From Oscillospiraceae bacterium (lineage in GTDB: Bacteria > Bacillota > Clostridia > Oscillospirales > Ruminococcaceae): 64,000 nucleotides of DNA. Made by a program: the position numbers and the translations under genes. The stretch spans positions 310,001 to 374,000 of the forward strand of contig BQOK01000001.1 of the NCBI GenBank assembly GCA_022835495.1, written 5' to 3'. The notes under the pieces are model-generated. The model was not told where the DNA came from, made no database searches, and was given only the letters and a program-made list of their open reading frames with translations. This document shows positions 1 through 64,000 of the stretch, one piece after another (the first letter of the stretch is position 1; each line of letters starts with the position of its first letter).

Positions 1-954
1 GAGGAACCTTTCCCGGATCCGGGCCAGAAGCTGCGCTTTCTCCTGCCCCTCCTGGATGTGGTTCAAATACACATAGGCCATTCCATCCCCGCTGTCTACG
101 CAGGCTTTCCAGGACACGAGCTTTCCGTTTTCCACCTTGCACAGGCCCATTTGTTCCAGAAGGAAATTTCCGTGGATCATGCTGTGGGCGTTTCGCTGCG
201 AGTGGTCGCCCGTGATCAGCAGCAGAACGCTGTTTCCTTTTTCCCGCTGGGCGTCCGCATATTCCAGCAGCTTTTCCACAAATGCATCGTACTTTTTTAA
301 AAAGGCGTGCGCCTGCGGGCTGTCGGTCCCGTGCTGGTGCTTGGCGTCGTCCATTCCGTAGACGTGGAGCAGGGCGATATCAAAGGGGTAACGCTCCAGC
401 GCCTGCAAAAAGGCCGCCAGCATACATTCGTCCAGCTGCGGCTGCCTGCCCAGGAACCAGGCCTTCGGCAGCCCGCGGCGGCCCAAAAGGGTTCGGATGG
501 CGAACAGGGGCGTCCCGTATTTGGCAAACACCCACAGCTGTTTGAGGAAGCTGTCGGCGTTCCATATTTTGGGCTTTGCCGGGGTCATTTCCGGCATGGA
601 CCAGCGGATGGCGCCGCCCGCGCTGACCGGCCAGGACATGGACAGGGTCTTTTTGCCGGCGCGGTTCGCATAATCCCAGAGCGCGGGTTTTTTCAGGCGG
701 GTGGCGTAGAAGTTCCAGTGGGGAATGCGGGCGCCGGGATGAAACGCGTGGTTGTTCACGATGCCGTGCACCCCGGGGGTGCAGCCCGTTACCATGCTTG
801 CGTGGCAGGGGTAGGTGAGCGTGGGGTAAACCGATTCCTCCTGGGGGCAGCAGGCGCCCCGCGCCAGCAGCTTTGAAAAGCCTGGAAGCTGGCGGATCAG
901 CTCGTACTCGCCTCCGGCAAGGGCGTCCAGCGACACCAGAATCACTTTTTTCAT
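1..954 (-). CDS. Alkaline phosphatase superfamily phosphodiesterase (3' end outside window)
   Basis: The frame opens with ATG at 954 and runs off the window edge with no stop, giving 318 residues. It begins MKKVILVSLDAL, the metal-binding opening of type I phosphodiesterase/nucleotide pyrophosphatase proteins. About residue 45 there is a Y-P-T-L-T-Y-P motif whose Thr fits the family nucleophile, followed by H-A-S-M-V-T-G and, later, G-M-D-D-A-K-H-Q-H-G and T-G-D-H-S, which carry the Asp/His metal ligands of the superfamily. No signal peptide is visible, so it is probably cytoplasmic. It is the last visible gene of the nanE-ABC operon, 51 bases after the permease. Inference: it removes phosphate or a nucleotide/phosphodiester group from the imported compound. 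Substrate unknown. Confidence 0.85.
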   Translation of the reverse strand, partial: MKKVILVSLDALAGGEYELIRQLPGFSKLLARGACCPQEESVYPTLTYPCHASMVTGCTPGVHGIVNNHAFHPGARIPHWNFYATRLKKPALWDYANRAGKKTLSMSWPVSAGGAIRWSMPEMTPAKPKIWNADSFLKQLWVFAKYGTPLFAIRTLLGRRGLPKAWFLGRQPQLDECMLAAFLQALERYPFDIALLHVYGMDDAKHQHGTDSPQAHAFLKKYDAFVEKLLEYADAQREKGNSVLLLITGDHSQRNAHSMIHGNFLLEQMGLCKVENGKLVSWKACVDSGDGMAYVYLNHIQEGQEKAQLLARIRERFL

Positions 955-1005
955 CTGTCGTTCCTTCCTGATCGTCTGTTCGGCGCGGGTGAAGCCGCGC
1001 GGGCA

Positions 1006-2676
1006 TCAGAACGTGATGTCCTTGTTTTTGGAGATCTTCATGAACAGCAGCAGGGAGATGGTGGTCATCACGGTAAGGATGCACGCCATTGCCGCGGCGA
1101 TCCCGTAATTGCCGCGCAGCACCGCGGTGAAAATTTCGATGGTCAGCGTGGTGGTGCGGTAGTTGTACAGAAGGATGCCGGTGGCCAGCTCGGTGATGAT
1201 GGCGATCCAGCTGAGCAGCGCGCCCGAGATGATGCCGTTGCCCATCATGGGCATTGTGACCCGGAAAAAGGTCTTGAGCTTGCTGCTGCCCAGCGAGCTG
1301 GCCGCCTCTTCCACAGAGAGGGGGATCTGCTGCAAAATCGCCACCGAGGAGCGGATGGTATAGGCGTTGCGGCGGATCACCAGCGCAATGATCATGATGG
1401 CGGCCGTGCCCACCAGGACCAGCGGCTTTTTGTTGAAGGAGATGATCATTGCAATGCCGATCACCGCGCCGGGGATCACGTAGGGGATCATGGACAGCGT
1501 ATCAATAAACCGGTTGACAAAATTGTTTCTGCGCACCACAAGATACGCCACCAGCACCGAGGTCGCCACAATGAAAAGCAGCGCCACGCCGCCGATCAGG
1601 AAGGTGTTGGGGATCGCGTTTTGAAGCTGCGCCAGCGCCTCCCTGTAGCTGTTCAGCGAGTAGCCCTGCACAAAGATCTTGCCCGAAGTGTTTTGGAACG
1701 AGGTGTAGATCACATACAGCTGCGGCGCATACCCAAACAGGACCACCAGATAACAGAAGGCGTGGATGAGAACATTGTGCAGCCCTTTGGCCTTTCTGCG
1801 CTCGATGGGGTGCAGGGCGCTCATGGTGAACTGAAAGCGGTTGTTCACATAGCGCTGGATCAAAAAGACCAGGGCCGTTATCACGATCGCAATTACCGCC
1901 AAGGCCGCCGCAAAATGCGTGTCGCCGCCGGTTTCGCTGATAAACGAGTTGTACAGTTCCACCGGGAAGGTGCGGTAGCCCTCGCCGATGAACATGGGCG
2001 TTCCAAAATCCGCAAAGGCGCGCATAAAGACCATCAGCATTGCCGCAATGACCGAAGGCGCGCACAGGGGAATGACCACCGTGAAAAAGCGCTTGGCCCC
2101 GCTGCAGCCCATGTTTTCGCTGGCTTCCAGAAGGGTGTTGTCCACATTGCGCAGCGCGCCGGACACATACAAAAACACCAGCGGGAACATCTGCGAACAG
2201 AGCACAAGCACAATGCCGTGGAACCCGTAGATGCTGGGAATGGTGGCGCCCAGAAGGTTTTTGAACAGATTGGTGATCACCCCGTTGCGCCCCAGCAGCA
2301 AAATCCAGGAATACGCGCCCACAAACGGCGCAGACATGCTGCACAAAATAATGAAGATCTGCAAAACCCGCGCGCCCTTGATCTCGTACAGATTATAAAA
2401 ATAGGCCAGCGGCAGGCCGAGGAGCAGCGAAAAGGCTGTTACGCTCACGCTGAGGGCGAAGGAGTTTGCCATGGTGGAAATGTAGTACCGCTTGGAGAAG
2501 AATTTGACAAAATGGGAAAGGGTAAACGCGCCGCTCTCGCTCACCACCGCGTTGCGCAGCACCATAAACAGCGGGTAGATCAAAAACAGCGCATAAAGGC
2601 ACAGGATGACGATGGAGATAAGCAGCCAGACATCGCGCCTGCTGCCGGCGGTTTTTCCGCCCATTGCCCTTTTCAT
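1006..2676 (-). CDS. Fused two-domain ABC importer permease (AfuB/FbpB type)
   Basis: 556 residues, about twice a single ABC permease, with two copies of the binding-protein-dependent transport domain (roughly residues 60-260 and 330-545). Each half carries an EAA-type loop: E-A-S-E-N-M-G-C-S-G near 190 and E-E-A-A-S-S-L-G-S-S near 470. About a dozen hydrophobic segments are visible. The double-length form is typical of the iron (FbpB) and sugar-phosphate (AfuB) class. The start overlaps the ATPase stop by four bases, so translation is coupled. It sits with a binding protein, ATPase, NanE and a phosphodiesterase, which suggests phosphorylated sugars or phosphonates more than iron. Substrate is inference. 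Confidence 0.92.
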   Translation of the reverse strand: MKRAMGGKTAGSRRDVWLLISIVILCLYALFLIYPLFMVLRNAVVSESGAFTLSHFVKFFSKRYYISTMANSFALSVSVTAFSLLLGLPLAYFYNLYEIKGARVLQIFIILCSMSAPFVGAYSWILLLGRNGVITNLFKNLLGATIPSIYGFHGIVLVLCSQMFPLVFLYVSGALRNVDNTLLEASENMGCSGAKRFFTVVIPLCAPSVIAAMLMVFMRAFADFGTPMFIGEGYRTFPVELYNSFISETGGDTHFAAALAVIAIVITALVFLIQRYVNNRFQFTMSALHPIERRKAKGLHNVLIHAFCYLVVLFGYAPQLYVIYTSFQNTSGKIFVQGYSLNSYREALAQLQNAIPNTFLIGGVALLFIVATSVLVAYLVVRRNNFVNRFIDTLSMIPYVIPGAVIGIAMIISFNKKPLVLVGTAAIMIIALVIRRNAYTIRSSVAILQQIPLSVEEAASSLGSSKLKTFFRVTMPMMGNGIISGALLSWIAIITELATGILLYNYRTTTLTIEIFTAVLRGNYGIAAAMACILTVMTTISLLLFMKISKNKDITF

Positions 2677-3782
2677 GGCGCCACCCCGCCTCCCTCTTCC
2701 ATCAGCGAAGTTTCACCGCCCTGCGAAAAGACATTGATCTTTTGCTTTTTTACCTCCAGGCGGATCGCCGTGCCCTTTTCGATCACCTTTCCGATCTCGG
2801 ATTCCTCCACGATCTCGACCTTCTCGCCGCTTTCCAAATGCGCGAAGTAGTGGGTGTTCAGGCCCAGGAAAACGCTGTCGTCCACACAGGCGGGCAAGCC
2901 TGCGCCGCCGGGGTGCGGGTGCAGCACAAATTCTTCCGGCCGCACCGACACCTTGACCGGCTGCGGCGCTGTGCCCGGGCGGATGTGCGGCGCCTCCACG
3001 GTGTAGCCGCCGCCGAACGCCAGGCTGTAGCGCCCGCCCTCCTGGTGCAGCTGGGCGTCCAGGATATTGGTCCTGCCGATGAAGGTGGCCACAAAAATGT
3101 TGCGGGGCCGCTGATACAGCGCCCGGGGCGCCCCGACCTGCTGGATCACGCCGCCGTTCATGACCGCAATGCGGTCGGATACCGCCATGGCCTCTTCCTG
3201 GTCGTGGGTGACGTATACGGTGGTAATGCCGATGCGGTTTTGAATCTCCTTGATCACCGTGCGCATTTCAACCCGCAGCTTGGCGTCCAGGTTGGAGAGG
3301 GGCTCGTCCATTAAAAGGACATCCGGCTGGATGACCAGCGCCCGCGCCAGCGCAACGCGCTGCTGCTGCCCGCCGGACAGCCGGTCCGGCCGGCGGTCGC
3401 GGTATTCTTCGATCTGCATCAGCCTGAGGAATTTTTCGGTTTCCTCTTCGCGCTGCTTTTTGTCGATCTTTCGGTTTTTCAGGCCGAACTCCACATTTTC
3501 CCGCACGGTCATGTTGGGAAAGATCGCATAGTTCTGGAACACCATGCCAATGTTGCGCTTGGCGGGGTCCATGTCGTTCACCCGCCGATCGCCGAAAAAG
3601 AAATCTCCGCCTTCAATGGAGTTGAACCCCGCGATCATTCGCAGCAGCGTGGTTTTGCCGCAGCCCGAAGGACCAAGGAGAGTGAAAAATTCACTCTCCT
3701 TGATGTCCAGCGAAAGATTTTTGATCACAGTGTTCTCTCCGTAACGCTTCACCGCGTTTTTGATCCCGATTGTAACACTCAT
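2673..3782 (-). CDS. ABC importer ATP-binding protein (AfuC/FbpC/PotA type)
   Basis: 369 residues. Walker A G-P-S-G-C-G-K-T-T near residue 38, signature L-S-G-G-Q-Q-Q near 137, Walker B V-L-L-M-D-E-P and the switch His in T-H-D near 195 are all intact. Residues from about 240 form a TOBE-like regulatory domain, as in the MalK/PotA/FbpC group. It would energise the fused permease encoded next, whose start it overlaps. The binding-protein gene lies 41 bases upstream. A complete importer with one ATPase (working as a dimer), one double permease and one binding protein is therefore present. Confidence 0.95.
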   Translation of the reverse strand: MSVTIGIKNAVKRYGENTVIKNLSLDIKESEFFTLLGPSGCGKTTLLRMIAGFNSIEGGDFFFGDRRVNDMDPAKRNIGMVFQNYAIFPNMTVRENVEFGLKNRKIDKKQREEETEKFLRLMQIEEYRDRRPDRLSGGQQQRVALARALVIQPDVLLMDEPLSNLDAKLRVEMRTVIKEIQNRIGITTVYVTHDQEEAMAVSDRIAVMNGGVIQQVGAPRALYQRPRNIFVATFIGRTNILDAQLHQEGGRYSLAFGGGYTVEAPHIRPGTAPQPVKVSVRPEEFVLHPHPGGAGLPACVDDSVFLGLNTHYFAHLESGEKVEIVEESEIGKVIEKGTAIRLEVKKQKINVFSQGGETSLMEEGGGVAP

Positions 3783-3823
3783 GTTTGTTCTCCATCCTGT
3801 GAAGCATCATGGAGGGCCGGCGG

Positions 3824-4882
3824 TCACTGGGTGACCAGGTCGGTCCAGCGCGCAAGCCACTCGGCCTTCATGCTGCTGCAGTATTCAATGTCCTCAATGG
3901 CCACGTTCAGCTCAGAGAAAGGGGGGATGTTGGGGCTGGCGTTCTGCACGCCGTCCAGAATCGGGCGGATCGAGGTCTGCGCGTAGCAATTCTGGCCTTC
4001 TTCCGAGATCAAAAAGTCCACAAACTTTTTGGCGTTTTCGGCGTTTTTGCAGTTGTCCACAATGGCGACGCCGGACGGCAGCCAGACGGCGCCTTCCTCG
4101 GGATAAACCAGCTTCAGGTTGGTTGCGCCGTCGTCCAGCAGGGCCACGCAGGCACCCTCGTAGGTCACGCACACCGCGTATTCACCGTCCGCCGTCTGCC
4201 GGTCGATCGCGCCGGAGGAGATGGTTGCCTGGCCGGCGTAAGCCTCCACAAACTGCCAGGCTTTTTCGTCGTAGGGTTCGTCGCCCATTACCAGGAGCAT
4301 GTTGGTGAGCTCGGCCCAGGCGCTGGATGCGATGGTGGGGTCGGCCATAACGATGCGGCCTTTCAGCTCGGGGCGGAGAAGGTCTTTGTAGCCGGTAAAT
4401 TCATCGGGGTCGAGCCCAAGCTCTTTAAAAACATCCAGGTTCAGGAGCATGGCGCCGCTGCCGGACAGCTTGGAATTTGTGTAGTTGCCGGTGGTGTTTT
4501 GGAACTGCTTCGGGAGGTTTTTATCGTTGGGCGAAACATATTCCATGTAGAGGTCCGGCTTTTGCATGTAGAAGTTGTAGTTCACCGCGCCCCAGTTCAC
4601 GTCCGCCTGCGGATTTTCCTTTTCCGCGTCCAGCCGGGCCAGCACGTCGCCGGTGGCCATGGACTGAACGATCGCCTTGATGCCGGTGGCCTGTTCAAAG
4701 GCCGGGATCACGGTTTGGATTTCCGCATCCGGGTTGGGGGTATAGATCACCAGCTCGCCGGCGCTTTGGGCCGGTGCGCTGCCGCCGCTGCCGGGCGCGG
4801 GCGAGCCGCCCCCGCCCGCACAACCGGCCAGGGAAAGCGCAAAAGACGCTGCCAGGATCACACTGAGAAGCCTTGTTTTCAT
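3824..4882 (-). CDS. ABC importer substrate-binding lipoprotein (AfuA/FbpA class)
   Basis: 352 residues. A signal peptide of about 20 residues ends in the lipobox L-A-G-C, so the mature protein is anchored to the outer face of the membrane by Cys20, followed by a Gly/Ser/Pro linker. The body reads as a periplasmic-binding-protein type II fold (L-V-I-Y-T-P-N near 45, then two lobes). This group includes ferric-iron, 2-aminoethylphosphonate, spermidine and sugar-phosphate binders. I do not see the paired tyrosines near the C-terminus that iron binders normally use, so an organic phosphate ligand is preferred. It lies between nanE and the ATPase gene. The ligand is inferred from the neighbours. 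Confidence 0.92.
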   Translation of the reverse strand: MKTRLLSVILAASFALSLAGCAGGGGSPAPGSGGSAPAQSAGELVIYTPNPDAEIQTVIPAFEQATGIKAIVQSMATGDVLARLDAEKENPQADVNWGAVNYNFYMQKPDLYMEYVSPNDKNLPKQFQNTTGNYTNSKLSGSGAMLLNLDVFKELGLDPDEFTGYKDLLRPELKGRIVMADPTIASSAWAELTNMLLVMGDEPYDEKAWQFVEAYAGQATISSGAIDRQTADGEYAVCVTYEGACVALLDDGATNLKLVYPEEGAVWLPSGVAIVDNCKNAENAKKFVDFLISEEGQNCYAQTSIRPILDGVQNASPNIPPFSELNVAIEDIEYCSSMKAEWLARWTDLVTQ

Positions 4883-4953
4883 TTTTTTGTCCTCCTTAAT
4901 AAATGTGTTGTATTCAAGCTTGCCAGCTTTTCAAACGGTTTGGGGGGCCGCGG

Positions 4954-5673
4954 TCAGCCGCCGCAGGGGAGCCTTATTTCGTTCACGAAATGCCTCGCGA
5001 TTTCCAGAGGGCGGGTGATGGCGGCCCCCACCACCACCGCCGTGGCGCCCAGCTCCAGCATTCTGCGGGCCTGCCAGGGCTCCTGGATGCGCCCCTCGGC
5101 GATCACGGGCACCTGCACCTGCGCCGCGATGCGGCCGACCAGCTCGAAGTTCGGCCCGGCCATGGGGGGGTCCCCCCGCACATACCCGTTCAGGGTGGTG
5201 CCCACAAAATCCGCTCCGGCGCTTTGCGCCGCGAGCGCGTCCTGCAGGGAAGAGCAATCGGCCATGATGGGCTGATGAGGGTATCTGCGTTTTACCTGCT
5301 CCAAAAATTCCTTTGCGCTCTCGCCGTGGGGCCTGAGGCTGCGGGTAAAATCCAGCGCAATGATGTCGCAGCCTGTTTCCACCAGCGCGTCCACCTCGGC
5401 CAGCGTGGGGGTGATGTATACGCTGCTGCCGGCGTAATCTTTTTTTATGATCCCGATGACCGGCAGCGGCACCTCGCGCATGATGTCCCGGATGTCCTGC
5501 ACGCCGTTTGCCCGTATCCCCACGGCGCCTGCCTGGCACGCCGCCTTCGCCATCAGCGCCATCACCCCGCCCTGCGGCCGGTACAAAGGCTCCCCAGGCA
5601 GCGCCTGGCAGGAGACGATCAGGCCGTGGGACAGCTTGCGCAGCAGTTCGCTCTTTTCCATATTGAGTAACAC
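4954..5673 (-). CDS. nanE: N-acylglucosamine-6-phosphate 2-epimerase (ManNAc-6-P epimerase)
   Basis: 239 residues, close to the usual NanE length of about 230. A TIM-barrel of the NanE family is recognisable from G-L-I-V-S-C-Q-A near the start, the I-G-I-I-K-K-D-Y segment near 78, the A-L-D-F-T segment near 108, I-M-A-D-C-S near 140 and V-I-A-E-G-R-I near 195. The enzyme interconverts N-acetylmannosamine-6-phosphate and N-acetylglucosamine-6-phosphate, normally in sialic acid breakdown. No nanA or nanK is in view. Here it is first in an operon with an AfuABC-like importer, which suggests that an already phosphorylated amino sugar, or a sugar releasing one, is taken up. RpiR regulation from the divergent gene is likely. 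Confidence 0.93.
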   Translation of the reverse strand: MLLNMEKSELLRKLSHGLIVSCQALPGEPLYRPQGGVMALMAKAACQAGAVGIRANGVQDIRDIMREVPLPVIGIIKKDYAGSSVYITPTLAEVDALVETGCDIIALDFTRSLRPHGESAKEFLEQVKRRYPHQPIMADCSSLQDALAAQSAGADFVGTTLNGYVRGDPPMAGPNFELVGRIAAQVQVPVIAEGRIQEPWQARRMLELGATAVVVGAAITRPLEIARHFVNEIRLPCGG

Positions 5674-5716
5674 TCCATTTTTTGATTAAAAAAGAAGTTT
5701 TGCTTCTTTCATGCTT

Positions 5717-5745
5717 ACACTACCACTTTTTTTGTCGATTGTAAA
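5717..5745 (-). promoter_or_regulatory. Promoter of the nanE-ABC operon
   Basis: On the minus strand a -35 TTTACA (5740-5745) is followed after 17 bases by TAGTGT (5717-5722). It lies 44 bases before the nanE start in AT-rich DNA. A small hairpin (GAAG-TTTT-GCTTC region, about 5692-5705) sits in the leader. Confidence 0.55.
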
Positions 5746-5789
5746 TAGTTTTTTGGATAAATTACAAAAAATTTAAGACTAGGATCATA

Positions 5790-5803
5790 GAATTGTGCAA
5801 TTC
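5790..5803. promoter_or_regulatory. Palindromic operator candidate for RpiR
   Basis: GAATTGTGCAATTC is an inverted repeat (GAATTG, two-base centre, CAATTC) in the divergent region between nanE and rpiR, upstream of both promoters. RpiR-family proteins bind such palindromes near sugar-phosphate genes. Binding by the adjacent regulator is inference. Confidence 0.4.
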
Positions 5804-5852
5804 CTTTTGCGGGGCCGGCTTTCACTCTTTTTGCAAATCCTTGGCCGGGCAC

Positions 5853-5881
5853 TTGAAATCCTGCGCCGGGATGTATTATAT
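5853..5881 (+). promoter_or_regulatory. Promoter of the rpiR-family gene
   Basis: TTGAAA (5853-5858) is followed by TTATAT at 5876-5881 (17-base spacer). An overlapping TATTAT at 5874-5879 would give 15. Downstream an AGGAGG at 5884-5889 precedes a TTG-started 43-codon frame (5896-6027), so the transcript may begin with a small upstream ORF. Confidence 0.5.
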
Positions 5882-6052
5882 TTAGGAGGAAGTAATTGCT
5901 ATTTTTTCTCAAGACACCTCGCTTGACCAGCTGTACCTGCCGCCCTTTTTCTGTGGCTGGCCGCCTGTTCTGTTCCACCGCTCCCACGACCGTAAAGCGA
6001 TACCGCGGGCTGATTCATCATACCTGAACATAGACTTGCAGGGAGGCAGCAA

Positions 6053-6865
6053 ATGGACAACATCTTTCACGTCATCGAGGCCAACTACCCGCAGTATACC
6101 AATGCGGATAAAAAAGTGGCGTCGTACATTTTGCGCGAAAAAGAGGGCGTCACCAACATGACCCTGGCGGACATTGCAGAGGGCGCCAAGGTTTCCGAGG
6201 GAAGCGTGATCCGCTTTTGCAACAAGCTGGGCATCAAAAAGCTGATCGACCTGAAAATATGCATCGCAAAAATTTCCGCCAAGGAAAACGAACGAACCGA
6301 TGCCCTGGGCTCTGCGCTGGAAAATGAATTTGCAGAGATCATTCACAACACGGCCTCGCTGATCTCGCCCGCACAGATCGAGCAGGCCGTGGATATCATC
6401 GAACAGCGGCGGCATATTTACTTTTTTGGCATTTCTGTGAGCGGGATTGCCGCCCGCATGGGCGAAAACAGTTTTCTGCGCATGGGAAAATCCTCCCAGG
6501 CGATCGAGGAGGGGCACATGCAGATGCTTACTGCCTCGGCCATGTCTGCGGACAATGCGCTGGTGGTGTTTTCGCTCACCGGCAATACAAAAGACACCTG
6601 TGAGGCGGCCGCCGCGGCAAAGCTTCGCGGGGTAAAGATCATCTCCATCACAAGCTACCGCAACTCCCAGCTGGCAAAAATTTCGGACATTGTTTTGCAG
6701 ACTTCGGCAAAAGAAGAGATTATAAACGGCGGCCGCATCACCGGGCTGATCAGCCAGATGTTCGTGCTGGACCACCTGAAACGGGAATATACGGCAAGGC
6801 ATTCCGAGGTTGTTTCGCAGCTCAAGGAGGATCTTGCCAAAACGATTCTGCTGAAAAAGCTGTGA
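6053..6865 (+). CDS. MurR/RpiR family transcriptional regulator
   Basis: 270 residues. The N-terminal HTH_6 domain (about 1-77) contains A-D-K-K-V-A-S-Y-I-L and the recognition segment V-S-E-G-S-V-I-R-F-C-N-K-L-G. The C-terminal SIS sugar-isomerase-like domain (about 110-250) contains F-F-G-I-S-V-S-G-I-A and F-S-L-T-G-N-T-K-D-T, which bind phosphosugars in this family. It is divergent from the nanE-ABC operon, 379 bases from nanE, and the natural inference is that it controls that operon in response to an amino-sugar phosphate. AGGGAGG lies just before the ATG. A strong terminator follows. Confidence 0.93.
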   Translation: MDNIFHVIEANYPQYTNADKKVASYILREKEGVTNMTLADIAEGAKVSEGSVIRFCNKLGIKKLIDLKICIAKISAKENERTDALGSALENEFAEIIHNTASLISPAQIEQAVDIIEQRRHIYFFGISVSGIAARMGENSFLRMGKSSQAIEEGHMQMLTASAMSADNALVVFSLTGNTKDTCEAAAAAKLRGVKIISITSYRNSQLAKISDIVLQTSAKEEIINGGRITGLISQMFVLDHLKREYTARHSEVVSQLKEDLAKTILLKKL

Positions 6866-6902
6866 GCGGCCGCGCGGGCTGCCAGGGGCCCCATGCAGCG
6901 CA

Positions 6903-6953
6903 CAACGGCCGGCGAAGCCTGAAAGTACAGGCTTTGCCGGCCGTTGTTTTTTT
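6903..6953 (+). terminator. Intrinsic terminator after the rpiR-family gene
   Basis: An almost perfect stem (AACGGCCGGC...GCCGGCCGTT, extended by AAGCCTG/CAGGCTT) with a six-base loop is followed by a run of T, 38 bases after the stop. Confidence 0.85.
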
Positions 6954-7012
6954 GGCTGCCGGGCCTCAGAAAGGGTGCGGGGGAGCGCTGCTTTTTGCCC
7001 GGTGGGGCACAC

Positions 7013-7053
7013 AAAAAGGGGCTGCTGCAAAACCTTCTGTTTGCAGCAGCCCC
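7013..7053 (-). terminator. Intrinsic terminator of htrA (minus strand)
   Basis: GGGGCTGCTGCAAA pairs with TTTGCAGCAGCCCC. Read on the minus strand the stem is followed by a T-run (plus-strand A-run 7013-7017), 21 bases beyond the htrA stop. Confidence 0.8.
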
Positions 7054-7073
7054 TCGGTTTATGGGAAAAAGGG

Positions 7074-8309
7074 TCAGGCCTGGGTGCGCTCGCCCAGGGT
7101 AATGTTCAGGGTCATGAGCTCGCGGTTGCGGTCTACCTGGACCTCCACCACGTCGCCCGCGTTGAGGTCTTTCAGGGCGTTGGTCACGTCGCTGGTGCTC
7201 TCGACCAACTGGCTGCCCACGCTGACGATGCGGTCGCCCACCTTCATGCCCGCCTTGTCGGCCCCCGAGCCGCTGGTAACGCTTTGCACGTACACGCCAA
7301 AGCTGCTCACGCCGTACTGCATGGCGGTCTGCGCGTCCGAGATGGAGATGACCGTGATGCCCAGGGCGGGCCGGCCGGTCACGTAGCCGTTTTCAATCAG
7401 GTCCTGCGCCACCTGTTTTGCGGTGTTGATGGGAATGGCGAAGCCCAGGCCCTCGGCGTACTCGCCGGTGGATTTGGCGTTCACGATGCCGACCAGCTCG
7501 CCGTTTGCATTAAACAGGCCGCCGCCGGAGTTGCCGGGGCTCACGGCCGCGCTGGTCTGCATGAGGCGCATGGTGTTGCCCTGCACGGTGACCTCGCGGT
7601 CCAGGCCGGAAATGATGCCGTCGGTGGCGGTGTTGCTGAGGGTGCCCAGGGGGTTGCCCACCGCGATGGACAATTCGCCCACCTGCACGCTGTCGGAATC
7701 GCCCAGCACCGCGGGGGTCAGGCCGGTGGCATCAATCTTCAGCACCGCGATGTCGCTCTGGCTGTCTGTGCCGATGAGCTTGGCGGTGTATTCGGTGTCG
7801 TCCGAGAGCTTGACCTTGATCTGCTGGGCGCCCTCGATCACGTGGTTGTTTGTGATGATGTAGCCGTCGGCGGTAAAGATCACGCCGCTGCCCGCGCCGC
7901 TGACCACCTGCTGGCCGCCCCAGAAGTTGCTGGTGACCATCTGCTCGGTGGTGACCGCCACCACGCTGGGGTTCACGGCGTTGATCACGCCCACCAGGTT
8001 GGCGGCGGTGGTGCCGGTGCCGGAGGCCGGGGTGGAGGTGGGAGCCTGGTACACGATGCGGTCGGTCTGGCCGGCGCTGGCCGCCTTAAAGCCCGCGTAG
8101 CCGCCGCCGAAGCTCACGCCTGCAACCAGAACCAGAGCCAGCGCCCCGGAAACGATCTTTTTGCCCCTGCCTTTTTTCTTGCGGGGCGGTTCGGGGCCCA
8201 GGGGGCCCTGCTCGCCCATTTCGGGGGGAAGGGGCTGATAGGGGCCGGGAGCCGGGGTATAGCCGTTGTGATACAGGCCGGAATAATCGTATTCCCACTT
8301 GTTTTCCAT
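7074..8309 (-). CDS. HtrA/DegP-like membrane-anchored serine protease with PDZ domain
   Basis: 411 residues. A Pro/Gly-rich cytoplasmic stretch (1-45) ends in a basic patch K-K-K-G-R-G-K-K, followed by one transmembrane segment (about 51-72), so the protease faces outward. The trypsin-like S1C domain has a complete triad: His156 in N-N-H-V-I, Asp186 in S-D-I-A-V, Ser261 in G-N-S-G-G. A single PDZ domain occupies about 315-405. The role in this family is degradation of misfolded exported proteins. It is monocistronic, with its own terminator, and divergent from the GNAT-methyltransferase gene. Confidence 0.95.
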   Translation of the reverse strand: MENKWEYDYSGLYHNGYTPAPGPYQPLPPEMGEQGPLGPEPPRKKKGRGKKIVSGALALVLVAGVSFGGGYAGFKAASAGQTDRIVYQAPTSTPASGTGTTAANLVGVINAVNPSVVAVTTEQMVTSNFWGGQQVVSGAGSGVIFTADGYIITNNHVIEGAQQIKVKLSDDTEYTAKLIGTDSQSDIAVLKIDATGLTPAVLGDSDSVQVGELSIAVGNPLGTLSNTATDGIISGLDREVTVQGNTMRLMQTSAAVSPGNSGGGLFNANGELVGIVNAKSTGEYAEGLGFAIPINTAKQVAQDLIENGYVTGRPALGITVISISDAQTAMQYGVSSFGVYVQSVTSGSGADKAGMKVGDRIVSVGSQLVESTSDVTNALKDLNAGDVVEVQVDRNRELMTLNITLGERTQA

Positions 8310-8454
8310 GCTTTGTCATCCTTTCTCTATGCGAAGGGGCCCGGGGCGCCGCTGCGCCCCCGTTTACAGGCCCTGTGCTTTTGTTCTGAGGCTAGTATAC
8401 CGTTCAATCGTGAAAAACCTTTCATGGCGGGGTGAAAAAACTGTGAAAACCTTG

Positions 8455-8460
8455 TATAAT
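8455..8460 (+). promoter_or_regulatory. -10 element upstream of the GNAT-MnmM gene
   Basis: A consensus TATAAT lies 68 bases before the ATG. No convincing -35 hexamer stands 16-18 bases upstream, so the promoter may be weak or activator dependent. Confidence 0.4.
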
Positions 8461-8527
8461 ACATGTATTCCGGCGGTTTTTGCCGGATGCTATTACCATA
8501 CCACATTTCAGCAAAGGGGGCAACCGG

Positions 8528-9397
8528 ATGCGGGTGGAGCAGCGGCAGGAAAACGGCCTGACACGCTTTGTTTTATATAAGGAAGCGCTGGCTGTGGGCG
8601 GCTGTGTGTGCCGCGCAGAGGGCGGCGGTACAGAGCTGCTGGAGCTGAGCGTGCTGCCCGAATGGCGCCGCAAAGGCTACGGCAGCTACCTTTTAAAAGA
8701 GGTGCTGCGGGCCACCGGCGGCTATGGAGCCGGGAGCCTTCACACCGCCCCGGCCCCCGGAAACGCGGCGGCGCAGGCGCTGCTGAAAAAGTTCGGCTTT
8801 GCGCCGCGGGGCGCCTGCTGGGCGCGCAGGCGGGCGGCGGACCCCACCGCCGTGGGCCTGACCCACGCTTTTTTGGAGCGCACCCTGGCTGTGGGGGGCT
8901 TTTTTGTGGACGCCACCTGCGGCAACGGAAACGACACCGAGTTTTTGTGCCGCCTGGCCGGACCCGGGGGGCGGGTGCTGGCGCTGGACGTGCAGCAAAA
9001 AGCGGTGGACGCCACCAACGCCCGGCTGGCTGCGGCGGGCCTGGCAGAGGTGGGCCGGGCGGTGCGGGCGGATCACGCCTGCCTGGGGCAGCTGGTGCAC
9101 AGGGGCAGCGCCGACTGTGTGGTGTTCAACTTCGGCTACCTGCCGGGCGCCGACCACGCGCTGTTCACCGTGCCCCAAAGCAGCCTGCTGGCAGTGGAGG
9201 CCGCGCTGGAAGCACTGAAGCCGGGCGGGGTGCTGGCCGCCTGCCTGTACAGCGGCGGGCTCAACGGCAGCGGGGAAAAGCGGGCCCTGCTGGAATATTT
9301 CCGGGGGCTGCCACCGGCGGAGTATACCCTGCTGGTATGCGAGTTTGCCAACTGGGCGCCCACCGCGCCGCTGCCCTGTTTTGTGCTGAAAAAGTAA
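8528..9397 (+). CDS. GNAT acetyltransferase fused to MnmM/YtqB-type tRNA methyltransferase
   Basis: 289 residues from the ATG at 8528, chosen over an in-frame ATG at 8480 because AAAGGGGG lies just before it. Residues about 1-105 read as a GNAT fold (L-S-V-L-P-E-W-R-R-K-G-Y-G-S-Y-L with the acetyl-CoA loop). Residues about 112-289 read as a class I SAM methyltransferase with V-D-A-T-C-G-N-G-N-D-T (SAM site), V-L-A-L-D-V-Q, V-V-F-N-F-G-Y-L-P-G, and a C-terminal W-A-P-T segment, matching YtqB/MnmM, which methylates 5-aminomethyl-2-thiouridine at tRNA position 34. MnmM alone is about 190 residues, so the N-terminal GNAT is an added domain. The acetyl acceptor is unknown. Confidence 0.87.
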   Translation: MRVEQRQENGLTRFVLYKEALAVGGCVCRAEGGGTELLELSVLPEWRRKGYGSYLLKEVLRATGGYGAGSLHTAPAPGNAAAQALLKKFGFAPRGACWARRRAADPTAVGLTHAFLERTLAVGGFFVDATCGNGNDTEFLCRLAGPGGRVLALDVQQKAVDATNARLAAAGLAEVGRAVRADHACLGQLVHRGSADCVVFNFGYLPGADHALFTVPQSSLLAVEAALEALKPGGVLAACLYSGGLNGSGEKRALLEYFRGLPPAEYTLLVCEFANWAPTAPLPCFVLKK

Positions 9398-9535
9398 GGG
9401 CGCGGGCGGTGGAGCCCCACAAAAAAACGCGTGTTTTTAAAAATGCAAACCAGAGTTTACAGGTTTACAAAGCGGCCTTTCTGGCGCATTTTGCCCGGCG
9501 GTGGGATACTGGAACCAGAAAAGGAGGGCATACAA

Positions 9536-10066
9536 ATGACATTGGGAGAAACCATTCGCGAGCTGCGCAGGGAAAAGAGCCTTTCGCAGGAGCAACTGGC
9601 CGAGCGCACCGGGCTTTCGCGCCAGACCATTTACAAATGGGAGAGCGGCCAGGCCGCGCCGGATCTGGAAAACCTGAAAACGCTGGCCGGGGCGCTGGGT
9701 ACCACCGTGAGCCGCCTTTTGGGCGAGGCGCCGCCCCCCAGCCGGCCGGACCCGCAGGATCCGCTGGACAAGGGCGCCCGCATGGTAAAAAAGCACTGGC
9801 GCAAGGGCGGGTATGTGCTGATGGCGTACGGCGCCGGGGCGGTGGCGTTCGGCCTGGTGGGCCGGGCCATGTTGGGGGGCTTTTTCCGCGCAAGCGCCCA
9901 GGTTCCTGCCGGCTTTTCGCCGCTTGCGGAGGGCGGATCGCCCTTTGGCGCAATGCAGAGCGCGATGCTGCTGGTGCCCACCGCGGCGCTGCTTGCAGGC
10001 GTGGCCATGGTGGCCGTTGGCGGGTACCTGGCCTGGAAGGACTGGAAGCTCAACCACAAAAAATAG
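9536..10066 (+). CDS. XRE-family regulator with C-terminal transmembrane segments
   Basis: 176 residues. The ATG at 9536 follows AAGGAGGG. Residues 1-63 form a Cro/C1-type helix-turn-helix (L-S-Q-E-Q-L-A-E-R-T-G-L-S-R-Q-T-I-Y-K-W-E). A Pro-rich linker follows, then two hydrophobic segments (about 91-112 and 143-166) and a short basic tail K-L-N-H-K-K. Such membrane-tethered XRE proteins are common in Clostridia and may sense a membrane signal. Targets cannot be deduced. A terminator follows at once, so it is a single-gene unit. Confidence 0.9.
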   Translation: MTLGETIRELRREKSLSQEQLAERTGLSRQTIYKWESGQAAPDLENLKTLAGALGTTVSRLLGEAPPPSRPDPQDPLDKGARMVKKHWRKGGYVLMAYGAGAVAFGLVGRAMLGGFFRASAQVPAGFSPLAEGGSPFGAMQSAMLLVPTAALLAGVAMVAVGGYLAWKDWKLNHKK

Positions 10067-10084
10067 GGGCGCAGCGCCCCCCTT

Positions 10085-10118
10085 GCCCGGCGGGAAAAGC
10101 CCCGCCGGGCACTTTTTT
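10085..10118 (+). terminator. Intrinsic terminator after the XRE gene
   Basis: GCCCGGCGGG and CCCGCCGGGC form a 10-base stem with a six-base loop, followed by AC and six T. Confidence 0.85.
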
Positions 10119-10148
10119 GCAGGCGCCGGGGGTTTGAGAAAAAAACGC

Positions 10149-10179
10149 TTGACTTGGAGCGCACTCCAGGGTGTAGGCT
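10149..10179 (+). promoter_or_regulatory. MerR-family type promoter (19-base spacer with dyad)
   Basis: TTGACT (10149-10154) and TAGGCT (10174-10179) are separated by 19 bases, two more than optimal. The spacer holds the dyad TGGAG-CGCA-CTCCA (10155-10168). This is the classic architecture activated by MerR/NmlR/AdhR-type regulators, which distort the overlong spacer. It drives the FMN reductase gene. No merR gene is in the window. Confidence 0.75.
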
Positions 10180-10235
10180 GGAGGCAGGACGAAAACAGGG
10201 CGCTCTGCGCGCCCTCAGGAAAAGGAGAAAACGCA

Positions 10236-10772
10236 ATGGGGAAAAGGATATTGGTCCTGTCGGCCAGCCCGCGCCGGGGCGGCAACTCGGATATTTTGTG
10301 CGACGAGTTCATACGGGGCGCCGCCGAGGCGGGGCACCGCTGTGAGAAGGTGTTTTTGCGGGATCAAACGATCGGCTACTGCACCGGGTGCGGCGTGTGC
10401 AATACCACCCACGCCTGCGTGCAAAAGGACGACATGGCTGCACTGCTGCAAAAAATGGCGGACGCGGACGGCATTGTTCTGGCGACGCCGGTCTACTTTT
10501 ATACCATGGACGCCCAGCTCAAGACCCTGATTGACCGCACCGTACCCCGGTACACCGAGCTGAGCGGCAAGGAGTTCTGGTTCATCGCCACGGCGGCCGA
10601 AACAGACCCGGCCCTGCTGGAGCGCACGATGGACGGGCTGCGCGGCTTTACCGACTGCCTGGAAGGGCCGGTGGAACGGGGCGCCCTGCGCGCGGGGGGC
10701 GTGTGGGAGAAGGGCGAAGTGAAGGGCACCGCCCACATGCAGGCCGCTTACCGGATGGGAAAAAACGCCTGA
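10236..10772 (+). CDS. NAD(P)H-dependent FMN reductase / flavodoxin-fold oxidoreductase
   Basis: 178 residues from the ATG at 10236 (AAGGAG upstream). The fold is shown by I-L-V-L-S-A-S-P-R-R-G-G-N-S-D near the start (FMN phosphate loop), C-T-G-C-G-V-C near residue 50, and A-T-P-V-Y-F-Y-T-M-D-A-Q-L-K-T-L-I-D-R near 90, the flavin-binding signature of iron-sulfur flavoprotein-like reductases. The C-x2-C-x2-C stretch hints at a metal or iron-sulfur site but lacks the usual longer spacing. Expression from a MerR-type promoter suggests induction by reactive carbonyls, thiols or metals; a detoxifying role is inference. Confidence 0.9.
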   Translation: MGKRILVLSASPRRGGNSDILCDEFIRGAAEAGHRCEKVFLRDQTIGYCTGCGVCNTTHACVQKDDMAALLQKMADADGIVLATPVYFYTMDAQLKTLIDRTVPRYTELSGKEFWFIATAAETDPALLERTMDGLRGFTDCLEGPVERGALRAGGVWEKGEVKGTAHMQAAYRMGKNA

Positions 10773-10902
10773 AACAGCGCAGGGAACAGCCCGGCACAGC
10801 GGCCGGGCCCCAAAGAAACCCCGCATGCCGCCCCGGCGGGCCGAAAAGGGCCTGCCGGGGCGGTTTTGCGCGGGTTTAAGGCCATTTTTTTGCGCTTTTC
10901 TC

Positions 10903-10929
10903 TTGCCAAAGCGCCCGGCAGTGTATAAT
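10903..10929 (+). promoter_or_regulatory. Promoter of prfC
   Basis: TTGCCA (10903-10908) and consensus TATAAT (10924-10929), spacer 15 (16 if the -35 is read as CTTGCC), 63 bases before the prfC ATG. Confidence 0.6.
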
Positions 10930-10992
10930 ATTAGAGTGTTATGGATTTTTGCCAGGGGCCCCAGGGGCCAGGATAGAGGAGGAAGAAGAATT

Positions 10993-12591
10993 ATGGCCGA
11001 TCTACGGCAGGAGATACAGCGCCGGCGCACCTTTGCCATCATCAGCCACCCGGACGCGGGCAAGACCACGCTCACCGAAAAGCTGCTGCTGTATGGGGGC
11101 GCAATCCAGCAGGCGGGCAGCGTGAAGGGCAAGCAGAGCGCCCGCCATGCGGTGAGCGACTGGATGGAGATCGAGAAGCAGCGCGGCATCTCGGTGACCA
11201 GCTCGGTGCTGCAATTTGAATACGCGGGCAAGTGCGTGAACATTCTGGACACCCCGGGCCACCAGGATTTTTCGGAGGATACCTACCGCACCCTGATGGC
11301 GGCCGATGCGGCGGTGATGGTGATCGACGCGGCCAAGGGCGTGGAGGCGCAGACCATTAAGCTGTTCAAGGTGTGCACCCTGCGGCACATCCCCATTTTT
11401 ACCTTTGTAAACAAGATGGACCGGGAGGCCCGCGACCCCTTTGACCTGATGGAGGAGATCGAGACGGTGCTGGGCATCCGCACCTACCCCATGAACTGGC
11501 CCATCGGCTGCGGCAAGGAGTTCAAGGGCGTATTCGACCGGGACAGCCGCCATATCCTGGCGTTTCAGAGCGACGGCAAGGCCAACGGCGTGAAGATCCT
11601 GGACAAGATCGAGGCCGCGCTGGGCGACGCCCGGCTGGACGAGCTGCTCACTGCGCCCCTGCACGAAAAGCTCACCGAGGACATTGAGCTGCTGGACGGC
11701 GCCAGCTACGACTTTGACCTGGAGGCCATCGGCTGCGGGGCGCTGAGCCCGGTGTTCTTCGGTTCGGCGCTCACGAATTTTGGGGTGGAGCCCTTTTTAA
11801 AGGAATTTTTGCGCCTGGCGCCCCCGCCCCTGCCCCGCGAGAGCTTGGGAGGCCGGGTGGAACCCGCCCAGGAAACCTTTTCGGGGTTTGTTTTCAAGAT
11901 CCAGGCCAACATGAACAAGGCGCACCGGGACCGGATCGCGTTCATGCGCATCTGTTCGGGCCGCTTTGAGCGCGGCATGGAGGTCACCCACGTACAGGGC
12001 GGTAAAAAGATCAAGCTCGCCCAGTCCACCCAGCTGATGGCCCAGGACCGGGCGGTGGTGGATGTGGCCTACGCGGGCGACATCATCGGCCTGTTCGACC
12101 CGGGCATCTTTTCCATCGGCGATACCCTGTGCACCGGCAGGGAAAAGATCCAGTATGCGGGCATCCCCACCTTTGCGCCGGAGCATTTTGCCCGCATCAC
12201 CCAGGTGGACACCATGAAGCGCAAGCAGTTTGTAAAGGGAATGGAGCAGGTGGCCCAGGAGGGCGCCATCCAGATCTTCCGCGAGCTGGGTGCCGGCATG
12301 GAGGAAGTGATTGTGGGCGTGGTGGGCGTGCTGCAGTTCGAGGTGCTGGAATACCGTCTGAACAACGAGTACAATGTGGACATCCGCCTGGAAAAGCTGC
12401 CTTACGAGCACATCCGCTGGATCGAAAACGAGGACCTGGACCCCAAGACCCTGGACCTGACCAGCGACACCAAACGCATCGAGGACCTGAAGGGCAACAA
12501 GCTGCTGCTGTTCACCTCGCCCTGGGCCATCACCTGGGCCGAGCAGCACAACGCCGCGCTGACCCTGAGCGAGTTCGGCACCAACGAATAA
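10993..12591 (+). CDS. prfC: Peptide chain release factor 3 (RF3)
   Basis: 532 residues from the ATG at 10993 (GAGGAGGAAG upstream), the usual RF3 length. It is a translational GTPase with G1 S-H-P-D-A-G-K-T-T (near 18), R-G-I-S-V-T-S in switch I (near 66), G3 D-T-P-G-H-Q-D-F (near 83) and G4 N-K-M-D (near 138). Domain II follows from about 290 and a C-terminal RF3 domain from about 380. RF3 recycles RF1/RF2 after peptide release, in the cytoplasm. It has its own promoter and terminator. Confidence 0.97.
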   Translation: MADLRQEIQRRRTFAIISHPDAGKTTLTEKLLLYGGAIQQAGSVKGKQSARHAVSDWMEIEKQRGISVTSSVLQFEYAGKCVNILDTPGHQDFSEDTYRTLMAADAAVMVIDAAKGVEAQTIKLFKVCTLRHIPIFTFVNKMDREARDPFDLMEEIETVLGIRTYPMNWPIGCGKEFKGVFDRDSRHILAFQSDGKANGVKILDKIEAALGDARLDELLTAPLHEKLTEDIELLDGASYDFDLEAIGCGALSPVFFGSALTNFGVEPFLKEFLRLAPPPLPRESLGGRVEPAQETFSGFVFKIQANMNKAHRDRIAFMRICSGRFERGMEVTHVQGGKKIKLAQSTQLMAQDRAVVDVAYAGDIIGLFDPGIFSIGDTLCTGREKIQYAGIPTFAPEHFARITQVDTMKRKQFVKGMEQVAQEGAIQIFRELGAGMEEVIVGVVGVLQFEVLEYRLNNEYNVDIRLEKLPYEHIRWIENEDLDPKTLDLTSDTKRIEDLKGNKLLLFTSPWAITWAEQHNAALTLSEFGTNE

Positions 12592-12606
12592 AACAAATAA
12601 AGCGCA

Positions 12607-12645
12607 AGGGCCCTGCCCCCAGGATGGGGGGCAGGGCCCTTTTTG
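12607..12645 (+). terminator. Intrinsic terminator of prfC
   Basis: AGGGCCCTGCCCCC pairs with GGGGGCAGGGCCCT, followed by five T, 15 bases after the stop. Confidence 0.9.
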
Positions 12646-12801
12646 TGATTCCGCAAAGATTAAAAAGCAATGAGAAGATCCAACTTTATGACAGGGCTGC
12701 CACCACCTGGCCATGCAGAAAAGCGTGAGCAGCCGGGACCCCGGGGCCGGGGACCTGGGCTTTTTACAAAATCAGGGCTGTTCGCAGCCCGGCGGCCGTG
12801 G

Positions 12802-12807
12802 TACAAT
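12802..12807 (+). promoter_or_regulatory. -10 element for the radical SAM operon
   Basis: TACAAT lies 40 bases before the GTG start and 157 bases after the prfC terminator. The -35 region is GC-rich with no clear match. Between 12646 and 12800 I see only GC-rich local hairpins and no gene. Confidence 0.35.
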
Positions 12808-12846
12808 AAAGGCAATGTACTGCAAACGAAAGAGGTGTAAGAGCGC

Positions 12847-14235
12847 GTGGACATTGTTACGCTGCGGGAGCTGCGCTTCCGCCAGAAATATTTGCGGCAG
12901 GTGCGCCATATCACGCTGGACCCCAAGGGCCCGGGGGTGGTGCGGCTGCACATGGTGCCGCCCAAGACCCTGCTGCGGCGCAAGGTGCCCTATGTGGTGA
13001 TCCTGAACGGGCACGACGTGCTGCCGCTGAATCTCTCCTGGGCGGTGCTGCTGGCCTGCCTGATGGACTCGCTGGCGCCCTTTGAGGGGCGGGAGGTGGC
13101 CGAGGCCGACTGGGGCGCCATTACCGGGCGGGCCGTGGAGGCCGCGCGGCTGGTGTATCCCCGGGTGCGGCGCGAGCGGATGGAGGAGGAGCTTGCCCGG
13201 ATGCTGCAGAGCTTCACCGCCCTGGCCCGCGGCGAGGAGCCGCCCGAGCCGGTGGGGGTGATGAGCCTGGCTGACTACGCGCCCCAGATGCCCGCGCCCC
13301 ACCGCATGGACCTGCTGGTGAGCGCCATGCAGAAGGACGGGCGCTGGAACTGCAACCAAAAGTGCCTGCACTGCTATGCCGCGGGCCAGCCCCAGGGCGA
13401 AACGAAGGAACTGACCACCGCCCAGTGGAAGGAGATCCTGGAAAAGCTGCAGAAAGCCGGCGTGCCCCAGGTGACCTTTACCGGGGGCGAGCCCACCCTG
13501 CGGCCGGACCTTGTGGAGCTGGTGGAAGCGGCCCAGTGGTTCGTGACCCGGCTGAACACCAACGGGCGCCTGCTCACAAAAGAGCTGTGCGCGGCGCTGT
13601 ATGAGGCCAGCCTGGACAGTGTGCAGATCACCCTGTACTCCGCCGACGAGGCGGTGCACAACGCGCTGGTGGGCGCGCCCGGCTTTGCCGACACGGTGGC
13701 CGGCATCCGCAATGCGGTGGAGGCGGGCCTTTCGGTGAGCGTGAACACGCCGCTGTGCAGCCTGAACCGGGATTACGCCGCCACCCTGGCGTTTTTGAAA
13801 ACGCTGGGGGTGCGGTATGCCACCTGCTCGGGGCTGATCCCGGCGGGGGGCGCGCTGACCGAGGGCTCGGCGGCCACCCGCCTGGGGGCGGAAGAGCTGG
13901 AGCAGGTGCTGCGCGGCGCCGTGGAATACTGCCATGAGAACGGCATGGAGGTGGACTTTACCAGCCCGGGCTGGCTGGCGGAGGAAACGCTGCTGGGCAT
14001 GGGGCTTGCCTTTGCGCCCACCTGCGGGGCATGCCTTTCCAACATGGCCGTGGCGCCGGACGGCGGGGTGGTGCCCTGCCAGAGCTGGCTGAGCGGCCCG
14101 GCGCTGGGCAGCCTGCTGACGGGGGATTGGAAAACGATCTGGAACAGCCCGGCCTGCAGCAAGATCCGGGCCGAGAGCGCAAAGCTGGAGCACATCTGCC
14201 AGCTGCGCGGCAGGGAAGGGGGCGGCGCGAAGTGA
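12847..14235 (+). CDS. Radical SAM/SPASM-like peptide-modifying enzyme candidate
   Basis: 462 residues from GTG 12847 (GAGGTG upstream). The radical SAM core starts at Cys169-x3-Cys173-x2-Cys176 (C-N-Q-K-C-L-H-C), which holds the 4Fe-4S cluster that cleaves S-adenosylmethionine; T-F-T-G-G-E-P-T-L-R near 210 is the SAM-binding GGE motif. The C-terminal part has further cysteines (C-G-A-C, V-V-P-C, C-S-K-I, H-I-C) in a SPASM/twitch-like arrangement for auxiliary clusters. The first 150 residues match nothing I recognise and could be a leader-recognition domain. Its stop overlaps the start of the Cys-rich membrane protein gene, making that protein's tail the obvious candidate substrate. That link is inference. 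Confidence 0.88.
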   Translation: MDIVTLRELRFRQKYLRQVRHITLDPKGPGVVRLHMVPPKTLLRRKVPYVVILNGHDVLPLNLSWAVLLACLMDSLAPFEGREVAEADWGAITGRAVEAARLVYPRVRRERMEEELARMLQSFTALARGEEPPEPVGVMSLADYAPQMPAPHRMDLLVSAMQKDGRWNCNQKCLHCYAAGQPQGETKELTTAQWKEILEKLQKAGVPQVTFTGGEPTLRPDLVELVEAAQWFVTRLNTNGRLLTKELCAALYEASLDSVQITLYSADEAVHNALVGAPGFADTVAGIRNAVEAGLSVSVNTPLCSLNRDYAATLAFLKTLGVRYATCSGLIPAGGALTEGSAATRLGAEELEQVLRGAVEYCHENGMEVDFTSPGWLAEETLLGMGLAFAPTCGACLSNMAVAPDGGVVPCQSWLSGPALGSLLTGDWKTIWNSPACSKIRAESAKLEHICQLRGREGGGAK

Positions 14236-15350
14236 AAAAGAAGTTTTTCTGCCTGCTGGCGGCGGTCTGCCTGCTGGCCCTGGCGCTGGCCCCGGCCGCA
14301 GGCGCGGCGGCGTATCTGGACGAGATCGAGAGCTACAGCGTGGCCGTGACCCTGCGGGACGACGGCAGCGCGGACCTTGTGTACGACATCAGCTGGAAGG
14401 TGCTGGATTCCAGCAGCGAGGGGCCCCTTGAATGGGCCAAGGTGGGCGTGCCGAACCAGAACATCGATGAGCTCACCGCCCTGTCGGGCAGCATCCGCCG
14501 CATCCGCCCCTACGACGAGGGGGGCAGCTACGTGCGGCTGGATCTGGACCGCAGCTATTACGCGGGCGAGACCGTGCAGCTGCAGTTCAGCCTGCACGCC
14601 ACCCACCTGTACGAGGTGAACGAGGACGGCTCGGTGAACTATGAGTTCACCCCGGGCTGGTTCGACGCGGCTGAGACCGGCGTGCTGGAGCTCACCTGGG
14701 CCGCGGGCAATGAAACGGGCGAGTACGGCGTGAGCTATCGGGGCGGCAACCGCTCGGAACCGGAGGGGGAAACCGTGCCGGGCGGCGCGCACGTTGTTTG
14801 GCGGGACCTGCCCGCCGGCGCACGCATGACCCTGACGGCGGACTATGCCGACCAGAGCGGCTTTGCAGCCGCCCCCCTGGACCCGGAGCTGGGGCGCTCT
14901 TACGCGCAGGACGGCAGCGGGGAATCGGGCGCGGGCGAGATCCTGTTCGGGCTGCTGTTTACGATCCTGATCATCTGGCTGCTGTGCCGCCGTTTTTCGG
15001 GCGACTACTGGCTGGGGGGCTTTGGGGGCTGGTTCTGGCCCCACCACCATCACCACGGGCCTGGCCCCGGCCCCGGTCCGGGCGGCCCGGGCGCACCGGG
15101 AGGCGGCTTCGGCGGCTTTGGCGGCGGCGCCTCCCGTGGGGCGGGCGCCGGGCGGCGATCCTCCGGCGGCCATTCGGGCGGCTGCGCCTGCGCCTGTGTG
15201 TCCTGCGCATGCGCGTGCGCCTGCGCGGGCGGCGGCCGGGCGGGCTGCAGCGCCAAAGAGTTCCGCGGCGGCGCGGCGATCAACACAAAGGCGGTGCTGG
15301 CCGCGCTGGGCGACGGCACAGAGCGGGAGGAAACGGCCGATGGGCAGTGA
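14232..15350 (+). CDS. Secreted/membrane protein with alternating Ala-Cys cytoplasmic tail
   Basis: 372 residues from GTG 14232, which overlaps the radical SAM stop. A signal peptide (about 1-25) is followed by a beta-rich outside domain (about 27-225) resembling the start of DUF2207 proteins, then a transmembrane helix (about 238-257) and a cytoplasmic tail. The tail has W-F-W-P-H-H-H-H-H, Gly/Pro repeats, then eight cysteines at 318, 320, 322, 325, 327, 329, 331 and 339, mostly in a C-A-C-A pattern, ending G-G-G-R-A-G-C-S. The topology puts the cysteines where a cytosolic radical SAM enzyme could reach them. Function unknown; a metal-binding or modified tail are both possible. Confidence 0.85.
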   Translation: MKKKFFCLLAAVCLLALALAPAAGAAAYLDEIESYSVAVTLRDDGSADLVYDISWKVLDSSSEGPLEWAKVGVPNQNIDELTALSGSIRRIRPYDEGGSYVRLDLDRSYYAGETVQLQFSLHATHLYEVNEDGSVNYEFTPGWFDAAETGVLELTWAAGNETGEYGVSYRGGNRSEPEGETVPGGAHVVWRDLPAGARMTLTADYADQSGFAAAPLDPELGRSYAQDGSGESGAGEILFGLLFTILIIWLLCRRFSGDYWLGGFGGWFWPHHHHHGPGPGPGPGGPGAPGGGFGGFGGGASRGAGAGRRSSGGHSGGCACACVSCACACACAGGGRAGCSAKEFRGGAAINTKAVLAALGDGTEREETADGQ

Positions 15351-17442
15351 TTGGGAAGACCTGATGAGCGGGGTGTTCGGCTCGGGCGGGAAGCTGAACT
15401 TTGCCGCCGCCGAGGGCAGGGACCGGGCAAAGCAGGCCCAGGATGCCCTGGCCCAGGCGCAAAAAGAGCTGGAAGCCACCCTGGAACGCCAGAGAAGCGC
15501 AAAGACTGCGGCGGACGCGGTGAGCGGCGAGCAGCTGCTGAAAAACAGCGCCGCGCTGGACGAGCAGCTCAAGCGCCAGGCCCGGGAGATCAGCGAGATG
15601 GGCCGTGATCTGACCCACAACATGCAGCAGGACGGCCTGCTTTCGCCCCAGGAGGCCCGCAAGACCCAAAAAATCCCCGGCCCCGGCGAGGCGCAGGAGC
15701 TGTTCCGCCAGGCGGCGGAGGAGGCCGCCGGCCGCATTTTGGGGCAGAAGGAATTTGTGGCAAGCCTGCTGGGGGCGTTTCAGCGGCCCTTTGTGATGGG
15801 GGCCGAGGGCGAGGGGGCGCGCAACGTGATCCTGGTGTGCGGCCCGGCGGGAACCGGGCGGCACTATGTGCTCACCACCCTGGTGCAGCTGCTGGAACAA
15901 AAAAACCTGCTGGCCGAGGGGGGCATTGCCTGGATGGATCTGGGCCTCTATGCCGGGCCTGCGCAGGAAAAGCTGTTTTTGCAGGATCTTTATGCCGCCC
16001 TGGCGGGCCCGGGCCAGGTGGTGGCCTTTGAAAATTGCGACAAATGCCATGCCGGGTGCCTGGCGGTGCTGGCGGACCTGGCGGTAAAGGGCGCCGCGCC
16101 CCTGGCAAACCGGTATGTGGTGCAGAAGGGCATGCTGGTGGAGGCGGGCACCGCCCTGGTGCCCGGCGCGGTGAGCCGCCTGACGCCCCAGGGAAAGTAT
16201 CTGGTGTTCCTGGCGCCCCGCGGCCCGCAGAAGCTGGCGGATCTGATGGGCGTGCCCTTTGTGAACGCGGCGCGGGACGTGTGCACCGCCGCGCCCTTTG
16301 CGCCGGCTGAGCTGCGCTCCATTGCGCTGGCCCAGCTGAACGAGGTGAGCAAAAAGGCCCGGGAGCGGCTCGGCCTGCGGCTGGCGCTGGAAAAGCAGCC
16401 TGAGGGTGAAGACGTGGCCAGCCTTGCCGTGGCCGCCGCCAAGGGCGGCGTGGGCGGCCTTGTGAACTGGTGCGGCCGGTGCTTTGCGGCACTGGCCGAA
16501 TACACCCTGCGCCGCAGCCCCGCGCCGGACACCGCGCTGACCCTGAGCCGGGGCGGCGCGGGCCAGGTGCTGGCCTGTGCGGACGGGGAGGAGCCCTTTG
16601 ACCTGCTGGCCCTGCTGCCCAGGGAATACACCGCCGCGCTGGACGAGGTAAAAGCGGAGCTGGACCAGATCGTGGGCCTGGGCGAGGTAAAGGACTATGT
16701 GCTGGGCCTGGAGGACAACGTGAAGGTGCAGCGCCGGCGGGCCGAGGCGGGCATGAAGACCGCCAGCATCTCGATGCACATGATCTTTACCGGAAACCCA
16801 GGCACCGGCAAGACCACCATTGCCCGGCTGGTGGGCAAATACCTGAAAGCGATCGGCGCGCTGAGCGGCGGCCAGCTGGTGGAGGTGAGCCGGGCCGACC
16901 TGGTGGGCCGGTATGTGGGGCACACCGCCCCGCTCACCAACAAGGTGATCCAGTCCGCCATCGGGGGCGTTTTGTTCATCGACGAGGCCTATGCGCTGTG
17001 CCGCGGCAAGGACGACAGCTTTGGCCTGGAGGCCATCGACGCGCTGGTAAAGGGCATGGAGGACAACCGGGAGGATCTGGTGGTGATCCTGGCGGGCTAT
17101 ACCAAGGAGATGGGGGACTTTTTGCAGGCCAACAGCGGCCTGAAATCCCGGTTCCCAAACCAGATCGAATTCCCCGACTACACCGGCGAAGAGCTGCTGG
17201 CCATTACCAGGATCAACGCCAAAAGCCGCGGCTACCGGCTGGCCGAGGGGTGTGACGCGCCGCTGCAGGCCTTTTATGACCGGGCCCAGGCGCAGGACGC
17301 CGCCAAGAACGGCAACGGCCGCCTGGCCCGCAACAAGCTGGAGGAAGCGATCCTGAACCAGAGCCGCCGGGTGGTGGCGCAGCCGGACGCAGCGCTGGAC
17401 GAATTGCTGCCCGGTGATTTTGAGCTGGACGAAAAGGAATAG
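15340..17442 (+). CDS. Two-module AAA+ ATPase with CbbX/SpoVK-like C-terminal module
   Basis: 700 residues from ATG 15340, overlapping the previous gene by 11 bases. Residues about 25-110 are Ala/Glu/Lys/Gln-rich and probably coiled coil. A first AAA+-like module (about 125-340) has a degenerate Walker A at 168 (G-P-A-G-T-G-R-H, no Lys-Thr). The second module (about 440-690) is intact: Walker A G-N-P-G-T-G-K-T from 485, Walker B with Asp548-Glu549 in F-I-D-E-A-Y-A-L, and an L-K-S-R-F arginine-containing segment near 600. It is closest to CbbX/SpoVK remodelling ATPases. With the overlapping upstream genes it likely acts on, or with, the Cys-tailed membrane protein. Confidence 0.9.
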   Translation: MGSDWEDLMSGVFGSGGKLNFAAAEGRDRAKQAQDALAQAQKELEATLERQRSAKTAADAVSGEQLLKNSAALDEQLKRQAREISEMGRDLTHNMQQDGLLSPQEARKTQKIPGPGEAQELFRQAAEEAAGRILGQKEFVASLLGAFQRPFVMGAEGEGARNVILVCGPAGTGRHYVLTTLVQLLEQKNLLAEGGIAWMDLGLYAGPAQEKLFLQDLYAALAGPGQVVAFENCDKCHAGCLAVLADLAVKGAAPLANRYVVQKGMLVEAGTALVPGAVSRLTPQGKYLVFLAPRGPQKLADLMGVPFVNAARDVCTAAPFAPAELRSIALAQLNEVSKKARERLGLRLALEKQPEGEDVASLAVAAAKGGVGGLVNWCGRCFAALAEYTLRRSPAPDTALTLSRGGAGQVLACADGEEPFDLLALLPREYTAALDEVKAELDQIVGLGEVKDYVLGLEDNVKVQRRRAEAGMKTASISMHMIFTGNPGTGKTTIARLVGKYLKAIGALSGGQLVEVSRADLVGRYVGHTAPLTNKVIQSAIGGVLFIDEAYALCRGKDDSFGLEAIDALVKGMEDNREDLVVILAGYTKEMGDFLQANSGLKSRFPNQIEFPDYTGEELLAITRINAKSRGYRLAEGCDAPLQAFYDRAQAQDAAKNGNGRLARNKLEEAILNQSRRVVAQPDAALDELLPGDFELDEKE

Positions 17443-17451
17443 AGCCAAAAA

Positions 17452-17493
17452 AGCGCGGCCCGGTGGGTTTTCCACGGGGCCGCGCTCTTTTTG
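17452..17493 (+). terminator. Intrinsic terminator of the radical SAM-AAA operon
   Basis: AGCGCGGCCC pairs with GGGGCCGCGCT, followed by CTTTTT, 9 bases after the AAA+ stop. Confidence 0.85.
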
Positions 17494-17527
17494 TGAAAAA
17501 CCGCGCCGCAAAAACAGGGCGCGGGGC

Positions 17528-17562
17528 AAAAAAGCGGACCTGCCGCAAAAGGGCAGGCCCGC
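17528..17562 (-). terminator. Intrinsic terminator of the LytM-like gene pair (minus strand)
   Basis: On the minus strand GCGGGCCTGCC pairs with GGCAGGTCCGC, followed by six T (plus-strand A-run 17528-17533). Confidence 0.8.
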
Positions 17563-17589
17563 CGGGGGAAAAACCGCGCTGCAGGCATG

Positions 17590-18891
17590 TCAGATCCAGA
17601 ACAGGCTGCCCTGGCCACGCCAGGCCTCCCAGGGGCTGATGGGGACGCCGTACAGGCGCATCTCGCAGGTCACATGGCCCTGCGTGGTGCCGATGACGTC
17701 GTTCTGGGCCACGTAATCGCCCTCGTTCACCGAGATCCTGCCCAGCAGGTACACGATGCTCTTAAGCCCGCACCCGTGTTCGATCACCACGGTGCGGCCG
17801 CCGCCGTCCACCGTGCCGGCAAACACCACCCGGCCCGCCGCCGGGGCCAGGACCTTTTTGCCCGGGGTGACCGCCATGGTCACGTTCACGCTGCGCCGGG
17901 GCTCGATGAGCTCGTTCACCGCCGCGAGCTCCGGGTAGATGGCCAGGGTGGCGGCGTCGATGCGGTCGGTGTATTCCAGCACGGCGTAATCGCGCACCAC
18001 CTTGCCGCTGACCGGCTGGGTAAAGGGGCCGCTCCAATATACGTCCGGGTCGCAGACGGCCAGCACCTCGGCCAGCTTTTTGGAGGTGGAGCCTATGTAG
18101 GGGATCGCGGCGCTGCCGTCGATGGTGTAGGTGTCCAGCTCGCGGCGCTCGCGGCCGTATATGTTCACGGTAGCGCTGACGGTCTGGCCGTTCACGGTGG
18201 CGCTGATCTCGTAATTGCCGCCGGGCTGGTTGTAATCGACCGGGATATAGCTCAGCCAGCTGCCGCCGTGCCGCACGAACACGGCCTCCGGCTCCAGCTC
18301 GGTGGAGAGGCTGGGGGGCACCTCGCCCAAAGCGCCGGTGAGCTTTACCCCCACCACGCCCCCCTGCACCATGCTGGAGGCCGAGAGGGTGATGCTTGGC
18401 TGTGCCAGCAGCTCAAAGGTAAAGGAGTAGAGGTAGTGCCCATGGGGCTGCACGATAAGGCCCAGGGGGTCCGGCTCTTCGCCCAGCTGCAAAAGGGCGG
18501 TATACACCCCATCCGCCGAAAAGGCAAAGCCTGCGTATTCCTCCACCGTGCCCTCGAACACGGTTTCGCCCTGGGTGTTTTGGATGTGCAGCGTGCCCTG
18601 GGTGGAGGCGGGCGCCGCCAACTGGGGGTGACTGTCGATGGCGCGCTGCAATTGCTGGGGCTCGCCGTGCTGGGCGCGGCTGAACTCGCGGCTCATCCAC
18701 TTGCCCGCCACCGGCACCGACCACTCGTAGCCGCACTGGCGCAGCTCCTCGCCGCCGAAGCTCACGGAATACTCGGGCAGATCGCCCAGGCCCACCCGGC
18801 TGTACAGCCAGCTCATCACGCCCGCCACCAGCAGCGCCAGGACGACCAGGACCAGCGCCAGCCATTTGGCCAATGATTTCAGGAAATCCAA
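17590..18891 (-). CDS. Membrane-anchored degenerate LytM (M23-fold) protein, copy 1
   Basis: 433 residues with an N-terminal transmembrane helix (about 9-30), Ig-like beta-rich stretches in the middle and a C-terminal M23/LytM fold (about 330-433) with A-P-A-A-G-R-V-V-F-A-G, V-I-E-H-G-C-G, V-N-E-G-D-Y-V. The catalytic positions are lost: the usual Y-A-H-L is Y-L-L-G and the usual H-L-H-F-E is H-V-T-C-E. It is therefore probably a non-enzymatic LytM protein of the SpoIIQ/EnvC/NlpD kind, working by binding partners at the cell wall. It ends an operon 28 bases after a paralogue. Confidence 0.88.
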   Translation of the reverse strand: MDFLKSLAKWLALVLVVLALLVAGVMSWLYSRVGLGDLPEYSVSFGGEELRQCGYEWSVPVAGKWMSREFSRAQHGEPQQLQRAIDSHPQLAAPASTQGTLHIQNTQGETVFEGTVEEYAGFAFSADGVYTALLQLGEEPDPLGLIVQPHGHYLYSFTFELLAQPSITLSASSMVQGGVVGVKLTGALGEVPPSLSTELEPEAVFVRHGGSWLSYIPVDYNQPGGNYEISATVNGQTVSATVNIYGRERRELDTYTIDGSAAIPYIGSTSKKLAEVLAVCDPDVYWSGPFTQPVSGKVVRDYAVLEYTDRIDAATLAIYPELAAVNELIEPRRSVNVTMAVTPGKKVLAPAAGRVVFAGTVDGGGRTVVIEHGCGLKSIVYLLGRISVNEGDYVAQNDVIGTTQGHVTCEMRLYGVPISPWEAWRGQGSLFWI

Positions 18892-18918
18892 TCCAATTCC
18901 ACCTCACAGCATTGTGTT

Positions 18919-20196
18919 TCAGCCCCGCGGCTGGTAAAAAAGGCCGCCCTGGCCCCGCGTGAGCAAGCCCGGGTCCACGCTTTTGTTGCCGATGCGCACC
19001 TCCCAGGTGAGGGCTTCGCCCGCCTGGCCCAGCGCCGCGCCCTGGGTCACCACCTCGCCTGCCTGAACATTCAGTGCGGCCAGGCCGAACAGATAGCTTT
19101 TTACGCCGCAGCCGTGATCCAGCACCAGGGTGCCGCCGGTGAGCGCCAGCTCGCCCGCATAGGCCACGCGGCCCGCGGCAGGCGCGCTGACCCCGCGCTC
19201 TTCGCCGCAGAGAACCCGGATGCCGGCTGAACGGCCGGTGAAATCGCCGGCGGCATTATATAAATATGCGCCATAAGGCCGCAGCGTGCCCCCGGCGCAG
19301 GGGGCGGAAAAGGCCCCGCTCCAATAGGGGTCGCCCGCGCCCTGGCTGTAAAAGCCCCAGATGGCGCTGCGGAACTCCTCGTCTGCCCCGGGGGCCGGCG
19401 GCTGCGGCTGTGCGGCCGCCTTGGGCCAATCGGCAAGCTCTACCCGGACCGAAGCGGTGAGGGTCTGCTGGCCCAGGGTGACGGTGAGGGGGTATTCGCC
19501 CTGCTCGGCGTTGTAGGCGACAGGCAGAAAGCCCAGCCAGCCGGCGGAGGTGCGGGTGAACCAGACCGGCCCCAGCTCGCACTGGGCGGCAGGGACCTGG
19601 CCGGCGGGCAAAAAGCCGCCCACAGCCACCGCCACCGTGCCCCCCTGGGCCGCGCCGGGGGCCGAAAGCGCCAGGGTGGGCTGCAGATTCACCGAAAAGC
19701 GGCACTGATACACATAGTATCCCACCGGCTTTGCGGGCTTTTCACCGGAGGCGGCGCGCCCGGCGCGCACCTCCAGCGTGTAATCGCCGTTGTGGGAAAA
19801 GGAAAAATCCGCCCATTGGGCGGCGGCGCCCTGAAACACAGCAACCCCGGCGGCGTCGGTCAGGGTAAGGGTGGCGGCGGAGGCCGTCAGCTCGCCGGTC
19901 ACCTCCAGCGGAGCCGCGGGATCGGTCAGTTCGGCCAGGGCTGTATGGTTCAGGTCGGGGCTGCGGCTGTGCTGCCGCCACAAAACGCCGCCCAGCACCG
20001 GCACCTGCCAGTCGTACCCGGCGGGAGCGCCGAGATCCTGCCCGGCCAGGCTTACCCCGCCCCGGGGCAGGGCTTCTTCGCCCGCGCGCCACCAGAAAAA
20101 GCCCAGCGCGCCGGCCAGCAGGGCACAGGTGAACAGGGCCACCAGGAACAGCCAGAGAACAAAGCGCCGCACGGCCCGCGCCCCCTTCCAGGGCAT
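18919..20196 (-). CDS. Membrane-anchored degenerate LytM (M23-fold) protein, copy 2
   Basis: 425 residues from the ATG at 20196; an upstream in-frame ATG at 20271 lies before the promoter and is rejected, while a GTG at 20172 is a possible alternative. One transmembrane helix (about 11-33) precedes an extracellular body matching copy 1 in order, including the shared W-Q-V-P-V-L-G/W-S-V-P-V-A-G segment and Y-W-S-G. The C-terminal LytM fold has V-L-D-H-G-C-G and V-Q-A-G-E-V-V, but Y-L-F-G and A-L-T-W-E replace the zinc and catalytic motifs, so hydrolase activity is not expected. A tandem duplication in one operon. Confidence 0.88.
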   Translation of the reverse strand: MPWKGARAVRRFVLWLFLVALFTCALLAGALGFFWWRAGEEALPRGGVSLAGQDLGAPAGYDWQVPVLGGVLWRQHSRSPDLNHTALAELTDPAAPLEVTGELTASAATLTLTDAAGVAVFQGAAAQWADFSFSHNGDYTLEVRAGRAASGEKPAKPVGYYVYQCRFSVNLQPTLALSAPGAAQGGTVAVAVGGFLPAGQVPAAQCELGPVWFTRTSAGWLGFLPVAYNAEQGEYPLTVTLGQQTLTASVRVELADWPKAAAQPQPPAPGADEEFRSAIWGFYSQGAGDPYWSGAFSAPCAGGTLRPYGAYLYNAAGDFTGRSAGIRVLCGEERGVSAPAAGRVAYAGELALTGGTLVLDHGCGVKSYLFGLAALNVQAGEVVTQGAALGQAGEALTWEVRIGNKSVDPGLLTRGQGGLFYQPRG

Positions 20197-20217
20197 TCTA
20201 CCCCATAATATGTAGGT

Positions 20218-20244
20218 ATTATAGCATAAAACGACCTGCTGCAA
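20218..20244 (-). promoter_or_regulatory. Promoter of the LytM-like gene pair
   Basis: Minus strand: TTGCAG (20239-20244) and consensus TATAAT (20218-20223), spacer 15. Transcription would start about 15 bases before the chosen ATG. Confidence 0.55.
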
Positions 20245-20250
20245 CACAAA

Positions 20251-20281
20251 AAAACAAAAACAGCCCGGCAAAAGGCCGGGC
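20251..20281 (-). terminator. Terminator following the small membrane protein gene
   Basis: Minus strand: GCCCGGCC-TTTT-GCCGGGC followed by TGTTTTTG. A second, longer hairpin without a T-run (GGTGCCCCGCAGGC / GCCTGCGGGGCACC, 20301-20336) lies directly after the stop at 20345 and may protect the transcript end. Confidence 0.75.
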
Positions 20282-20344
20282 CGCGGCGGAATACAGCGAA
20301 GGTGCCCCGCAGGCTTTCAAACGCCTGCGGGGCACCGCACGATC

Positions 20345-20539
20345 TTATTCCTCGGTTTCGGGCAGGGACTCGGCCTCGGCGGGCTCGCCCGGCTCTTCGT
20401 CGAAATCCTCGCTGAAGAGCAGCTGCTCGTATTCGTCCAGCTCTTTTTCGCGCCGGCGAATGTACATCCAGGCGGCGGCAAGCGCGCCGGTAGCGGCAGC
20501 CAGGAACACGATGATGGCTGCGAAAGTGGACTGCTTCAT
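20345..20539 (-). CDS. Small single-pass membrane protein with acidic tail
   Basis: 64 residues from ATG 20539, preceded by AAGGAGGAAAACACC. An upstream in-frame ATG at 20593 lacks such a site. A hydrophobic segment (about 5-27) is followed by R-R-R-E-K and a strongly acidic tail rich in Glu and Asp. No family is recognised. It lies 115 bases downstream of mutY and may be co-transcribed with mgtE-mutY. Confidence 0.7.
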   Translation of the reverse strand: MKQSTFAAIIVFLAAATGALAAAWMYIRRREKELDEYEQLLFSEDFDEEPGEPAEAESLPETEE

Positions 20540-20654
20540 GGGTGTTTTCCTCCTTTGAATGGCTCCGCACGATGGGAAAGCGGAGATAGACACTTGTTAT
20601 TGTATTTATTATATCCCAGCGCACAGGGGAATACAACAACGAATTTGTGAACTT

Positions 20655-21713
20655 TTAGCCCTGCGGGTCCCCGGTCATCAGGACCTTGTAGACCTTGAAG
20701 GCGCCGGGAAGGGCGTAGCCGGCGCGCAGCTGCTCCGGGCCGGCAAAGGCGCAGCCCGCGGGGGCCGTGCCGGCGGCCGCGGTGGCATACCAGCCGGCCA
20801 TGTGCCATTCGATGTGGCTGAAAACATGCTTTGCGGGGGGCAGCGCGCCCCCCAAAGAGGCGCGGACCCCAAGGGCTGCCAGAGCGGCAGCCGCCTGGGC
20901 GCGGGTGAGCGCGCCCTCGAACAGGACCGGCTGCCACAGCCCGGCCAAAAGGCCGGTATCCGGCCGCTTCTGCAAAAGCCACCCGCCCGGGCCCCGCACC
21001 AAAAGCACGGTGATAGGCTGCACCCGGCGGGCCTTGGGCCTTGTTTTGACCGGCAGCTCCAGCTGGGTGCCGGCGGCCCTGGCCCGGCACAGGTGGGCCA
21101 GGGGGCAGGCGCAGCACTGGGGCGCGCCGCCCGGCAGGCAGACCAGCGCCCCCAGCTCCATCAGGGCCTGGTTATAATCGCCGGGGGCGGCGGGGGGCTG
21201 GTGCTCCATCACCCGGGCGGTAAAGGCTTTTTTGACCGCGGGGTCCATGATGTTGCCGGGGTCGTTGTAAAGCCGGCTGAACACCCGCAGCACGTTGCCG
21301 TCCACCGCGGGCACCGGCAGCCCGAACGCGATGGAGCCGATGGCCCCGGCGGTGTATTCGCCCACGCCGGGCAGCTGCAGCAGGGCTTCGTAATCGGCGG
21401 GCAGCCGGCCGCCCCAGGTTTCGCACACGATGCGCGCGGCCTTTTGCAGGTTGCGGGCGCGGCTGTAGTAGCCCAGCCCCTCCCACAGCTTGAACAGCTG
21501 CTCCTCGCCGCAGGCGGCAAGATCCGCCACGGTGGGAAGCGCCTGCATAAAGCGGCGGTAATGCTCCAGCGCGGCGGCCACGCGGGTCTGCTGCAGCATG
21601 ATCTCGCTGACCCAGATGTGGTAGGGCGTGGGGTCGGCGCGGAAGGGCAGCGCCCGGGCGTTTTTATAAAACCAGGGCAGCAGGGCAGGGGCGATGGGGG
21701 CGAGGCTCGGCAT
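20655..21713 (-). CDS. mutY: A/G-specific adenine DNA glycosylase
   Basis: 352 residues, typical for MutY. Visible are M-L-Q-Q-T-R-V near residue 40 (catalytic Glu region upstream), the helix-hairpin-helix L-P-G-V-G-E-Y-T-A near 115 with Asp in A-V-D-G-N-V-L-R, a 4Fe-4S loop near 200 and a C-terminal NUDIX-like 8-oxoguanine recognition domain from about 230. It removes adenine mispaired with 8-oxoG. The cluster cysteines read C-x7-C-x2-C-x5-C rather than the usual C-x6-C-x2-C-x5-C, so one loop is a residue longer. It is 24 bases after mgtE and likely co-transcribed. Confidence 0.95.
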   Translation of the reverse strand: MPSLAPIAPALLPWFYKNARALPFRADPTPYHIWVSEIMLQQTRVAAALEHYRRFMQALPTVADLAACGEEQLFKLWEGLGYYSRARNLQKAARIVCETWGGRLPADYEALLQLPGVGEYTAGAIGSIAFGLPVPAVDGNVLRVFSRLYNDPGNIMDPAVKKAFTARVMEHQPPAAPGDYNQALMELGALVCLPGGAPQCCACPLAHLCRARAAGTQLELPVKTRPKARRVQPITVLLVRGPGGWLLQKRPDTGLLAGLWQPVLFEGALTRAQAAAALAALGVRASLGGALPPAKHVFSHIEWHMAGWYATAAAGTAPAGCAFAGPEQLRAGYALPGAFKVYKVLMTGDPQG

Positions 21714-21737
21714 GGGCGTTCTCCTTTGAAAATTCGT

Positions 21738-23087
21738 TCAGATGGGCAGCAGCGCCTGGGCCACGCTGAAGTAGATGACAAGGCTGGCTGCGTCCACAAT
21801 GGTGGTGATGAGGGGCGAGGCCATAATGGCGGGGTCCATATGCAGGGCCTTGGCCAAAAGGGGCAGCGCGCCGCCGATGGTTTTGGCCAGCATTACGGTG
21901 AACAGCATGGTAATGGCCACGGTGAGGGCGATCAGCTCGTTGCCCGGGTAGGTAAGGGCGAGGCGCACAAAGTTCACCGCGCTCAGCACCACCCCCACCA
22001 AAAGGCTCACCCGCAGCTCTTTCCACAGCACCTTGGGCAGGTCCCGCAGCGAGAGCTCGTTTACCGCCAGGCCGCGGATGATGAGGGTGCTGCTTTGGCT
22101 GCCGGCGTTTCCGCCGGTATCGGTGAGCATGGGAATGAAGGTGACCAGCATGGGAAGGGCGGCAAAGGCGGCCTCGTAATGGCCCAGGATGCCGCCGGTC
22201 AGCATGCCCGAGATCATGAGCACCAGAAGCCAAAGGATGCGGTGCTTTGCCAGCTCGAACACCCCGGTTTTCAGATAAGGGCGCTCGGAGGGGGTCATGG
22301 CGGCCATTTTTTCAAAATCCTCGGTGGCCTCCTGCTCCATCACGTCCACCGCGTCGTCCACCGTGACGATGCCCACGAGGCGGCCCTCGCCGTCCACCAC
22401 CGGCAGGGACAAAAAGTTGTAGCGGCCCAAAAGGCGCACCGCCTCTTCCTGGTCGGCGGTGGTGGGCACCGAGATCACGTCGGGTTCCATGAGATCGCGC
22501 ACCAGAAGCTCATCCTTTGCCAGCAGCAGGCTGCGCACCGTGACCACCCCCAGCAGCCTGCGCCGGGGGCCCACCACATAGCAGGTGTACACGGTTTCCC
22601 GATCCTCGCCGGTGCGGCGGATGTGGCTGAGCGCCTCGCCCACCGTCATGTCCGGATGCAGGTCGGTGAACTCGGCGGTCATGATGCTGCCGGCCGAGTC
22701 CGGCGGGTAGTGCAGGAACTGGTTGATCAGGCCCCGCGTTTCGGGCGTGGCGTTTTTTAAAATGCGCTTGACCACGCTGGCGGGCATGTCCTCCAGAAAA
22801 TCCACCGCGTCGTCCACGAACAGATCTTCCAGAATGGCCGCCAGCTCAGCGTCGGTGGCTGCCGTGACGATGTGCTGCTGGGTCTCCGGCTCCAGCTCGG
22901 CGAACACCTCGGCCGCCGGGCCCTTGGGCAGGGTGCGGAAGGCGAGTACCGCCTCCTCGGGGGGAAGGGTTTCCAGGAATTCGGCAATGTCGACCTCGTT
23001 CAATTCGGCCAGAGCGTCGCGCAGTTCCTGGTAAGAGCGGTTTTTGAGCAGGGCTTCCAGCACTGCCGCGTTGAAATGCAGTTCCAT
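21738..23087 (-). CDS. mgtE: Magnesium transporter MgtE
   Basis: 449 residues from ATG 23087 (GGAGGATACAAAC just upstream; the longer frame to 23303 is not credible). Order: N-terminal superhelical domain (about 10-125), two CBS domains (about 130-250) and five transmembrane helices (about 280-449) including the P-M-L-T-D-T-G-G-N-A-G-S-Q-S motif and the pore Asp in the last helix. The N and CBS domains close the pore when cytoplasmic magnesium is high. The 5' leader (23088-23444) carries a small ORF and two terminator hairpins, so expression is probably controlled by attenuation. No M-box core was recognised. Confidence 0.96.
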   Translation of the reverse strand: MELHFNAAVLEALLKNRSYQELRDALAELNEVDIAEFLETLPPEEAVLAFRTLPKGPAAEVFAELEPETQQHIVTAATDAELAAILEDLFVDDAVDFLEDMPASVVKRILKNATPETRGLINQFLHYPPDSAGSIMTAEFTDLHPDMTVGEALSHIRRTGEDRETVYTCYVVGPRRRLLGVVTVRSLLLAKDELLVRDLMEPDVISVPTTADQEEAVRLLGRYNFLSLPVVDGEGRLVGIVTVDDAVDVMEQEATEDFEKMAAMTPSERPYLKTGVFELAKHRILWLLVLMISGMLTGGILGHYEAAFAALPMLVTFIPMLTDTGGNAGSQSSTLIIRGLAVNELSLRDLPKVLWKELRVSLLVGVVLSAVNFVRLALTYPGNELIALTVAITMLFTVMLAKTIGGALPLLAKALHMDPAIMASPLITTIVDAASLVIYFSVAQALLPI

Positions 23088-23203
23088 GTTTGTATCCTCC
23101 TTTTCACGGGGTATGGGGAGGACGAGCGGAGGCCCGGCCGGTCTGCGGGCCGGCCCTGCAAAAACAGTGTTCCCACAGGGCAGCGCCGAAAACCGGCGGG
23201 GGC

Positions 23204-23238
23204 AAAAAACCGCCCGCGGCCCAAAGGGCCGCAGGCGG
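23204..23238 (-). terminator. Second attenuator/terminator in the mgtE leader
   Basis: Minus strand: GCCGCCTGCGGCCC pairs with GGGCCGCGGGCGG over a three-base loop, followed by six T (plus A-run 23204-23209). It stands between the first terminator and mgtE. Confidence 0.75.
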
Positions 23239-23252
23239 CGCAGCAGCAAAAC

Positions 23253-23295
23253 AAAAAAGGCGGGCGGGCGCACCGGGGCGCGCCCGCCCGCCTTT
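23253..23295 (-). terminator. First attenuator/terminator in the mgtE leader
   Basis: Minus strand: AAAGGCGGGCGGGCG pairs exactly with CGCCCGCCCGCCTTT, followed by six T. It begins five bases after the stop of the small leader ORF. Confidence 0.85.
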
Positions 23296-23299
23296 GGAA

Positions 23300-23392
23300 T
23301 CAAAAGACGGTCAGAAAGCGCCCCGGCGCCGCCGGCTGCTCATTTGTTTGGCTGCCCGCCCACCGGGCCGGACTTCGTCCAACGGGTTCCAA
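23300..23392 (-). CDS. Leader peptide candidate upstream of mgtE (30 codons)
   Basis: A TTG-started frame of 30 residues (begins M-E-P-V-G-R-S-P-A-R-W, ends G-R-F-L-T-V-F) with GGAGG eight bases before the start. It lies between a good promoter (23451-23479) and a strong terminator, and ends right at the base of that terminator hairpin. This placement is what a translation-coupled attenuator needs. The peptide has several Pro and Arg residues. No family recognised; it could also be chance in GC-rich DNA. Confidence 0.45.
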   Translation of the reverse strand: MEPVGRSPARWAGSQTNEQPAAPGRFLTVF

Positions 23393-23450
23393 GGTCGCTT
23401 CCTCCTTTATAAATCAGGTCGCAGAGGGGGTTTGCGCCTGCGCCACCCCC

Positions 23451-23479
23451 ATTGTACCCGCCGGGCCCCCGCAATGCAA
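23451..23479 (-). promoter_or_regulatory. Promoter of the mgtE leader transcript
   Basis: Minus strand: TTGCAT (23474-23479), 17-base spacer, TACAAT (23451-23456). Start of transcription about 23444 gives a leader of about 190 bases to the first terminator. Confidence 0.65.
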
Positions 23480-23541
23480 GCCTTTTTGGGGCAAAGCGCC
23501 CCGCCCCGGCGAAAATTTGCGAAAAATGTTTGCAGGGGGGA

Positions 23542-23570
23542 TTGACAGACGGGTGAATTGGTGATATGGT
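23542..23570 (+). promoter_or_regulatory. Promoter of the gntR-ABC operon
   Basis: Consensus TTGACA (23542-23547), 17-base spacer, TATGGT (23565-23570), 42 bases before the GTG start of the GntR gene. Confidence 0.75.
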
Positions 23571-23591
23571 TAGTTACACAAGTAATTAACC
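23568..23591. promoter_or_regulatory. GntR (YtrA-type) operator
   Basis: GGTTAGTTAC and GTAATTAACC form an inverted repeat with 10-base arms (one mismatch) around a four-base centre, overlapping the end of the -10 element. This position fits autorepression by the GntR protein encoded just downstream. Confidence 0.65.
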
Positions 23592-23612
23592 AATCAACGC
23601 GGAGGTGATCTG

Positions 23613-23996
23613 GTGAATGGAACATTGAACGACCAAAGCTCGATCTACCTGCAGATCGCCAGGATGCTGGAGGACAGCATCCTGAGAGGGATCTACCGGG
23701 AGGAAGAGCAGGTGCCAAGCACCAACGAGCTGGCCAGGCTCTACCGCATCAACCCGGCAACGGCGGCCAAGGGCATCAACCTGCTGGCGGCCGAGGGGCT
23801 TTTGTACAAGCGGCGGGGCATCGGGATGTTCGTGGCCGGGGGCGCGGTGCAGGCGGTGCGGCAGAAACGCCGCGAAGCTTTTTACGACACCTATGTGACC
23901 AGCCTGGTGCGGGAGGGCGGGAGCATCGGCCTTTCCTGCACAGACCTGACCGAAATGGTGCGCCGCGCCTGCGGCGAAAACAACAACGACCTTTAA
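23613..23996 (+). CDS. GntR family regulator, YtrA subfamily
   Basis: 127 residues from GTG 23613, preceded by GGAGGTGATC. A winged helix at residues about 8-75 contains I-L-R-G-I-Y-R-E-E-E-Q-V-P-S-T-N-E-L-A and N-P-A-T-A-A-K-G. The C-terminal part is only about 45 residues, the short effector domain of the YtrA subfamily, which usually controls an adjacent ABC transporter. The next three genes are exactly that: an ATPase and two membrane proteins. An inverted repeat over the promoter is its likely binding site. Confidence 0.93.
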   Translation: MNGTLNDQSSIYLQIARMLEDSILRGIYREEEQVPSTNELARLYRINPATAAKGINLLAAEGLLYKRRGIGMFVAGGAVQAVRQKRREAFYDTYVTSLVREGGSIGLSCTDLTEMVRRACGENNNDL

Positions 23997-24010
23997 GAGG
24001 GGGAAAAACA

Positions 24011-24910
24011 ATGGAAAACAAGAGCCTTGTTGCAGCGGGTGTTTGCAAGAACTACGGCAAAAAAGAAGTGCTGCACAATGTGGACCTGACCCTGGAACCC
24101 GGCCGCATTTACGGCCTGATCGGCCGCAACGGTGCGGGCAAGACCACCCTGTTGGGCATTTTGACCGCCCAGAACACGCTGGACGCGGGCAGTGTGCGGT
24201 ACGGCGGCGAGCCGGTGTGGGAAAACCCCGCCGCCCTGGCCGACATCTGCTTTTCCCGCGAGCTGTCGGCCGGGGCGGGCGGCAGCGGCGCAAACTCGCT
24301 GAAGGTGAAGGATTACATGCGGGCGGCGGCCATCTATTACCCCCGCTGGGACCAGAAATATGCGGACGAGCTGGTGGAGCGCTTTGGCCTGGAGACCAAA
24401 AAGCGGATCATCAAGCTGTCGAAAGGCATGATGAGCATGGTGACCATTATCATTGCGCTGGCCAGCCGGGCGCCCATCACCATTCTGGACGAGCCGGTGG
24501 CAGGGCTGGACGTGGTGGCCCGGGAAATGTTCTACAAGCTGCTGCTGGAGGAATATGACGCCACCGGCCGCACCTTTGTGGTGAGCACCCATATCATTGA
24601 GGAGGCGGCCGCGGTGTTTGAGGAGGTCATTATCCTGGACGAGGGCCGCCTGATTGAGAAGGCGCCCACCGACGAGCTGGTGGCGCAGTTCCACTGTGTG
24701 AGCGGCCGGGCCGACGAGGTGGACGCGGCGTGCGCGGGGCTGACGGTGCTGGCCGCCGAGGAGCTGGGGCGGCACAAGGCCGCCACGGTGCGCTGCCCCC
24801 TGGCGGCGCTGGAGCAGGCCGCCGCGGGCCGCGATGTGGACATCGCCCCCCTGAACCTGCAAAAGGCGTTTGTGGCCCTGTGCGGCCACGGGGAGGTGCA
24901 AAATGCTTAA
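24011..24910 (+). CDS. ABC transporter ATP-binding protein (exporter type)
   Basis: 299 residues. Walker A G-R-N-G-A-G-K-T-T near 38, a signature read as L-S-K-G-M near 137 instead of L-S-G-G-Q (frequent in YtrB-like ATPases), and Walker B I-T-I-L-D-E-P with T-H-I as switch His. A C-terminal extension of about 80 residues follows the nucleotide domain. It partners the two membrane proteins downstream and is 14 bases after gntR. Substrates of such systems in Firmicutes include cell-wall-active peptides; that is inference. Confidence 0.92.
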   Translation: MENKSLVAAGVCKNYGKKEVLHNVDLTLEPGRIYGLIGRNGAGKTTLLGILTAQNTLDAGSVRYGGEPVWENPAALADICFSRELSAGAGGSGANSLKVKDYMRAAAIYYPRWDQKYADELVERFGLETKKRIIKLSKGMMSMVTIIIALASRAPITILDEPVAGLDVVAREMFYKLLLEEYDATGRTFVVSTHIIEEAAAVFEEVIILDEGRLIEKAPTDELVAQFHCVSGRADEVDAACAGLTVLAAEELGRHKAATVRCPLAALEQAAAGRDVDIAPLNLQKAFVALCGHGEVQNA

Positions 24911-25550
24911 AAGTGCGCGGTTTTTGAGCCGCTCGATGCTGAATAACCTGGGCATCCTGTTCCTATTTGAGGGGGCGTGCGCGGCGGGCGTGCTGGCCTT
25001 GAAGGACTCGGACAACATCTTCGGCACCTACCTGGGCGCCTGCACCATGATGATCCTGATCATTGTGATGGTCATGGGGGCGAACTGGACCCAGAGCCTG
25101 GTGCAGGTGGGCCTTGCGATGAGCGGCACCCGCCGGGGCATGTGGGGGGCCATCCAGCTGAACCTGCTGGCCGTTACCGCGGGCGGCGTGGCGCTGCAGG
25201 CGGTGGTGGACCGGGTGATCACCGCCCATGGCACCCGCTTTGCCATGAACCTGCCCGCCGAGGGCTTTACGCTGCCGCTGCTGGTGGCCCTGATCCTGCT
25301 GGTGGGCAACCTGGGGGCGCTGAGCGGCATGATGAAGGTGACCTGGACCAAGGTGGTCTTTATCATTGTGATGATACTGGCGGTGGTGGCGGGCCTGGTG
25401 CTGGGCATGGGCCAGACGTTTGGGTGGATCAAGCCCGACAGCACGGCCCCGGTGATGGCCGCGGCCACAGGGGTGAGCCTTGTGCTGGCCGGGGGCAGCG
25501 CCGCATGGCTGCACAAAAAACTGCGCACCGCCCAGGTGCTGGTGATGTGA
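24903..25550 (+). CDS. ABC transporter membrane protein 1
   Basis: 215 residues from ATG 24903, eight bases inside the ATPase gene. Six hydrophobic segments are visible (about 17-35, 45-65, 88-108, 130-148, 155-175, 185-205). It has no close named family; placement between the ATPase and a second membrane protein identifies it as a permease-like subunit. The sequence M-S-G-T-R-R-G-M-W-G resembles a segment of the next gene (M-G-R-T-R-R-C-M-L-G), so the two subunits are probably related and may form a heterodimer. Confidence 0.85.
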   Translation: MLKSARFLSRSMLNNLGILFLFEGACAAGVLALKDSDNIFGTYLGACTMMILIIVMVMGANWTQSLVQVGLAMSGTRRGMWGAIQLNLLAVTAGGVALQAVVDRVITAHGTRFAMNLPAEGFTLPLLVALILLVGNLGALSGMMKVTWTKVVFIIVMILAVVAGLVLGMGQTFGWIKPDSTAPVMAAATGVSLVLAGGSAAWLHKKLRTAQVLVM

Positions 25551-25563
25551 GGAGGGAACGGAC

Positions 25564-26229
25564 ATGGCGCTTTTTAAAAAGCATTTTTGGATGAACCGCT
25601 TTGACCTGCTGGTGGAATTGGCGGTGCCGGCGATGCTGTGGCTGCTGCTGGAGCTGATCGTGGACATTGCCCAGAGCGTGACCGGCGACTACGTGTACTT
25701 TGGGGTACCCGCGGTGGTGGCCCTGTTCGGCAGCGCCATCATGGAGCTGTTTGTGAACGGGGCCCGCATGTGCACGAACTATTCCATGGGCCTTGCCATG
25801 GGCCGCACCCGGCGCTGCATGCTGGGGCTGATCCTGGGCGAAAGCGTGACCCACATGGCGCTGGCGGCGGCAGCGGTGCTGGCGCTGAACCTGGTGAGCG
25901 TGGGGATGGACCGGCTGCTGGGCTTCCCGGCCCGGGAGAGCCTGTTTGCCCTGATCCCCTGGTGGGTGTGGCCCGTGACGTTTTTGGCCGCCCTGGCGGT
26001 GGGGTTTGCCAGCGGCATCCTGCTTTTGGCGTTTGGGCAGCGGGGCTTCTGGGCGATGTGGGGCATTTGGATGGTGGCCTTTATCGTGCCGGCCAACACC
26101 CCGGGCCTGGACTTTGCGGCGCTGCCCGCCCCGCTGATGATCGCGGGCGCCGCCCTGGCGGCGGCCGTGCTGCTGGGGTGGCTGGTTTGGAGCGTATGGT
26201 ACGCCCTGCACTGCCCGGTAAAGCTGTGA
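25564..26229 (+). CDS. ABC transporter membrane protein 2
   Basis: 221 residues, ATG with GAGGAGGGAACGGAC upstream, 13 bases after the previous gene. Six hydrophobic segments. It shares with the preceding protein an Arg-rich loop (M-G-R-T-R-R-C-M) after the second or third helix and similar overall size. Likely the second half of the exporter membrane unit in the GntR-controlled operon. No terminator was seen before the CPBP genes, but a fresh promoter lies at 26259. Confidence 0.85.
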   Translation: MALFKKHFWMNRFDLLVELAVPAMLWLLLELIVDIAQSVTGDYVYFGVPAVVALFGSAIMELFVNGARMCTNYSMGLAMGRTRRCMLGLILGESVTHMALAAAAVLALNLVSVGMDRLLGFPARESLFALIPWWVWPVTFLAALAVGFASGILLLAFGQRGFWAMWGIWMVAFIVPANTPGLDFAALPAPLMIAGAALAAAVLLGWLVWSVWYALHCPVKL

Positions 26230-26233
26230 AAAT

Positions 26234-26266
26234 GCATTGATAAAGCATTGATAAAGCATTGACAAA
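26234..26266 (+). repeat. Three tandem 11-base repeats
   Basis: GCATTGATAAA occurs twice (26234-26244, 26245-26255), then GCATTGACAAA (26256-26266). The third copy supplies the TTGACA -35 box of the next promoter. The period is one helical turn, as for a regulator binding on one face of the DNA. Confidence 0.8.
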
Positions 26267-26287
26267 GCCCCTGGGATGGGGTACGAT
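26259..26287 (+). promoter_or_regulatory. Promoter of the first CPBP gene
   Basis: TTGACA (26259-26264), 17-base spacer, TACGAT (26282-26287). Confidence 0.65.
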
Positions 26288-26335
26288 GTCTTTAGCACGG
26301 TAGTAAAGTGAATTGCTCAATTGGAGGAGAGAAGG

Positions 26336-27295
26336 ATGGAACAAAACGAACCGATCGCCGGGGCGGCCCCGGCCGCGGCGGCGCTGCCGGATTTCAAGCG
26401 CAGCGTGGGCCGGCTGGGCCTGGCGTTTATGGTATATATGGTGGCGTGCCAGCTGGCGCAGCTGGCGTGCATTTCGGCGGTGCAGCTGCTCTGGCCGGAG
26501 GCTATGAACAGCGGCTGGACGGTATGGCTGCTCACCGACCTGCCCCTTTACCTGGTGGCGTTTCCGCTGTTTTTGCTGACCGCGCGCCTTGCGCCCACCA
26601 CCGCCCCTGCGCCGCGCTGGAAAGCCCGGCGGGAGAGCATGGGGCCAAAGCAGCTGGCGCAGCTGTTCTGCGTGATCATTGCCGTGACCTACATCGGCAA
26701 TTATATCTCGCTGGGCATCAACGCCCTGCTGGCCCTGATCAAGGGCGCAGCGGTGGTCAACCCCTTGGAATCGGTGGCCGGGGGCGGCACTTTGCTGGCA
26801 AATTTGATCTTCGGCGCGCTGGTGCCCGCGGTGGGCGAGGAGTACGTGTTCCGGGGCGTGGCGTACAAAAAGCTGGCGGGCTTTGGCGAAACGCCCTTTA
26901 TCCTGGTGTCGGGCCTGGTGTTCGGGCTGTTCCACGGCAACCTGAGCCAGCTGATCTATGCCTTTGCCATTGGCTGCGTGCTGGCCTGGCTGGCCTGCCG
27001 CACCGGTACCCTGGTGTACGGCATGGGCCTGCACTTTGTGGTGAATTGCTGGGGCATCGGCATTGCGCCCCTGCTGGTGCAAAGCGAGGCAGGCAGCATT
27101 GCGGCGGTGGCGTTCATCCTGATCGCGGGCGTTCTGGGCGTGGTGTTTGCGGTGCGCTGGTGGCGCACCCAGCCCCACCCGGGCCCGGGCGTGGGGCTGC
27201 CGGCGCACCCGGTTCGGGCCGTGCTGCTGGCCCCGGGCATGCTGGCGTATGAGCTGGTGTGCCTGGCGCTGATCGTAATGGTGATCCTGATGTAA
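26336..27295 (+). CDS. CPBP family intramembrane metalloprotease, copy 1
   Basis: 319 residues from ATG 26336 (GGAGGAG upstream; the ATG at 26321 is less well placed). Eight or so transmembrane helices. The CAAX-protease/bacteriocin-processing motifs are present: G-E-E-Y-V-F-R-G near 168, F-G-L-F-H-G-N near 200 and L-H-F-V-V-N near 235. These give the Glu-Glu, Arg and His residues of the glutamate intramembrane proteases. Bacterial members mature or degrade membrane proteins, or give self-immunity to bacteriocins. It is the first of three paralogues in a row, next to a peptide-type ABC exporter. Confidence 0.9.
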   Translation: MEQNEPIAGAAPAAAALPDFKRSVGRLGLAFMVYMVACQLAQLACISAVQLLWPEAMNSGWTVWLLTDLPLYLVAFPLFLLTARLAPTTAPAPRWKARRESMGPKQLAQLFCVIIAVTYIGNYISLGINALLALIKGAAVVNPLESVAGGGTLLANLIFGALVPAVGEEYVFRGVAYKKLAGFGETPFILVSGLVFGLFHGNLSQLIYAFAIGCVLAWLACRTGTLVYGMGLHFVVNCWGIGIAPLLVQSEAGSIAAVAFILIAGVLGVVFAVRWWRTQPHPGPGVGLPAHPVRAVLLAPGMLAYELVCLALIVMVILM

Positions 27296-27306
27296 AGCGA
27301 CAGCCT

Positions 27307-27347
27307 GCCCCACCCCCGGAGCTTTTCCGGGGGTGGGGCGCTTTTTT
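27307..27347 (+). terminator. Intrinsic terminator after CPBP copy 1
   Basis: GCCCCACCCCCGGA pairs with TCCGGGGGTGGGGC, then GC and six T. Confidence 0.85.
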
Positions 27348-27349
27348 GC

Positions 27350-27378
27350 TGGAACCGGCCCGCGGGATGTGGTACACT
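27350..27378 (+). promoter_or_regulatory. Promoter of CPBP copy 2
   Basis: TGGAAC (27350-27355), 17-base spacer, TACACT (27373-27378), 80 bases before the ATG. The same unusual pair of boxes precedes copy 3. Confidence 0.45.
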
Positions 27379-27458
27379 GAAAAAGGCGCAGCGGGCGCAG
27401 GCTGCTTTCAGAATATTCCAAAGGGAATAAAAGCTGCGCAAAGGAGGCGGAAAAGCGC

Positions 27459-28415
27459 ATGGCGGGCGAGCTTTACGAGCCTGCGGCGGGGCTGGACTTT
27501 CGGCGCACCATGAGCCGGGTCGGCATCAGCTATGCGGCGTTTTTGCTGGCGGCAGACGGGGCTGTGCGGCTGATCTGGGAGGCGCTGTGGGCCTTTTTGC
27601 CCCCGGAGGCCTATGACCGGGTGTATTACAGCGACCTGGCGGCAAGCCTGATCGGCGACGGCGGCCTGTATCTTGTGGGCCTGCCGGTTCTGCTAGCGCT
27701 GCTGCACTGGCTGCTGCCGGATACGGCCCCGGCGCCCCGGCCCCTGGGCGGGCCGCGCCCCTTTACCGAGCGGCAGTTTGCCCGGCTGTTTTTGGCGGGG
27801 TTCGCCCTGATGCTGCTGGGCGCGCTGATCGCCGACGACCTGGGCTGGTTTTTGGAGTTTTTGCGGGGGGCGGCCATCCCGGACCCGCTGGAGGGCGCGA
27901 TCAGCGGCAGCGTTTGGGGGGACTTTTTCTTCCTGTGCATGGCGGCGCCCATCGGCGAGGAGTTTTTGTTCCGCTGGCTGCTTTACAAAAAGCTGGCCGG
28001 TTTTGGCGAAACGGCGTACATTCTGACCTCCGGGCTGATGTTTGGGCTGTTTCACGGCAATTTTGAGCAGTTTTTTTACGCCACGGCCCTAGGCTGGCTG
28101 TTGGCCTGGGCAGTGTGCCGCACCGGGGGAATGCTGTGGCCGGTGCTGCTGCATGCGCTCATGAATTTTACAGCCGGCGTGCTGCCCTCGCTGCTGGAGA
28201 TGTTTGAGGGGGGCTGGCGGGTGTATTGCGGCCTGGAGGCACTGCTGGCGGTGCTGGGGGCGCTGGTGCTGCTGGGCGCGGCCCGCAGGCAGCGCCCAGT
28301 ACCCCCGCCCGGCCCGCTGCCCCCCTCGCCCGGGGCGGCGGCGGTGCTGAACCCGGGCATGCTGGCGTTTGGCGGGTATTGCCTGTATTTGTGGCTCACA
28401 GGCATCCTGGCCTGA
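27459..28415 (+). CDS. CPBP family intramembrane metalloprotease, copy 2
   Basis: 318 residues, AAAGGAGGC upstream. The protease motifs are G-E-E-F-L-F-R-W near 167, F-G-L-F-H-G-N near 195 and L-H-A-L-M-N near 230. Eight hydrophobic segments and a Pro-rich stretch (about 275-290) near the C-terminus, then a last helix. The end N-P-G-M-L-A-F resembles A-P-G-M-L-A-Y of copy 1 and N-P-G-M-L-T-W of copy 3, so all three share an added C-terminal helix. Confidence 0.88.
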   Translation: MAGELYEPAAGLDFRRTMSRVGISYAAFLLAADGAVRLIWEALWAFLPPEAYDRVYYSDLAASLIGDGGLYLVGLPVLLALLHWLLPDTAPAPRPLGGPRPFTERQFARLFLAGFALMLLGALIADDLGWFLEFLRGAAIPDPLEGAISGSVWGDFFFLCMAAPIGEEFLFRWLLYKKLAGFGETAYILTSGLMFGLFHGNFEQFFYATALGWLLAWAVCRTGGMLWPVLLHALMNFTAGVLPSLLEMFEGGWRVYCGLEALLAVLGALVLLGAARRQRPVPPPGPLPPSPGAAAVLNPGMLAFGGYCLYLWLTGILA

Positions 28416-28490
28416 AAGACCGGGGCGGGGAGAAAAACTTGCGGAGGCCATTGCAGGCGGGCGCTGCTGGCGGCGCTGTGAGGGCGCAGG

Positions 28491-28519
28491 TGGAAATCTG
28501 CCGGCTGCCATGGTACACT
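28491..28519 (+). promoter_or_regulatory. Promoter of CPBP copy 3
   Basis: TGGAAA (28491-28496), 17-base spacer, TACACT (28514-28519), 30 bases before the ATG. Confidence 0.45.
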
Positions 28520-28549
28520 ATACCAAACGGGCGGAGAGGGGGCGGCGGC

Positions 28550-29476
28550 ATGCCAAAGGAAAAAAGGGCGCCGGGCTTTGCCAAAACGGTGAGCTTGTTG
28601 GCGTTTGGGCTTACCCTGATGACGGGGGCAAGCTGGGGCGTGGTGAACGGCGTGTACGCGCTGGCGGCCAGGTTCGGCTGGAGCTGGCCGGGCGGCAGCG
28701 CCACCTGGGCCATGCTGCTGAACGACGGGGCCATTTACCTGGCGGGGCTGCCCTTTTTGCTGCTGCTGGGGCGCTTTGTGCCCAGCTGCGCGCCGATGCC
28801 GCTCATTCCCCGGCAGCCTTTGACCCTGGGGTGTTTTGCGCGGCTGGGGTGCATCGCCTATGCCGGCTCGTATCTGGCAAACCTTGTGACCGTGGTGCTG
28901 TTGATGCTGCTGCGGCTGCTGGCGGGCGGCGGCCTGACTGCAGGCCGGGTGAACACGCTGCTGGAGGGGCTGCCCCCGCTGTGGGGCTTTTTGCTGGTGG
29001 CGGTGCTGCCCGCGGTGTGCGAGGAGCTGGTGTTCCGGGGCTACCTTTACAAAAAGCTCATCCGCTTTGGCGAGGGGCCGTATATCCTGTTGTCCGGCTT
29101 TTTGTTCGGCACCTACCACGGGAACCTGGAGCAGTTTTTTTACGCCTTTGTGATGGGCTGCTGCCTGGCGTTTTTGGTGTGCCGCACGGGCAGCGTGCTG
29201 TACGGCGTGCTGCTGCACTTTTTGATGAATTTTCTCAGCGTGTGCGTGCTGCTGCCCCTGGAAAACAGCTTGGCGTTCACCGCCCTCCTCGGCTGGGCGA
29301 TGCTGGCGGTGATTGGCATGGGGATCGGCTTTTTTGTGCAGCTGCGCCGCGGCCTGCGCTTTGCCCGCTCCCCCGCGCTGCCCGGCCACCCGGCGGCGGC
29401 CGCGCTTTTGAACCCGGGCATGCTGACCTGGATCATCTGCTTTGCGCTGCTGGCGGTGCTGAATTTAATCTCGTGA
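28550..29476 (+). CDS. CPBP family intramembrane metalloprotease, copy 3
   Basis: 308 residues from ATG 28550 (GAGAGGGGG upstream); longer readings of the frame would cover the promoter. Motifs: C-E-E-L-V-F-R-G near 159, F-G-T-Y-H-G-N near 187, L-H-F-L-M-N near 222. The first position of the usual G-E-E is Cys. Overall identity with copies 1 and 2 is clear in the core and low in the N-terminus, which fits an old tandem expansion. Confidence 0.88.
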   Translation: MPKEKRAPGFAKTVSLLAFGLTLMTGASWGVVNGVYALAARFGWSWPGGSATWAMLLNDGAIYLAGLPFLLLLGRFVPSCAPMPLIPRQPLTLGCFARLGCIAYAGSYLANLVTVVLLMLLRLLAGGGLTAGRVNTLLEGLPPLWGFLLVAVLPAVCEELVFRGYLYKKLIRFGEGPYILLSGFLFGTYHGNLEQFFYAFVMGCCLAFLVCRTGSVLYGVLLHFLMNFLSVCVLLPLENSLAFTALLGWAMLAVIGMGIGFFVQLRRGLRFARSPALPGHPAAAALLNPGMLTWIICFALLAVLNLIS

Positions 29477-29480
29477 AAAG

Positions 29481-29523
29481 CAAAAGCGGAGCGCGCGCCT
29501 TCCAGGGAAGGCGCGCGCTCCGC
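29481..29523 (-). terminator. Terminator of the lac-esterase-EamA operon (minus strand)
   Basis: GCGGAGCGCGCGCCTTCC pairs with GGAAGGCGCGCGCTCCGC (17-18 pairs, short loop). The T-rich side (CTTTTGCTTTTC) is on the minus strand, downstream of the EamA gene. It may also end the CPBP transcript from the other side. Confidence 0.75.
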
Positions 29524-29550
29524 TGTGTGATAAGGAAATGAAAAAACCGG

Positions 29551-30453
29551 TCAGGGCCGCCGGCGGGGCGAAGGGCCCGGCGGGGTTTCCTGCAAAAGCT
29601 CCAGCAGCAGCACGCAGACAAAAATAAGCGCGCCGCCCGCCAGCAGATTGACCGTAAGCGGTTCATACCCAAGCGCTACCGAAAATACGCTGCCGAACAG
29701 ACCCTCGGTGGAGAGCAGCAGCCCGGCGCGGGTGGCGGAGGTGTGCTTTTGGGCGACGGTCTGCAGGAGATAGCACAGGCAGGTGCTGAACGCCCCGAGA
29801 TACACGGCGGGCAGAAGGCCCGCCCGCCAATCGACCGCCGGGGGCCCTGAGCCCTGCCACAAAAACAGCACGGCCAGCGAAATAAGGGCCGCGGCGCCTA
29901 CCTGGACCAGATTGATGAGCAGCGGGTCGCGCCCTTCCAGGCAGGCGCCCAGGTAAGAGATGTGCAGGGCAAACAGCACCGCACCCAGCAGGGCAAGGCC
30001 ATCCCCAAAATTGAAGGAGAGACCCTCGCCGGGCTTTAGGGTCAAAAGGCCGATGCCGGCCAGAACGCCGCACACCAGGCCCAGCGTGCGGAGGGTGGGC
30101 CGCCGGCCGCCCAGCGCCCAGGCCACAAAGGGAACGATCACCACGTTGGCAGCGGTGAGAAAGGCGCAGTGGGAAACAGTGGTGTATTGCTGGCTCACGA
30201 TCTGTGTGAAGAATGCGCCGAATAAAAAGATCCCGGCCAGGCCGCCGCAGGCAAGGTCGCCGCGGCGCAGCCGCTTTAAGCGGGGCAGGCAGACCGCGAG
30301 CATCAGGGCTGCGGCGATGGAGAAGCGCAGCGCCATGATGACCGGGGCCGAAAGCCCCGCGTCGATGGCAAGCTGGCTGGCGATGAAGCCGGAACCCCAG
30401 ATGACTGCCACCGCAAGGCAGCCGAACTCGGCAAAAAGGGAAGCGTGCTTCAT
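29551..30453 (-). CDS. EamA/DMT superfamily transporter
   Basis: 300 residues from ATG 30453, overlapping the esterase stop by four bases. Ten transmembrane helices in two EamA repeats (about 8-140 and 150-285); the first begins with A-V-I-W-G-S-G-F-I-A, typical of drug/metabolite exporters. It is the last gene of the lac operon. Substrate unknown; export of a sugar-derived metabolite or an unrelated passenger gene are both possible. Confidence 0.9.
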   Translation of the reverse strand: MKHASLFAEFGCLAVAVIWGSGFIASQLAIDAGLSAPVIMALRFSIAAALMLAVCLPRLKRLRRGDLACGGLAGIFLFGAFFTQIVSQQYTTVSHCAFLTAANVVIVPFVAWALGGRRPTLRTLGLVCGVLAGIGLLTLKPGEGLSFNFGDGLALLGAVLFALHISYLGACLEGRDPLLINLVQVGAAALISLAVLFLWQGSGPPAVDWRAGLLPAVYLGAFSTCLCYLLQTVAQKHTSATRAGLLLSTEGLFGSVFSVALGYEPLTVNLLAGGALIFVCVLLLELLQETPPGPSPRRRP

Positions 30454-31283
30454 GGCGCGCCCCATGGCCGGGAAAGGCGCATCCACTCGGCCGCCTCCTG
30501 CGGCCAGCGGCGCGCTTCGGCGCAGACGCCGCTGCCGTCGGCCTCGCGGGTTTCTTCGGTGGCGAGGGCGAGCCCGTGGGCAGCGGTTTGGTAGATGCGC
30601 AGCGCGAACGGCCTGCCTGCCGCTTCCAGGGCCAGGGCAAAGCGAAGGGTGTTCTGCAAAGGGATGTCCTCGTCCAGCGCGCCCTGCCAGAGAAAGCAGG
30701 GCGGAAAATCCGGCCCGACGTGGCGTTCCAGCGAGATACGGGCTATCTGGCCGGGATCTGCCGCCCCGCTGCCGAGGAGCGCCGCGTTGCACAGCTGTTC
30801 CCGGGCCCCGCCCTGGCAGATGAGCAGGGGGTAGCACAGGATGAGCCCGCTGGGGCGGCACTGTGCGGCGCCCAGGCCGCATCCATGGGTCAGCCAATCG
30901 CTGGACCAATAGGCGCCCAGGCTGGCCGCCAGATGGCCCCCCGCGGAAAAGCCCAGCACGAAAAAGCGGTCGGGATCCAAAAAGAATTCCGCGGCCCGGC
31001 CGCGCAGCAGCGCCATGGCGCCAGCCAGCTGGTAAAGCTGGGTGGGAAAGCGGGCCGGCGCAACGGAGTAGCGCAGCACGGCGGCATGAAAGCCCAGGCT
31101 GTTAAAGCGCAGCGCCACCGGCTCGGCCTCGCGGTCGGAGGTGTACCGATAGCCGCCGCCCGGGCAGATGAGCACCAGGGGCCGGGTGCGGGCGGGGTCC
31201 ATCTCGGGGGAGTTTTCCAGAAAGTAGGTGGTCAGGGCGGCGGTACAGCCGCCCATTTCGAACGAGAGCGTTGTGTGGATCAT
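30450..31283 (-). CDS. Alpha/beta-hydrolase esterase (acetyl/feruloyl esterase type)
   Basis: 277 residues from ATG 31283 (GGAGGGACCGT upstream). It has L-I-C-P-G-G-G-Y near 40 (oxyanion loop), nucleophile Ser in G-F-S-A-G-G-H-L-A near 123, Asp in L-D-E-D-I-P near 205 and His in A-A-H-G-L near 240. No signal peptide, so cytoplasmic. This pattern fits the BD-FAE-like esterases that remove acetyl or feruloyl groups from plant oligosaccharides. In an operon with a GH2 beta-galactosidase and a sugar importer it probably de-esterifies imported oligosaccharides. A hairpin covers the region just before its ribosome site. Confidence 0.88.
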   Translation of the reverse strand: MIHTTLSFEMGGCTAALTTYFLENSPEMDPARTRPLVLICPGGGYRYTSDREAEPVALRFNSLGFHAAVLRYSVAPARFPTQLYQLAGAMALLRGRAAEFFLDPDRFFVLGFSAGGHLAASLGAYWSSDWLTHGCGLGAAQCRPSGLILCYPLLICQGGAREQLCNAALLGSGAADPGQIARISLERHVGPDFPPCFLWQGALDEDIPLQNTLRFALALEAAGRPFALRIYQTAAHGLALATEETREADGSGVCAEARRWPQEAAEWMRLSRPWGAP

Positions 31284-31294
31284 ACGGTCCCTCC

Positions 31295-31322
31295 AAAAGG
31301 GGAGAGGCAAAACCTCTCCCCT
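31295..31322 (-). terminator. Intra-operon hairpin/attenuator between binding protein and esterase
   Basis: Minus strand: AAGGGGAGAGG pairs with CCTCTCCCCTT over a five-base loop, followed by TTTGG, 32 bases after the binding-protein stop. The T-run is short, so partial termination is likely, giving more binding protein than esterase. The 3' side touches the esterase ribosome-binding site. Confidence 0.65.
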
Positions 31323-31354
31323 TGATGATGATGCAAGCCACAGCCGAGGAGGCG

Positions 31355-32653
31355 TTACTTGCCGAACTTTTCCACCATTTCCTTTTGCAGGGCCTGCATG
31401 ACGGCGGTGGGATCCTCGCCGTTCAGGGTGACCTTGGTGACGGCGTTCTTGGCAAGGTCGATGGCCTCGGCAAAATTTTCGGTGTAATTCACCTGGGTCA
31501 CATCCTGGCCTACCTTGGCGAACAGCTCGTAGATGGGCTGGCCGCCGAAGTAATCGAGACCCTCGCTGAACACGGGATCGTTCAGCAGGGGGATATACGA
31601 GGGGTAGATGGTGCGCTCGGTAAAGCCGGAGGTGTCCATATCGGTCATGGCGAACTCCACAAAGGCCGCCGCGGCCTCGGGGCTTTCGGACTGGGCGGGG
31701 ACCGCCAGAACGCTGCCGCCGTTGGAGGAGCCCTTTACAGGAACCTCCGCGTCAAAACGGGGCAGCTCCATCACGGCCCATTTGCCGCTCTGGTCCGCGG
31801 CCGCGTCGATAAAGGTGCCCGCCTCCCACACGGCGTCGGGCGCACAGGCAACCTTGGAGCCGGTAATGGCGGCAACGAAGTCGTCCCAGGAATTCTGGTC
31901 GTAGGTGATGCCAGCCTGGTACAGCTTCTGGATCATGGACATGGCGCGGATCGACTCGGCCGAATCGACCACAGTATTGCCCGCCTCGTCGAAATAGAAG
32001 GTGCCCTGCTGCATGAGCATCAGGCGGTAGAGGGTATCGTTGTAGGTGGTGGGCAGCGGCAGCAGGTCCACGCCGGTTTTTTCCTTGATCTGCGTGCCGG
32101 CGGCAACCAGGTCGTCCCAGGTCACGATGGAGGCGGGATCAACGCCGGCCTGCTCGAACAGGTCGGTGCGGTAATACAGGGCGCAGGGGGCAGAGTCCCA
32201 GGGCCAGGCGAGCAGCTTGCCGCCCACGGTGGCCTCGCCGATCTTGACGTCCAGATAGTCGGCCGCGTTCACCCTGCCGGTGAAGTCGTAAAATTTGCCG
32301 GGGAATTTGGAACCGAACTTGGCCATCTGCTCGCCCTCGATGGTCACGACGCCGGGCAGGCCGATGCCGGATTGCAGGCAGGTGGTGAGCTTGCTGTAGA
32401 CCTGGGAGGTGCCCATTTCCTCGAACTGGAACTCCACCCCGGGGTGCAGCTGCTGGAATTTTTCGGCCTCGACCTGGAGCTGCACCAGGGCAAGATCCCA
32501 GCTCCAAACGGTGACGGTGCCGGTGAGCTCGCCCCCCTCGGGGGAAGAGCCGGCGCCGCTTTGCGCCGTGGGTGCAGGGGCGCCGCCCCCGCAGCCCGCC
32601 AGCGCGGCGGCCAGGGCAAGGGCTGTGAACAAAGCCAGCAAACGTTTTTTCAT
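31355..32653 (-). CDS. Sugar ABC transporter substrate-binding lipoprotein
   Basis: 432 residues. The signal peptide ends in lipobox L-A-G-C (Cys21), then a Gly/Ala/Pro linker. The body is a family 1 extracellular solute-binding protein: V-T-V-W-S-W-D near 50, a Tyr/Trp-lined cleft with W-P-W-D-S-A-P-C-A-L-Y-Y near 145. It brings an oligosaccharide to the two permeases encoded upstream. No ATPase gene is in this operon, so a shared MsmX/MsiK-like ATPase elsewhere must power it. Confidence 0.94.
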   Translation of the reverse strand: MKKRLLALFTALALAAALAGCGGGAPAPTAQSGAGSSPEGGELTGTVTVWSWDLALVQLQVEAEKFQQLHPGVEFQFEEMGTSQVYSKLTTCLQSGIGLPGVVTIEGEQMAKFGSKFPGKFYDFTGRVNAADYLDVKIGEATVGGKLLAWPWDSAPCALYYRTDLFEQAGVDPASIVTWDDLVAAGTQIKEKTGVDLLPLPTTYNDTLYRLMLMQQGTFYFDEAGNTVVDSAESIRAMSMIQKLYQAGITYDQNSWDDFVAAITGSKVACAPDAVWEAGTFIDAAADQSGKWAVMELPRFDAEVPVKGSSNGGSVLAVPAQSESPEAAAAFVEFAMTDMDTSGFTERTIYPSYIPLLNDPVFSEGLDYFGGQPIYELFAKVGQDVTQVNYTENFAEAIDLAKNAVTKVTLNGEDPTAVMQALQKEMVEKFGK

Positions 32654-32731
32654 TGTTTCTCCTCTTTTCTTGTGTTGTGATAAAGCGGGTGTATTTTAAG
32701 CCGGCCGGAGCCGGCCCGGGCACAAAAGAGA

Positions 32732-33567
32732 TCACTCCTTGACCGCGCCGCTCATGACGCCGGCCACGAACTGCTTTTGGAAAGCCAGGAAAATCAGCAG
32801 GATGGGCAGCGTGGCGATGGAGGAGGCCAGCATGATCACCCCGTAATCCTTGCGCCAGACCACGCCGTCCAGCATGGCCAGGGCCACGGGAAAATTGTAC
32901 ATGCTTTTGGTGCCCAGAATGATGAGCGGCCACATGAAGCTGTTCCACATGCTCATGAACATGTAAATGCCCAGCGCGCCCAGGGCGGGTTTCATGTTGG
33001 GCATCACGATGCGGAAGAAGATGGAAATCTCGCCGTAGCCGTCGATGCGGGCGGCCTCGATGAGGGCGTTTGGAAACGCCAGCATGTTCTGCCGCATCAG
33101 GAAGATGCCGAACGCGTTGGCGAGGGTGGGCAGCACCACCGAGGAATAGGTGTTGGCCCAGCCCATGCCGCTGATCATGGTGAAGAGGGGCACGTACAGC
33201 ACCTGCCCGGGGATCATCATGGTGAGCATGATCACGGCGAACATCAGGTTTTTGCCCTTGAAGCTGTATTTGGTGAGGGCGTAGCCTGCCATGGAGTGGA
33301 AGAGCATGGTGAGCAGGGTGTAGGAGCCCGCCATGACAAGCGAGTTCCAGCACACGCGGAGCACGTCCATTTTTCGGGAAAGGTTTACCCAGTTTTCCAT
33401 CAGGCTGCCGCCGACCCCCAGATGCGGCGTAATGCTCAGGATTTCGGCGGTGGAGTGGGTGGCGGAAACGAACATGAAATAAAACGGGAACAGGGATAAA
33501 AAGGCGGCCAGAGCCAAAAAAGCGTAGGTGATGGCCTTGCGGGGCAGATCGTGCCCTTTCCGGGTGC

Positions 33568-33571
<4 letters not shown>
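32732..33571 (-). CDS. Sugar ABC transporter permease, MalG type
   Basis: 279 residues, six transmembrane helices (first at about 12-32). The EAA loop reads E-A-A-R-I-D-G-Y-G near 190, followed by I-F-F-R-I-V-M-P. It overlaps the preceding permease gene by four bases. Together they form the CUT1-class channel for an oligosaccharide. Confidence 0.95.
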
Positions 33572-37571
<4,000 letters not shown>

Positions 37572-38627
37572 TTAAAACGCCTCCTTTTCTTGAGCGGGCG
37601 CCGGGGGCAGGGCGGGGCAGCTTTCGCGCAGGATCAGCTCATTGGGAGTGATCATGCGCACCCCGCCGGGCCGGGCGCTGTGGATCTGGTCCAGCAGCGC
37701 CCGGGCGCTGAGGTTACCGATCAGCCGGCTGTCGATGCGGATGGTGGAGAGGGTGGGGGTTAAAAATTGTGCGGTGGAAATATCGTTGCAGGAGATCAGG
37801 GCGGTCTGCCCCGGCACCTGCACGCCCCGCTCCTTGAGCGCTTTCAGCACGCCGATGGCCATGGTGTCGGTTTCCACAAACAGGGCGCGGGGCAGGCCCT
37901 GCTGCGCGGCCTGGCACGCGAGGGTATACCCGACCTGCATGGAAACGGTGTTGGCGATAAAAACATGCTCTTTGCGGTAGCAGCCCGCACGGGTGAGGAT
38001 ATCCTGGAAATATTGCACCCGCAGGTCCACGATGGGCTTGCTGCCCTCGCGGTATTCCTGGCCGCCGATATAGCCGATCTCCCGATACCCCAGGGCCAGA
38101 AAGTGCTGCAGCGCCTTTTCCATGGCCAGGTGAAAGTCGGTCACCACGCTGTCGCAGCCGGGCTCGCCGGGGTCGAAGTCCGCAAACACAATGGGCAGGC
38201 CGCCGGTGAGGAGCTGGCGGCGCAGCTCGTCGCAGCGGCTCCACTCGGAAGTGCTGCCCACAACGATGAACCCTTTGATATTCTTTTGGGAAAAATCCAG
38301 CTCCAAATCCGGGGTGTAAAAAATTTCCCACACGGAGTAGCCCTTGCCGCCCGCTTCGGAGGTCACGCCGATGCGCACGGTGTGGTAGTAGGGATCCTCG
38401 ATCTCGGCCTGTTCGGGGTAGAGCAGCAGAAGGACCAGGGTGTCCTTGGTGAGCCCGCTGCGCCGCACCCCGGAAAACTGCGAGCGGTAACCCATTTCCC
38501 GGGCAGCTTCCAAAATTTTGAACCGGGTGGCTTCCTGGATGGAAAAGGTCGGGTCGCCTTTCAGAACCCGGGAAACACAGCCCTGCGATACCCCGACCCG
38601 CGCGGCAATATCTTTTAAGGTTGACAT
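37572..38627 (-). CDS. LacI family transcriptional regulator
   Basis: 351 residues from ATG 38627; longer readings would cover the operator. N-terminal LacI helix-turn-helix (L-K-D-I-A-A-R-V-G-V-S-Q-G-C-V-S-R-V-L) is followed by a periplasmic-binding-like sensor domain (about 65-340). It is the first gene of the operon and its promoter carries inverted TTTACTAAA-type repeats, so it most likely represses itself and lacZ onward until a galactoside is bound. Confidence 0.94.
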   Translation of the reverse strand: MSTLKDIAARVGVSQGCVSRVLKGDPTFSIQEATRFKILEAAREMGYRSQFSGVRRSGLTKDTLVLLLLYPEQAEIEDPYYHTVRIGVTSEAGGKGYSVWEIFYTPDLELDFSQKNIKGFIVVGSTSEWSRCDELRRQLLTGGLPIVFADFDPGEPGCDSVVTDFHLAMEKALQHFLALGYREIGYIGGQEYREGSKPIVDLRVQYFQDILTRAGCYRKEHVFIANTVSMQVGYTLACQAAQQGLPRALFVETDTMAIGVLKALKERGVQVPGQTALISCNDISTAQFLTPTLSTIRIDSRLIGNLSARALLDQIHSARPGGVRMITPNELILRESCPALPPAPAQEKEAF

Positions 38628-38644
38628 TAGAGCCCCTCCGGAAT

Positions 38645-38677
38645 TTTTACTAAACAATAAAAATACTTTTAGTAAAA
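38645..38677. promoter_or_regulatory. LacI-type operator pair upstream of lacI
   Basis: TTTTACTAAAC (38645-38655) and TTTTAGTAAAA (38667-38677) face each other as half-palindromes TTTACTAAA/TTTAGTAAA, in the leader between promoter and lacI start. A third copy, GTTTACTAAAC, is at 38913-38923. Confidence 0.6.
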
Positions 38678-38706
38678 ATGTTTTGATTTTTGCTTTTGGT
38701 GGTTCA

Positions 38707-38735
38707 AATATAGTGAGATTTTGATAAAATGTCAA
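38707..38735 (-). promoter_or_regulatory. Promoter of the lacI-lacZ operon
   Basis: Minus strand: consensus TTGACA (38730-38735), 17-base spacer, TATATT (38707-38712). Confidence 0.8.
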
Positions 38736-38968
38736 CTAAAAATAAGCTTTAACGCAATGGAAATATATGTATATTGACCTCTTTACGCAAAAATGATATT
38801 ACGATTTGTAATATATTAAGGGCGTTCGTAAATAACTCTTGTGGCTTTTTTACAATTCATGCTTTTTTTGTTTGTGAATTAGGGAAAAAATAAGAGGAAG
38901 GCTGAGTAAAAAGTTTACTAAACAGTTTCGGGTAAAAAATGAAACCTCCAGTTTACCGAAAATGGCCC
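38736..38968. other. AT-rich intergenic region with a distal operator copy
   Basis: No gene is visible. It is much more AT-rich than its surroundings. A possible plus-strand promoter TTGACC-17-TATTAC lies at 38774-38802. The palindrome GTTTACTAAAC (38913-38923) repeats the lacI operator sequence about 260 bases from the proximal pair, as needed for DNA looping. A GTTTACCGAAA at 38951 is a weaker match. Confidence 0.5.
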
Positions 38969-38997
38969 TTGCCTTTCCCAGCGAACTTTTTTATAAT
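38969..38997 (+). promoter_or_regulatory. Promoter of the exonuclease III gene
   Basis: TTGCCT (38969-38974), 17-base spacer, consensus TATAAT (38992-38997). Confidence 0.7.
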
Positions 38998-39081
38998 TTG
39001 AACCATAGCCCTGCACTGCTGCAAAAAGCGAAAACACCCGGGCGCCTGCAGGGCAGCGCGCCCTTAAAAAGGAGAAGACCT

Positions 39082-39837
39082 GTGAAGCTGATCAGTTGGA
39101 ATGTGAACGGCCTGCGGGCTGTGCTGCGCAAGGAGTTTGCGGCCCAGTTTGCCGCATTGAACGCGGATGTGTTCTGCGTGCAGGAAACCAAATGCCAGCC
39201 CGGCGAGGCGGACTTTGCCCCCGAGGGCTACACCGCTTACTGGAACAGCGCTGAAAAAAAGGGGTATTCCGGCACGGCCTGCTGGTGCAGGACGCCGCCC
39301 ATCTCGGTGCGGTATGGCATTGGCAAAGAGGAGCACAGCCACGAGGGCCGGGCCATTACGCTGGAGTTTGAACGGTTCTTTTTGGTGAACGTGTATGTGC
39401 CCAACGCCCAGGAGGGGCTGGCCCGCATTGATTACCGGATGCAGTGGGAGGATGACCTGCGCGCCTACCTGCTGGCGCTGGACGCCGAAAAGCCGGTGGT
39501 GCTGTGCGGGGACATGAACGTGGCGCACGAGGAGATTGACCTGAAAAACCCCAAGACGAACCGGGGCAGTGCCTGCTTTTCGGACCAGGAGCGGGGAAAA
39601 ATGACCGAGCTTTTGGCCGCGGGCTTTGTGGATTCCTTCCGCGCGCTCTATCCTGCGCGCACCGGCGCTTACACCTGGTGGAGCTATAAATTCGGCGCCC
39701 GCAAAAACAATGCGGGCTGGCGCATCGACTACTTTATCGTGAGCGGGCGGCTGCAGAGCGCGGTGAAGGACAGCCTGATCTTTGCCGACTACATGGGCAG
39801 CGACCACTGCCCGGTGGGCCTGGAGCTGGAGCTGTGA
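39082..39837 (+). CDS. xth: Exodeoxyribonuclease III
   Basis: 251 residues from GTG 39082 (AAGGAGAAG upstream). The start K-L-I-S-W-N-V-N-G-L-R-A, the Glu in Q-E-T-K near 38, Y-V-P-N-A-Q near 110, D-M-N-V-A-H near 150, and the terminal G-S-D-H-C-P-V are the metal-binding and catalytic motifs of ExoIII/AP endonucleases. It nicks DNA at abasic sites. One oddity is C-W-C in place of the usual hydrophobic stretch after G-T-A near 75; this does not touch the active site. Confidence 0.96.
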   Translation: MKLISWNVNGLRAVLRKEFAAQFAALNADVFCVQETKCQPGEADFAPEGYTAYWNSAEKKGYSGTACWCRTPPISVRYGIGKEEHSHEGRAITLEFERFFLVNVYVPNAQEGLARIDYRMQWEDDLRAYLLALDAEKPVVLCGDMNVAHEEIDLKNPKTNRGSACFSDQERGKMTELLAAGFVDSFRALYPARTGAYTWWSYKFGARKNNAGWRIDYFIVSGRLQSAVKDSLIFADYMGSDHCPVGLELEL

Positions 39838-39861
39838 GCGGGGGCTTTACCCGGATTTTAC

Positions 39862-39890
39862 TTGCATTCGGTCCCGGGGCGGGGTATAGT
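39862..39890 (+). promoter_or_regulatory. Promoter of the DUF368 gene
   Basis: TTGCAT (39862-39867), 17-base spacer, TATAGT (39885-39890), 65 bases before the ATG. Confidence 0.65.
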
Positions 39891-39955
39891 AATAAAGTAT
39901 ACGGCGGCGCCCTGGGCGCCGCACACACCATTTTGTTAAGGGGACTTTACAAAAT

Positions 39956-40843
39956 ATGAAAGCCATTTTGGATCTTCTGCGGGGCATCGTGATCGGCATT
40001 GCCAACATCATCCCCGGCGTGTCCGGCGGCACCATGGCGGTGTCGATGGGCATTTACGACAAGCTCATCGGCGCGGTGAGCAACCTGTTCAAGGATTTTA
40101 AAAGGAACCTGCTGTTCCTTCTGCCCCTGCTGATCGGCATGGGCGTGGGCATCGTGGGCTTCGGCAAGCTGCTGGAATATTTGCTGGAATACCATGTGCT
40201 GGCCACCTGCCTGACCTTTGTGGGGCTGATTTTGGGGGGCGTGCCCGTTTTGTGGGTGCACCTGAAGGGCAGCGTTTCAAAAAAGCCCGGCGGGCGCCTG
40301 GGCGCGGCCGAGGTCGCCTGTTTTGCGCTGCTGCTGGCGGTGGGCGTGGGCCTGCCCCTTCTGCAGGGCAGCGAGGGCGCGGTAAAGGCCATGAGCCTTT
40401 CGGTGGGCAGCATTGTGATTTTGTTCCTGCTGGGCGTGATCGCCAGCGCCACCATGGTAATCCCCGGGGTATCCGGCAGCATGGTGCTGATGGTGCTGGG
40501 CTATTACAGCACCATTCTGGCGCAGGTTACCGGCCTGCTGGACAGCCTGCTGGCCCGCGACTGGGCGGCCCTGGGCCACTGCGTGGGCCTTTTGGCGCCC
40601 TTTGGCGTGGGCGTGGTGCTGGGCATTTTCCTGATTGCCAAGCTCATCGAGTGGCTGTTTAAAAAATTCCCCAGCCAGACCTATGCGGCGATTATCGGGC
40701 TGATCGTGGCGAGCCCGTTCGGCATTCTGTATTCCTCCGGCGCGCTGGAGAGCTTCAGCACCATAGGCCTGATCGTGGGCCTGGTGCTGGGTGCGGCGGG
40801 CGGCTGGGTCACCTGGCTGATGGGCGAAAAGGAGCCTGCCTGA
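39956..40843 (+). CDS. popT: DUF368 membrane protein, polyprenyl-phosphate translocase (PopT-like)
   Basis: 295 residues with about eight hydrophobic segments. The two DUF368 signature repeats are plain: I-P-G-V-S-G-G-T-M near residue 23 and I-P-G-V-S-G-S-M near 170, facing each other in an inverted-repeat fold. DUF368 proteins have been reported to return undecaprenyl phosphate to the inner leaflet for reuse in wall synthesis. The gene stands alone between its own promoter and terminator. Confidence 0.9.
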   Translation: MKAILDLLRGIVIGIANIIPGVSGGTMAVSMGIYDKLIGAVSNLFKDFKRNLLFLLPLLIGMGVGIVGFGKLLEYLLEYHVLATCLTFVGLILGGVPVLWVHLKGSVSKKPGGRLGAAEVACFALLLAVGVGLPLLQGSEGAVKAMSLSVGSIVILFLLGVIASATMVIPGVSGSMVLMVLGYYSTILAQVTGLLDSLLARDWAALGHCVGLLAPFGVGVVLGIFLIAKLIEWLFKKFPSQTYAAIIGLIVASPFGILYSSGALESFSTIGLIVGLVLGAAGGWVTWLMGEKEPA

Positions 40844-40856
40844 CGGTTTGCAGTTT

Positions 40857-40890
40857 ACAGCGCCCCCCCATTTGGGGGGGCGCTGTTTTG
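40857..40890 (+). terminator. Intrinsic terminator of the DUF368 gene
   Basis: ACAGCGCCCCCCC pairs with GGGGGGGCGCTGT over a short loop, followed by TTTTG. From 40891 to 41017 nothing further is recognised. Confidence 0.85.
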
Positions 40891-41017
40891 CTGCCCCGGA
40901 GTAAAACGGTTCGTTTGAAACACAAGCCGCGCCCTGCCTGTTGGGGCAGCTTGCGCGGGTGTGCAAAAAAGCAGGCTGCGCCGGGCCGCGGCCGCTTTTT
41001 TGCCCCGGCGCCCCCGG

Positions 41018-41046
41018 TTGCCGCGAAAGGGCAAAACCGGTATAAT
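41018..41046 (+). promoter_or_regulatory. Vegetative promoter of the ECF sigma operon
   Basis: TTGCCG (41018-41023), 17-base spacer, consensus TATAAT (41041-41046). The leader to the sigma gene is about 180 bases. Confidence 0.65.
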
Positions 41047-41132
41047 AGCTTTTGCAGACCCTGCGAAAAAACAGGGCGGAGCCGGCGGCACAGGAAAAAA
41101 TATCCGGCTGCAATTTTTTTGAAAAACTTGAA

Positions 41133-41156
41133 GAAACCCGTCTTGCGCCCTCGTTA
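41133..41156 (+). promoter_or_regulatory. ECF-type promoter candidate (autoregulation)
   Basis: GAAACC (41133-41138) and CGTTA (41152-41156) resemble the GAAAC / CGT boxes of ECF sigma promoters, though the 13-base gap is shorter than the usual 15-17. It lies 80 bases before the sigma factor start, so self-activation is plausible. Confidence 0.35.
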
Positions 41157-41232
41157 CGTAGGCAGAGCGGGAAGAAATGCGGACGTTCCAAACGCTCGCA
41201 TGGCTTTGTGGGGAAGGCGGTGAGGCGGCAGC

Positions 41233-41757
41233 GTGACCAATGCACAATTCAGCACACTGGTGGAGCAATATCAAAAGCTGGTTTATACCGTGTGCTACCA
41301 GCTGGTGCGGGATCATCAGCTTGCCGAGGACCTTACGCAGGACACCTTTGTGGCCGCCTATTCCCACATGGACGACTGCCCGCCCGAAAATTACAAGCCC
41401 TGGCTGGCCCGCATTGCCACAAACAAGGCAAGGGATCACCTGAAAAGCGCCTGGAACCGCCGCGTGTCGGCCCCCGGCGACGAGGCCATGCCGGAAACGC
41501 CCCAGGTTTCCGGCGCGCCGCCCGAAACCCCTGAGGACCTGACCGTGAGCGAGGCGGAGGCCGAGGCCATCCGCCGGATGGTGAGGGAACTCAAAGAACC
41601 GTACTTACAGGTTTCCGTGCTGTACTTTTTGGAGGAGCGCAGCGTGGAGGAGATCAGCCAGGCGCTGCGCCGCCCCCCCAAGACGGTGCACACCCAGCTG
41701 TTCCGGGCAAAAAAGATGCTGCAGCAAAAAATATTGGAAAGGAGCGCAAGGCGATGA
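41233..41757 (+). CDS. ECF-family RNA polymerase sigma factor
   Basis: 174 residues from GTG 41233. Region 2 (about 10-75) has L-A-E-D-L-T-Q-D-T-F and W-L-A-R-I-A-T-N-K-A-R-D; region 4 (about 115-170) has L-E-E-R-S-V-E-E-I-S-Q-A-L and T-V-H-T-Q-L-F-R-A-K-K. An acidic Pro-rich linker joins them. It overlaps the anti-sigma gene by four bases. The operon holds small membrane proteins, so envelope stress is the likely trigger. Confidence 0.94.
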   Translation: MTNAQFSTLVEQYQKLVYTVCYQLVRDHQLAEDLTQDTFVAAYSHMDDCPPENYKPWLARIATNKARDHLKSAWNRRVSAPGDEAMPETPQVSGAPPETPEDLTVSEAEAEAIRRMVRELKEPYLQVSVLYFLEERSVEEISQALRRPPKTVHTQLFRAKKMLQQKILERSARR

Positions 41758-42422
41758 GCGAATTGTTTCTGGAAAACGGGCACCTCAGCAATGAGGGCCT
41801 TAAGGCCCTCATTCAAGGTACCTTGAATGAGACCAGCCGCCTGGAAGCGGCGGAACACCTGAGTTTCTGCGATGAATGCCTTGTGCGTTACACCGACCTG
41901 CTTGTGGAGGACGTGCAGGTGGAGCCGGAGCAGAGCGTTACTCTGCCGGTGATGCGCAGGCTGCGCCAAAGGACCGTAAAGGTGCTGGTAAGCCGCTACA
42001 CCGCGGCTGCCGCGGCTGTGATGATCGCGGGTACGCTGTGGTACAGCGGCGTGCTGACCGGCGCGGCCGAAGCCTTTGCCACCCGCACCCCCCAGGCTGA
42101 GCCCCAGCAGCGGCCGGCCGTGACCGACACCGAGGGACCCAAAATCCCCCAGAATGCGCTGACCGGGGCCATCAACGGCTGGCTGGCCGGCCTGCGGCCC
42201 GCACCGCAGCAAAAACCGGCGCAAAACGACCAGCAGACGGATCCGGCAAAGCCGGAGGCGACCCCCGGGGCGGATCAGCAAGCGAAACCCGAGGCCACGC
42301 CGGCCCCCACGGCGAAGCCCCAGGCAACCCCCCAGCCCCAGGGCGCAAAAGCCCCCCGTGATTTCAGCATCAGCAAGCTATTAAACAACCTGTTCGGCGG
42401 CGACCCGGCCCCGGAAGCTTAA
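41754..42422 (+). CDS. Membrane anti-sigma factor with zinc-binding motif
   Basis: 222 residues. Residues 35-42 give H-x3-C-x2-C (His35, Cys39, Cys42), the ZAS motif that clamps ECF sigma factors. A transmembrane helix at about 81-103 is followed by an extracytoplasmic Pro/Gln/Ala-rich segment (about 110-200). It should hold the sigma factor encoded upstream until an envelope signal triggers release. Codons 13-26 of this gene contain two overlapping perfect 24-base palindromes, a striking feature not explained by the protein. Confidence 0.9.
   Translation: MSELFLENGHLSNEGLKALIQGTLNETSRLEAAEHLSFCDECLVRYTDLLVEDVQVEPEQSVTLPVMRRLRQRTVKVLVSRYTAAAAAVMIAGTLWYSGVLTGAAEAFATRTPQAEPQQRPAVTDTEGPKIPQNALTGAINGWLAGLRPAPQQKPAQNDQQTDPAKPEATPGADQQAKPEATPAPTAKPQATPQPQGAKAPRDFSISKLLNNLFGGDPAPEA
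41790..41831 (+). repeat. Two overlapping perfect 24-base palindromes inside the anti-sigma gene
   Basis: AATGAGGGCCTT/AAGGCCCTCATT (41790-41813) and CTCATTCAAGGT/ACCTTGAATGAG (41808-41831) share the block CTCATT. The middle CTCATT can pair with either the upstream or the downstream AATGAG, which gives mutually exclusive hairpins in the mRNA. Confidence 0.9.
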
Positions 42423-42437
42423 GGAGGAAATAACGTT

Positions 42438-43007
42438 ATGAGAAAAAGTGGATTTTGGACCGTGTGCTTTGCCTTTATCCCCGGGGCGGGCCAGATGTAC
42501 CAAGGCTACATGCGGCGCGGCCTTTCCATGGGCCTGCTGGTGGTGGTGCCCTTTATGCTGGCGGCCTTTATGAGCATGGATGTGCTCATCTTCCCCTGCC
42601 TGGTGCTGTATATGTACAGCTTTTTTGACACCCTGAACCTGCGCAGCCAGCTCACCATGGGCGTTGCCCCGCCGGACGACTACTTGTACCACCTGAACGG
42701 TGCGGGCGGCGATCTGGACCGGCTGCTGGAAAAGCGCCACCATCTGATCGGCTGGGCGCTGGTGCTGCTGGGCGTGTTTGCGATCTACAACAACTTTGTG
42801 AGCCCCTGGCTGTGGAACCTGGCCCGCCTGTTCGGTTACGAGAGCATCTTCTACAACGTTCTTACCAGCCTGATCAACGGCGTGCCCAACCTGCTGGTGG
42901 CAGTGGCACTGATCGTGGTGGGCCTGTGGCTGGTGAAGGGCGGCAGGCGCAGCGCCGCCCCCGCCGAGGACTTTACAGAATTCAAGGGCGCCGAGCCGAA
43001 GGAGTAA
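42438..43007 (+). CDS. Polytopic membrane protein (TM2-like) in the ECF operon
   Basis: 189 residues, about five hydrophobic segments (about 6-22, 27-45, 48-65, 100-125, 145-165). The start F-I-P-G-A-G-Q-M-Y-Q-G-Y resembles TM2-domain proteins. It lies 15 bases after the anti-sigma gene with AAGGAGG before the ATG. Function unknown; co-transcription with sigma and anti-sigma suggests a part in sensing or responding to envelope stress. Confidence 0.82.
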   Translation: MRKSGFWTVCFAFIPGAGQMYQGYMRRGLSMGLLVVVPFMLAAFMSMDVLIFPCLVLYMYSFFDTLNLRSQLTMGVAPPDDYLYHLNGAGGDLDRLLEKRHHLIGWALVLLGVFAIYNNFVSPWLWNLARLFGYESIFYNVLTSLINGVPNLLVAVALIVVGLWLVKGGRRSAAPAEDFTEFKGAEPKE

Positions 43008-43011
43008 CGCC

Positions 43012-44103
43012 ATGAACGACAAGATCGAACTGAGCCTGCCCGGCACGCCTATACCGGAAGAGCTGCTGCAGCCCGCCACCCTGGCCGACGGCCCCGCGCC
43101 CGCCGCGCCCCAGCCGCCGGTGCCGGAAGACACCGTGCCCGACCCCGTGTTTGCGCAGCCGGCCCCGGCCGGCAAAAAGGGCCGGGGCGAAAAGCCGCCG
43201 AAGCCCGACAAGCCCCCCGTGCGCCGGGTGGGTACCTTTACCCTGGGCGTGGCGCTGATTTTAACCGGCCTTTGCATCACCGCCAGCTTTATAATGCCGG
43301 GCTTTGACATTGTGACGGTGGCGAAAATGGCCCCGCTGGTGCTGGTGGCCCTGGGGCTGGAGATCCTGTGGGTCACAGCCCGCCATGGAAGCAGCCGCCT
43401 GAAATACGATTTTTTGAGCATGTTTGTGTGCTTTATCCTGATCTGCGCCAGCCTGGCCGCCGCCTGCGTGCCGGTGTTCTGGAAGTACTATGGGCCCGAG
43501 CGGGACCTGACGGAATACCGCCTTGCCCACGAGCTGGAACAAAAGCTGTATGATGGGCTCAGCGGCCTTGGCGTGACCGACTGCAACGTGTATATCAACC
43601 TGAGCGGCATGGAATTTGATAAGGATATGACCCTTTCCGACCTGACCCTTCAGGACCAGGTGCATGCAAACCTGACCCTGAGCGGCGATTTTAAGGAACA
43701 GGCGGAGTTTGTGGCCGCCGGGGAAAAGGTGCTGCCGGTGCTGCGCCAGAACGGCGTGAACGACGTGGACCTGTATGCCAGCAGCGCGACCGACCGCTGG
43801 GAAGCAAGCCTGTACGGCATTTTTTCACTGAACGCCGCGGGCGACGATTTTGCGCGCCGTGTGAGCCATGAGGTCTTTGTGACCGACGCGGACGGCGACA
43901 GCTACTGGTACGACGCCGAGGCCTGGGCCAACAGGGCGGCTTACGAGGAAGAAATGCGCCAGCAGAGGGCCAAAGAGCAAGCGCAGGACGAGGCCTATCA
44001 GAGCGGCTATCAGGCAGCCCTTGCCGAGTACGGCCTGGGGGAGGGAAGCGCGGCCGACAGCGAGCCCCCGGCGGATGGGGAAGGCCTGGATCAGGCCGCC
44101 TGA
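43012..44103 (+). CDS. Membrane protein with LiaI/LiaF-like transmembrane region
   Basis: 363 residues. A Pro-rich cytoplasmic start (about 1-70) is followed by two or three closely spaced helices, V-G-T-F-T-L-G-V-A-L-I to L-G-L-E-I-L-W-V-T-A-R, matching the LiaI-LiaF-like transmembrane region (DUF5668 type), and another near 140-160. The rest is soluble, with a C-terminal Glu/Gln-rich coiled stretch. Starts five bases after the preceding gene. Lia proteins report cell-wall-antibiotic stress, which agrees with the ECF operon context. Function not proven. Confidence 0.82.
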   Translation: MNDKIELSLPGTPIPEELLQPATLADGPAPAAPQPPVPEDTVPDPVFAQPAPAGKKGRGEKPPKPDKPPVRRVGTFTLGVALILTGLCITASFIMPGFDIVTVAKMAPLVLVALGLEILWVTARHGSSRLKYDFLSMFVCFILICASLAAACVPVFWKYYGPERDLTEYRLAHELEQKLYDGLSGLGVTDCNVYINLSGMEFDKDMTLSDLTLQDQVHANLTLSGDFKEQAEFVAAGEKVLPVLRQNGVNDVDLYASSATDRWEASLYGIFSLNAAGDDFARRVSHEVFVTDADGDSYWYDAEAWANRAAYEEEMRQQRAKEQAQDEAYQSGYQAALAEYGLGEGSAADSEPPADGEGLDQAA

Positions 44104-44141
44104 AGCGCGATCTGTAAAATGCCTGTAACAAAATAGACAAC

Positions 44142-44175
44142 AAACCCCCTGTAGATTTTACAGGGGGTTTTATTG
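44142..44175 (+). terminator. Intrinsic terminator of the ECF sigma operon
   Basis: AAACCCCCTGTA pairs with TACAGGGGGTTT, followed by TATTGTGTTTT, 39 bases after the stop. Confidence 0.8.
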
Positions 44176-44264
44176 TGTTTTGAACTTCAAAGTGTTACAC
44201 TTTATACGATGGACGCAACCGGGGCGGCCCTGCCGCCCCCAAAACGCGCGTGCCGAGGTGGAAC

Positions 44265-45638
44265 ATGAAGTTGTTGAGCGGTTATACCAAACAGGAAAAA
44301 AGCTGGATGATGTACGATTGGGCCAACAGCGCCCATTCGGTGATTGTGGTCACCATCCTGCCGATCTTTTACAACACGGTGGTGGGCTATATGGCGGACG
44401 CGGCGTCCGGCATGACCACCTGGGGCTATGCCACCAGCGCGGCCATGGCCATTGTGGCGCTGCTGGCGCCGGTGCTGGGCGTGTTCGGGGATTTTAAAGG
44501 CATGCGCAAAAAGCTTTTCACCGCTTTTATGCTGGTGGGCGTGGTGAGCTGCGTGGGCCTTGCAGTGACCCCGCAGCTGGATTTTATGACCCCCGGCGTG
44601 GCCGAAAAGGTGGGGCTGGCGGTGCTGGCGCTGTACATCCTTTCCACCATCGGCTTTGCGGGCGCAAACCTTTATTACGACAGCTTCTTGAACGACGTGA
44701 CCAGCGAGGAGCGCATGGACAAGGTGTCCACCATGGGCTACGGCCTGGGATACATCGGCGGCTCCACCATCCCCCTGCTGACCTTTTTGATCATGAACCT
44801 GGTGCTGGGCAGCGAAAAAATGCTGTTCTGCCTGTCGTTCGCTTTTGGCCTGACCGCCGTGTGGTGGCTGGTGTTCAGCTATCCGCTGCTGAAAAACGTG
44901 GAGCAGCTGAGCTACGAGGAGCGGGAAAAGGGCGCGGTGGGCAAGGCGCTGCGGGGCCTGTGGGGCACGGTGAAGGAGATCGTGAACTACAAGGCCATGT
45001 TCGTGTTCCTGATCGCGTACTTTTTCTACATTGACGGCGTGAACACCATCATCCACATGTCCACCAGTTACGGCGACACCCTGGGGCTGGACTCCACCAG
45101 CATGCTGCTGGCGTTGCTGCTGGTGCAGGTGCTGGGGCTGCCCTTCTGCCTTTTGTACATCAAGCTCAGCGAAAAATACGGCGCGCGCACCATGGTGGGG
45201 GTGGGCATCTGCATTTACATGGGCGTGACCGTGTTCGGCTTCTTTTTGCGGGACGTGTGGCAGTTCTGGGTGATGGCGATTGTGGTGGCCACCAGCCAGG
45301 GCGGTATCCAGGCGCTTTCGCGCAGCATGTTCGGCAAAATGATCCCGGACAAAAAGCGCACGGGCGAATTTTTTGGCTTTTACGATATCTTCGGCAAGTT
45401 CTCGGCCATTATGGGGCCGGCCCTGGTGGGGTGGACCAGCGCCCTTGCGGCGGATGTGCTGCTGAAAAACGCGGGTGCCACCCGCGCCACCGCCGGCGAG
45501 GCGCTGCTGGCCCAGATCAACGCCCAGTCGGCCCCTTGGGGTATTCTGAGCGTGCTGCTGATCTTCTTTATCGGCGGCGGGCTGTACTTTTTTGTGCTGC
45601 CCCGGTATATGAAGAAAAAGGGCGAAGAAACCAATTGA
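44265..45638 (+). CDS. Major facilitator superfamily transporter, UMF1/Atg22-like
   Basis: 457 residues from ATG 44265 (GAGGTGGAAC upstream; ATG 44250 has no site). Twelve transmembrane helices. The start M-M-Y-D-W-A-N-S-A near residue 15 is the signature of the UMF1/Atg22 group, whose yeast member exports amino acids from the vacuole. G-D-F-K-G-M-R-K-K near 77 corresponds to the MFS loop motif. Substrate unknown. A short unassigned gap precedes the next gene. Confidence 0.92.
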   Translation: MKLLSGYTKQEKSWMMYDWANSAHSVIVVTILPIFYNTVVGYMADAASGMTTWGYATSAAMAIVALLAPVLGVFGDFKGMRKKLFTAFMLVGVVSCVGLAVTPQLDFMTPGVAEKVGLAVLALYILSTIGFAGANLYYDSFLNDVTSEERMDKVSTMGYGLGYIGGSTIPLLTFLIMNLVLGSEKMLFCLSFAFGLTAVWWLVFSYPLLKNVEQLSYEEREKGAVGKALRGLWGTVKEIVNYKAMFVFLIAYFFYIDGVNTIIHMSTSYGDTLGLDSTSMLLALLLVQVLGLPFCLLYIKLSEKYGARTMVGVGICIYMGVTVFGFFLRDVWQFWVMAIVVATSQGGIQALSRSMFGKMIPDKKRTGEFFGFYDIFGKFSAIMGPALVGWTSALAADVLLKNAGATRATAGEALLAQINAQSAPWGILSVLLIFFIGGGLYFFVLPRYMKKKGEETN

Positions 45639-45734
45639 GAATTTTTTAAAACCAGTGTACAATAAAAAGGCGGGGCCGGCGCCCCGCCCTTTACGATTTT
45701 GCCCGGTGCTGCCGGGGTGAGGCAGGTGACCTTT

Positions 45735-46688
45735 ATGCCCGAGGGCTATACCCATATCCGGACCGCCCGGGCGGCGGCCAAGCTGGCGGGGCTTTCCATT
45801 GTGAGCGACGAGGCGGCCTTTGGTTGCGGCGCCAACGGGCCGGACATGCTGTTTTGCTACCGGGTGTGGCGCAGGGCCGAAAACCGGGGCGAAAACCTGC
45901 CCCTGATCGGTGAGCGGCTGCACAACGAGAACACGGGCGCATTTTTGCGGAGCCTGATCGAGAACGCGCAGACCCCCAGCCAGCGCAGCTATGTGCTGGG
46001 CTTTTTGGCCCACTATGCCACCGACTGCACCGTGCACCCCTATGTGGTGTACCTGTGCGGTGAGGGCCAGCCCTACGCCCGGCCGGGCGGGCACGGCTAT
46101 TTTGAGATCGCGCTGGACAGCTTTCTGCACGAGCAGGACACCGGCAACCGCGCGGTGCCCGTGAAGGCCAACACCCCCAAGCTGGCGGGCGCTGCCCTGG
46201 CAGGGGCGGGGGCGCTTTTGCAGCAGGGCATCCGGGAAGCGCTGGGTGTGGAGGTGAGCCGCGAGGCGCTGGCCGACGCCTTTTGGCACACCCGGCGCAT
46301 GCGGCGGATGTTCGTGAGCCGCCTGAAGATCAAATACGCCTTTTTTTGGCTGGTGGAGCCGCTGTTCGGCGGGAGGGGCTTTATTACCGCCCACATGACC
46401 CCCGCGCGGCTTTACGGCACCGAGGCGCGGCCGGACGGCGAGCTGCCCGACCGCTGGCAGCACCCCTTTACGGGTGAATGGATGGAGGACGGCATTGACG
46501 AGCTGCTGGAAAAGGCGACCCGCCGCTCGGCCGCCTACATGATGGCCGCCCAGGGGTACTGGGCGGGCAAGCTGAGCCTTGCCAAGGTGATGGGCCTTTT
46601 GGGCAGCGCCAGCTACCTTTCCGGCATTCCGGACGAAGAGAGCGCCCCGCGCCAGCTGGACCGCATGCCGGCGGAAACGGTTGAATAA
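45735..46688 (+). CDS. Zinc-dependent phospholipase C-like protein
   Basis: 317 residues from ATG 45735; upstream alternatives lack a ribosome site. The start M-P-E-G-Y-T-H, then G-A-N-G-P-D-M-L-F near 38, and F-L-A-H-Y-A-T-D-C-T-V-H-P near 93 are the His/Asp metal ligands of the zinc-dependent phospholipase C family. Further His occur in F-W-H-T-R and A-H-M-T. No signal peptide, unlike secreted phospholipases, so a cytoplasmic hydrolase is likely and lipid activity is uncertain. Confidence 0.82.
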   Translation: MPEGYTHIRTARAAAKLAGLSIVSDEAAFGCGANGPDMLFCYRVWRRAENRGENLPLIGERLHNENTGAFLRSLIENAQTPSQRSYVLGFLAHYATDCTVHPYVVYLCGEGQPYARPGGHGYFEIALDSFLHEQDTGNRAVPVKANTPKLAGAALAGAGALLQQGIREALGVEVSREALADAFWHTRRMRRMFVSRLKIKYAFFWLVEPLFGGRGFITAHMTPARLYGTEARPDGELPDRWQHPFTGEWMEDGIDELLEKATRRSAAYMMAAQGYWAGKLSLAKVMGLLGSASYLSGIPDEESAPRQLDRMPAETVE

Positions 46689-46713
46689 AAGCTTGACATA
46701 TTACTTTTTGTAT

Positions 46714-46754
46714 AAAAATATCCCCGCGCGCGGCGGCGCACGGGGATATTTTTT
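46714..46754. terminator. Bidirectional terminator between the phospholipase C-like and TIGR04076 genes
   Basis: AAAATATCCCCG pairs with CGGGGATATTTT, with a GC-rich loop and T-runs on both strands. It separates two convergent genes. Confidence 0.85.
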
Positions 46755-46763
46755 AAGATGCAT

Positions 46764-47069
46764 TCAAAGGGCTTTCAGTTCAAAGGAAACCGGGCGGATG
46801 CCGTCGGTGCAGCAGGCGATGGTTTCGCCCCTGGTGTTGTTCCAGGGGGTGTAGGTGCCGCCTGCAGCCAGCGCGCTCAGGTTGGTGTAAATGTCTACCC
46901 AGGCCCAGGGGCAAAAGCCCTGGGGCATTTGGGCGCCGCCCTCGTATAAAAAGGTATCGCCCACCTTGAAATAGGGGCAGGGGCCGGCGGCCGCACCATC
47001 GGTGAGATAGCGCTCTGCCAGGGCCTCGTCGAAGGCGACTTTCAGCACGGTGATACGCACGTTTTTCAT
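46764..47069 (-). CDS. TIGR04076 family protein
   Basis: 101 residues. The family pattern is present: V-R-I-T-V-L-K at the start, G-P-C-P-Y-F-K-V-G-D near 30, F-C-P-W-A-W-V-D-I-Y near 52 and I-A-C-C-T-D-G-I-R-P-V near 84. The conserved cysteines suggest metal or redox chemistry, but no function is known for the family. It follows the NYN gene by 28 bases and is probably co-transcribed. Confidence 0.88.
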   Translation of the reverse strand: MKNVRITVLKVAFDEALAERYLTDGAAAGPCPYFKVGDTFLYEGGAQMPQGFCPWAWVDIYTNLSALAAGGTYTPWNNTRGETIACCTDGIRPVSFELKAL

Positions 47070-47097
47070 GGAGCTGGCTCCTTTCCTGCGGCGGCGC

Positions 47098-47940
47098 TTA
47101 TTTGATGCGCACGTAGGCCTGGTGGGTGTGGTCCTTGTTCTGCTCGGTCTTGACCTCGAAGATGCCCAGAGATTTGACGAACGGGGTCAGCTTGGAAAAG
47201 CCGAAGTTGCGCACGTCGAAATCCGGGTAGCGCTTTACCAGGATGTTGCCGATCATGCTCACGCCCATCCAGTCGTCCTCGTCCGACTGCTCGGCCACAA
47301 TGGCCCGGATCGCCGCCCGCATGGCGGTGAGGTCCGGGTCTTCCTGCGGCGGGGGGGTGGGCGCGGCGGGCTTCTTTTTGGCGGGTTTCTTTTTAGCCGC
47401 ACGGGCAGGGGCCTCGGCCCCGGGCGCGTCGGCAGGTTCGGCGGATTCAGGCGCGGGGGCCGGCTGCGGGGGGGCGGGCCGCGCCGCAGGCGCGGCAGCA
47501 TCGGCGGTGGCCAGCACGTCCAGATAGCGGAACATGTTGCAGGCGGCGATAAAGGGCTTGGGCGTTTTGCGCTCGCCCATGCCGATCACCATCATGCCGC
47601 CCTCGCGCAGGCGGCTGGCAAGGCGGGTAAAATCGCTGTCGGACGAGACCAGGCAAAAGCCCTCGACCTTGCCGGAATATAAAATGTCCATTGCGTCAAT
47701 GATCATGGCCGAGTCGGTGGCGTTTTTGCCGGTGGTATAGCTGTATTGCTGGATGGGCGTGATCGAGTGGTCCAGCAGGACGTTTTTCCAGCTGGCCATG
47801 TTCGGGCTGGTCCAGTTGCCGTAAATGCGCTTGTAATTGGCCACCCCCTCGTTGGATACCTCGTCCAGAATGATTTTTACGTATTTGTCCGATACATTGT
47901 CCGCGTCGATGAGCACCGCGAACCGGCGGTCGATGGGCAT
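47098..47940 (-). CDS. NYN (PIN-like) ribonuclease with OST-HTH/LOTUS domain
   Basis: 280 residues. The N-terminal NYN domain (about 1-140) has A-V-L-I-D-A-D-N, D-S-A-M-I-I-D-A-M-D and S-S-D-S-D-F, giving the acidic cluster of PIN-type nucleases. A low-complexity Pro/Ala/Lys linker (about 145-200) leads to an OST-HTH/LOTUS domain (about 208-280), an RNA-binding fold. Such LabA/DUF88-like proteins are presumed RNA-cleaving or RNA-binding regulators. The substrate is unknown. Confidence 0.92.
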   Translation of the reverse strand: MPIDRRFAVLIDADNVSDKYVKIILDEVSNEGVANYKRIYGNWTSPNMASWKNVLLDHSITPIQQYSYTTGKNATDSAMIIDAMDILYSGKVEGFCLVSSDSDFTRLASRLREGGMMVIGMGERKTPKPFIAACNMFRYLDVLATADAAAPAARPAPPQPAPAPESAEPADAPGAEAPARAAKKKPAKKKPAAPTPPPQEDPDLTAMRAAIRAIVAEQSDEDDWMGVSMIGNILVKRYPDFDVRNFGFSKLTPFVKSLGIFEVKTEQNKDHTHQAYVRIK

Positions 47941-48081
47941 GCACAGGCCCCCTTTCTGGTTTCATAGAACCAGTATACCACACAATGGGGCAAAGCGGCG
48001 CAAAAAACGCAGGGCAGGGCCATTTTGCTGGTAAACAGGCCCCTTGTGTGTTACAATAAATGCGTGTTTGCGATTGGGGCA

Positions 48082-48110
48082 TTGACAACCGGTCCAAACT
48101 GTACCATAAT
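48082..48110 (+). promoter_or_regulatory. Promoter of the smsCB operon
   Basis: Consensus TTGACA (48082-48087), 17-base spacer, CATAAT (48105-48110). Confidence 0.75.
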
Positions 48111-48114
48111 GGTA
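48102..48114. promoter_or_regulatory. Palindromic operator over the smsCB -10 box
   Basis: TACCAT-A-ATGGTA is a perfect inverted repeat that covers the -10 element, a repressor position. Iron-sulfur operons are often controlled by Rrf2/IscR-type proteins; which factor binds here is unknown. Confidence 0.5.
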
Positions 48115-48189
48115 TAGGTAAAAGTTACCGGGGCGTTCTGCCCCGTGAAAGCCCCCCGCCGGGGGCAGGGAGAGAGGAAGGAAAACACC

Positions 48190-48918
48190 ATGCTGAAACT
48201 GGAGCACCTGGCCTGGGCAGTGCCCGGCGGCGAGGATATCATCAAGGAGATCGACCTGGAGCTGGGCGACGGCAAGCTGATCGTGGTTACCGGCCCCAAC
48301 GGCGGCGGCAAGACCACCCTGGCAAAGCTGATCGCCGGGGTGGAGACCGCCACCGGCGGCCGCATTTTGTTCAACGGGCAGGACATCACCGGCATGGACG
48401 TGACCGAGCGGGCCAGGCAGGGCATCGCCTACGCGTTCCAGCAGCCGGTGCGGTTCAAGGGGCTTTCGGTGCGGGACCTGCTGGAGCTGGCGGCCGGCGG
48501 CCGGCTGGACGAGGCCGCCCTGTGCGGGCTGCTGGGCAAGGTGGGGCTGTGCGCCAACGAGTACATTGACCGGGAGCTGAACGCCAGCCTTTCGGGCGGG
48601 GAGATCAAGCGCATCGAGATCGCCAGCGTGCTGGCCCGCGAGGCGCAGCTCTCGATTTTTGACGAGCCGGAGGCCGGCATCGACCTGTGGAGCTTTGCCC
48701 GCCTGGTAGAGACCTTTGAGGAGCTGCGGCGCAACGAGAGCGGCACCCTGCTGGTGATCAGCCACCAGGAGCGCATTCTCTCGATCGCCGACGAGATTGT
48801 GGTGATCGCCGAGGGCCGCGTGCGGGAGTACGGCCCCCGCAACGAGATCCTGCCCACCCTGCTGGCGGGCGAAAAAGCGGTGCGGTGCCCGCTGGAAAAG
48901 GAGGATGCACGGGTATGA
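48190..48918 (+). CDS. smsC: Iron-sulfur cluster assembly ATPase SmsC/SufC
   Basis: 242 residues from ATG 48190 (AGAGAGGAAGG upstream). SufC-type ABC ATPase: Walker A G-P-N-G-G-G-K-T-T near 37, L-S-G-G-E-I-K-R near 138, Walker B L-S-I-F-D-E-P-E-A-G-I-D. The SufC signature G-G-E in place of G-G-Q is kept. It forms a complex with the SufB-like scaffold encoded next (four-base overlap). No sufD, sufS or sufU is near, so this is the two-gene SUF-like minimal system (SMS) described in archaea and anaerobic bacteria. Confidence 0.9.
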   Translation: MLKLEHLAWAVPGGEDIIKEIDLELGDGKLIVVTGPNGGGKTTLAKLIAGVETATGGRILFNGQDITGMDVTERARQGIAYAFQQPVRFKGLSVRDLLELAAGGRLDEAALCGLLGKVGLCANEYIDRELNASLSGGEIKRIEIASVLAREAQLSIFDEPEAGIDLWSFARLVETFEELRRNESGTLLVISHQERILSIADEIVVIAEGRVREYGPRNEILPTLLAGEKAVRCPLEKEDARV

Positions 48919-49835
48919 ACCAGATCACAGACGAATTGCTGCGCATTATTTCCAGTTTTAAAGACGGCACCTTCCACGGCGCCTACAACATCCGGGAGGA
49001 CGGCCAGTGCGCGGGCCGCCAGTCCAGCGAGAACATCCAGATCGACTCGAAGCAGGGCGCGCCGGGGCTGGAGATCCACATTAAGCCCGGCACTAAGGGC
49101 GAGACCGTGTACATTCCCGCCTGCGTAACCCACGCGGGCTTTGACGACCTGGTGTACAACGATTTCTTTGTGGGCGAAGGGGCCGACGTGATTATTGAGG
49201 CTGGGTGCGGCGTGCACAGCGACGGCGAGGAGGAGGCCCGGCACAACGGCATCCACCGCTTTATCCTGGAAAAGAACGCCCACGTGGTGTACAAGGAAAA
49301 GCACATTGCCAACGGCGCGGGCAGCGGCGCCAAAAAGATCGACCCGGTTACCGACGCAGAGCTGGCCGAGGGCGCGTACCTGGAAATGGACACCGTGCAG
49401 CTGGGCGGCGTGACCACCACCACCCGCAAGACCCGGGCCGTGCTGCAAAAGAACGCCCGGCTTGTGGTGCGCGAGCGCATTATGACAAATGGCGACGAGT
49501 TTGCCCGCACCGATTTTGTGGTGCGGCTGGAGGGGGAGGGCAGCGCCGCGGATCTGGTGAGCCGCAGCGTGGCGCGCGGCAATTCCCGGCAGGAGTTCGC
49601 CTCCACCATCAAGGGCAACGCGCCCTGCACCGGCCACTCCGAGTGCGACGCCATTCTTGCCGAGAACGGCACCGTGCTGGCGCAGCCGGGCCTGGAGGCA
49701 AACCATGTGGACGCGGCCCTGATCCACGAGGCCGCCATTGGCAAGATCGCGGGCGAGCAGCTTTTGAAGCTGCGCACCCTGGGCCTGACCAGCGAAGAGG
49801 CCGAGGAACGGATCATTCAGGGCTTTTTGAAGTGA
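48915..49835 (+). CDS. smsB: Iron-sulfur cluster scaffold SmsB (short SufB-like)
   Basis: 306 residues, far shorter than classical SufB (about 460). The right-handed beta-helix core is recognisable (A-C-V-T-H-A-G-F-D-D, D-V-I-I-E-A-G-C-G-V-H-S, the repeats around 130-220), followed by the C-terminal helical part H-S-E-C-D-A-I to H-V-D-A-A-L-I-H-E-A-A-I-G-K-I that contacts the ATPase. Cysteines near 94 and 240 could hold a nascent cluster. It provides clusters for enzymes such as the radical SAM protein and MutY in this window. Confidence 0.9.
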   Translation: MNQITDELLRIISSFKDGTFHGAYNIREDGQCAGRQSSENIQIDSKQGAPGLEIHIKPGTKGETVYIPACVTHAGFDDLVYNDFFVGEGADVIIEAGCGVHSDGEEEARHNGIHRFILEKNAHVVYKEKHIANGAGSGAKKIDPVTDAELAEGAYLEMDTVQLGGVTTTTRKTRAVLQKNARLVVRERIMTNGDEFARTDFVVRLEGEGSAADLVSRSVARGNSRQEFASTIKGNAPCTGHSECDAILAENGTVLAQPGLEANHVDAALIHEAAIGKIAGEQLLKLRTLGLTSEEAEERIIQGFLK

Positions 49836-50056
49836 ACCTGGAATATGAAAAAAGAATAGGCCGCAATTTACGCCAACTGCGCAGGAAACGTGGGCTGACC
49901 CAAGAGGAATTGGCGGCGCGACTGCAAGTAGCAGGCTGTGACGTTACCCGAAGTGCGGTGGCGAAAATAGAGGTGGCACAAAGACATATTTATCCCGACG
50001 AACTGAAAACTTTACACGAAATATTGGCGGTTTCCTATGAAGAATTGTTGCTTTAA
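49832..50056 (+). CDS. Small XRE-family regulator after smsB
   Basis: 74 residues, GTG 49832 overlapping the smsB stop. Almost the whole protein is one Cro/C1 helix-turn-helix (N-L-R-Q-L-R-R-K-R-G-L-T-Q-E-E-L-A and T-R-S-A-V-A-K-I-E). It is the third gene of the smsCB operon, which suggests control of the operon or its target genes. It has one cysteine, in a V-A-G-C-D-V segment, too few for a cluster on its own. Confidence 0.85.
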   Translation: MNLEYEKRIGRNLRQLRRKRGLTQEELAARLQVAGCDVTRSAVAKIEVAQRHIYPDELKTLHEILAVSYEELLL

Positions 50057-50100
50057 AATGTAAAACACGCAGGCCCCCGGCAAGTTCCGGGGGCCTGCGT
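50055..50100 (-). terminator. Terminator of the minus-strand small RNA
   Basis: Minus strand: ACGCAGGCCCCCGG pairs with CCGGGGGCCTGCGT over a six-base loop, followed by GTTTTACATTTT. On the plus strand no T-run follows, so it serves mainly the minus-strand transcript. Confidence 0.75.
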
Positions 50101-50167
50101 GCAGTTTGGAGAAAACGGATCAGGTTGCGCATACCTCCTGATGGCTGGCAGGTGGCATGCAGGTTTC

Positions 50168-50185
50168 GGTTAGTTATATCTAACC
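50168..50185. promoter_or_regulatory. Operator-like palindrome at the small RNA start
   Basis: GGTTAGTTATATCTAACC: arms GGTTAG and CTAACC around an AT centre, placed at the predicted transcription start, a repressor position. The TTAG-N6-CTAA layout is like metal-dependent DtxR-type boxes; it also resembles the GntR operator half GGTTAGTTA at 23568. Confidence 0.55.
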
Positions 50186-50193
50186 ACAAGTTC

Positions 50194-50222
50194 AGAATAC
50201 CATGCTTTTAAACGCCTGTCAA
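50194..50222 (-). promoter_or_regulatory. Promoter of the minus-strand small RNA
   Basis: Minus strand: consensus TTGACA (50217-50222), 17-base spacer, TATTCT (50194-50199). Confidence 0.75.
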
Positions 50223-50295
50223 GCTTTTAAAGCCAAAACGAAAAATTTGGGGGCGATGGATACCATCCGCCGCGAGGCCGCTTTTTGTGCGGGGA

Positions 50296-50327
50296 CAACA
50301 AAAATGCCGCCCTTTGGGGCGGCATTT
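50296..50327 (-). terminator. Intrinsic terminator of Na/Pi cotransporter copy 1
   Basis: Minus strand: AAATGCCGCCC pairs with GGGCGGCATTT, followed by TTGTTG. It begins seven bases after the stop. Confidence 0.85.
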
Positions 50328-50333
50328 CTAAGC

Positions 50334-52115
50334 CTAAGAGGTGAGCTCCACCCCGGCCAGGGGAACCAGATACTCGGTTTTGTAGGCGGCAAGCTGGGCG
50401 TTGAAGGCGGGGTCCTCGCCCGCAAGCAGCCGGGCCTTGCGGGTGTGAGCGTCCAGGTCTTCGGCTTCGTCGCCGATGATGCGGGCCGCGATGTTGGAGC
50501 AGTGATCCGAGATGCGCTCCAGATTGGTGAGCACGTCCAGGTACACGATGCCCGGCTCGATGCTGCACTCGCCGGCTTTCAGGCGGCCGATGTGCTTTTC
50601 GCGCACGATCTCGCACATGCGGTCCACCGTTTCTTCCAGCGGCTCCACCTTTTCGGCCTGGCTCAGGTCGGCGTTGAAAAACGCCGCGTTGCTGAGCGCC
50701 TGCACCCGCTCCACCGCGCCGAACAGCAGCGCGGATTCCTGCCGGGCCAGGGAAGAAAAGGCGAGCTCCTGATCGTGCAGTTGCTGGGCGCACTCCATCA
50801 GATTGACCGTGTAATCGCCAATGCGCTCGTATTCGGTGGTGAATTTGAGCAACTCGCTCACGGCGCGGCCCTCGCTTTCGGTCACCTCGTGGTCGCTGAT
50901 CTTGATGAGATAGTCGCTGATGGCAACCTCCATCTTGTCCAGCAGTTCTTCCCGGTGGGTTACGTTGGCCGCTGTTTCAGAGTCGTACCGGTCGAACAGG
51001 CCGACCACCTTTACAAAGTTCGAGTGGGCACGGCTTGCCATTTTTTCCACCGCGCTTTTGGCCTGCTGCAGCGCCACGGCCGGGCTTTGCAGCAGGCGTT
51101 CGTCCAGCACAGGCATGGAGAGGTCCAGCTCTTCGCCGGGCTTGTCGCGCACGGTGAGCCGGGCAAGGCGCACCAGCAGGGCGGTAAAGGGGAAAAAGCA
51201 CAGGGTGGCCAGCACGCTGGTGAGGGTGTTGATGTTGGCGATGCTGCCTTTATTGAGAACCGAGTTCCAGAAGGGAAGGCCGAACAGCCCCTGCCCCAGC
51301 TGGATCAGCGCCAGAAACACCACCGAACTGATCACGTTGAAATACAAGTGGATCACGGCGCTGCGCTTGGCGTTTTTGCTGGCCCCCATGGCTGCCACCA
51401 GGGGAGTGAAGGCGGTGCCGATGTGCGCGCCCAGAATGATGGGGATGGCATTGCCGAAGTTCACCACACCCGTGGTGGAGAGCGCCTGCAAAATGCCCAC
51501 GCTGGCCGAGGAGGACTGCACCGCCACCGTTACCGCCATGCCTGCCAGCACACCCAGCGCCGGGTTTTGCAGGGTGGAGAACAGGTGCACGAAGGCCGGG
51601 CTCTCCCGCAGGGGGGCCACCGCGCCCTCCATGGCGAACATGCCGGTGAACAGAATGCCGAAGCCCAGCATGATCTGGCCGATGTTTCGCTTTTTGGGGC
51701 TTTTGAAAAATACGAACAGCACCGCCCCGATGAACGCCACCACCGGGCTGAAGGTGCTGGGCTGGATGAGGGTGAGCAGCAGGCTGTCGCCCGAGATATC
51801 GGCCAGGCGGATGAGCTGGCCGGTGACCGTGGTGCCGATGTTGGCCCCCATGATGACCCCCACGGCCTGGGTGAGATCCAGGATGCCGCTGTTTACCAGG
51901 CCCACCACGATCACGATGGTGCCGCAGCTGCTTTGGATCACGCCGGTGATCAGGGTGCCCAGCAGCACCCCGCGCAGGGTGTTTGCGGTGAGCTTTTGCA
52001 GCACGGCCTGCATCTGGCCGCCCGCCAGCTTTTCCAGCCCCGACCCCATAATGGACATGCCGTACAAAAACAGCGCCACGCCGCCTGCAAGGTCGATCAC
52101 GTCGAAAACGGACAT
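50334..52115 (-). CDS. Na+/phosphate cotransporter with PhoU domain, copy 1
   Basis: 593 residues from ATG 52115; the longer frame has no ribosome site. Two Na/Pi-cotransporter repeats (about 10-150 and 170-310) hold G-T-L-I-T-G-V-I-Q-S-S and G-M-A-V-T-V-A-V-Q-S-S-S-A, the paired Q-S-S motifs that bind substrate. A C-terminal PhoU-like helical domain (about 340-580) follows. It imports phosphate driven by sodium, with the PhoU part presumed regulatory. Confidence 0.93.
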   Translation of the reverse strand: MSVFDVIDLAGGVALFLYGMSIMGSGLEKLAGGQMQAVLQKLTANTLRGVLLGTLITGVIQSSCGTIVIVVGLVNSGILDLTQAVGVIMGANIGTTVTGQLIRLADISGDSLLLTLIQPSTFSPVVAFIGAVLFVFFKSPKKRNIGQIMLGFGILFTGMFAMEGAVAPLRESPAFVHLFSTLQNPALGVLAGMAVTVAVQSSSASVGILQALSTTGVVNFGNAIPIILGAHIGTAFTPLVAAMGASKNAKRSAVIHLYFNVISSVVFLALIQLGQGLFGLPFWNSVLNKGSIANINTLTSVLATLCFFPFTALLVRLARLTVRDKPGEELDLSMPVLDERLLQSPAVALQQAKSAVEKMASRAHSNFVKVVGLFDRYDSETAANVTHREELLDKMEVAISDYLIKISDHEVTESEGRAVSELLKFTTEYERIGDYTVNLMECAQQLHDQELAFSSLARQESALLFGAVERVQALSNAAFFNADLSQAEKVEPLEETVDRMCEIVREKHIGRLKAGECSIEPGIVYLDVLTNLERISDHCSNIAARIIGDEAEDLDAHTRKARLLAGEDPAFNAQLAAYKTEYLVPLAGVELTS

Positions 52116-52199
52116 TAAAACTGCCAGCCTCCCTGCGCCGGCGCCGGGGCGCCGCGTAAAGTTTGGGTAAATTTGTGTAAAATCGCCGTAAACACACAC

Positions 52200-52229
52200 A
52201 TTATACCATTGCGCCGGGGGCGAGGGCAA
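52200..52229 (-). promoter_or_regulatory. Promoter of Na/Pi cotransporter copy 1
   Basis: Minus strand: TTGCCC (52224-52229), 18-base spacer, consensus TATAAT (52200-52205), 85 bases before the ATG. Confidence 0.6.
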
Positions 52230-52242
52230 GCAAAATGAGCAT

Positions 52243-52275
52243 AAAAACGCCCCCGAAGTTTCTTCTTCGGGGGCG
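52243..52275 (-). terminator. Intrinsic terminator of Na/Pi cotransporter copy 2
   Basis: Minus strand: CGCCCCCGAAG pairs with CTTCGGGGGCG over six bases, followed by TTTTTATG, 11 bases after the stop. Confidence 0.85.
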
Positions 52276-52286
52276 GGGAAACGGGT

Positions 52287-54062
52287 TCAGGCCCCGGCGA
52301 TGCCCAGGGGGGCCAGATATTTGCTTTTGGCGGCGGCAAGCCCGGCGTTGAACGCCGCATCCTGGCCGGCCAGCAGGCCCGCCTTGCGGGCGTGGGCGTC
52401 CAGATCGTCGGCCTCCATGCCCACGATGCGGGCCGCCACGTTGGAACAGTGGTCCGAAACGCGCTCGGCGTTGGTGAGCAGGTCCAAAAACACGATGCCG
52501 CTCTCGATGCTGCACTCGCCGGCTTTCAGGCGGCCCAGGTGCCGTTCGCGCAGCGCGTCGCACATCTGGTCCACCGCTTCTTCCAGCGGTTCCACCCGGG
52601 CGGCCAGGGCGGCGTCGTTCTGGCGGAACGCGCCGTCGGCCAGTTCCAGCGTTTCGCACACCGCGGCCCGCAGCAGCTCCAATTCCCGGCGGGCCTGTTT
52701 GGAAAAGGTGAGCTCCTGCTCTTTTGCCTGCCGGGCGCACTGCAGGATGTTGATGGAATAATCGCCGATGCGCTCGTATTCCGAGATGAACTTAAGCAGC
52801 TCGCTGACCTGGCGGCTTTCGGTTTCGCTGAGCTCCTGGTCGCTGATCTTAATAAGGTAAGAGGTGATGGAAACCTCCATCTTGTCCAGCAATTCTTCGC
52901 GGGTGTTGATGCTGACGGTGGTTTCCTCGTCGTATTTTTCAAGCTGCCCAAAGGCTTTGCCAAAGTTGGCGGCCGCGCGGGAGGCCATTTTTTCCACCGC
53001 ATTTTTGGCCTGCTGCAGGGCCACGGCCGGGCTGTTGAACAGGCGTTCGTCCAGCACGGGCATGGAAAGGTCCTGCGCCTCGCCCGGGTGCGAGGGGATG
53101 GTGCGCTCGGCCAGCCAGGCCAGCACCCTGGTAAAGGGGATGAACAGCAGCGTGACCAGCACGTTGAACAGGGTGTGGAAGTTGGCGATGTCGCCTTTAT
53201 TCATCACCTCGTTCCAGAACGGAAACAGGCCGGCGGCTTTTAACCCGTAGACCGCGCCCAAAAACAACGTGGTGCCGATGATGTTGAAGTAAAGGTGCAC
53301 AATGGCGCTGCGCTTGGCGGCGGTGGAAGCCCCGATCGAGGCCAGAAGCGGGGTGGAGCAGGTGCCGATGTTCTGCCCCAAAATAATGGGGATGGCGCTG
53401 CCCCAGGTGATGGCGCCCGTGGCCGAGAGCGCCTGCAGAATGCCGATGCTGGCCGAGGAGGACTGGATGGCCACCGTGACCAGCGCACCCGCCAAAACGC
53501 CCAGCACGGGGTTTTGCAGGGTGGAAAAGAGCTGCAAAAACAGCGGGCTGTCCCGCAGGGGGGTCACAGCGCCCTCCATGGTGAACATGCCGGTGAACAG
53601 GATGCCGAAGCCCAGCATGATCTGGCCCACGTTGCGCTTTTTGGGGCTTTTGAAGAACACGAACAGCACCGCCCCGATGAACGCCACCACCGGGCTGAAG
53701 GTGCTGGGCTTGAGCAGGGTGAGCAGCCAGCCGGAGCCCGAGATATCCGAAAGGCGGATGAGCTGGCCGGTGACCGTGGTGCCGATGTTGGCGCCCATGA
53801 TGATGCCGATCGCCTGGGTCAGGCTTAGAATGCCGCTGTTCACAAGGCCCACCACGATCACGGTAGTGCCCGAGGAGGACTGGATGAGGCCGGTGATCAC
53901 CGCGCCCAGCAGCACCGCCTTGGGCACCGAGCTGGTGAGCCGCTGTAAAATGGATTCCAGTTTGCCGCCCGCCAGCTTTTCGAGCCCTGTGCCCATAATG
54001 GTCATGCCGTACAAAAACAGCGCCAGGCCGCCCGCAAGGTTGAAGACGTTAAAAATGGTCAA
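52287..54062 (-). CDS. Na+/phosphate cotransporter with PhoU domain, copy 2
   Basis: 591 residues if started at TTG 54062, with GGGAGG ten bases upstream; this start aligns the protein end to end with copy 1 (M-T-I-F-N-V-F-N-L-A-G-G against M-S-V-F-D-V-I-D-L-A-G-G). A longer ATG start at 54116 is possible. Same layout as copy 1: two Q-S-S repeats (G-A-V-I-T-G-L-I-Q-S-S and A-L-V-T-V-A-I-Q-S-S-S) and a PhoU-like tail. High similarity along the full length marks a tandem duplication; each copy keeps its own terminator. Confidence 0.92.
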   Translation of the reverse strand: MTIFNVFNLAGGLALFLYGMTIMGTGLEKLAGGKLESILQRLTSSVPKAVLLGAVITGLIQSSSGTTVIVVGLVNSGILSLTQAIGIIMGANIGTTVTGQLIRLSDISGSGWLLTLLKPSTFSPVVAFIGAVLFVFFKSPKKRNVGQIMLGFGILFTGMFTMEGAVTPLRDSPLFLQLFSTLQNPVLGVLAGALVTVAIQSSSASIGILQALSATGAITWGSAIPIILGQNIGTCSTPLLASIGASTAAKRSAIVHLYFNIIGTTLFLGAVYGLKAAGLFPFWNEVMNKGDIANFHTLFNVLVTLLFIPFTRVLAWLAERTIPSHPGEAQDLSMPVLDERLFNSPAVALQQAKNAVEKMASRAAANFGKAFGQLEKYDEETTVSINTREELLDKMEVSITSYLIKISDQELSETESRQVSELLKFISEYERIGDYSINILQCARQAKEQELTFSKQARRELELLRAAVCETLELADGAFRQNDAALAARVEPLEEAVDQMCDALRERHLGRLKAGECSIESGIVFLDLLTNAERVSDHCSNVAARIVGMEADDLDAHARKAGLLAGQDAAFNAGLAAAKSKYLAPLGIAGA

Positions 54063-54284
54063 AGCAATGTTCCCTCCCGTGTTGTGCCAAGGCTTAAACG
54101 TTTGCAAGGCAATCATACCATCTGGCCGCAGCACGGGCCAGCAGATGAAATCATATTTTACATACATTTTACCCAAAAAGCGGCTCCGGGCAGCCATTGG
54201 GAGAAAAATGCCCAAAATCCACGCTAAAAACCGCAAAAAACAGGAAAAGGAAGCACCCCTATTATTAAAGGTATAAAAAGGCGC

Positions 54285-54316
54285 AAAAAGCCCCGGCGCG
54301 TTTTGTGCGCCGGGGC
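54285..54316 (-). terminator. Intrinsic terminator of the pdaA-like gene
   Basis: Minus strand: GCCCCGGCGC pairs with GCGCCGGGGC, followed by TTTTTG, 18 bases after the stop. Confidence 0.85.
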
Positions 54317-54333
54317 AAAGGGCAAGAGCCCGC

Positions 54334-55269
54334 TTACAGGGGGGCCACCGTGTAGCCGTCGGCCCGCAGGCCGTCGATCAGCCGGCCCAAAATTTCACTG
54401 TTCGTGGCCATGGGGTGCAGCAGGTAGATCGCGCCCGGGTGGGCGGCGCCCAGCGCGTTTTGCAGCGCCTCGGCGGGATCGGGCTGGTTTTCAGGGTCCC
54501 AGTCCACCGTGGCGTAGCTCCAGAACACACTGTACATGCCCTCGTTTGCCGCCAGGGCCAGAAGCTGCTCGCTGAACACGCCCTCAGGGAAGCGGAACAC
54601 CGCCGGCCGCTGGCCGTACAGCTGCTCGAATTCATCGTTGAAGCCGGTGATCTCGGCGCGGACCTCGCTGAGGGTGAGGGTGGTCATGTCCTTATGGGTG
54701 GCGGAATGGCTGCCCACGGTGTGCCCTTCGTCCAGCATGCGGCGCACGGTGTCCGGGTTATTGCGGGCGTAGCTGCCCACCAGGAAAAAGGTGGCCTGGG
54801 CCTGCTTTTCGGCCAGTGTGTCCAGAATGGCGCCGGAAAAGCCGGTTTCGTAGCCAAAGTCGAAGGTGAGGTAAACCGTGGGCTGGGCCTGTTCGAGCGC
54901 AAGGAACAGGCCGCCGTATTGAGCGTATTTTTCCCGGTAAGCCACCGATCCCACCGGCTGGTTCAGCTCGTTCACCTGCTTGCCCTGGCCCCAGGGAAGG
55001 CGCTCGGTGCTTAAAGCCTCCAGCTCGAAGGGGCCGAGGGCAGGGTAGCCCGGCCGGGCTGCGGCGGGCAGGGCGGTGGGTTCGGGCGTGGGCTGCGGGG
55101 CGGCAGAAACGGCGGGCGCGGGGCTGGCTGTGGGCGCGGCGCTTATCACCGGCTGCGGCGCAGACGAAGCCCCCGGCCCCGCGCCCGGCAGCAGGGCAAA
55201 GCCCCCCACCGCCAGCGCCAGCAGGCACACCGCCAGCAGAATACCAAGCACGCCCCATTTTCGGTTCAT
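54334..55269 (-). CDS. Polysaccharide deacetylase, PdaA-like
   Basis: 311 residues. An N-terminal transmembrane anchor (about 8-28) and a Pro/Ala/Ser-rich linker (about 30-75) precede a NodB domain (about 125-305). Motifs: T-F-D-F-G-Y-E near 138, H-S-A-T-H near 188 (zinc His pair), F-R-F-P-E-G-V-F near 220, and L-L-H-P-M near 280. The T-F-D-x-G-Y-E form, where the second Asp of the usual T-F-D-D is replaced, is the mark of the PdaA group, which acts on N-acetylmuramic acid in making muramic delta-lactam. It starts four bases after a NusG-II gene. Confidence 0.9.
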   Translation of the reverse strand: MNRKWGVLGILLAVCLLALAVGGFALLPGAGPGASSAPQPVISAAPTASPAPAVSAAPQPTPEPTALPAAARPGYPALGPFELEALSTERLPWGQGKQVNELNQPVGSVAYREKYAQYGGLFLALEQAQPTVYLTFDFGYETGFSGAILDTLAEKQAQATFFLVGSYARNNPDTVRRMLDEGHTVGSHSATHKDMTTLTLSEVRAEITGFNDEFEQLYGQRPAVFRFPEGVFSEQLLALAANEGMYSVFWSYATVDWDPENQPDPAEALQNALGAAHPGAIYLLHPMATNSEILGRLIDGLRADGYTVAPL

Positions 55270-55273
55270 TTGT

Positions 55274-55624
55274 TCAGTCTCCTTCCAACACGGTCACAGT
55301 GGCCTTGGCGGGCAGGCAGGCGGCCCAGTCGCCGTCTTTGCCGAGCCAGCCATAGCCTTCGCATACATGGTCCGGGCAGGGGGAATCGACAAAGGCGATT
55401 TTGCCGCCCTTTACTTCCAGGTGGATGGTGTAATAGCCGGTGTCCAGGTCGTAGCGCTGGTCCCGGTCCAGCGGGATCTCCATGCGCTGGCCCGCGTCGC
55501 CGTAGGTGAGCACCGCCACCGCCCCGGCGGCGCGCCCGCGCAAAAACAGAAACAGCACGGCGGCCACCGCCAGCAGCACGGCGGCGAAGATCAGGTTGGC
55601 TTTCATGCCTTTTTTATCCTTCAT
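55274..55624 (-). CDS. NusG domain II-containing membrane protein
   Basis: 116 residues. A basic start and one transmembrane helix (about 10-28) are followed by a NusG-II-type small beta domain with the typical V-D-S-P-C-P-D-H-V-C-E-G-Y-G-W-L segment (two cysteines, near 80-95) and W-A-A-C-L-P. Despite the name this domain is extracytoplasmic and not a transcription factor. In Firmicutes it often sits beside apbE/rnf-type genes; here it leads the pdaA gene. Confidence 0.9.
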   Translation of the reverse strand: MKDKKGMKANLIFAAVLLAVAAVLFLFLRGRAAGAVAVLTYGDAGQRMEIPLDRDQRYDLDTGYYTIHLEVKGGKIAFVDSPCPDHVCEGYGWLGKDGDWAACLPAKATVTVLEGD

Positions 55625-55659
55625 GGGTGGGTCCCCCTTGCAAAACGTGTATTTTTTCC

Positions 55660-55720
55660 ATTATAACAGAAAAAACGCCTGTGCACCATGGTTCCCAAGC
55701 CCCGCCCAGGGTGGTATAAT
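55660..55720. promoter_or_regulatory. Divergent -10 elements between the NusG-II and pepV genes
   Basis: Consensus TATAAT occurs on the minus strand (55660-55665, for the NusG-II and pdaA-like genes) and on the plus strand (55715-55720, for pepV). Neither has a clear -35 box at the expected distance. Confidence 0.5.
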
Positions 55721-55766
55721 AACCATATTATCAGCATTGCCAAACAGAAAAGGAGATAGACAGCCA

Positions 55767-57155
55767 ATGTTTTTTGAAAAATACGGCCCCCTGGCCGACG
55801 CCTATGTGGCCGAGAATGAGCAGAATGTGATCGCCGCCATCAAGCGGCTGGTGGATGTGCCCAGCGTGGAGGGCGCGCCCGAGCCGGGCAAGCCCTTTGG
55901 CCCCGGCCCCGCCGCCGCCCTGGCCGAGGGCCTGGCCCTGGCAAAGGAGTTGGGCCTTGCCACCCACAACGCAGACAACTACATCGGCTGGGCCGAGCTG
56001 CCCGGCACGGGCGGTAAGCAGGTGGCCACCATCACCCACCTGGACGTGGTGCCCCAGGGCAACGGCTGGACCGCCGCCCCCTTTGACATGCAGGTGAAGG
56101 ACGGTTGGCTGATCGGCCGCGGCGTGGCCGACGACAAAGGCCCCAGCGTGCTGTGCCTGTACGCCCTGAAGTTTTTAAAGGATAACGCCGTGCCCCTGCG
56201 CCACAGTGTGCGCGCGCTGCTGGGCGCCAACGAGGAGACCGGCATGGCGGATGTGGACTACTACCTCAAAAACTTTGCCGCGCCGGACTTTTGCTTTTCG
56301 CCGGACGCCGAGTTCCCGGTGTGCCACGGCGAAAAGGGCGGGTTCAACGGCAACCTGGTGAGCGGCGAGCTGCACGGAAACATTCTGGAATTTGAGGGCG
56401 GCGTGGCCCACAATGTGGTGCCGGACCGGGCGGCCTGCCTGGTAAAAGCGGATATCACGGCGCTGACCGGGCGCGAGGGCATCACCCTGGAGGCCGAAAA
56501 CGGCGCGGTGCGCATTCGCGGCTGGGGCAAGGGCGGCCACGCGGCCATGCCGGCGGGCACGGTGAACGCCATTGGCCTGATCGTGGATTACCTGCTGGAC
56601 AACCGCCTTTGCACCCCGGAGGAAGAGGCGTACCTGAAGGTGCTGCAAAAGCTGCACCACGCCACCGACGGCAGCGGGATGGGCATTGCCGCAAGCGACG
56701 AGGTGTTCGACCCGCTCACCATCATTGGCGGCATGATCAAGCTGGAGGGCGGCCGCCTTTGGCAGGACCTGGACTGCCGCTACCCCACCGCCATTACCGG
56801 CGCCGAGATTGAGCGGCGGCTGAACGAGGCCGGGGCGGGCGCGGCCACTGTGCGCCAAGCCCGCTGGAGCGAGCCGTTTTACATTGAGGCAGGCGACCCC
56901 GCCATTCAGGCGCTGCTGGACACCTATAACCAGGTGACCGGCGAACACGGCAAGCCCTTTACCATGGGGGGCGGCACTTATGCCCGGCACTTCCCCCGGG
57001 CGGTGAGCTTTGGCCCCGAGCGGGCGGATCTGGCCCTGCCGGAGTTTGCGGGCCCTATGCACGGGGCCAACGAGGGCGCGAACATTGCCCACCTGATGCA
57101 GGCGCTGAAGATTTACATTCTGGCGCTGCTGCGCCTGCAGGACCTGGAGCTGTGA
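55767..57155 (+). CDS. pepV: M20 family dipeptidase PepV
   Basis: 462 residues from ATG 55767 (AAGGAGATAG upstream). Metal and catalytic motifs of the Sapep/PepV group: T-H-L-D-V-V-P-Q-G near 92, G-R-G-V-A-D-D-K-G-P near 118 (bridging Asp), G-A-N-E-E-T-G-M near 152 (catalytic Glu and ligand Glu), and P-M-H-G-A-N-E-G near 434. A lid domain is inserted around 185-380. It cleaves dipeptides in the cytoplasm. Single-gene unit with its own terminator. Confidence 0.95.
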   Translation: MFFEKYGPLADAYVAENEQNVIAAIKRLVDVPSVEGAPEPGKPFGPGPAAALAEGLALAKELGLATHNADNYIGWAELPGTGGKQVATITHLDVVPQGNGWTAAPFDMQVKDGWLIGRGVADDKGPSVLCLYALKFLKDNAVPLRHSVRALLGANEETGMADVDYYLKNFAAPDFCFSPDAEFPVCHGEKGGFNGNLVSGELHGNILEFEGGVAHNVVPDRAACLVKADITALTGREGITLEAENGAVRIRGWGKGGHAAMPAGTVNAIGLIVDYLLDNRLCTPEEEAYLKVLQKLHHATDGSGMGIAASDEVFDPLTIIGGMIKLEGGRLWQDLDCRYPTAITGAEIERRLNEAGAGAATVRQARWSEPFYIEAGDPAIQALLDTYNQVTGEHGKPFTMGGGTYARHFPRAVSFGPERADLALPEFAGPMHGANEGANIAHLMQALKIYILALLRLQDLEL

Positions 57156-57178
57156 GCCGAGAAGTGCAAAAAATCCAG

Positions 57179-57212
57179 CGGGCCGCCCAGTGGGGGCGGC
57201 CCGCACTTTTTT
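57179..57212 (+). terminator. Intrinsic terminator of pepV
   Basis: GCGGGCCGCCC pairs with GGGCGGCCCGC over a short loop, followed by A, C and six T. Confidence 0.9.
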
Positions 57213-57272
57213 ACGCGTTTTATGTGGGAGATTTGTGGGTTTTGCGTACAATTTGTCAGATATGGGAATCGA

Positions 57273-57302
57273 TTGACAATAAAACGACCTGTGTGTTATT
57301 GT
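57273..57302 (+). promoter_or_regulatory. Promoter and inverted repeat of the agr operon
   Basis: TTGACA (57273-57278) with TTATTG 17 bases on (57296-57301). The arms ACAATAA (57276-57282) and TTATTGT (57296-57302) form a perfect 7-base inverted repeat that covers both boxes, a likely site for regulation by the LytTR protein encoded next. The -10 is poor, as expected for an activated promoter. Confidence 0.55.
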
Positions 57303-57361
57303 AAAATAAAGCTTTTTCGGCGGTAAAAAATGGAGTGAAAATCAACTTTTGGAGGATATCA

Positions 57362-58078
57362 ATGCGTTTTGCGGTGTGCGACAACCAACAAAAATTTGTG
57401 GACAGGGCCATGGAAGCGGTGCGGCGCTATGTGACCGAAAAGGGCGAAACGTTCGAGGGCGAAGGCTTTACCGACCCGGAGGCGTTGGCGGCCTGCTGCC
57501 GCCGGGAACTGTTCGACGCGATCGTGCTGGATGTGGAGATGCCCGGAAAGAACGGGATTGAAACCGCGCAGGAGATCCACGCGGTTCAACCCAACGTGCC
57601 TATTATTTTTATGACCTCGTTTATCCAATACGGCCCGGAGAGCCTGAAGGTGAATGCGTTCCGCTATGTTTTGAAGCAAAATTTCGAGGTGGATTTCCCC
57701 GATGCGCTGGACGCGCTGTGGCAAAAGCTGTTTCCACCCCGGCACACCCTCTGGCTGGACGTGGAGGGGCACCGCCAGGAATTTGAGGTGGAGCAGATCG
57801 TGAGCATTGAAGTGCAGTCGCATGTTTTAAAAGTGTGCCTGGCAGGTGTGGAACAGCCGGTTTCGGCGAAGGGGCCCACGCTCACCGAATTGGCCGAAAT
57901 GCTGGAGCCAAAAGGGTTTGTGCGCCCCCACAACAGTTTTCTCATCAATATGGCGCATATTTGCCGCATTGAAAAGGATGTTTTTGTTTTGGATAGCGGC
58001 AGTGTGATCCGGGGCAGCCAGCGGTATTATGTGGAAGCCAGGCGGCACTATGTGCTTTGGAGGGGGGAACGGCTGTGA
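57362..58078 (+). CDS. LytTR-family response regulator (AgrA-like)
   Basis: 238 residues from ATG 57362 (TTTTGGAGGATATC upstream). Receiver domain (about 1-120) with the phospho-accepting Asp57 in L-D-V-E-M-P-G and an M-T-S-F segment; a LytTR DNA-binding domain (about 140-235) with V-E-Q-I-V-S-I-E-V, F-V-R-P-H-N-S-F-L-I-N and the closing basic end. Its stop overlaps the kinase start. Pairing with AgrB/AgrD and an AgrC-type kinase identifies the system as agr-like. Confidence 0.93.
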   Translation: MRFAVCDNQQKFVDRAMEAVRRYVTEKGETFEGEGFTDPEALAACCRRELFDAIVLDVEMPGKNGIETAQEIHAVQPNVPIIFMTSFIQYGPESLKVNAFRYVLKQNFEVDFPDALDALWQKLFPPRHTLWLDVEGHRQEFEVEQIVSIEVQSHVLKVCLAGVEQPVSAKGPTLTELAEMLEPKGFVRPHNSFLINMAHICRIEKDVFVLDSGSVIRGSQRYYVEARRHYVLWRGERL

Positions 58079-59424
58079 GCGATTTTTACAGCGCGCTGAT
58101 CAGCACGGGGATCATGCTGGCCGAAGCCTGGGCCATGGTGCTGACCTGGGACGCGTTCGCCCTGCGCCGCCGCACCGCTTGGAAGTTTTGGGGCGCCGTT
58201 CTGGCGGTAACGATCTTCAATGCATTCTTTTTAAATTTTCATGAATATGGACATCTTACAAAGGCACTTTATACAATTTGTATATGGTTTGTTTGTACTT
58301 GGGCGCTATATAAAAGCAAGTGGTATGTACTTCTGTTTGCGGTGGTCTTATCCATTGTATTGCTGCAGGCTGTGGACAATGCGGTTTTTATGGGCTGCTC
58401 GATGCTCACGGGGGCTTCTCCGGCTGCCTTGTTCCAGGGCTACGTCTCTTTTATGATTCTGACAACATTGGGTAAAACGCTGGAAATTTTGCTGGCATAT
58501 ATTCTGAAACGTCAGTTTGGGCGCAGGTTGGGCTACCCGCAAAAGGACTGGCGTTCCTGGCTGCAAACGCTGCCTTTGCCCCTCACAGCCTGCGGCTTCA
58601 TGGCGGCATCTGTGGGATTTGCGCAAAAATATCCCGACAGTGCGTCGGCTTTGCTGGGATGCACGGCGGCGCTGCTGCTTGCCAGCATTCTGCAGGTGTC
58701 GATCGTGGGGCAGTTGGACAAGCAGCGCGCTGCACAACAGGAACAGCAGAGGCTGCGGCAAAACCAGGAGTGGCAGCAGGAACGCACCCAGGCGCTGCGC
58801 ACGGCTTACGCGGACCAGCGCCGCCTGACCCACGATTTTCAAAATCATCTATTGCTGCTGCTGGGCTTGCTGCACCAAGATAAAACTGACGAAGCGGTGG
58901 AAATGCTGGAGAACTTGCAGGAACAGGTGCTGCACACCGCCCAGGTGGTGGATACGCAGAACCCTTTACTGGATGCGATCCTGAACCAGAAATATGCGGC
59001 CGCGCGCGAGTGCGGCGTGACGCTGCAATTCGATCTGCACAACCCCGCGGCATTTCAAATGGACCCGCAGGACGCGGCAGTGGTGTTGGGCAACCTGTTG
59101 GACAATGCCATTGAGGCGGCCCGCCAGGCGACGGACCCGCAAAAGGTGATCTTCAAGCTTCACGTGGAGCCGGAGGAGGCGGTGCTGGCGGTAAAAAACA
59201 CAGTGGCGGCCCCCGTGAAGCTGGTGGACGGCTGGGTGCAGGGCAGCACCAAGGCGGACAGCCGCGCCCACGGCTATGGTTTGCGCAATGTGCGCGAAAC
59301 AGTGCGGCGCTGCGGGGGCGAGATCAGCCTTTCCTGCAAGGAGGGCTGGTTCACCGCGGCGGCAATTTTGCCGCAAAAACAATCACTTACGCTAAAACAC
59401 CCATCACTTGCGTCAAATTGCTGA
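58075..59424 (+). CDS. Membrane sensor histidine kinase (AgrC-like, GHKL type)
   Basis: 449 residues from GTG 58075, overlapping the regulator stop. Six or so transmembrane helices in the first 210 residues, then a Gln-rich coiled linker. His253 in L-T-H-D-F-Q-N-H is the likely phosphorylation site, and N-L-L-D-N-A-I-E-A-A near 345 plus G-Y-G-L-R-N-V near 402 are the N and G boxes of a GHKL ATPase. It should sense the cyclic peptide made from AgrD and pass phosphate to the LytTR regulator. Confidence 0.92.
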   Translation: MSDFYSALISTGIMLAEAWAMVLTWDAFALRRRTAWKFWGAVLAVTIFNAFFLNFHEYGHLTKALYTICIWFVCTWALYKSKWYVLLFAVVLSIVLLQAVDNAVFMGCSMLTGASPAALFQGYVSFMILTTLGKTLEILLAYILKRQFGRRLGYPQKDWRSWLQTLPLPLTACGFMAASVGFAQKYPDSASALLGCTAALLLASILQVSIVGQLDKQRAAQQEQQRLRQNQEWQQERTQALRTAYADQRRLTHDFQNHLLLLLGLLHQDKTDEAVEMLENLQEQVLHTAQVVDTQNPLLDAILNQKYAAARECGVTLQFDLHNPAAFQMDPQDAAVVLGNLLDNAIEAARQATDPQKVIFKLHVEPEEAVLAVKNTVAAPVKLVDGWVQGSTKADSRAHGYGLRNVRETVRRCGGEISLSCKEGWFTAAAILPQKQSLTLKHPSLASNC

Positions 59425-59474
59425 ATTACAAAATAAAAGATGTTATCCTGTAAACAGAAAGCGAGGGGTGCCGA

Positions 59475-60068
59475 ATGCACGCCTTGGCAAACGGGATAAC
59501 GTCTTTTTTTATTGACCGCGGATTGCTGGACGAAGAGCACCGCCCCTGGTACGTGTATGCGCTGGAAAGCAAGCTGGGGCAGGGCGCAACGGTTCTTTTT
59601 ACCCTGGCGGCGGGTTGGCTGCAGGGGCGGCCCTTGCAGCCCCTGCTGGTGCTGCTGGCGGCCATGTTCCTGCGCCAGCGGGCAGGGGGCTGGCACGCCC
59701 CTACCGCCTGGCTGTGCCAGATCATTTCGGTGGGGTCAGCATTGCTGGGCAGTTTTGCCGCGGCCTGGTGCGCCGGGCACCGGCCCTGGCTTTGGATGGG
59801 GGCATTGCTGGCGGCTTCGGGTTTGGTGATATGGCTGCTGGCCCCCGCCGAGCACCCCAACCTGCCCCTGACCCCTGCCGAGCTTGCGGCAAACCGGCGG
59901 CTGGCGCGCCAGCGGCTGGCACTGGCAGCCATTGCCGCTGTGCTGCTGCAAACGCTGTTCCCATTCAGGCCCGAGGGCCTGTGCGCCGCGGCTGGTGTTC
60001 TGTTGGCCGCTGTGGGCGTGCTGGCCCAAACAATACAGCAGGAGGTAATGGAACATGCAAAACTTTAA
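59475..60068 (+). CDS. agrB: AgrB-type peptide-processing membrane protease
   Basis: 197 residues, about five hydrophobic segments. The AgrB motif R-A-G-G-W-H-A-P-T gives His74, and Cys81 follows seven residues later, the same spacing as the catalytic His77/Cys84 of staphylococcal AgrB. A-P-A-E-H-P-N-L-P-L near 135 matches the conserved A-P-x5-N-x-P block. It cleaves the AgrD precursor and closes the thiolactone ring. Its last 14 bases overlap the agrD start. Confidence 0.94.
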   Translation: MHALANGITSFFIDRGLLDEEHRPWYVYALESKLGQGATVLFTLAAGWLQGRPLQPLLVLLAAMFLRQRAGGWHAPTAWLCQIISVGSALLGSFAAAWCAGHRPWLWMGALLAASGLVIWLLAPAEHPNLPLTPAELAANRRLARQRLALAAIAAVLLQTLFPFRPEGLCAAAGVLLAAVGVLAQTIQQEVMEHAKL

Positions 60069-60234
60069 GAAAAAAGCGAATCTGGCGGCGGCCAACTGGG
60101 TGCGCAAGATCGGACGGGCAGCGATGGAGAAGTGGCCCCCAGATTGTTATGGAATCAGTTTTCAGCCCCAGCACCCTGCGCGCCCCGAACACGAAAAGAT
60201 GCAGACACCGACCGGCAAAAAAGCACGCCTTTAA
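60055..60234 (+). CDS. agrD: AgrD-like autoinducing peptide precursor
   Basis: 59 residues, ATG 60055 inside the end of agrB, with AGGAGGT eight bases before it. The order fits AgrD: a Lys-rich amphipathic N-terminal part (1-27), the single Cys31 opening the core C-Y-G-I-S-F, then a Pro- and charge-rich tail beginning Q-P-Q-H-P. Ring closure of Cys31 onto a residue near Phe36 is predicted. The tail is longer and more basic than in staphylococcal AgrD. The identity rests on position after agrB and on this layout. Confidence 0.85.
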   Translation: MQNFKKKANLAAANWVRKIGRAAMEKWPPDCYGISFQPQHPARPEHEKMQTPTGKKARL

Positions 60235-60255
60235 AACGGCGGAAAGGGAGATCGC

Positions 60256-60504
60256 GTGAAACGTTGGTATTATTGGCTTCCACCGGCAGTGGCGGGCGGT
60301 GCGCTGCTGCTTTGCAGCGCACCCTTGGGCTTTGGGACCGCAAGCTTGCTGCCTGCGGTCCCCGATGAGGTCTATCTGGCCCTGCTGAAAAGCTGCATCG
60401 GTTCGTTCCAGCTGCTGGGGGTAGTGCTGCTGCTTGCAGCGGCTTTGAACTATGCGACCCGGAACAGCGACGGCAGCAAAACGGTGGTTATGGTGAAACA
60501 GTAG
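60256..60504 (+). CDS. Small two-helix membrane protein of the agr operon
   Basis: 82 residues from GTG 60256 (AAGGGAGATC upstream), 21 bases after agrD. Two hydrophobic helices (about 5-28 and 40-64) and a short polar tail. No family recognised. Its place in the operon suggests a helper for AgrB or an immunity-like function; this is inference. Confidence 0.75.
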   Translation: MKRWYYWLPPAVAGGALLLCSAPLGFGTASLLPAVPDEVYLALLKSCIGSFQLLGVVLLLAAALNYATRNSDGSKTVVMVKQ

Positions 60505-60584
60505 GTTCTTTTGGTTCGCCCGGGGGCCAGCGTACGGGGCACCCCGGAAAAGCATAAAAGCATATTTTATAGGAGGTAAAAATT
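60503..60584 (+). promoter_or_regulatory. Structured leader, copy A
   Basis: About 82 bases that recur with about 75-80% identity at 62605-62686. It contains the hairpin CCGGGG (60520-60525) / CCCCGG (60542-60547) around a 16-base loop with AGCGTACG, and ends in ATAGGAGGTAAAAATT before the ATG of a secreted-protein gene. Confidence 0.75.
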
Positions 60585-61175
60585 ATGAAGAAAACGAAGA
60601 GATTGCTGGCGACGTTAACGTTTGTGGCTGTTGTATCAGTTGTGTTTTTAGCTGCCCCAGCTTCAGCTTTAAATGTAGGAAGTACGCGGGCTATGAATAC
60701 ACCATCGCATTTCTTTTGTTATGGCGCAAGTGGCACAGCATCTCCGAACAGCGAGTACCTTAACTTGGAAGGTAACGGGCTGGCTTATAACCATAGATCA
60801 GTAACTAGAGCATCCAGAACAAACTCTCCAGACCAGATGTGGTATTTTTCTTATAGTGCCCTTGACAATGTACCGAAGGTGTATTCTGCACAGAAAGATG
60901 CAAATGGAAATACGGGTTATACACTTAACTTACTCCGCAGTACACAATCGAATGGACGCTATAAATGTGATATTTATCGTGAAACAAGCAATGATCCCAA
61001 CACGTTTGATTCGGATGTTACGTACGTGATGGATGGAGATGTGGGGGCTTTCAAAATTCTTATGGTGAATTATAATACATGTTTGACACCCGAAAGCCAA
61101 TCCCGCAATCTTTACTGGGCACCTAGGGATAGTTCGTTAAATAGCAATCAGCTTTGGAATAAAGAAAATTCGTAA
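60585..61175 (+). CDS. Secreted protein of cassette 1 (beta-trefoil-like features)
   Basis: 196 residues. Signal peptide of about 29 residues ending A-P-A-S-A. The mature part holds repeated N-G-N/S-N-G stretches and a Q-M-W-Y-F and Q-L-W pair, reminiscent of the Q-x-W motifs of ricin-type beta-trefoil lectins, with about two repeats instead of three. Codons are AT-rich, unlike the rest of the window. ATAGGAGGT stands before the ATG. No enzyme motif is seen; a signalling, adhesion or antimicrobial role is open. Confidence 0.75.
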   Translation: MKKTKRLLATLTFVAVVSVVFLAAPASALNVGSTRAMNTPSHFFCYGASGTASPNSEYLNLEGNGLAYNHRSVTRASRTNSPDQMWYFSYSALDNVPKVYSAQKDANGNTGYTLNLLRSTQSNGRYKCDIYRETSNDPNTFDSDVTYVMDGDVGAFKILMVNYNTCLTPESQSRNLYWAPRDSSLNSNQLWNKENS

Positions 61176-62491
61176 TGAAAAGGATTTCAATATTCGCAGT
61201 TGTTTTTTCTATGGTAGTTGTTTGTCTTTTGTTTGGCTGCCAGAAAGAGCCTGGACCTGCGGGCTCCGCCAATGGTGCCGATCCCGTATCCGGCGCCGCG
61301 GCAGAGCCCCAAGCCCACATATCCGGGCTTTATTCGCTGCAGGGGTTTGACGGCTGGGTGTATGGAGCCGGGGGAGACAACGGATATTACAGTATATCAG
61401 CGGCCGTACAGGCTGACGGCTCTACAAATATTCAATATACAGACTACGAAACAATGCAGACCGTTCCGCTTTGTGCACAGGTGAATTGTACCCATAATAC
61501 AGAAACGTGTACAAGCTGGCTTCCCTATAACGGCGGAGGCACCTCATTGATGATGGTTGGCGATGAATTGCTTTTGGTTTCACCAGGCCAGCCGGTTTCG
61601 TATGAAGCGTTAAAAGAACGTAGTTTTCCGCACATTGAAGTTTGTGAAGCAGATGGTTCTGAACGCAGAAAAATAGTAGAGTTTTCGGCAAATCAACAAT
61701 TAAAGCCCCCTTATCTCACGGATGGGAAAAATCTTTACTGTGTGCTTCAAACAGCAACAGAAGAGGAAGAGACACTTGAGTTGATGCAGGTGAGCTTATC
61801 TGAAAGAAGCTGCTCTACCATCACCTTGCTGGATCAGTCGAAAGCCGAAAAGATTTGGGGAGCCGCCGGAGAATATATTTTGCTGAATGCACTGGCTATT
61901 CCCGGAGAAGAAGCCATTGCACAAATGGACTATAGTGTTCAGATAACAAGGCTCAACATAAACACCCTGGAAAAAGAACTGCTTTTAGAATACAAAATAG
62001 ATGAATGCCGGGCGGCAGTATTTGACCAAACCATCGTGTATTATGACCAAAAAACAGATAGAATAGTGTTGATCGACAGTATTACAAAGGAAAGCCAAGT
62101 GATTGCAGAGGATTTTCTGCAAGATGAAGGATCCCTGTACGATCTTAATTTGATTTTTTATGATGACTCAAAGCTGCTCACATCCACCATAGTGCAAGAT
62201 AAAAGTGGTCGTCAACAGAGGGAATTCCAAATTTTGGATGCTGCTAATAAGAAACTTTACAACAGTGAGCTTTATTACGTGGCAAACGACAGAAACCTTC
62301 CGATCGTGCCTATCGCAGAAATTGAAAAGGAAAACAGCTATTTTATTATTTATAATGAAACGGTGAAGCAAAGCCAGGGAGTTGCGGAAGAAGGAAACGG
62401 GTATTACATGGTTTCTTCTACGCCTCAATATGGAAAAATAACGAAAGAAGATTATTGGCTGGGAATAAAAGAAATAAAAGCGGAACAGTAG
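61175..62491 (+). CDS. Lipoprotein of cassette 1
   Basis: 438 residues, ATG sharing a base with the preceding stop. Signal peptide with lipobox L-F-G-C (Cys22), Gly/Ala/Pro linker, then a domain with S-T-N-I-Q-Y-T-D-Y and L-C-A-Q-V-N-C-T-H-N-x4-C-T-S-W near 95-110, and a long remainder that may be a beta-propeller. The same Cys/His pattern occurs in the lipoprotein of cassette 2. It is anchored outside the membrane. Function unknown. Confidence 0.85.
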   Translation: MKRISIFAVVFSMVVVCLLFGCQKEPGPAGSANGADPVSGAAAEPQAHISGLYSLQGFDGWVYGAGGDNGYYSISAAVQADGSTNIQYTDYETMQTVPLCAQVNCTHNTETCTSWLPYNGGGTSLMMVGDELLLVSPGQPVSYEALKERSFPHIEVCEADGSERRKIVEFSANQQLKPPYLTDGKNLYCVLQTATEEEETLELMQVSLSERSCSTITLLDQSKAEKIWGAAGEYILLNALAIPGEEAIAQMDYSVQITRLNINTLEKELLLEYKIDECRAAVFDQTIVYYDQKTDRIVLIDSITKESQVIAEDFLQDEGSLYDLNLIFYDDSKLLTSTIVQDKSGRQQREFQILDAANKKLYNSELYYVANDRNLPIVPIAEIEKENSYFIIYNETVKQSQGVAEEGNGYYMVSSTPQYGKITKEDYWLGIKEIKAEQ

Positions 62492-62604
62492 TTTCAACTC
62501 ACAGAGACGCGATTCAAAACGGTAAAATGGTTTACGATATTAAGTGGCAACGCTGAACCAGATAATCGGAACAACGATATAAAAATAGCAATCATAGTAA
62601 AACT

Positions 62605-62686
62605 GTAGATCCTTTTGGTCCGCCCGAGGGCGAGCGTACGAAGCACCTCGGAAAACATAAAGAATAATTTTACGGGAGGTAAAATC
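62605..62686 (+). promoter_or_regulatory. Structured leader, copy B
   Basis: Second copy of the leader. The hairpin arms are CCGAGG (62624-62629) / CCTCGG (62646-62651): the G-C pair of copy A is an A-T pair here, with the loop AGCGTACG kept. It ends in ACGGGAGGTAAAATC before the next secreted-protein gene. Confidence 0.75.
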
Positions 62687-63214
62687 ATGAGATGCAAGAT
62701 GTCTAAAAAAGCGTTGTGCCTATGCATGGTGGTGGTGCTTGCCATCGGCCTGGCAATCCCGACGTTCGCTCTTATTGAGCCAACTGGCGACTTTGCAGAT
62801 TGGATTTTTGGATGGCAGGGGAGTGGACAGACGGCTCTTCTTAAGGGACATGGTATAAACAACAATTTTACTGTCGGTACAAGCAACCAAGGCGGTAATG
62901 ATGTCTGGTATGTTGATAGTAGTGGAGGAGATTATACAATAAAATCAGGAGACCGGGCATATTGTGCTAACATTTATCGTGTGTTGCAGAGCGGAACTTA
63001 CTATCCCTGCACCGGATATTATTATGAAAACGCAACGGGCGGGCGCGACCAACGGGTACAGTTGTTACAAGGCGGCGGGCATACCGTTGTAAGACTTGCG
63101 AGTCCAGTAATGGGCGGGAACTGGTATATGGTGGCCGACTATAGCCAACCAACCGCTGTTAGTGATGTGATTTGGTATACTGATGCGTCTGCCATGAAGG
63201 CTTGGTGGGGCTAA
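62687..63214 (+). CDS. Secreted protein of cassette 2
   Basis: 175 residues from ATG 62687 (GGGAGGTAAAATC upstream; the frame can be read from 62615 but that lies in the leader). Signal peptide of about 29 residues ending P-T-F-A. The mature part is Gly- and Tyr-rich with two cysteines (Y-C-A-N and Y-P-C-T-G) that could form a disulfide. Its sequence is only weakly like the cassette 1 protein, but position, leader, size and the following lipoprotein are the same. Confidence 0.78.
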   Translation: MRCKMSKKALCLCMVVVLAIGLAIPTFALIEPTGDFADWIFGWQGSGQTALLKGHGINNNFTVGTSNQGGNDVWYVDSSGGDYTIKSGDRAYCANIYRVLQSGTYYPCTGYYYENATGGRDQRVQLLQGGGHTVVRLASPVMGGNWYMVADYSQPTAVSDVIWYTDASAMKAWWG

Positions 63215-63220
63215 CATCTT

Positions 63221-63262
63221 TGTGGTAAGCCGGATACTGTATACAGTATCCGGCTTACCACA
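63221..63262 (+). repeat. Perfect 42-base palindrome between the two cassette 2 genes
   Basis: The 21-base arm starting TGTGGTAAGCCGG is followed at once by its exact reverse complement ending CCGGCTTACCACA. There is no T-run, so it is a strong hairpin, possibly a partial terminator or mRNA stabiliser that sets the ratio of secreted protein to lipoprotein. Confidence 0.9.
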
Positions 63263-63286
63263 CTATTATATTAAGGAGAATTTTAG

Positions 63287-64000
63287 GTGCAAAAGAAAAC
63301 AGCTTCAATTTTGCTTTGTATGCCTTTCCTGTTTCTTTGCGGGTGCGCGGTTTCTGCCTCTTCGCAAGTTCAAGCAACGACATCCAAGGACTTAGAAACA
63401 GAGTACACGTTATCAGGAGAGTCATTCCAAATGATTTCTTCTTTTGATCCTACCAGTTATGGAAGTGGCAATCAAAAGGGATTTTACTCTGTGTTTTTGA
63501 ACGATGACGGCTCCTCGAATATAATGTATACGGACTATGCCACGCAAACCCAGGTCTATTTGTGCGCGAAACCTAACTGTGAACATGACTCAGATGCCTG
63601 TACCTCATGGATCGCGCCTTTTGCCGGCACAATTGTTCCGGCGGCAACAGAAAAGGATTTGTTTCTCATTTACAGCAGTCGGGAAGAGCGGCCAAAAATA
63701 GAACGTCTCGAACTAAATGGTGAAAACCCTACAACTGTTTTTTCTTTGCCGGACGGCGCAAAAATTCAAAATGCTGTGGCGGCAAGTGATACTACATTGA
63801 TTGTTCAAATTGAGCAATATGAAAATGACGGACAAAACATAAAATCAAACTGCTATTTGGCTGCGATCAGCTGGGAAACAGGAAAGATTTCTGTGGTTTT
63901 TTCGTTAAACGATGAATTGGAACAACTAAAAAATAAGAAATTCCAGGCTTCTTCCATGCTCTTTTATGGAGCTACTTCGGATGCGTTGATCGTAGAAACG
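63287..64000 (+). CDS. Lipoprotein of cassette 2 (3' end outside window)
   Basis: GTG 63287 with AAGGAG upstream; 238 codons are in view and no stop is reached. Signal peptide with lipobox L-C-G-C. It keeps the cassette 1 pattern: D-G-S-S-N-I-M-Y-T-D-Y near 80, then L-C-A-K-P-N-C-E-H-D-x4-C-T-S-W. It is thus a paralogue of the 61175-62491 lipoprotein. Function unknown. Confidence 0.85.
   Translation, partial: MQKKTASILLCMPFLFLCGCAVSASSQVQATTSKDLETEYTLSGESFQMISSFDPTSYGSGNQKGFYSVFLNDDGSSNIMYTDYATQTQVYLCAKPNCEHDSDACTSWIAPFAGTIVPAATEKDLFLIYSSREERPKIERLELNGENPTTVFSLPDGAKIQNAVAASDTTLIVQIEQYENDGQNIKSNCYLAAISWETGKISVVFSLNDELEQLKNKKFQASSMLFYGATSDALIVET

What the first reader, a model, noticed from the sequence alone, without database searches (positions are those of the whole stretch)
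60503..64000. Duplicated cassette (leader, secreted protein, lipoprotein) downstream of agr
Two units follow agr in the same order. The lipoproteins share D-G-S-x-N-I-x-Y-T-D-Y and L-C-A-x2-N-C-x-H-x4-C-T-S-W, while the secreted proteins have diverged strongly. Diverging secreted parts with conserved partners recall effector/receptor or toxin/immunity pairs. Control by the adjacent agr system is inferred.
Basis: partly seen in the sequence, partly recalled or inferred. Interest (0 to 1): 0.66.

Follow-up and report, generated by a model that had tools for sequence, protein, structure and literature searches.

The report
Quorum-linked secreted effector with lipoprotein partner
Next to a cell-density sensing (agr) system, this gut-type Clostridia bacterium carries two copies of a gene pair (a small secreted protein plus a membrane-anchored partner) feeding into one pump; related gene sets elsewhere swap the secreted part, which looks like a density-controlled secreted weapon or effector together with its own protection.

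Summary
The duplicated cassette is real and is part of a larger conserved system. Order: agrACBD, small membrane protein, leader1-SEC1-LP1, leader2-SEC2-LP2, then (past the window) a decayed third LP, an ABC ATPase and a ~790-aa ABC-2 permease. SEC1 belongs to a family of small Sec-secreted, ricin-B-like beta-trefoil proteins; SEC2's fold is not established. LP is an unnamed lipoprotein family that folds as a beta-propeller. In related genomes all 23 secreted genes examined sit directly upstream of an LP. An independent contig repeats agr/SEC-LP-SEC-LP-ABC-permease. SEC and LP distances co-vary even after controlling for the ABC gene. The secreted slot can hold other proteins (C39-type peptidase, Ig-like, unknown), one of them with the same leader and signal peptide. 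A covarying leader hairpin lies upstream of many SEC genes. Best reading: agr-linked secreted effectors (bacteriocin-like) with cognate lipoprotein plus ABC self-protection, analogous to LanI/LanFEG without homology being shown. Activity, immunity and agr control are inferred.

The parts
57362..58078 (+). AgrA-like LytTR response regulator
   Evidence: Pfam Response_reg 1.1e-13 and LytTR 7e-9
58075..59424 (+). AgrC-like GHKL sensor histidine kinase
   Evidence: Pfam HATPase_c_5 1.6e-17; weak NCBIfam AgrC hit 7e-8, below its cut-off
59475..60068 (+). AgrB peptide-processing protease
   Evidence: Pfam AgrB 8.7e-26, over cut-off; the only AgrB found in this genome
60055..60234 (+). AgrD precursor, ...EKWPPDCYGISFQPQHP...
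   Evidence: overlaps the agrB end; the [C/S]-x(4-6)-xQPxxP pattern recurs in AgrD candidates of the related loci
60256..60504 (+). 82-aa small membrane protein, function unknown
   Evidence: ORF and hydrophobicity only; no family
60520..60547 (+). leader 1 hairpin CCGGGG..AGCGTACG..CCCCGG
   Evidence: duplicate of leader 2 with a compensatory stem change; only two copies in the genome; folding energy itself not exceptional
60585..61175 (+). SEC1: 196-aa Sec-secreted, ricin-B-like beta-trefoil family
   Evidence: predicted signal peptide; leave-one-out profile E 1.1e-15; 9 of 23 family members match Pfam RicinB_lectin_2, best 7e-8
61175..62491 (+). LP1: 438-aa lipoprotein, beta-propeller
   Evidence: lipobox Cys22 invariant in the family; AlphaFold2 mean pLDDT 87.7; propeller matches up to Z 17.9
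62624..62651 (+). leader 2 hairpin CCGAGG..AGCGTACG..CCTCGG
62687..63214 (+). SEC2: 175-aa secreted protein; fold not established
   Evidence: predicted signal peptide; same slot, leader and LP neighbour as SEC1; leave-one-out profile E 0.19, not significant
63221..63262 (.). perfect 19-bp inverted repeat between SEC2 and LP2, possible 3' stabiliser or attenuator
   Evidence: z -8.2; comparable stem-loops after SEC in L059, L132, L136, L140, L147
63287..64000 (+). LP2, second lipoprotein (459 aa; continues past the window to G000:C1:374666)
   Evidence: LP profile E 2e-118

Best explanation
A cell-density-linked secreted effector system. agr senses its own cyclic peptide, and SEC-LP cassettes are expressed with or under it. 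SEC is exported by Sec and acts outside the cell, most likely as a narrow-spectrum antibacterial (bacteriocin-like) protein that recognises a surface ligand through its beta-trefoil or another swapped domain. The cognate LP, a beta-propeller tethered outside the membrane, binds that SEC and, together with the shared ABC-2 exporter, keeps it off the producer (self-protection, as LanI plus LanFEG do). Each SEC travels with its own LP while the ABC-permease is common property; extra LPs without SEC would be orphan protection. Shown: gene order, pairing, co-variation of SEC and LP, folds of the SEC1 family and of LP, polymorphic cargo slot, leader hairpin, agr linkage. Inferred: antibacterial activity, SEC-LP binding, immunity, agr control.
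For: 23/23 SEC genes are followed at once by an LP; in the SEC-first search about 20 signal-peptide-bearing hits all have an LP next, while the signal-less or fused lectin-domain hits examined do not. L132 repeats agr / SEC-LP-SEC-LP-ABC-PERM. SEC-LP Mantel r 0.64; partial r 0.49 controlling for ABC, p about 0.0003, robust to dropping doubtful members; SEC/LP hardly correlate with ABC (0.14/0.05), so the pair moves as a unit. Cargo swaps with the signal peptide and leader kept: C39_2 peptidase in L134, Ig-like in L055, other small secreted proteins before LP-ABC-PERM in other families (L184, L186, L091), two with sub-threshold bacteriocin-family hits. LP-ABC-PERM core widespread. Published analogue: lipoprotein NisI plus ABC NisFEG give self-immunity (PMC4828448). 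Stem-loops just after SEC fit SEC made in excess over LP.
Against: No toxic domain is recognised; a beta-trefoil alone is a binding fold, also of adhesins and enzyme accessory domains. LP is not homologous to LanI in any test done. LP arrays without SEC are commoner than SEC-LP pairs. No AgrA-like box enrichment upstream of SEC. Some SEC-LP loci have no agr within the DNA held (L052, L136, L137, L144, L146). No transcription or activity data.
Confidence: 0.48

Rival explanations
1. Surface lectin/adhesin module: SEC is a glycan-binding protein captured by its cognate propeller lipoprotein and shown on the surface; agr switches adhesion to mucin or dietary glycans with density; the ABC transporter exports or recycles a ligand.
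For: Ricin-B-type trefoil fold; lipoprotein partner co-varies with SEC; gut-type genera.
Against: Cargo is not always a lectin (C39 peptidase, Ig-like, others); identity among SECs about 18% with mainly structural residues conserved; an ABC-2 exporter has no obvious role in adhesion; the same LP-ABC-PERM occurs without any SEC.
Confidence: 0.22
2. LP-ABC-permease is an envelope-stress or antimicrobial-resistance module whose genes recruited agr and SEC as sensor/decoy: SEC sequesters a foreign peptide or toxin and LP-ABC removes it.
For: LP-ABC-PERM is found with other regulators and no SEC in other families (L086, L087, L182, L183); an S41 peptidase lipoprotein lies downstream in the window genome, as S41-family NSR lies beside nsrFP.
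Against: Does not explain one LP per SEC nor the SEC-LP co-variation; S41 was not found in the other 20 loci compared.
Confidence: 0.15
3. SEC is a secreted protein signal and LP its receptor (second layer of density sensing), with the ABC transporter as transducer.
For: Co-varying secreted/lipoprotein pairs; agr neighbourhood.
Against: No kinase or regulator follows the LP in the window cluster; signals of this size are unusual; the cargo includes a peptidase-like protein.
Confidence: 0.08
4. Chance neighbours: agr, secreted proteins and lipoproteins have no functional link.
For: Some SEC-LP loci lack agr.
Against: Pairing 23/23, agr linkage, independent repeats of the full architecture and co-variation.
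Confidence: 0.02

Closest known systems
Lantibiotic self-immunity, LanI lipoprotein + LanFEG ABC transporter (e.g. NisI/NisFEG)
   Same: Extracellular lipoprotein plus ABC-2-type exporter beside the gene for a secreted product; density-type regulation; lipoprotein and ABC reported to act together for nisin (PMC4828448). NCBIfam lantibiotic-protection ATPase model matches the ATPase (2.6e-36) but below its cut-off.
   Different: Cargo is an unmodified Sec-secreted protein of about 150-170 aa, not a lanthipeptide; LP is a propeller with no LanI family match; one long permease instead of separate E and G; agr instead of NisRK.
Lactococcin 972-type bacteriocins
   Same: Small Sec-secreted protein followed by ABC transporter genes; the L091 cargo gives a sub-threshold lactococcin_972 hit (E 0.057).
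   Different: Cargo in the window is not of that family; permease has no match to any NCBIfam model; the propeller lipoprotein is extra.
agr-controlled exoprotein loci (Staphylococcus, Clostridium)
   Same: AgrB/D/C/A with secreted proteins as outputs.
   Different: Here cargo, lipoprotein and ABC are physically tied to agr; no Staphylococcus-type AgrA boxes enriched; RNAIII was not looked for.
Ricin-B-type beta-trefoil lectins (Pfam RicinB_lectin_2)
   Same: Fold and Q-x-W-like repeats; 9 of 23 SEC match the Pfam profile.
   Different: Stand-alone secreted single domain with strongly varied sequence, always followed by LP.
nsr nisin-resistance operon (S41 peptidase NSR + NsrFP + TCS)
   Same: ABC exporter with a membrane-associated S41 peptidase nearby.
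   Different: S41 gene found only in the window genome among the loci compared.

Membership tests
agr quorum-sensing locus | AgrB protease, AgrD-like precursor, AgrC kinase, LytTR regulator together | tested here: met
agr quorum-sensing locus | SEC transcription responds to AIP | not testable with these tools
   box scan negative; needs RNA data
Ricin-B-type beta-trefoil | significant profile match, SEC1 | tested here: met
   leave-one-out family E 1.1e-15; family tied to RicinB_lectin_2 by a member over its cut-off. SEC1 alone has no direct Pfam hit
Ricin-B-type beta-trefoil | significant profile match, SEC2 | tested here: inconclusive
   E 0.19
Ricin-B-type beta-trefoil | three-dimensional fold | tested here: inconclusive
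   AlphaFold2 of SEC1 failed with 3 sequences, pLDDT 36
beta-propeller lipoprotein | lipobox Cys and propeller fold | tested here: met
Lantibiotic immunity (LanI/LanFEG) | ATPase over the lantibiotic-protection model's cut-off | tested here: not met
   125 bits against 309.75
Lantibiotic immunity (LanI/LanFEG) | lanthipeptide precursor and modification genes | tested here: inconclusive
   none among the neighbouring genes read and scanned, but no dedicated lanthipeptide search was made
Lactococcin 972 group | cargo or permease over curated cut-off | tested here: not met
   no hit for window proteins; only a sub-threshold hit in L091
Toxin-immunity pair | toxic activity and specific neutralisation | not testable with these tools
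   needs assay

The most novel reading that the evidence does not exclude
A previously undescribed, polymorphic, agr-linked interbacterial effector system of Clostridia (centred on the Gemmiger/Fournierella family): interchangeable Sec-secreted effector domains behind a shared leader RNA and signal peptide, each paired with a co-evolving beta-propeller immunity lipoprotein that works with a shared ABC-2 exporter.
Probability: 0.42. Interest if true: 0.78.

Novelty: new variant of a known kind. Interest (0 to 1): 0.62.

Why it matters
If right, it gives a concrete output for the agr systems of gut Clostridia, whose targets are largely unknown to me, and names secreted proteins, partner lipoproteins and a pump that can be tested directly. 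It also adds a family of propeller lipoproteins and a covarying leader RNA that have no entry in the libraries searched (Pfam, NCBIfam and PHROGs for proteins; Rfam for RNA).

Tried and rejected
AlphaFold2 of SEC1 (3 sequences) failed, pLDDT 36, so no fold search was made with it. Staphylococcus-type AgrA/LytTR direct repeats upstream of SEC: fewer than in shuffles. Rfam for the leader: none. The leader hairpin model R1 does not recover the window leaders nor prove specificity in GC-rich genomes beyond the training set, although weaker hits fall at the right place in L143 and L059; the window leaders are called analogous, not homologous. L055:3006-3551 first looked like SEC but matched only by its signal peptide (rejected). 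An LP alignment of 25 sequences was too diverse for the contig search. LP in viral contigs and plasmids: none, with the limits of single-protein searches. Chance proximity rejected by pairing and linkage. Export of SEC by the ABC transporter judged unlikely: SEC has its own Sec signal peptide. Literature searches found no paper describing this system, but the library is partial.
Full report
What is there. The window (G000:C1:310001-374000) ends inside a gene cluster. Upstream is an agr set: LytTR regulator 57362-58078, GHKL kinase 58075-59424, AgrB 59475-60068 (Pfam 8.7e-26) and a 59-aa AgrD-like ORF 60055-60234 carrying ...WPPDCYGISFQPQHP. Then come a small membrane protein, leader 1, SEC1, LP1, leader 2, SEC2 and LP2. 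Past the window edge follow a decayed third LP, an ABC ATPase, a 791-aa ABC-2 permease and an S41 peptidase lipoprotein. The two leaders are duplicates, carry a compensatory stem change (CCGGGG/CCCCGG to CCGAGG/CCTCGG) and occur only twice in the genome.

Correction of the observation. The lipoproteins share a conserved N-terminal motif block (37% over 107 aa), but over the full length LP1 and LP2 are about 20% identical, no more than SEC1 and SEC2 at about 19%. So both members of the pair have diverged; the partner is not the conserved half.

What SEC is. Neither window SEC has a direct family hit. A family built from related loci does: L055:16713-17243 scores 33.5 bits against RicinB_lectin_2 (cut-off 25.6) and 9 of 23 members match it; the profile's best PDB matches include ricin-B and HA33 trefoils, all weak. 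In leave-one-out tests 21 of 23 members, including SEC1 (E 1.1e-15), are recovered; SEC2 (E 0.19) and L066 (0.79) are not. SEC1 is therefore a ricin-B-like trefoil by family membership, SEC2 undecided. AlphaFold2 on SEC1 failed for lack of sequences.

What LP is. LP has no Pfam, NCBIfam or PHROGs family. Its invariant residues are the lipobox Cys and a G-x-Y ... Y-x-D ... L-C-x4-C-x-H-x4-C block. AlphaFold2 gives an all-beta model at pLDDT 87.7 that matches beta-propellers (Foldseek to 6e-9; VIA Z up to 17.9 over about 300 residues).

Context in other genomes. LP is in 45 of 298 genomes of the family, with named relatives in Gemmiger, Fournierella, Anaerofilum and others, and sporadically in other families of the class (5 genomes other than the window's own in 391, one of them in the same family). 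In 20 loci chosen by LP alone, the commonest neighbour is the ABC ATPase plus permease (about 14), while SEC is in 6 and agr genes in about 5. LP-ABC-permease is thus the core and SEC the cargo. Seen from SEC, the picture reverses: all 23 SEC genes found are directly upstream of an LP. The 23 include a few found by reading upstream of LP genes; the SEC-first search gives about 20 signal-peptide-bearing hits, again all with LP. Lectin-domain hits without a signal peptide or fused to other domains (L148, L149, L150) have none. Contig G357:C116 (L132) has agr, then SEC-LP-SEC-LP-ABC-permease, an independent instance of the window's architecture. Outside the family, G493 (L184) has agr, another small secreted protein, LP, ABC, permease; G621 (L185) agr, LP-LP, ABC, permease; G708 (L186) a secreted protein, three LPs, ABC, permease.

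Link to agr. In 13 SEC-bearing genomes there are 15 AgrB genes. By my count, about 11 lie within 8 kb of a SEC and/or LP cassette and 13 within 13 kb. With roughly 2 cassettes per 2-3 Mb genome, well under one would be expected by chance. Some cassettes have no agr in the DNA held. A search for Staphylococcus-type AgrA boxes was negative. Control by agr stays an inference.

Pairing. Pairwise distances of SEC (mature part) and LP correlate over 23 pairs (Mantel r 0.64, p 0.0002). With the distance of the neighbouring ABC ATPase controlled for (16 pairs) the partial r is 0.49 (p about 0.0003), 0.59 without the two doubtful members, and 0.50 (p 0.004) after further dropping three more members from loci with two cassettes. 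Neither SEC nor LP correlates with the ABC gene (0.14, 0.05), so cassettes move as units. For instance L132's second pair is closest to a pair in another genus (SEC 68%, LP 48%) and only about 22% to its own neighbour. The tests do not control for every form of shared history.

A polymorphic slot and a leader RNA. In L134 the slot beside agr and LP holds a C39_2 peptidase-like protein (8.9e-15) with the same signal peptide and the same leader as trefoil-bearing loci. L142 has leader and signal peptide with a decayed ORF. Many SEC leaders contain a hairpin about 60-75 nt before the start codon, with a GYGYRC-type loop: 9 of 23 by a strict rule against 0.21 in shuffles and 3 of 102 other genes. 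In 8 aligned hairpins 8 of 9 pairs show changes on both sides; the hairpins were chosen by their pairing, so the percentage paired is biased, but the spread of pair types is not easily explained otherwise. It is not in Rfam. The window's own leaders have a similar hairpin (loop AGCGTACG, about 50 nt before the start codon) but are not matched by the model, so I call them analogous. Strong stem-loops right after the SEC stop codon occur in at least six cassettes, including SEC2 (z -8.2), which fits more SEC than LP product.

How it probably works. Secreted protein, co-varying extracellular lipoprotein and shared exporter beside a density sensor resemble bacteriocin loci with a LanI-type lipoprotein and LanFEG exporter. 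For nisin the two act together in self-immunity (PMC4828448). The swapped cargo domains, the orphan LPs and two sub-threshold bacteriocin-family hits in cargo proteins of distant loci point the same way. I put about 0.48 on an antibacterial effector with cognate LP-ABC protection and 0.22 on a surface lectin module; the rest is resistance/decoy, signalling or something else. It is not a member of the LanI/LanFEG or lactococcin 972 families by the curated cut-offs tested.

Limits. No expression or activity data. Gene calls are ORF-based, without a trained gene finder, and signal peptides were judged by a simple hydrophobicity rule. Distances to agr were read from locus coordinates rather than from a systematic test. 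The paper library is partial, so absence of a description there is not proof of novelty.

Noticed in passing
L005:11495-12778 (G000:C1:378495-379778): S41 peptidase lipoprotein 91 bp after the ABC permease; S41-family NSR has a similar place next to an ABC exporter in nisin resistance operons. Not found in the other loci compared.
   Followed up: partly
L005:7641-8200: Decayed, frame-broken third lipoprotein copy between LP2 and the ABC ATPase.
   Followed up: partly
window 63221-63262: Perfect 19-bp inverted repeat between SEC2 and LP2; unrelated but strong stem-loops follow SEC in L059, L132, L136, L140 and L147.
   Followed up: partly
L141:2290-2425, L138:9824-9960, L066:8110-8246, L134:8505-8640, L055:16580-16712: An upstream leader element (ACARGAAAGGGU..ACCCGGGAA..GACCACGACUUGU) with two mutually exclusive pairings lies before the loop hairpin; may be a switch-like RNA.
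   Followed up: partly
L142:9600-9910: Leader and signal peptide close to those of a SEC gene (L052) but followed by a decayed ORF and no LP.
   Followed up: partly
L049:11475-11933 and L052:11639-12079: A second family of ~150-aa secreted proteins beside PadR-like regulators close to LP clusters.
   Followed up: no
L085, L089, L092, L098: Gemmiger-type LP arrays preceded by a sensor kinase and, in most, a ~290-aa secreted or membrane-anchored protein, without the ABC transporter.
   Followed up: no
L151:202-7961 and L147:5784-6821: agr genes next to peptidase or amidase proteins carrying a ricin-B-like lectin domain.
   Followed up: no
window 60256-60504: 82-aa membrane protein between agrD and leader 1, no family.
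   Followed up: no
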